This document shows, piece by piece, positions 1 to 11,148 of a stretch of DNA of 11,148 nucleotides (the first letter of the stretch is position 1; every line of letters begins with the position of its first letter). Source of the DNA: Candidatus Parcubacteria bacterium (GTDB lineage: Bacteria; Patescibacteriota; Minisyncoccia; Phycocordibacterales; Zambryskibacteraceae); assembly GCA_019661805.1 (NCBI GenBank), contig JAIFWR010000013.1, forward strand, positions 1 to 11,148. Direction: 5' to 3'. The position numbers and the translations under genes were made by a program. Under the pieces are notes generated by a model. The model saw only the letters and a program-made list of their open reading frames with translations. It made no database searches and had not been told where the DNA came from.

Positions 1-2556
1 GCCTCGACCACCATCCTCTGCGTTTCGGGCGACTGCCGCACGTCGTGGCCCTCCTCGAGCGGTTCGTCTTTCAATTACCCCTTCTTCACTTCCGGCACGA
101 TGCAGGCGACCTCCACCAACCTCGCCCTTTTCGGCGGCTTCTTCTCAAACGCCTCGTCTACCGTTAACAACTCGTTCTTGGTTGCCGGTTCCTCGACGCT
201 CCAGACCACTGCAATAACAGCCATCAGGAACCTTGCCACCAACGGCTTCGTCAAGACCTCCGGCGGCACGGGCGCGCTCTCGGTCGATACGACCACCTAT
301 CTCTCGGCGATGAGCTTCGCCTACCCCTTCCTGACCTCCGGCACGATTCAAGCCACGTCCTCTGTCATTGGCCTGTACGGCGGCTTTCTCTCCTCTGCCT
401 CTTCCACCCTCGCCTCAACCACCGTTACCACCCTCCTTGCCACCAATGCCAGCACGACCAACTTGGCCATCACCTCAATCGCTGCGAGCTCCCTCGTGAA
501 AACAGCTCCGGGTGGTTCAGGCGCTCTCATCGCCGCTACTGCTGGCACGGACTACCTTGCCTCGATGACCTTCGCTTATCCTTTCACCAAGCAGGCTAAT
601 GGAGACAACTCCACCACTACCCTCATCGGCCTCTACGGCGGCTTCTTCTCCAATGCATCCTCGACCGTCAATAACTCCTTCCTCGTCGCCGGCTCGACTA
701 CGCTCCAGGCCTTCACCGCCATCCAGGGCACGATCACGTCCGGCACGTCCACTAACTGGTATGTGACCAACTTCCTCGCGAACGGTTCCACGACCCTTCA
801 GGCATTTACCGCCACGCAAGGCACTATCACGTCAGCCACTTCCACAAACTCCTACATCACGAACCTTCTCGTCCAGGGCTCGACGACGCTCCAGGCCTTT
901 ACTGCCACACAAGGCACTATCACATCAGCGACCTCGACGAACCTCTACGCCACTAACCTTCTCGCCCAGGGCTCCACCACGCTCCAGAAGTTTACCGCTT
1001 CTGAAGGCACGACGACGAGCTTCTTCGCCACGACCGCGAACTTCGGCAACATCGCGACCGACATCGTAAACTACAAGTCGGGCATCCTCAACTTCTTGAA
1101 CCGCGCGACGACGACGCTCCAGGTCACCGATACCGCGTGGGTCATCGCCACCAACACGGCCGCGGCCGCCTACCCTTTGATGTCCTTCAACAACAGCGCG
1201 GGCACCTCGACGATCCAGTTCTTCGGCGCCACGACGACGGGCCTCACGGTGGGCGTCGGCATGGGCATCCCAATGGGCCAGTTCGTTCTCATCGGCGATG
1301 GCAGGACGCCCTCGGGCCTCAACATCCTCAAGGGCGGACTCTGCGTTGACAACGACGGCTGGTGCACCGCCTCCACCACCGGCAGGATCTCCTCCGTTTC
1401 CTCCTTCATCGGCAATGCCGACCTCGCCGAGATGTACCAGGCGGGGGACTACATGGAGCCGGGCGACGTCGTCGCGATCACGAACGGGATCACGGTCATC
1501 AAGGCAACGCTCGGCGGCAGGGACAAGATGATGGGCGTCGTCTCGACCAAGCCCGGCATCGTGCTCGGCAGCGGGCCGGACGCGGAGGGGAGGGCGGGGG
1601 ACGTGCCGATCGCACTCGCTGGCCGCGTGCCGGTCAAGGTCTCCTCCGAGAACGGCGCCATCCGCGCGGGCGACTACCTCACCCTCTCCTCCGTCGCTGG
1701 CGTCGCGGCCAAAGCGACGAGGGCGGGCACCACCGTGGGCCAGGCTCTCGAGGATTATTCCGGCGCGGGCACGGCGAAGATCCTCGCCTTTATCAAGAAC
1801 TCCTACTACTCGGGCCTCCCGCTCGAGAACTTTGCCGGCCTCACGACGGGCGGTCTCTCGACGCCGGAGGCGATCCTCGTCGCCCTCGAGGACGGCGCGC
1901 GCACGAGCTCTACTATCTCCTCCGACCTGACCGCCGACCGGATGCTCGCGGCCGTCGAGATCATCACTCCCAAGCTTTATGCCGGCCTCATCTCGGCCAA
2001 GGTGATCGAGAGCCCGACGATAGACGCGCTCTCAAACAGGATCACGACCGAAGTGGCGACGCTTCGTTCCCAGATCGATGGCACCAACGCCGCCCTTTCC
2101 TCGCTTTCGGCGAGGGTTGCCGCCCTCGAGAGTGCTACGTCGACCTCTTCCTTCACGCTCGCCGCCGCAACCGAAGCGGTGAAGAACGTTCTCGCGAGTG
2201 GAGAGGAGTGGGTAGTGGGGAAGATCACCGCGGCGCTCGGCATCTTTACGAGGATCGAAGCTGGCACGATCAAGATCTCGGGCGGCATCGAGATGACGGA
2301 CTCGGCCACGGGTGAGCTTTACTGCCTCACCCTAAAGGGGCATGAGTGGGACAAGGTGGCGGGCGCCTGCGGCGCTCCCTCAAGCCCGGCTCCTGTCGTA
2401 TCAGGACCTGTGCCCGATGCTTCTCCCGCAGAGCCTGCCGCCTCAAGCACTCCGCCCGAAGCTTCGACCACCCCTCCGGAGAAGGTAAGCCCGATAGAGC
2501 CAGTCCCCGAGACTCCTTCTCTTCCGCCGGAAGAGGCGCCTCTCGAGAATTTGTGA
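1..2556 (+). CDS. Large Ser/Thr-rich repeat surface/fibre protein (5' partial)
   Basis: The frame is open from base 1 (the first 33 codons precede the first internal ATG at 100), so the N-terminus lies outside the window. The visible part is about 851 residues, dominated by Ser, Thr, Ala and Gly. Order: three roughly 82-85-residue units each beginning F-x-Y-P-F and containing a G-G-F-x-S-x-A-S-S-T core (bases 70, 316, 571); four 31-residue units with T-T-L-Q-x-F-T-A (about 694-1020); a segment with C-V-D-N-D-G-W-C (about 1345); a module starting N-A-D-L-A-E-M-Y (1411-1815) that resembles the phage neck-appendage Peptidase G2-type autoprocessing domain; a heptad-like coiled coil (about 2030-2130); a Y-C-L-T...G-A-C-G motif (2320-2373); and a Pro/Glu/Ser-rich tail. 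I infer a secreted or surface-attached trimeric fibre or adhesin. No sortase motif or C-terminal membrane helix is seen. The exact family and function are unknown. Confidence 0.85.
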   Translation, partial: ASTTILCVSGDCRTSWPSSSGSSFNYPFFTSGTMQATSTNLALFGGFFSNASSTVNNSFLVAGSSTLQTTAITAIRNLATNGFVKTSGGTGALSVDTTTYLSAMSFAYPFLTSGTIQATSSVIGLYGGFLSSASSTLASTTVTTLLATNASTTNLAITSIAASSLVKTAPGGSGALIAATAGTDYLASMTFAYPFTKQANGDNSTTTLIGLYGGFFSNASSTVNNSFLVAGSTTLQAFTAIQGTITSGTSTNWYVTNFLANGSTTLQAFTATQGTITSATSTNSYITNLLVQGSTTLQAFTATQGTITSATSTNLYATNLLAQGSTTLQKFTASEGTTTSFFATTANFGNIATDIVNYKSGILNFLNRATTTLQVTDTAWVIATNTAAAAYPLMSFNNSAGTSTIQFFGATTTGLTVGVGMGIPMGQFVLIGDGRTPSGLNILKGGLCVDNDGWCTASTTGRISSVSSFIGNADLAEMYQAGDYMEPGDVVAITNGITVIKATLGGRDKMMGVVSTKPGIVLGSGPDAEGRAGDVPIALAGRVPVKVSSENGAIRAGDYLTLSSVAGVAAKATRAGTTVGQALEDYSGAGTAKILAFIKNSYYSGLPLENFAGLTTGGLSTPEAILVALEDGARTSSTISSDLTADRMLAAVEIITPKLYAGLISAKVIESPTIDALSNRITTEVATLRSQIDGTNAALSSLSARVAALESATSTSSFTLAAATEAVKNVLASGEEWVVGKITAALGIFTRIEAGTIKISGGIEMTDSATGELYCLTLKGHEWDKVAGACGAPSSPAPVVSGPVPDASPAEPAASSTPPEASTTPPEKVSPIEPVPETPSLPPEEAPLENL
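70..708 (+). repeat. Three long coding repeats (about 82-85 codons) in the fibre gene
   Basis: Units begin at 70, 316 and 571, so the spacings are 246 and 255 bases, both whole codons. Each starts with F-N-Y-P-F, F-A-Y-P-F or F-A-Y-P-F and then carries an L-F-G-G-F or L-Y-G-G-F core followed by S-x-A-S-S-T. Units 1 and 3 share a longer stretch, N-A-S-S-T-V-N-N-S-F-L-V-A-G-S-x-T-L-Q. A linker with V-K-T-x-x-G-x-G-A-L and T-x-Y-L-x-x-M separates the units. The pattern fits a repetitive beta-rich shaft; that structure is inferred. Confidence 0.8.
694..1020 (+). repeat. 93-base (31-codon) tandem repeats in the fibre gene
   Basis: The motif T-T-L-Q-x-F-T-A recurs with an exact 93-base period: its last Ala codon ends at 720, 813, 906 and 999. 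Full units read roughly G-S-T-T-L-Q-A-F-T-A-x-Q-G-T-I-T-S-x-T-S-T-N followed by a variable x-Y-x-T-N-x-L-x-x segment. The fourth unit is degenerate (Q-K-F-T-A-S-E-G) and leads out of the array. Copies agree better in protein than in DNA, so they are coding repeats under protein-level constraint. Confidence 0.85.
1411..1815 (+). other. Phage-appendage-like (Peptidase G2-type) module in the fibre protein
   Basis: This stretch begins G-N-A-D-L-A-E-M-Y, followed by E-P-G-D-V-V-A-I, then M-M-G-V-V-S-T-K-P-G, a V-P-I-A-L-A-G-R-V-P-V-K-V segment, G-D-Y-L-T-L-S and V-G-Q-A-L-E. The order (A-D-x-A-E, a G-D-V-V strand, a G-V-V-S-x-x-P step, a G-R-V strand, a G-D-x-L-x-x-S loop) is the arrangement I associate with intramolecular chaperone/autoprocessing domains of phage neck appendages, also present in many CPR fibre proteins. 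The assignment is from pattern memory. Whether it cleaves itself cannot be told from the sequence. Confidence 0.5.
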
Positions 2557-2562
2557 TAATCT
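2557..2562 (+). promoter_or_regulatory. Putative -10 element of the gene at 2569 (leaderless type)
   Basis: TAATCT (TANNNT pattern) ends 6 bases before the ATG at 2569, and the overlapping GATAAT lies at 2555-2560. No Shine-Dalgarno is present in the short gap. It overlaps the stop codon of the upstream gene. Confidence 0.45.
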
Positions 2563-2568
2563 TTTAGC

Positions 2569-2991
2569 ATGTTCAGGCAATTCCAAAAGCTTCAAAGGGC
2601 GACGGGGAACTTCTTCGGCATCCTCCTCTTCCTCACCGTAGCCCTCCTCGGCTCGACAGCCTACCTCGGGAAGACCGTCTATGACATGAGGAAGCCCGCC
2701 CTCTCGGCGGAGGCCCAGGTGCGAAAGCTCGTCGAGGAGGTGGGCCAGGCCATCATCCTGCCTCAGGACGAGCTCCCGACGGTCGCGAAGGTTGCCGATG
2801 CCTCTCAGCTCTCCGACCAGCCCTTCTTCGCGAACGCGCGCACGGGCGACAACATTTTGATATTTGAAAAGTCGAAGAAAGCGGTCCTCTGGCGCCCTTC
2901 GGTGAGGAGAGTGGTCGAGGTCTCCTCGCTTGCCGCCGCGGCCGCCTCTGTGCCCAAGCCGGAAGAGGTAAAGAAGGTCTCGGGCCAGTAA
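2569..2991 (+). CDS. Small single-pass membrane protein of unknown function
   Basis: 140 residues. A hydrophobic helix at about residues 15-36 (F-F-G-I-L-L-F-L-T-V-A-L-L-G) follows a basic N-terminus, giving one membrane anchor with the rest probably outside. The outer part carries L-P-Q-D-E-L-P-T-V-A-K-V-A-D, then Q-P-F-F-A-N-A-R-T-G-D-N-I-L-I-F and a K-K-A-V-L-W-R-P-S motif, a pattern I recall from uncharacterised Parcubacteria proteins. The C-terminus is Ala/Lys-rich. It starts 12 bases after the fibre gene stop on the same strand, but a TAATCT hexamer 6 bases before the ATG suggests its own leaderless start. It ends 7 bases from the convergent folD. No enzymatic motif is recognised; a role near the surface protein is only suggested by neighbourhood. 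Confidence 0.75.
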   Translation: MFRQFQKLQRATGNFFGILLFLTVALLGSTAYLGKTVYDMRKPALSAEAQVRKLVEEVGQAIILPQDELPTVAKVADASQLSDQPFFANARTGDNILIFEKSKKAVLWRPSVRRVVEVSSLAAAAASVPKPEEVKKVSGQ

Positions 2992-2998
2992 AATACAA

Positions 2999-3796
2999 TC
3001 ACTTCCGAAGCGCGTATGCGTCGAGAAGATTCTCAAAGAGCGACGCGACGGTCATCGGGCCGACGCCGCCAGGGACAGGGGAAATAGCGCTGACGATCTT
3101 AGAGACTTTTTCAAAATCAACATCCCCGACCATTTTGCCGTTTACCATATTGATGCCGACGTCGATTACGACCTGATGTTTGGAGATATGCTGTGCGGTA
3201 ATAAGCTTTGGCTTGCCTGCCGCGACGACGAGGATATCGGCTTGCTTCGTCTCTTTCGCGATATTCTTCGTTTTGCTGTGGCAGACTGTCACGGTGGCAT
3301 CGCGGTTTAAGAGCGCAAGCGCGGTCGGTTTGCCGACGAGCTCGGAGCGGCCCACGACGACCGCTTTCTTGCCCGCAATTGGAATCTTATAGTGGTCAAG
3401 AAGAGTGAGAATACCGCGCGTAGTGGCAGGGAGGAAAAAGGCGCTTCCATCCACCGCCTTTTCCGGCAGAACCGCTTGCGAGATGACTCGTTCATCGAGT
3501 TGCTTCGGCAATGGCAATTGTACGATGATGCCATGGACCGATTTGTCTCGATTAAGTTTCTCGATGTGGGAAAGAAGCGACATTTCGCTCACTGTTTCAG
3601 CGAGCCTCACGTGTTCCGCCACAGCGCCGATCTTCTCGGCGAACTTTAATTTATTCCTGATATAAGCGTTCGACTCATCCTTATTGCCGACCTGGATGAT
3701 GACAATCTTCGGCTTCTGTTTGAGCCGACTTATCCTTACTTTCAGCTTCTCGGCAATGAGGAGGGAGAGAGTCTTTCCGTCTAGAATTTTTGTCAT
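2999..3796 (-). CDS. folD: FolD: methylenetetrahydrofolate dehydrogenase / cyclohydrolase
   Basis: 265 residues. The cytosolic bifunctional enzyme interconverts 5,10-methylene-, methenyl- and 10-formyl-tetrahydrofolate using NADP. Visible family motifs: Y-x-x-x-K with Y45 and catalytic K49; Q-L-P-L-P at 93-97; V-D-G at 115-117; the NADP-binding G-R-S-E-L-V-G-K-P at 149-157; and P-V-P-G-G-V-G-P-M-T at 240-249. The segment between V-D-G and the G-I-L-T-L-L helix is about 15 residues shorter than in the usual roughly 285-residue enzyme, so the common P-C-T-P signature is reduced to P-A-T-T. GC is lower than in neighbouring genes. The gene is divergent from tRNA-Lys, 27 bases apart, and convergent with the membrane protein gene at 2569-2991. 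The start M-T-K-I-L-D-G-K matches the family start. Confidence 0.95.
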   Translation of the reverse strand: MTKILDGKTLSLLIAEKLKVRISRLKQKPKIVIIQVGNKDESNAYIRNKLKFAEKIGAVAEHVRLAETVSEMSLLSHIEKLNRDKSVHGIIVQLPLPKQLDERVISQAVLPEKAVDGSAFFLPATTRGILTLLDHYKIPIAGKKAVVVGRSELVGKPTALALLNRDATVTVCHSKTKNIAKETKQADILVVAAGKPKLITAQHISKHQVVIDVGINMVNGKMVGDVDFEKVSKIVSAISPVPGGVGPMTVASLFENLLDAYALRK

Positions 3797-3802
3797 ATTT
3801 AA

Positions 3803-3810
3803 GGTATATT
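3803..3810. promoter_or_regulatory. Overlapping divergent -10 elements of folD (-) and tRNA-Lys (+)
   Basis: On the minus strand TATACC (3803-3808) ends 6 bases before the folD ATG. On the plus strand TATATT (3805-3810) lies 13 bases before tRNA-Lys. They share four base pairs, so the two polymerases could not occupy the site together. No clear -35 is seen for either. The folD hexamer lacks the final T of the pattern found at other genes here. Confidence 0.4.
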
Positions 3811-3823
3811 TTCGAGGCGTGTT

Positions 3824-3896
3824 GCGCCCATAGCTCAGTCGGTAGAGCAGGTCCCTTTTAAGGACAAGGTCGTTGGTTCGATCCCAACTGGGCGCA
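3824..3896 (+). tRNA. tRNA-Lys (anticodon TTT)
   Basis: A 73-base cloverleaf. Acceptor GCGCCCA pairs with TGGGCGC, the D stem is GCTC/GAGC, the anticodon loop CTTTTAA carries TTT at 34-36, the T stem is GTTGG/CCAAC with loop TTCGATC, and the discriminator is A. CCA is not encoded. The top pair of the anticodon stem is G27-A43, a mismatch. It ends 13 bases before the convergent DoxX-family gene. Confidence 0.97.
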
Positions 3897-3909
3897 CAGA
3901 GTACACAAA

Positions 3910-4314
3910 TTATAGCGGAATGTCGAAGGCGTAGGCGCCAGCACCGGTAAAGAGGAGCGAGAGGGAGATGACGAAGAGGAAGAGGTAGAAGGTGAGGTCA
4001 CGCTTGAGGATCGCCCGGCCGGACCACTCGATATAGAGCTCACAGAAGGTGAAAACGGCGAAGAGGAGCGCCGCGACCTGGGTCCAGAGCCCGATCACGA
4101 GGAGGACGCCGCCCGCTACTTGGAGCGCGCCGTAGAGGGGGACGAAGAGGCCGGTGGGGCGCATGTGAAGCGCCTCGAAGGAGACTACCCAGCGGCTTTT
4201 CTCACTTTTGAACTTAAGGATACCTAAGTCTATAAAGACGAGCCCGAGGACAAGGCGGAGGAGGAAGGGCGCCAACATAGCGTAATTCAAGAGGTCGGGG
4301 AAAGGATTAAGCAT
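3910..4314 (-). CDS. DoxX-family integral membrane protein
   Basis: 134 residues with four likely membrane helices at about 14-33, 56-76, 78-95 and 107-127. Family-like marks are the first helix L-R-L-V-L-G-L-V-F-I-D-L-G-I-L-K-F, the G-A-L-Q-V-A-G-G-V-L-L-V-I-G-L-W helix, and the C-terminal T-G-A-G-A-Y-A-F-D-I-P-L ending typical of the DoxX/DoxD-like group. It sits in the cytoplasmic membrane; family members are linked to thiosulfate:quinone or redox-stress functions in some bacteria, but the role here is unknown. It follows mutM by 23 bases on the same strand and has its own TACTAT hexamer 6 bases before ATG. Confidence 0.85.
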   Translation of the reverse strand: MLNPFPDLLNYAMLAPFLLRLVLGLVFIDLGILKFKSEKSRWVVSFEALHMRPTGLFVPLYGALQVAGGVLLVIGLWTQVAALLFAVFTFCELYIEWSGRAILKRDLTFYLFLFVISLSLLFTGAGAYAFDIPL

Positions 4315-4320
4315 GTCTAA

Positions 4321-4326
4321 ATAGTA
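4321..4326 (-). promoter_or_regulatory. Putative -10 element of the DoxX-family gene (leaderless type)
   Basis: TACTAT on the minus strand, separated from the ATG by exactly 6 bases (TTAGAC), with no Shine-Dalgarno between. It lies in the 23-base gap after the mutM stop. Confidence 0.5.
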
Positions 4327-4337
4327 GCATGGGGGCC

Positions 4338-5201
4338 TTATTTCTTACCATACAGGACTTGGTGCACAGGGCAGAAGTGGGCGCTCCGGGTGCCGATGAC
4401 GAGACGCGTGATGGTGCCCGGGCAGCCCCTTTTTCCGCACGGCTTCTTGGTCCGACGGTAAGCTTGGTGGCGGGCCTGGAACTTTCCTGCCTCGCCCTCG
4501 ATATTTTTGTAATCCGACGTCGAGTCTCCGCCGAAGTCGATGCCCTCCTTCAATAGTTCCTTCGTTGCTTTGAACATGTCCTTCATGTTTTTCTCCGGAA
4601 TCTTTTCCACAACCGAGAGGGGATGCACGCATGAGCGCCACAGGATCTCGTCGGAGTAGATGTTGCCGATGCCCGCGACGACGTAGGGGTCCATCAAGAC
4701 CTGCTTTACCTTGCCCTTCGGCCGCATCATAAGCCGCGCCTTGAAGGCCGGGTAATTAAATGAGTCTTCAAGCGGTTCCGGGCCGAGGCCTTTCAAATGT
4801 ATCGAGTCGTGCACCCCGGCGGTCGGTGCAAGGGCGACCTTGGCGAATTTGCGGAGGTCGGAAAAGGAGAGAATTTTGCCGTTGTCGAGGGTAAACGCCA
4901 GACGGACGTGTGGGTAGTCCGCGCGATCGTAGACGAAGTGCCCCGTCATCTTCATATGGACGATGATCGTGTCGCCGCCCGACAAATGGATCAGAATGTT
5001 TTTGGCCCTCCGCTCGGCCTTGATGATCTCCTGCCCGACGACTTTCTTCTGAAACGTTTTGAAAAAGGCGGGATTCTTGATCTCCTCCCTCTTTTTATAA
5101 AAAGGGCTGTCGTACGTCGTCCTTACAGCAGTTATCCTCCTTCCTCTGACAGTCTTATTGAGCCCGTCGACGGTTGTTTGGACTTCCGGCAGTTCAGGCA
5201 T
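4338..5201 (-). CDS. mutM: MutM/Fpg: formamidopyrimidine-DNA glycosylase / AP lyase
   Basis: 287 residues. Base-excision repair enzyme that removes 8-oxoguanine and other oxidised purines and nicks the abasic site. The N-terminus is M-P-E-L-P-E-V, giving the catalytic Pro and Glu after Met removal. K67 sits in R-R-A-K-N-I-L-I-H-L. H-M-K-M-T-G is at 82-87, D-L-R-K-F at 115-119, and G-I-G-N-I-Y-S-D-E at 177-185 in the helix-two-turn-helix region. The C-terminal zinc finger has C255 and C260 (C-x4-C) and C277-P-V-H280 rather than the usual C-x2-C pairs, so the ligand set would be Cys3-His. The finger arginine (R272) is retained. The start overlaps the ruvA stop by 8 bases, so the two are probably cotranscribed, although TATTAT 6 bases upstream could also give an own start. 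Confidence 0.96.
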   Translation of the reverse strand: MPELPEVQTTVDGLNKTVRGRRITAVRTTYDSPFYKKREEIKNPAFFKTFQKKVVGQEIIKAERRAKNILIHLSGGDTIIVHMKMTGHFVYDRADYPHVRLAFTLDNGKILSFSDLRKFAKVALAPTAGVHDSIHLKGLGPEPLEDSFNYPAFKARLMMRPKGKVKQVLMDPYVVAGIGNIYSDEILWRSCVHPLSVVEKIPEKNMKDMFKATKELLKEGIDFGGDSTSDYKNIEGEAGKFQARHQAYRRTKKPCGKRGCPGTITRLVIGTRSAHFCPVHQVLYGKK

Positions 5202-5772
5202 CCCGAGATAATACTCTTAAAGCCTCTTTGACGCGATCGCTTGCGCCCCGAATCTCCTTGGGCACCCTCTTCAGCGCTTCCCTAGCGTCGCGTTCCGAAT
5301 AGCCGAGGGAGATGAGCGCCTCCATGGCGTCGCCCTCGCTCTTCGCGTCGGCATGCGGTGCCTCGCCCTCCTTCGGCGAGAGCTTGTTCTTCAATTCTAA
5401 GACGATCTTCTCGGCGTTCTTCTTGCCGATGCCGGAGACCCGGGTGAGGTAGGAGGTGTCGCCCGAGCCGACGGCCTGGCGGAGCGTGGCGGGGGAGGCG
5501 ACGTTCAATATCCCAAGGGCGGTCTTGGGGCCGATGCCGGAAATGGTAATGAGAAGCTCAAAGGCCTCAAGAGCCTCCCGCTCGGTGAAGCCGAAGAGCT
5601 CGAGCGAGGTTTCGCGGACAGCCAAATGCGTCCAGAGGAAGAGCGGCCGGGAGGGGAGGGCCTCGAGGAGGACGTCCGTGGGCACCAAGACGCGGTAGCC
5701 CACGCCCGAGACGTCGAGGATGACGGAGTTAGCGTCCTTGTGGCGCACCGTGCCTGCCAATGCGGCGATCAT
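5194..5772 (-). CDS. ruvA: RuvA: Holliday junction branch-migration DNA-binding subunit
   Basis: 192 residues from the ATG at 5772. RuvA tetramers bind four-way junctions and load the RuvB helicase. The N-terminal OB-fold domain begins M-I-A-A-L-A-G-T-V and includes S-G-V-G-Y-R-V. Two helix-hairpin-helix motifs follow: I-S-G-I-G-P-K-T-A at 77-85 and V-S-G-I-G-K-K-N-A at 112-120. After an acidic linker (about 133-147) a C-terminal RuvB-binding domain contains E-A-L-I-S-L-G-Y-S-E-R-D-A. A longer in-frame start 18 bases upstream is rejected because family members begin at M-I-A and because TATAAT lies between the two. It is divergent from rpsT (37 bases apart) and overlaps mutM at its 3' end. 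Confidence 0.96.
   Translation of the reverse strand: MIAALAGTVRHKDANSVILDVSGVGYRVLVPTDVLLEALPSRPLFLWTHLAVRETSLELFGFTEREALEAFELLITISGIGPKTALGILNVASPATLRQAVGSGDTSYLTRVSGIGKKNAEKIVLELKNKLSPKEGEAPHADAKSEGDAMEALISLGYSERDAREALKRVPKEIRGASDRVKEALRVLSRDA
5208..5213 (-). promoter_or_regulatory. Putative internal -10 element of mutM
   Basis: TATTAT on the minus strand inside the 3' end of ruvA, exactly 6 bases before the mutM ATG. It matches the spacing seen at other genes here, but it lies within coding sequence and may be coincidental. Confidence 0.35.
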
Positions 5773-5778
5773 CTTGCT

Positions 5779-5784
5779 ATTATA
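5779..5784 (-). promoter_or_regulatory. -10 element of ruvA (leaderless type)
   Basis: A perfect TATAAT on the minus strand, 6 bases before the ruvA ATG. No TTGACA-like -35 is evident at the expected distance. The divergent rpsT -10 is 13 bases away, so the two promoters interlock. Confidence 0.6.
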
Positions 5785-5797
5785 GGCCAAACCCTGC

Positions 5798-5803
5798 TAT
5801 ATT
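5798..5803 (+). promoter_or_regulatory. -10 element of rpsT (leaderless type)
   Basis: TATATT, then 6 bases (GCCCCC), then the rpsT ATG. A weak -35 candidate TTGCTA (5774-5779) lies 18 bases upstream and overlaps the ruvA -10 region by one base. Confidence 0.5.
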
Positions 5804-5809
5804 GCCCCC

Positions 5810-6073
5810 ATGCCAATCACCAGAAGCGCCAAGAAGGCCCATCGCCAGTCGCTCCGCCGGCGCGCCTTCAATGCCGCGCGGAAGAACAGGGTCCAAGGCG
5901 CGGTGAAGTCCCTCAAGAAGATCGCTCTCACAGGCGACAAGAAGGCCGCCCAGAAGCAGATGTCCCTCGTCCAGAAGGCCCTCGACAAGGCCGTCAAGGC
6001 GGGCACCCTCAACAGGAACGCTGCCGCGAGGAAGAAGTCCCGGCTCTCGAAGCTTCTCAAGAAAGGTTCCTAA
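5810..6073 (+). CDS. rpsT: Small ribosomal subunit protein bS20
   Basis: 87 residues, the usual bS20 length, very basic. It binds 16S rRNA early in 30S assembly. Family signature from the start: M-P-I-T-R-S-A-K-K-A-H-R-Q-S-L-R-R-R-A-F, then N-A-A-R-K-N-R-V, and the second-half pattern Q-K-A-L-D-K-A-V-K-A-G-T-L, N-x-A-A-R-K-K-S-R-L-S-K. It is preferentially C/G-ending in codon use, as expected for a highly expressed gene here. No Shine-Dalgarno precedes the ATG. It ends 10 bases before the convergent tRNA-Arg(CCG). Confidence 0.97.
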   Translation: MPITRSAKKAHRQSLRRRAFNAARKNRVQGAVKSLKKIALTGDKKAAQKQMSLVQKALDKAVKAGTLNRNAAARKKSRLSKLLKKGS

Positions 6074-6083
6074 TCCAATAGCC

Positions 6084-6155
6084 TGCCTCCACCAGGAATC
6101 GAACCTGGATCACAAGCTTCGGAAGCTTGCGTTCTATCCGTTGAACTATGGAGAC
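6084..6155 (-). tRNA. tRNA-Arg (anticodon CCG)
   Basis: A 72-base cloverleaf. Acceptor GTCTCCA pairs with TGGAGGC (one T-G wobble), the D stem is GTTC/GAAC, the anticodon stem CAAGC/GCTTG closes loop TTCCGAA with CCG at 34-36, the T stem is CCAGG/CCTGG, and the discriminator is A. CCA is not encoded. It is the downstream member of a tandem pair, 2 bases after tRNA-Arg(GCG). Confidence 0.96.
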
Positions 6156-6157
6156 GG

Positions 6158-6229
6158 TGCTCTCAGTAGGAATCGAACCTACATCTTAACCTCCGCAAGG
6201 TTATGTCCTATCCATTGAACGATGAGAGC
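6158..6229 (-). tRNA. tRNA-Arg (anticodon GCG)
   Basis: A 72-base cloverleaf. Acceptor GCTCTCA pairs with TGAGAGC, the D stem is GTTC/GGAC, the anticodon stem TAACC/GGTTA closes loop TTGCGGA with GCG at 34-36 and G37, the T stem is GTAGG/CCTAC, and the discriminator is A. The anticodon reads CGC/CGU. Bacteria normally use ACG (A34 edited to inosine) for these codons, so GCG is unusual. The only bases between it and the next tRNA are CC. Confidence 0.95.
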
Positions 6230-6252
6230 GCTCGCGCTAACGAGGCCATGCT

Positions 6253-6258
6253 AGCATA
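6253..6258 (-). promoter_or_regulatory. Possible -10 element of the tandem tRNA-Arg pair
   Basis: TATGCT on the minus strand, 23 bases before the 5' end of tRNA-Arg(GCG). It is weak, with no clear -35. Confidence 0.25.
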
Positions 6259-6266
6259 TTTGTTCC

Positions 6267-6294
6267 TTTACATAAAACGTTAACGTTGTAATAT
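6267..6294 (+). promoter_or_regulatory. Promoter of the basic sORF with an internal palindrome
   Basis: -35-like TTTACA (6267-6272), a 16-base spacer and -10-like TAATAT (6289-6294). The spacer contains the perfect 12-base palindrome AACGTTAACGTT (6276-6287), which sits exactly where a dimeric repressor would block RNA polymerase. The predicted transcript start is near 6301, giving a 5' UTR of nearly 50 bases, unlike the other genes here. Confidence 0.5.
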
Positions 6295-6338
6295 CGGGCA
6301 TGGGCAGCATGTGCCGCCCTTTCATCCACCACCGTCCG

Positions 6339-6343
6339 AGGAG
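6339..6343 (+). promoter_or_regulatory. Shine-Dalgarno site of the basic sORF
   Basis: AGGAG, 5 bases before ATG. It is notable because neighbouring genes lack such a site, and it fixes the sORF start. Confidence 0.6.
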
Positions 6344-6348
6344 TGCGC

Positions 6349-6465
6349 ATGAAGAAATCGGGTCGTAAGAACAGCGTGAAGATCAGCAGGCGGGCGAAGC
6401 GTCACGTGTACAAGCGCAGAAGGCGGTGGTCGCAGAATCCAACCGTCGCGCGGTCGTTCGGCTAA
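6349..6465 (+). CDS. Very basic 38-residue small protein, unrecognised
   Basis: The ATG is 5 bases after AGGAG (6339-6343), the only strong Shine-Dalgarno I see in the window. The 38-residue product has 6 Lys and 9 Arg, no Asp or Glu, a central R-R-A-K-R-H-V-Y-K-R-R-R-R-W stretch and an uncharged tail N-P-T-V-A-R-S-F-G. It has its own promoter upstream, and a hairpin plus a strong intrinsic terminator downstream, so it is an independent transcription unit. Size and charge suggest a nucleic-acid binder: a small ribosome-associated protein or a nucleoid protein. It does not match bL34, bL36, bTHX or bS21 as I recall them. Reality of the gene is supported by the coherent signals; function is unknown. 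Confidence 0.65.
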   Translation: MKKSGRKNSVKISRRAKRHVYKRRRRWSQNPTVARSFG

Positions 6466-6472
6466 CCGAACG
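6455..6472 (+). other. Perfect hairpin with the sORF stop codon in its loop
   Basis: CGTTCGG (6455-6461) pairs fully with CCGAACG (6466-6472) around loop CTAA, which contains the TAA stop. It is a 7-bp stem with a 4-base loop, 17 bases before the terminator stem. It may protect the 3' end or affect termination of translation; the role is inferred. Confidence 0.5.
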
Positions 6473-6489
6473 CCGACAAGCAATTTCGA

Positions 6490-6517
6490 GGGCGCCGCAT
6501 CCGTGCGGCGCCCTTTT
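6490..6517 (+). terminator. Rho-independent terminator of the basic sORF unit
   Basis: A perfect 10-bp stem, GGGCGCCGCA (6490-6499) with TGCGGCGCCC (6504-6513), loop TCCG, followed by TTTT (6514-6517). On the minus strand the hairpin is not followed by a T tract, so it serves the plus strand. It is the only convincing intrinsic terminator in the window. Confidence 0.9.
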
Positions 6518-6523
6518 CACGTA

Positions 6524-6982
6524 TTAAAATCCGATCCGCTCAAGGAGCCGCTCGACCAAGGGCAGCTCATGGTGCTCCTCGGAGATATGCTGCGAGAGCG
6601 TTCCGGCCGCCTCGTCCGGGTCGGCGCCGCCCAAGGGGACGAGGATAAGCGGCACGTAGGGCTTCTCTGAGCGCAGGTAGATCCGCGGGTGCGAGTGCCA
6701 CGAGTCGATCCAGAAGGAGTGGAGGCTCTCGAAGGGGTAGAGCACGCCCGCCTTCGTCACGCCACGCTCGTCTATTGAGACCTCGACCGTATGCGGCTCG
6801 CGGTTTATGAAGAGGGCGAGGGTAAAGGCCGCAACGAGGATGAGGATCCCGAGGATGATGTTGCCGAAGATCGCCGCCGTGAGCGCGAGCGCGACCGCGA
6901 CGATGCCGACGGCCCAGAACCAGTCCGAGCTCCGCTCCTTGTACTCGTAGGCGTGCGCCTCCCACTCGATACGCGTTTTCAT
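6524..6982 (-). CDS. Two-helix membrane protein of unknown function, Parcubacteria-type
   Basis: 152 residues from the ATG at 6982 (a TTG one codon earlier is less likely). The N-terminus has W-E-A-H-A-Y-E-Y-K-E-R-S-S-D-W-F-W, then two adjacent membrane helices at about 23-39 and 41-59 joined by a G-N turn. A soluble C-terminal part follows with strands V-E-V-S-I-D-E-R-G-V, S-F-W-I-D-S-W and I-Y-L-R-S-E-K-P, ending L-V-E-R-L-L-E-R-I-G-F. The pattern matches uncharacterised CPR proteins I recall, resembling a PH-like fold after a membrane hairpin; the fold is inferred. It follows the tRNA-binding protein gene by 5 bases on the same strand. TAAAAT lies 7 bases before the ATG. Confidence 0.75.
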   Translation of the reverse strand: MKTRIEWEAHAYEYKERSSDWFWAVGIVAVALALTAAIFGNIILGILILVAAFTLALFINREPHTVEVSIDERGVTKAGVLYPFESLHSFWIDSWHSHPRIYLRSEKPYVPLILVPLGGADPDEAAGTLSQHISEEHHELPLVERLLERIGF

Positions 6983-6987
6983 CAATA

Positions 6988-7308
6988 TTATTTTACCACG
7001 CTTCCCGGGGTAACCTCTTTGGCAGGGTGGAGGAGGACGGGGGAATTATCATCGGCACAGAGGATCATGCCTTGGCTTTCCATCCCCATCATCATGCGCG
7101 GCTCAAGGTTTGCCACTACTGGCACGAGTTTGCCCACGAGCGCTTCAGGCTCTACCACCTTGGCAATCCCAGAGAGAATCTGGCGTGGCGGGGCTTCTCC
7201 GAGGTCGACAGAGAGCTTAAGGAGCTTGTCTGAGCCCTCAATGCGCTCAGCAGCAAGCACTTTGCCAATCTTTATTTCGCACTTTTTGAAGTCGTCTAAA
7301 TTAATCAT
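6988..7308 (-). CDS. tRNA-binding (EMAP-II / MetRS C-terminal-type) protein
   Basis: 106 residues, a single OB-fold tRNA-binding domain. Family pattern: I-N-L-D-D-F-K-K-C-E-I-K-I-G-K-V at the start, A-E-R-I-E-G-S-D-K-L-L-K-L at 20-32, R-Q-I-L-S-G-I-A at 42-49, L-V-G-K-L-V-P-V-V-A-N-L-E-P-R at 57-71, and E-S-Q-G-M-I-L at 77-83. In most bacteria this domain is fused to the end of methionyl-tRNA synthetase; here it stands alone, as in the separate MetRS beta-subunit or Trbp111 type, and could act in trans as a tRNA chaperone. The ATG is only 10 bases after the 3' end of tRNA-Ser on the same strand, with no Shine-Dalgarno between. Lower GC than most neighbours. Confidence 0.9.
   Translation of the reverse strand: MINLDDFKKCEIKIGKVLAAERIEGSDKLLKLSVDLGEAPPRQILSGIAKVVEPEALVGKLVPVVANLEPRMMMGMESQGMILCADDNSPVLLHPAKEVTPGSVVK
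6990..6995 (-). promoter_or_regulatory. Putative -10 element of the two-helix membrane protein gene
   Basis: TAAAAT on the minus strand, 7 bases before the ATG at 6982, at the very end of the upstream gene. No Shine-Dalgarno is present. The AT-rich junction makes a chance match possible. Confidence 0.35.
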
Positions 7309-7318
7309 AGTTTTATTG

Positions 7319-7403
7319 CGGAGGGGGTGAGATTCGAACTCACGATACCTTTCGGTATGACGGTTTTCAAGACCGTTGCCTTAAACCACTCGGCCACCCC
7401 TCC
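7319..7403 (-). tRNA. tRNA-Ser (anticodon TGA)
   Basis: An 85-base class II tRNA with a long variable arm. Acceptor GGAGGGG pairs with CCCCTCC, the anticodon stem ACGGT/ACCGT closes loop CTTGAAA with TGA at 34-36, the variable arm has the ATACC/GGTAT hairpin, the T stem is GTGAG/CTCAC, and the discriminator is G as in serine tRNAs. CCA is not encoded. It is followed after 10 bases by the ATG of the tRNA-binding protein gene. Confidence 0.97.
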
Positions 7404-7418
7404 ACGGGCCCTACTCTA

Positions 7419-7658
7419 CTATTTCTCCTCGATCACTTCCATAAGCACTGTGTAGCGTCGCGCGACGAAGAAGAGGTAAATGATCTCGAGAAGGCCGAGC
7501 GTGTTGACGATGAGGAGGGCGATAAACCACCACTTCTGCCTCAGCTCGGCCGCGCGCCAGAGGGCAAAGCCTTTCCAGACAAGCGACCAGAGCACGACGA
7601 GGACGATCGCCAAGAGGGGCAATCCGGTGAGACTCGGCAATGTTTGCATCGATTCCAT
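7419..7658 (-). CDS. DUF5652-like two-helix membrane protein
   Basis: 79 residues from the ATG at 7658. Two hydrophobic segments: L-P-L-L-A-I-V-L-V-V-L-W near the N-terminus, and W-F-I-A-L-L-I-V-N-T-L-G-L-L-E-I-I-Y-L-F-F in the second half. Between them is the motif W-K-G-F-A-L-W-R-A-A-E-L-R-Q-K, the arrangement I recognise as DUF5652, common in CPR genomes. The function is unknown. Alternative starts are TTG at 7664 and ATG at 7649; 7658 fits a TACACT hexamer 7 bases upstream. It lies 15 bases before tRNA-Ser on the same strand and is divergent from ruvX with 26 bases between. Confidence 0.8.
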   Translation of the reverse strand: MESMQTLPSLTGLPLLAIVLVVLWSLVWKGFALWRAAELRQKWWFIALLIVNTLGLLEIIYLFFVARRYTVLMEVIEEK

Positions 7659-7665
7659 AGACAAT

Positions 7666-7678
7666 AGTGTACTATAAT
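7666..7678. promoter_or_regulatory. Back-to-back -10 elements of the DUF5652-like gene (-) and ruvX (+)
   Basis: On the plus strand a perfect TATAAT (7673-7678) is 6 bases before the ruvX ATG. On the minus strand TACACT (7666-7671) is 7 bases before the ATG at 7658. One base separates them, so each -35 would lie inside the opposite gene. The plus-strand hexamer is much the stronger. Confidence 0.5.
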
Positions 7679-7684
7679 TGCGAT

Positions 7685-8068
7685 ATGAAAGTCATGGCGC
7701 TTGATTACGGGGAGAAGCGGGTAGGGCTCGCTTCGACCGACGACGCGGGCACCTTCGCCCTGCCGCGTACGGTGCTCTCAAACGATGCGACGCTCCTCGA
7801 CCAGGTGCTTGCCTTCAAGCTCAAGGAGGGGGTGAGTAAGGTGGTGATCGGGGAGTCGAAGAACTTGGACGGCACGCCGAACCCGATCAATGCCGAGGTG
7901 GAGAAGTTCAAGCGCGCCCTTGAAGAGCGGGGAGTCGAAGTGGTCCTCCATCCCGAAGTCTTTACGACCCAGGAAGCCATCCGCATCCAAGGGGAAAACA
8001 ACCTCACCGACGCCTCCGCCGCCGCCCTCATCCTCAAGAACTACCTCGATTCTCTTAGTGCGGGCTGA
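7685..8068 (+). CDS. ruvX: RuvX/YqgF-family Holliday junction resolvase-like nuclease
   Basis: 127 residues, RNase H-like fold. The family acts as putative Holliday junction resolvase and/or in 16S rRNA 5' end maturation. The first acidic residue D7 is in A-L-D-Y-G-E-K-R-V-G-L-A; V-V-I-G-E-S-K-N-L-D-G-T is at 53-64; E91 is in H-P-E-V-F-T-T-Q-E-A; and the final acidic residue D109 is in T-D-A-S-A-A-A-L-I-L. The usual D-E-R triplet is reduced to P-E-V, keeping only the Glu. An in-frame GTG at 7667 is rejected because it lies upstream of TATAAT (7673-7678) and the family starts at M-x-x-x-A-L-D. The last 10 bases, including the stop, overlap the convergent tRNA-Val gene. Confidence 0.93.
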   Translation: MKVMALDYGEKRVGLASTDDAGTFALPRTVLSNDATLLDQVLAFKLKEGVSKVVIGESKNLDGTPNPINAEVEKFKRALEERGVEVVLHPEVFTTQEAIRIQGENNLTDASAAALILKNYLDSLSAG

Positions 8069-8131
8069 GGGACTTGAACCCCCGACCTTCTCAGTGTAAA
8101 TGAGTTGCTCTACCAACTGAGCTAAGCCCGC
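8059..8131 (-). tRNA. tRNA-Val (anticodon TAC)
   Basis: A 73-base cloverleaf. Acceptor GCGGGCT pairs with AGCCCGC, the D stem is GCTC/GAGC, the anticodon loop TTTACAC carries TAC at 34-36, the T stem is GGGGG/CCCTC with one G-T pair, and the discriminator is A. CCA is not encoded. Anticodon-stem position 27-43 is A-A, a mismatch like that in tRNA-Lys here. Its 3' acceptor strand overlaps the end of ruvX on the other strand by 10 bases. Confidence 0.96.
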
Positions 8132-8144
8132 AATGGCACGATAC

Positions 8145-8151
8145 TATCATA
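8145..8151. promoter_or_regulatory. Possible -10 elements for divergent tRNA-Val and tRNA-Leu
   Basis: On the minus strand TATGAT (8146-8151) lies 14 bases before tRNA-Val. On the plus strand TATCAT (8145-8150), or alternatively TGTATT (8155-8160), could serve tRNA-Leu(CAG) at 8193. A small hairpin, ACGGGC/GCCCGT (8169-8183), sits in the tRNA-Leu leader. -35 boxes are not clear. Confidence 0.3.
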
Positions 8152-8192
8152 TGTTGTATTGTTTTTGCACGGGCTTCGCCCGTTGTAAGTGC

Positions 8193-8274
8193 GGGCACGT
8201 GGCGGAACTGGTATACGCGTACGATTCAGAATCGTATGCCGCAAGGATTGAGGGTTCGACTCCCTCCGTGCCCA
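8193..8274 (+). tRNA. tRNA-Leu (anticodon CAG)
   Basis: An 82-base class II tRNA. Acceptor GGGCACG pairs with CGTGCCC, the anticodon stem TACGA/TCGTA closes loop TTCAGAA with CAG at 34-36, the variable arm is short (TGCCGCAAGGATT), the T stem is GAGGG/CCCTC, and the discriminator is A. CCA is not encoded. Two bases separate it from tRNA-Arg(TCT). Confidence 0.96.
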
Positions 8275-8276
8275 CT

Positions 8277-8348
8277 GCCCTCGTAGTTCAATGGACAGAA
8301 CGGGAGGCTTCTATCCTTCTAATGTAGGTTCGATTCCTACCGAGGGCA
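8277..8348 (+). tRNA. tRNA-Arg (anticodon TCT)
   Basis: A 72-base cloverleaf. Acceptor GCCCTCG pairs with CGAGGGC, the D stem is GTTC/GAAC, the anticodon stem GGAGG/CCTTC closes loop CTTCTAT with TCT at 34-36, the T stem is GTAGG/CCTAC, and the discriminator is A. CCA is not encoded. A single base (C8349) separates the discriminator from the ATG of the pseudouridine synthase gene. Confidence 0.96.
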
Positions 8349-8349
8349 C

Positions 8350-9087
8350 ATGAAAGATCCAGAGATTTTATACGAAGACAACGATATTCTGGTCATAAAC
8401 AAGCCGGCGGGACTCGTTGTGCATCCAGATGGAAGGACACAAGAGCAGAGCGTTTCAGAATGGTTTGCCAAGACATATCCAGATTCCAAAGACGTGGGCG
8501 AGTCGATCGAAAAGACGAGTGGAGAAGTGATCGAGCGCGCGGGTGTTGTGCATCGGATCGACCGCGATACGTCCGGCATCCTGCTTTTGGCGAAAACGAA
8601 GGAAGGCCACGCGGCGCTCAAAGAGCAATTTATGAACCGCAAAGTGGAGAAGACCTACCACGCGTTTGTGTACGGCAATGTGAAGGATGATAGAGGCACG
8701 ATCAATCTCCCGATTGGCAAGAGTGGCGGAGACTTCCGCAAGTGGTCCGCCCAGCGTGGCGCGAAAGGAGAGAAGCGTGATGCCATTACGTATTTCCACG
8801 TGCTTAAACGAATGGAAGATAAGAGTGCCACATTCGTAGAAGCCAAGCCCAAGACGGGCCGGACGCACCAGATCCGCGTCCACTTCGAAGCGATCCACCA
8901 CCCCGTCGTGGGGGATAAGTTGTATGCGAAAGGCAAGGCTCCACTTCTCGGGTTTGAACGCCTCGCGCTCCACGCCAGACAAATCTCTTTCAAAACGGTA
9001 AATGGCGAAAAAATGACCGTCGAAGCCCCGTATCCGGAAGATTTTAAGCGTGCCCTGGACGCAGTAGGCTTCGGTGTGTTAGATTAG
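8350..9087 (+). CDS. RluA/RluD-family rRNA/tRNA pseudouridine synthase
   Basis: 245 residues. Isomerises specific uridines in rRNA or tRNA to pseudouridine. Catalytic motif H-R-I-D-R-D-T-S-G at 68-76 with nucleophile D71; [10 protein letters not shown] at 17-26; R-T-H-Q-I-R-V-H at 171-178; R-L-A-L-H-A at 204-209. No N-terminal S4 domain is present, so it is the short form, and which rRNA or tRNA site it modifies cannot be told. The ATG begins one base after tRNA-Arg(TCT), with no room for a promoter or Shine-Dalgarno; the family N-terminus fits this start. The next in-frame Met is residue 94, inside the domain. Lower GC than rplS. Its stop abuts the rplS region, so the two are probably cotranscribed. 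Confidence 0.93.
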
Positions 9088-9101
9088 TGCCCACGACACA
9101 T

Positions 9102-9500
9102 ATGGCAAACAGGGTCATTTCACCGGTCAATATTGAGGAGAGGACAAAGCTCGACTTCCGCGCAGGCGACACCGTCAAGGTCTGGCAGAAGATCCAGGAG
9201 AAGGGCAAAACCCGCCTCCAGGCCTTCGAGGGCCTCGTCCTTGCAAGGAAGCACGGCTCGGAGGCCGGTGCGACCTTTACCGTGCGTCGAGTGGCCTCGG
9301 GCGTGGGGGTCGAGAAGATCTTCCCCCTCTTCTCCCCGGTCATCGACAAGATCGAGGTCTTGAAGCGCACCGAAGTCCGCCGCGCCAAGCTCTACCACAT
9401 CCGTGAGAAGGCCGCCAAGGAGGTCTCCCGCCAGATGAGGAATCTCCGCCTCGAAAAAGAGGTTCCCGAAGCCGCCGGAGCAGAGGTTGAAAAGGCCTAA
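9102..9500 (+). CDS. rplS: Large ribosomal subunit protein bL19
   Basis: 132 residues. bL19 lies at the 30S-50S interface. Family pattern: [10 protein letters not shown] at about 23-32, [11 protein letters not shown] near the middle, [28 protein letters not shown], and [10 protein letters not shown]. The C-terminus is extended and charged. The ATG at 9102 (M-A-N-R-V-I) is chosen over an in-frame GTG at 9087 that overlaps the upstream stop. There is neither a Shine-Dalgarno nor a -10 at the usual 6 bases, so it is probably translated from the upstream transcript. Confidence 0.96.
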
Positions 9501-9524
9501 ATTTTAAGATAGAGTTTCCCTACT

Positions 9525-9609
9525 GCGCGGGTGGCGAAATTGGTAGACGCACTACCTTGAGGTGGTAGCGCCGAAAGGCATGGAGGTTCAATTCCTCTCC
9601 CGCGCACCA
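9525..9609 (+). tRNA. tRNA-Leu (anticodon GAG), CCA encoded
   Basis: A class II tRNA. Acceptor GCGCGGG pairs with CCCGCGC, the anticodon stem CTACC/GGTAG closes loop TTGAGGT with GAG at 34-36, the variable arm is CGCCGAAAGGCAT, the T stem is GGAGG/CCTCT with one G-T pair, and the discriminator A9606 is followed by encoded CCA (9607-9609). It starts 24 bases after the rplS stop. Confidence 0.96.
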
Positions 9610-9642
9610 AATCTGGGGGATTTTGTGCGGGGCTGTGCGTTG

Positions 9643-9648
9643 TATAAT
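9643..9648 (+). promoter_or_regulatory. -10 element upstream of tRNA-His and the ABC transporter gene
   Basis: A perfect TATAAT, predicting a start near 9655, about 11 bases before tRNA-His. A clear -35 at 16-18 bases is not visible. Since only one base separates tRNA-His from the ABC gene, this promoter probably serves both. Confidence 0.55.
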
Positions 9649-9665
9649 CGTATCGTGCCCTTGAT

Positions 9666-9740
9666 GGTGGCTATGGTGTAGCGGTAGCACTGCAGCTTGT
9701 GGAGCTGCCTGTTCGGGTTCAACTCCCGATAGCCACCCCA
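9666..9740 (+). tRNA. tRNA-His (anticodon GTG), CCA encoded
   Basis: Acceptor GTGGCTA (9667-9673) pairs with TAGCCAC (9730-9736). G9666 is the extra G-1 opposite discriminator C9737, the identity mark of tRNA-His. The anticodon stem GCAGC/GCTGC closes loop TTGTGGA with GTG at 34-36; the T stem is TCGGG/CCCGA. CCA is encoded at 9738-9740. One base later the GTG start of the ABC transporter gene begins. Confidence 0.96.
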
Positions 9741-9741
9741 C

Positions 9742-11148
9742 GTGAAAATTCTTTACTCATATCTCAAGAAATACTGGAAGCTTTGCGTTTTCGTGCTTGT
9801 CCTGGCGGCCGTCAACCAGGTCTTCTCACTCTTCGAGCCGATCATCTTCCAGAAGATCATCGACCAGTATGCGCTCCGCTTCCATGAGATTACCCGGACC
9901 GCTTTCTTCAGAGGGACGGGAATTCTCCTCCTTGTGTTCGTCGGTAATGCCTTTGTCTCCCGTATCGCGAAGAACTTCCAAGACTACTACTTGAACACCG
10001 TGAGCCAGCGCTCTGGGGCCGACATGTATCGTGAGGGCGTGAAGCACTCGCTCGACCTGCCGTACGCGGTCTTTGAAGACGAGCGGAGCGGCGAGACCCT
10101 AGGCAAGCTCCAGAAGGCGCGCCAGGACACCGAGAAGCTCGTCATCGACACTATAAATGTAGTCTTTATGTCGGTGGTGATCCTCGCCTTCATCTTGGTG
10201 TATGCCGCGCTCGTCTACTGGCTTATCCCATTCATCTTTGTGGGCATGATTGCGATTGTGAGCACGATTACCCTCATATTCTCGAAGAAGATTAAGACCA
10301 TCCAACAGACAATTGTCGCGGAGACCACGGCGCTTGCGGGAGCGACGACCGAATCCTTGCGGAACATCGAGCTCGTGAAGGCGCTCGGCCTCGCGCGCCA
10401 AGAGGTTGGGCGTTTGAACGGAGTGACGGAGAAGATTCTCGCTCTTGAGTTGAAGAAGCTCCGCTACCTGCGCATGCTCGACTTCGTGCAGGGGACAGTG
10501 ACGAACTTCATCCGCGCCGGGCTCTACTTCTTCCTCTTCTATCTTATCTTCACAGAGAAGATTTCCTTCGGCCAGTATCTCTCACTCAACATCTACTCCT
10601 TCTGGCTCTTCTTCCCCATGGCGCAGATTACGAGCTTCATCTCGACGTACCGCCAGGCGGAAGCCTCTCTCGCAAATTACTCGAAGCTTATGGCCACTCC
10701 CCCTGAGCCAAAAGCCGCAGCACCTACAGAGCTTGGTCCTGTCACGAGGCTTGAGTTTAAGGATGTCTCCTTCGGGTATCGCTCGGCCACTACTCCAGCC
10801 ATTGCTGGTATCTCGTATGAGGCGGCGCGCGGCGAGACCATCGCCTTCGTGGGCCCGTCTGGCTCGGGCAAGACCTCGCTTGTGAAGCTTCTTGTTGGCC
10901 TCTATGAGCCCACAAGCGGCACAATTCTCTACAACGGCGTCTCCTACAGCGATATCGATAAAGAAGAACTTCGTGCACAGATTGGCTTCGTGACGCAGGA
11001 TACCCAGCTCTTCTCGGGCACGATTCGTGAGAATCTCTTGTTCGTCAATCCCGCTGCGACCGACGAAGAGTGCCTCGATGCTCTGAACAAAGCCCAGTGC
11101 CAGAACCTTCTTGAACGTGGCGGCAAGGGCCTCGACACGGTTATTGGC
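9742..11148 (+). CDS. ABC exporter, fused membrane and ATPase domains (3' partial)
   Basis: 469 codons are visible and the frame is open to the window end. The N-terminal half is a six-helix type I exporter domain: hydrophobic segments at about 12-35, 55-75, 135-180 (two helices) and 255-300 (two helices), with a coupling region around T-E-S-L-R-N-I-E-L-V-K-A-L-G-L. The ATPase domain starts at about residue 337 (L-E-F-K-D-V-S-F-G-Y). Walker A is G-P-S-G-S-G-K-T-S at 371-379 and the Q-loop G-F-V-T-Q-D-T-Q-L-F-S is at 415-425. The signature LSGGQ, Walker B and H-loop lie beyond the window. Substrate unknown (lipid, peptide or drug exporter type). The start is GTG, since no upstream or nearby ATG fits and M-K-I-L-Y-S-Y-L-K-K-Y-W-K is a normal exporter N-terminus. 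Confidence 0.93.
   Translation, partial: MKILYSYLKKYWKLCVFVLVLAAVNQVFSLFEPIIFQKIIDQYALRFHEITRTAFFRGTGILLLVFVGNAFVSRIAKNFQDYYLNTVSQRSGADMYREGVKHSLDLPYAVFEDERSGETLGKLQKARQDTEKLVIDTINVVFMSVVILAFILVYAALVYWLIPFIFVGMIAIVSTITLIFSKKIKTIQQTIVAETTALAGATTESLRNIELVKALGLARQEVGRLNGVTEKILALELKKLRYLRMLDFVQGTVTNFIRAGLYFFLFYLIFTEKISFGQYLSLNIYSFWLFFPMAQITSFISTYRQAEASLANYSKLMATPPEPKAAAPTELGPVTRLEFKDVSFGYRSATTPAIAGISYEAARGETIAFVGPSGSGKTSLVKLLVGLYEPTSGTILYNGVSYSDIDKEELRAQIGFVTQDTQLFSGTIRENLLFVNPAATDEECLDALNKAQCQNLLERGGKGLDTVIG

Follow-up and report, generated by a model that had tools for sequence, protein, structure and literature searches.

Positioned -10 hexamers ahead of start codons suggest leaderless initiation in a Patescibacteria order whose 16S tails lack the anti-Shine-Dalgarno

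In the window, the 11,148-nucleotide stretch of a Candidatus Parcubacteria contig (JAIFWR010000013.1) analysed here as a whole, six start codons follow a TANNNT hexamer at a gap of exactly 6 bases, and the same spacing forms a one-base peak across the genome and recurs in relatives. The best explanation as a whole, to which we assign a probability of about 0.85, is -10-driven production of leaderless mRNAs, together with start codons abutting tRNA genes and with re-initiation, in an order predicted to lack the anti-Shine-Dalgarno (anti-SD). The positional peak, its recurrence, the 16S tails of the relatives, the tRNA abutment and the short spacers are read directly from sequence, and the transcripts are predicted from them. 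The hexamers would be the -10 elements of sigma-70-type promoters, positioned for transcription to start on the A of the start codon, and the leaderless mRNAs would most likely be recognised by ribosomes through their 5'-terminal AUG. Such promoters would be a major way of initiation in a Patescibacteria order whose 16S rRNA has lost the anti-SD, and three arrangements (a promoter on the start, tRNA abutment and a short stop-start spacer) seem to serve one job.

Hexamers at start codons

A -10 element about 6-7 bases ahead of the start codon is the expected mark of leaderless genes. The hexamers of the window, with gaps counted to the start codon, are as follows.

2557..2562, plus strand: TAATCT, -10-like, 6 bases ahead of the ATG of the gene at 2569
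3803..3808, minus strand: TATACC, a near match only, gap 6 to the folD ATG (3796)
4321..4326, minus strand: TACTAT, gap 6 to the ATG (4314) of the DoxX gene (PF07681)
5208..5213, minus strand: TATTAT, gap 6 to the mutM ATG (5201), adjoining the end of ruvA
5779..5784, minus strand: TATAAT, gap 6 to the ruvA ATG (5772)
5798..5803, plus strand: TATATT, gap 6 to the rpsT ATG (5810)
6990..6995, minus strand: TAAAAT, gap 7 to the ATG at 6982
7666..7671, minus strand: TACACT, gap 7 to the ATG at 7658
7671..7676, minus strand: TATAGT, gap 6 to an alternative TTG start at 7664
7673..7678, plus strand: TATAAT, gap 6 to the ruvX ATG (7685), overlapping the TATAGT of the divergent gene

All six exact gap-6 cases named by the sequence-only reading (the gene at 2569, DoxX, mutM, ruvA, rpsT and ruvX) were confirmed, and its two gap-7 hexamers and the near match at folD are present, the TTG at 7664 adding a gap-6 alternative. 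Among the 14 window starts of the caller, which include ATG 100 (inside an ORF truncated at the window edge) and 7649 rather than 7658, the chance of at least six at gap 6 is P = 9e-8, taking as background the TANNNT rate per position upstream of ATG starts in the genome to which the window belongs (0.018). Gap 6 was chosen post hoc in the window, an objection answered by the genome-wide peak sitting at the same gap. Window starts without a hexamer are rluD (8350), 0 bases downstream of a tRNA, an ABC gene (9742) at 1 base and a MetG-C-like gene (7308) at 9 bases from theirs, as well as rplS (9102), upstream of which neither hexamer nor tRNA nor other start signal was seen.

Orthologues in named loci carry TANNNT at gap 6 for the DoxX gene (34 of 50 loci; 12 at control gaps 2-5) and for ruvA (44 of 72 in the orthologue count, control 9; 47 of 79 with L279 left out and hexamer letters varying). 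Counts at gap 6 and at gap 7-9 are 30 and 21 of 57 loci for the gene at 6982 (control 17), 20 and 7 of 42 for ruvX (tRNA-abutted in 3, control 3), 11 and 13 of 50 for mutM (control 6), 12 and 34 of 67 for rpsT (control 9), and 2 and 5 of 11 for the gene at 7658, which encodes a DUF5652 protein. For folD, identified by Pfam match, none of four orthologues has TANNNT at gap 6-9 and two of the four adjoin tRNA-Lys; no orthologue of the gene at 2569 was found in the named loci searched.

Across the window's own genome (78.68% complete, 2.47% contaminated), the positioned TANNNT peak that the sequence-only reading had proposed was found, with the hexamer at gap 6 ahead of 44 of 342 ATG starts and at gap 5 ahead of only 5. 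Gaps 7, 8 and 9 hold 18, 17 and 21 sites, gap 6-9 is occupied at 94 of the 342 starts (control gap 2-5: 16), and internal ATGs, used as a control, have gap-6 TANNNT in 4 of 1581 cases. Among 71 order-like named loci, 294 of 1186 ATG starts have gap 6, as compared to 42 with gap 5 and to an expectation of 10 based on internal ATGs, with at least one site in 70 of the 71 loci; gap 6-9 is occupied at 531 of 1186 starts (control 160). When the own genome is paired with G014/15, 21 of 72 orthologue pairs have a -10 at gap 6-9 on both sides, as compared to 13.6 obtained by multiplying the margins (28 and 35). The exact gap can vary (ruvA of G014 has gap 9, and its mutM has no hexamer). Gap-6 promoters also occur outside genomes lacking the anti-SD (G180, 10/120; G145, 11/168) and, counted without regard to the 16S tail, at 20 of 102 starts in Giovannoni-/Moranbacteria; over whole genomes, -10 enrichment differs modestly between groups (p 0.011-0.012), group counts here and below being uncorrected for relatedness. 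Starts were called by an ATG-preferring rule blind to motifs. A motif-blind caller without this preference, which placed ruvA at TTG 5790, ruvX at GTG 7667 and the G014 folD start inside a tRNA, was replaced, and tRNA gaps were recomputed with the ATG-preferring rule.

These patterns make leaderless -10 promoters well supported as a prediction, genome-wide and in the named relatives, including, as had been proposed, those of a ribosomal protein and of repair genes. The further claim that leaderless initiation is the default of the lineage is too strong as worded, given the gap-6 and gap 6-9 fractions above for the own genome and for the loci.

tRNA genes and short spacers next to start codons

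Three window genes begin close to the 3' end of a tRNA gene.

8277..8349, plus strand: tRNA-Arg, its last base directly followed by the ATG (8350) of an RluA-family gene (rluD)
9667..9740, plus strand: tRNA-His, one base ahead of the GTG (9742) of an ABC transporter gene
7318..7403, minus strand: tRNA-Ser, with the ATG (7308) of a MetG C-terminal-domain protein 9 bases downstream

Where a start codon abuts a tRNA 3' end, tRNA removal would leave the mRNA with its 5' end at the start codon or beside it. Best matches of rluD have tRNA-Val, -Arg or -Leu 0-9 bases upstream in 8 of 21 named loci (9 of 22 with the window included), while the MetG C-terminal-domain gene has a tRNA at gap 0 in one of 25 loci (L279). 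In the order sets, 25 of 80 tRNA-to-gene gaps measure 0-9 bases as compared to 3 at 10-19 (p = 3e-5). The contrast at 0-9 bases with the anti-SD sets (2 of 18, gaps 7 and 8) is not significant (p = 0.14; 25 of 86 and p = 0.15 with L213-L236 added), and a post hoc cut at 0-6 yields p = 0.006, or 0.011 with L213-L236. The anti-SD sets include L237-L266 (genomes with CCTCC; 7 pairs). Outside the 80 are L213-L236 (order; 6 pairs, 0 at 0-9), which enter the 86-pair count, the two pairs of L207-L212, of which one has gap 0, and single pairs in G087 (10-19) and in Giovannoni-/Moranbacteria (gap 1). G014/15 alone has 1 of 7 pairs at 0-9. In the own genome, with 376 starts, a start on the same strand lies within 200 bases of 11 of the 26 tRNAs and within 150 bases of 8, and tRNAs were not found to separate most genes in long transcripts. 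A pattern scan for tRNA-to-ATG junctions over genomes yielded L207-L266 as short loci and was not itself used for counts; many of the ATGs it finds after tRNAs need not be gene starts, and the matches listed were a subset.

The tRNA-adjoining starts could instead reflect genome compaction, with transcription from other promoters and no tRNA cleavage to release the mRNA, a reading that we regard as somewhat unlikely. It would fit the close gaps of 7 and 8 in the anti-SD sets, the lack of a significant group contrast at 0-9 bases, and the RNase Z profile TIGR02651, which exceeds its cut-off in none of 80 genomes (best match E 1.6e-4 in the own genome, 2.8e-25 in the order genome G057). However, the order-set gaps are bimodal, the rluD abutment is kept while the tRNA switches among Val, Arg and Leu, and at gap 0 the upstream sequence is the tRNA itself.

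Operon spacers also tend to be short in genomes without the anti-SD. Same-strand spacers of 0-8 as compared to 9-30 bases number 140:106 in these genomes and 46:97 in those with it (p = 3e-6), and operon-internal starts 0-8 bases from the upstream stop codon would be served by re-initiation. Some genomes are not set apart in this way (G014/15, 17:19; G072, 14:13).

16S rRNA tails and remaining Shine-Dalgarno motifs

CCTCC is present in none of 24 readable 16S 3' tails from the order, in 14 of 26 from other orders of the class and in 25 of 26 from other classes. The own assembly has no 16S, and the tail of the genus was read from three of the 24, G005, G014 and G015, called same-genus by a tool. 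The ribosomal protein bS21 (E 1e-3) was detected in 6 of 30 order genomes as compared to 33 of 38 genomes with CCTCC (p = 2e-8, not corrected for relatedness). We infer that loss of the anti-SD accompanied a changed mode of initiation; this loss in relatives and the tRNA route go beyond the sequence-only reading.

That reading had also stated that the hexamer-bearing genes have no Shine-Dalgarno. This holds for them and for the shared genes tested: no Shine-Dalgarno was visible in the 45 bases ahead of each hexamer-bearing window start, it occurs in 1 of 415 orthologues of window genes, and it is absent from all 72 and 92 orthologue pairs of shared genes (3-5 per side without a readable start). 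It does not hold genome-wide, as AGGAG/GGAGG stands at gap 4-9 in 24 of 376 own-genome starts. The order-like loci have these words in 39 of 1186 starts and G087 has AGGAG at 12 of 101 ATG starts, and starts resembling those of the own genome were also seen in G014/15, G101 and G087. Over whole genomes the difference in AGGAG enrichment between groups is modest (p 0.008-0.04), and enrichment persists (ratio 1.98) in 12 class genomes with a lost or changed anti-SD. Six of ten scanned Shine-Dalgarno genes of the own genome have a Pfam match, and these genes gave no match at E 1e-4 in the examined parts of G014/15 and G101. Contamination as their source is less likely because Shine-Dalgarno and leaderless genes share the four contigs viewed; chimeric contigs may be a source. 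For dnaG (L034:1336), counted among the 24, the start lies within the preceding gene, and the AGGAG ahead of it may be fortuitous.

A working Shine-Dalgarno initiation, kept beside the leaderless genes by means of an additional 16S gene or a different rRNA contact, would account for these 24 starts, part of which lie between leaderless genes on the contigs viewed, and for the similar starts in relatives. We consider it improbable, as the order genomes G017 and G032, both 100% complete, have one 16S match each with tails lacking CCTCC, the motif is absent from the 72 and 92 pairs of shared genes, and the top words ahead of starts contain nothing like TTGAA, the complement of the new tail, though AATT/AAATT occur at gaps 0-1. 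Chances appear about even that the order dropped Shine-Dalgarno for core genes in favour of a mitochondria-like scheme, in which leaderless mRNAs would arise from start-codon promoters or tRNA cutting, anti-SD and bS21 would have been lost together, and genes with a perfect Shine-Dalgarno would be recently acquired DNA or a second initiation mode.

Promoter character and known systems

In a pool of 112 genes with gap 6, position -15 is T at a frequency of 0.62 and position -14 is G at 0.61, consistent with an extended -10. A -35-like hexamer at gap 29, a weak signal, is found in 13.4% as compared to 4.1% of other genes. A -10 accompanied by an extended -10 or by a -35 about 17 bases off, the latter part being weak here, points to promoters of sigma-70 type. 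If these promoters are real but many transcripts start a few bases upstream, leaders of 3-10 bases would be read without a Shine-Dalgarno. The own genome's further sites at gaps 7-9, a shoulder of the peak, are consistent with this, as are, among the 79 ruvA loci, 14 with a site at gap 9 and 11 with one at gap 12 (a locus may have more than one). However, a peak only one base wide at gap 6 and the low numbers at gaps 2-5 argue for the start codon as the usual first codon, leaving short leaders with a small probability. It is scarcely credible that AT-rich stretches merely keep the ribosome site unstructured without any promoter. AT-rich words do occur near the ATG at starts without TANNNT, but AT-richness alone would not be expected to give a positioned hexamer, a one-base-wide peak, an extended -10 or a weak -35 at a 17-base spacer.

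Animal mitochondria use tRNA punctuation, with start codons by tRNA 3' ends, leaderless mRNAs and ribosomes without an anti-SD. The present genes resemble this in the position of start codons by tRNA 3' ends, the predicted leaderless mRNAs and the relatives' tails, and differ in that a small subset of genes is involved, most not being flanked by tRNAs. If leaderless initiation operates as proposed, the order would provide a bacterial counterpart of this punctuation, and anti-SD loss would be tied to a replacement initiation mode within one clade, for which related orders keeping CCTCC form a natural control. A 2021 paper on ribosomes of tiny genomes reportedly describes anti-SD losses and may cover part of the present finding. 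In mycobacteria, leaderless gene structures are described as common in the sections consulted of PMC4633059. As in such genes, the -10 lies just ahead of the start codon, judged here from DNA sequence; in contrast, relatives here lack the anti-SD and starts also abut tRNAs. The consulted sections of PMC6107228 list 128 taxids of prokaryotes without an anti-SD, concentrated in Chryseobacterium, Elizabethkingia, Riemerella, Blattabacterium, Mycoplasma and Carsonella, and the word Parcubacteria is absent from its main text. The prokaryotes covered there likewise have tails without CCTCC and genes generally without a Shine-Dalgarno, whereas here all 24 readable tails of a Patescibacteria order are affected and positioned -10 promoters are added. 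No description of leaderless initiation or anti-SD loss in this order was found in the consulted portions of the literature. As for annotation, starts in this group may be misplaced by gene finders that look for a Shine-Dalgarno.

Two minor features of the window are recorded here. An AGAC word noticed by eye ahead of several Shine-Dalgarno genes, from which no conclusion is drawn, has 19 window matches (at most one mismatch, one exact) as compared to 12.5 expected, a count reached in 8 of 200 shuffles. A 38-codon ORF at 6349 has AGGAG five bases ahead of its ATG.

Position of a -10-like hexamer before start codons

Six of 14 window starts called by a motif-blind caller, a set that includes ATG 100 in an ORF truncated by the window edge, exhibited the -10-like hexamer TANNNT with a gap of 6 bases to the start codon; the per-position background is 0.018. 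The sequence-only reading had taken this arrangement before the ATGs of six window genes to indicate leaderless mRNAs; all of its hexamers and gaps were re-found in the window sequence. The pattern is therefore real, and there is good support for interpreting gap-6 hexamers as marks of leaderless mRNAs. Two divergent starts are separated by a 26-base spacer (window 7659-7684) in which their -10-like hexamers overlap; if both are leaderless, the entire spacer would be promoter.

The own-genome assembly comprises 363,229 bases in 59 contigs (78.68% complete; the window is contig 45), and its closest named records by ruvA are mostly Candidatus Zambryskibacteria. Besides the window, the scan covered 57 complete contigs and, from contig 2 (21,322 bases), a stretch of 20,000 bases; 16,510 bases read as N, and 411 genes were called without use of upstream motifs. 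TANNNT at gap 6 was found at 40/375 starts versus 4/1581 internal ATGs; under an ATG-preferring rule, it preceded 44/342 ATG starts, with 5, 4, 2, and 5 occurrences at gaps 2, 3, 4, and 5. Pooled, 112 gap-6 genes showed an extended -10 together with a weak -35. Among other sets, each part of a genome, gap-6 hexamers preceded 27/157 (G014/15), 46/208 (G101), and 11/101 (G087) ATG starts in relatives, and 4/174 (G098), 11/168 (G145), 10/120 (G180), and 5/72 (G072, no peak) in sets with the 16S anti-Shine-Dalgarno CCTCC. Pattern counts over 80 genomes gave real-to-control ratios for the gap-6 -10 of 2.33 in the order (n = 30), 2.15 in genomes of the class with lost or changed 16S tails (n = 12), 1.41 in class genomes with CCTCC (n = 14), and 1.72 in other classes (n = 24). 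Leaderless promoters are present in CCTCC genomes too, contrary to a clean story.

Recurrence in named relatives

Upstream of ruvA in 79 of 80 named loci (L279, whose match begins at residue 3, was excluded), TANNNT occurred at gap 6 in 47 loci and at gaps 7, 8, and 9 in 11, 3, and 14, with differing hexamer letters. Excluding seven Giovannoni-/Moranbacteria loci and two of G014/15 left 71 order-like loci, assigned by names and similarity, with a 16S tail found in none. Their 1186 ATG starts, non-independent since all come from the ruvA neighborhood, exhibited TANNNT at gap 6 in 294, gap 5 in 42, and gap 7 in 125 (531 at gaps 6-9, 160 at control gaps 2-5), and AGGAG/GGAGG at gap 4-9 in 39. Where the best match to a window gene extended to the N terminus (reciprocity unchecked), gap-6 hexamers were counted for DoxX (34/50), ruvA (44/72), orf6982 (30/57), ruvX (20/42), rpsT (12/67, 34 more at gaps 7-9), mutM (11/50, 13 more at gaps 7-9), orf7658 (2/11), MetG-C (1/25), and rluD (1/21), and none for rplS (0/16) or folD (0/4); orf2569 had no match in the named loci. 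A Shine-Dalgarno was present in 1/415 best matches.

16S tails and remaining Shine-Dalgarno motifs

The stronger and newer point is the context of the leaderless reading: an order whose readable 16S tails lack the anti-Shine-Dalgarno and in which some start codons lie next to tRNA ends. Of 32 order loci, 24 had readable 16S tails and none carried CCTCC; GGAGTAATTCAA-like sequences stand after helix 45 where GGATCACCTCC is usual, and helix 45 folds as usual in the one order tail folded. CCTCC was found in 14 of 26 readable tails (28 loci) from other orders of the class, with CTCC only in 3, and in 25 of 26 (28 loci) from other classes of the phylum. Protein bS21, which contacts the 16S 3' tail region (PMC9723584, in part), was detected at E 1e-3 in 6/30 order genomes (1 above cut-off; tails were read for 24 of these 30), 7/12 genomes of the class whose tail is lost or changed, 10/14 class genomes with CCTCC, and 23/24 other-class genomes with CCTCC; undetected bS21 is not proof of loss, the protein being short and diverged.

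The predicted TANNNT peak held in the own genome, while the accompanying absence of Shine-Dalgarno motifs did not: AGGAG/GGAGG at gap 4-9 preceded 24/376 starts, spread over 14 contigs. Many of these have, by eye, an apparent promoter and short leader, and Pfam searches of ten matched six (Gmk, Tmk, Thy1, Band 7, DnaG, and Ham1 families). Real-to-control ratios for AGGAG in the 80 genomes were 1.48 (order), 1.98 (class, lost or changed tail), 1.66 (class, CCTCC), and 1.88 (other classes); class genomes with changed tails therefore retain AGGAG enrichment, and three of the twelve counted as lost or changed keep CTCC. In G087, a class genome lacking the CCTCC tail (L177-L184), AGGAG/GGAGG at gap 4-9 preceded 12/101 ATG starts. 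Apparent own promoters accompany AGGAG/GGAGG genes on own-genome contigs L014 (216-4834), L022 (3124), L035 (985 and 3573), L037, L023, and L024, and visual inspection showed an AGAC word upstream of several of these genes; the contigs also carry leaderless genes alongside. In the window, AGGAG stands five bases upstream of the ATG of a basic 38-codon ORF (6349-6465), which had no match in Pfam or NCBIfam and is followed, by eye, by a GC-rich inverted repeat and T-run.

For operon-internal genes, same-strand spacers of 0-8 versus 9-30 bases numbered 140:106 in sets without anti-Shine-Dalgarno and 46:97 in sets with it, with G014/15 (17:19) and G072 (14:13) as exceptions.

Absence of anti-Shine-Dalgarno is reported, in the sections available, for 128 taxids that cluster in certain Bacteroidetes, Mycoplasma, and Carsonella and are generally without Shine-Dalgarno (PMC6107228), and independence of 16S/mRNA interaction for further organisms in a main text that, as available, does not mention Patescibacteria (PMC10783764). 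Leaderless translation is described as promoted by the broadly conserved YchF (PMC12641178, in part). Leaderless mRNAs of this order do not come up in the available portions of PMC6851277, PMC10434106, PMC9723584, PMC10582724, and PMC4633059; any claim to priority would extend no further than the literature searched.

Start codons adjoining tRNA 3' ends

Three window genes begin at or near a tRNA end:
rluD, start at the base directly after tRNA-Arg
ABC gene, start 1 base after tRNA-His
MetG C-terminal-domain protein gene, start nine bases after tRNA-Ser

The last encodes a stand-alone MetG C-terminal tRNA-binding domain (TIGR00399, PF01588; window 6988-7308). Among 80 tRNA-gene pairs within 150 bases in order sets, 25 lay at 0-9 bases (own genome 5/8, G014/15 1/7, G101 4/8, named loci 15/57) and 3 at 10-19; a further order set outside the 80 gave 0/6, and anti-Shine-Dalgarno sets gave 2/18. 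The difference between order and anti-Shine-Dalgarno sets was not significant at 0-9 bases (p = 0.14, or 0.15 once the further order set is included); it was significant with a cut-off of 0-6 bases, picked afterwards (p = 0.006 and 0.011, respectively). By our reading, ARAGORN 3' ends often take in a C beyond the apparent discriminator, so cleavage at the discriminator would leave one extra base. A profile search for RNase Z (TIGR02651) stayed below cut-off in all 80 Patescibacteria genomes; judged by length, the weak own-genome match looks like another metallo-beta-lactamase nuclease. An rluD-type gene adjoins tRNA-Val, -Arg, or -Leu in 8/21 named loci and the window. The folD gene directly follows tRNA-Lys in G014 and lies 0 or 3 bases after it in locus L271; the window has a divergent tRNA-Lys, and TATACC precedes folD at gap 6. 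ruvX follows tRNA-Ser in 3/42 best matches. Two further own-genome genes begin close to tRNAs: one for a release factor (L020) at 0 bases and one of RNase R type (L052) at 5 bases after the tRNA.
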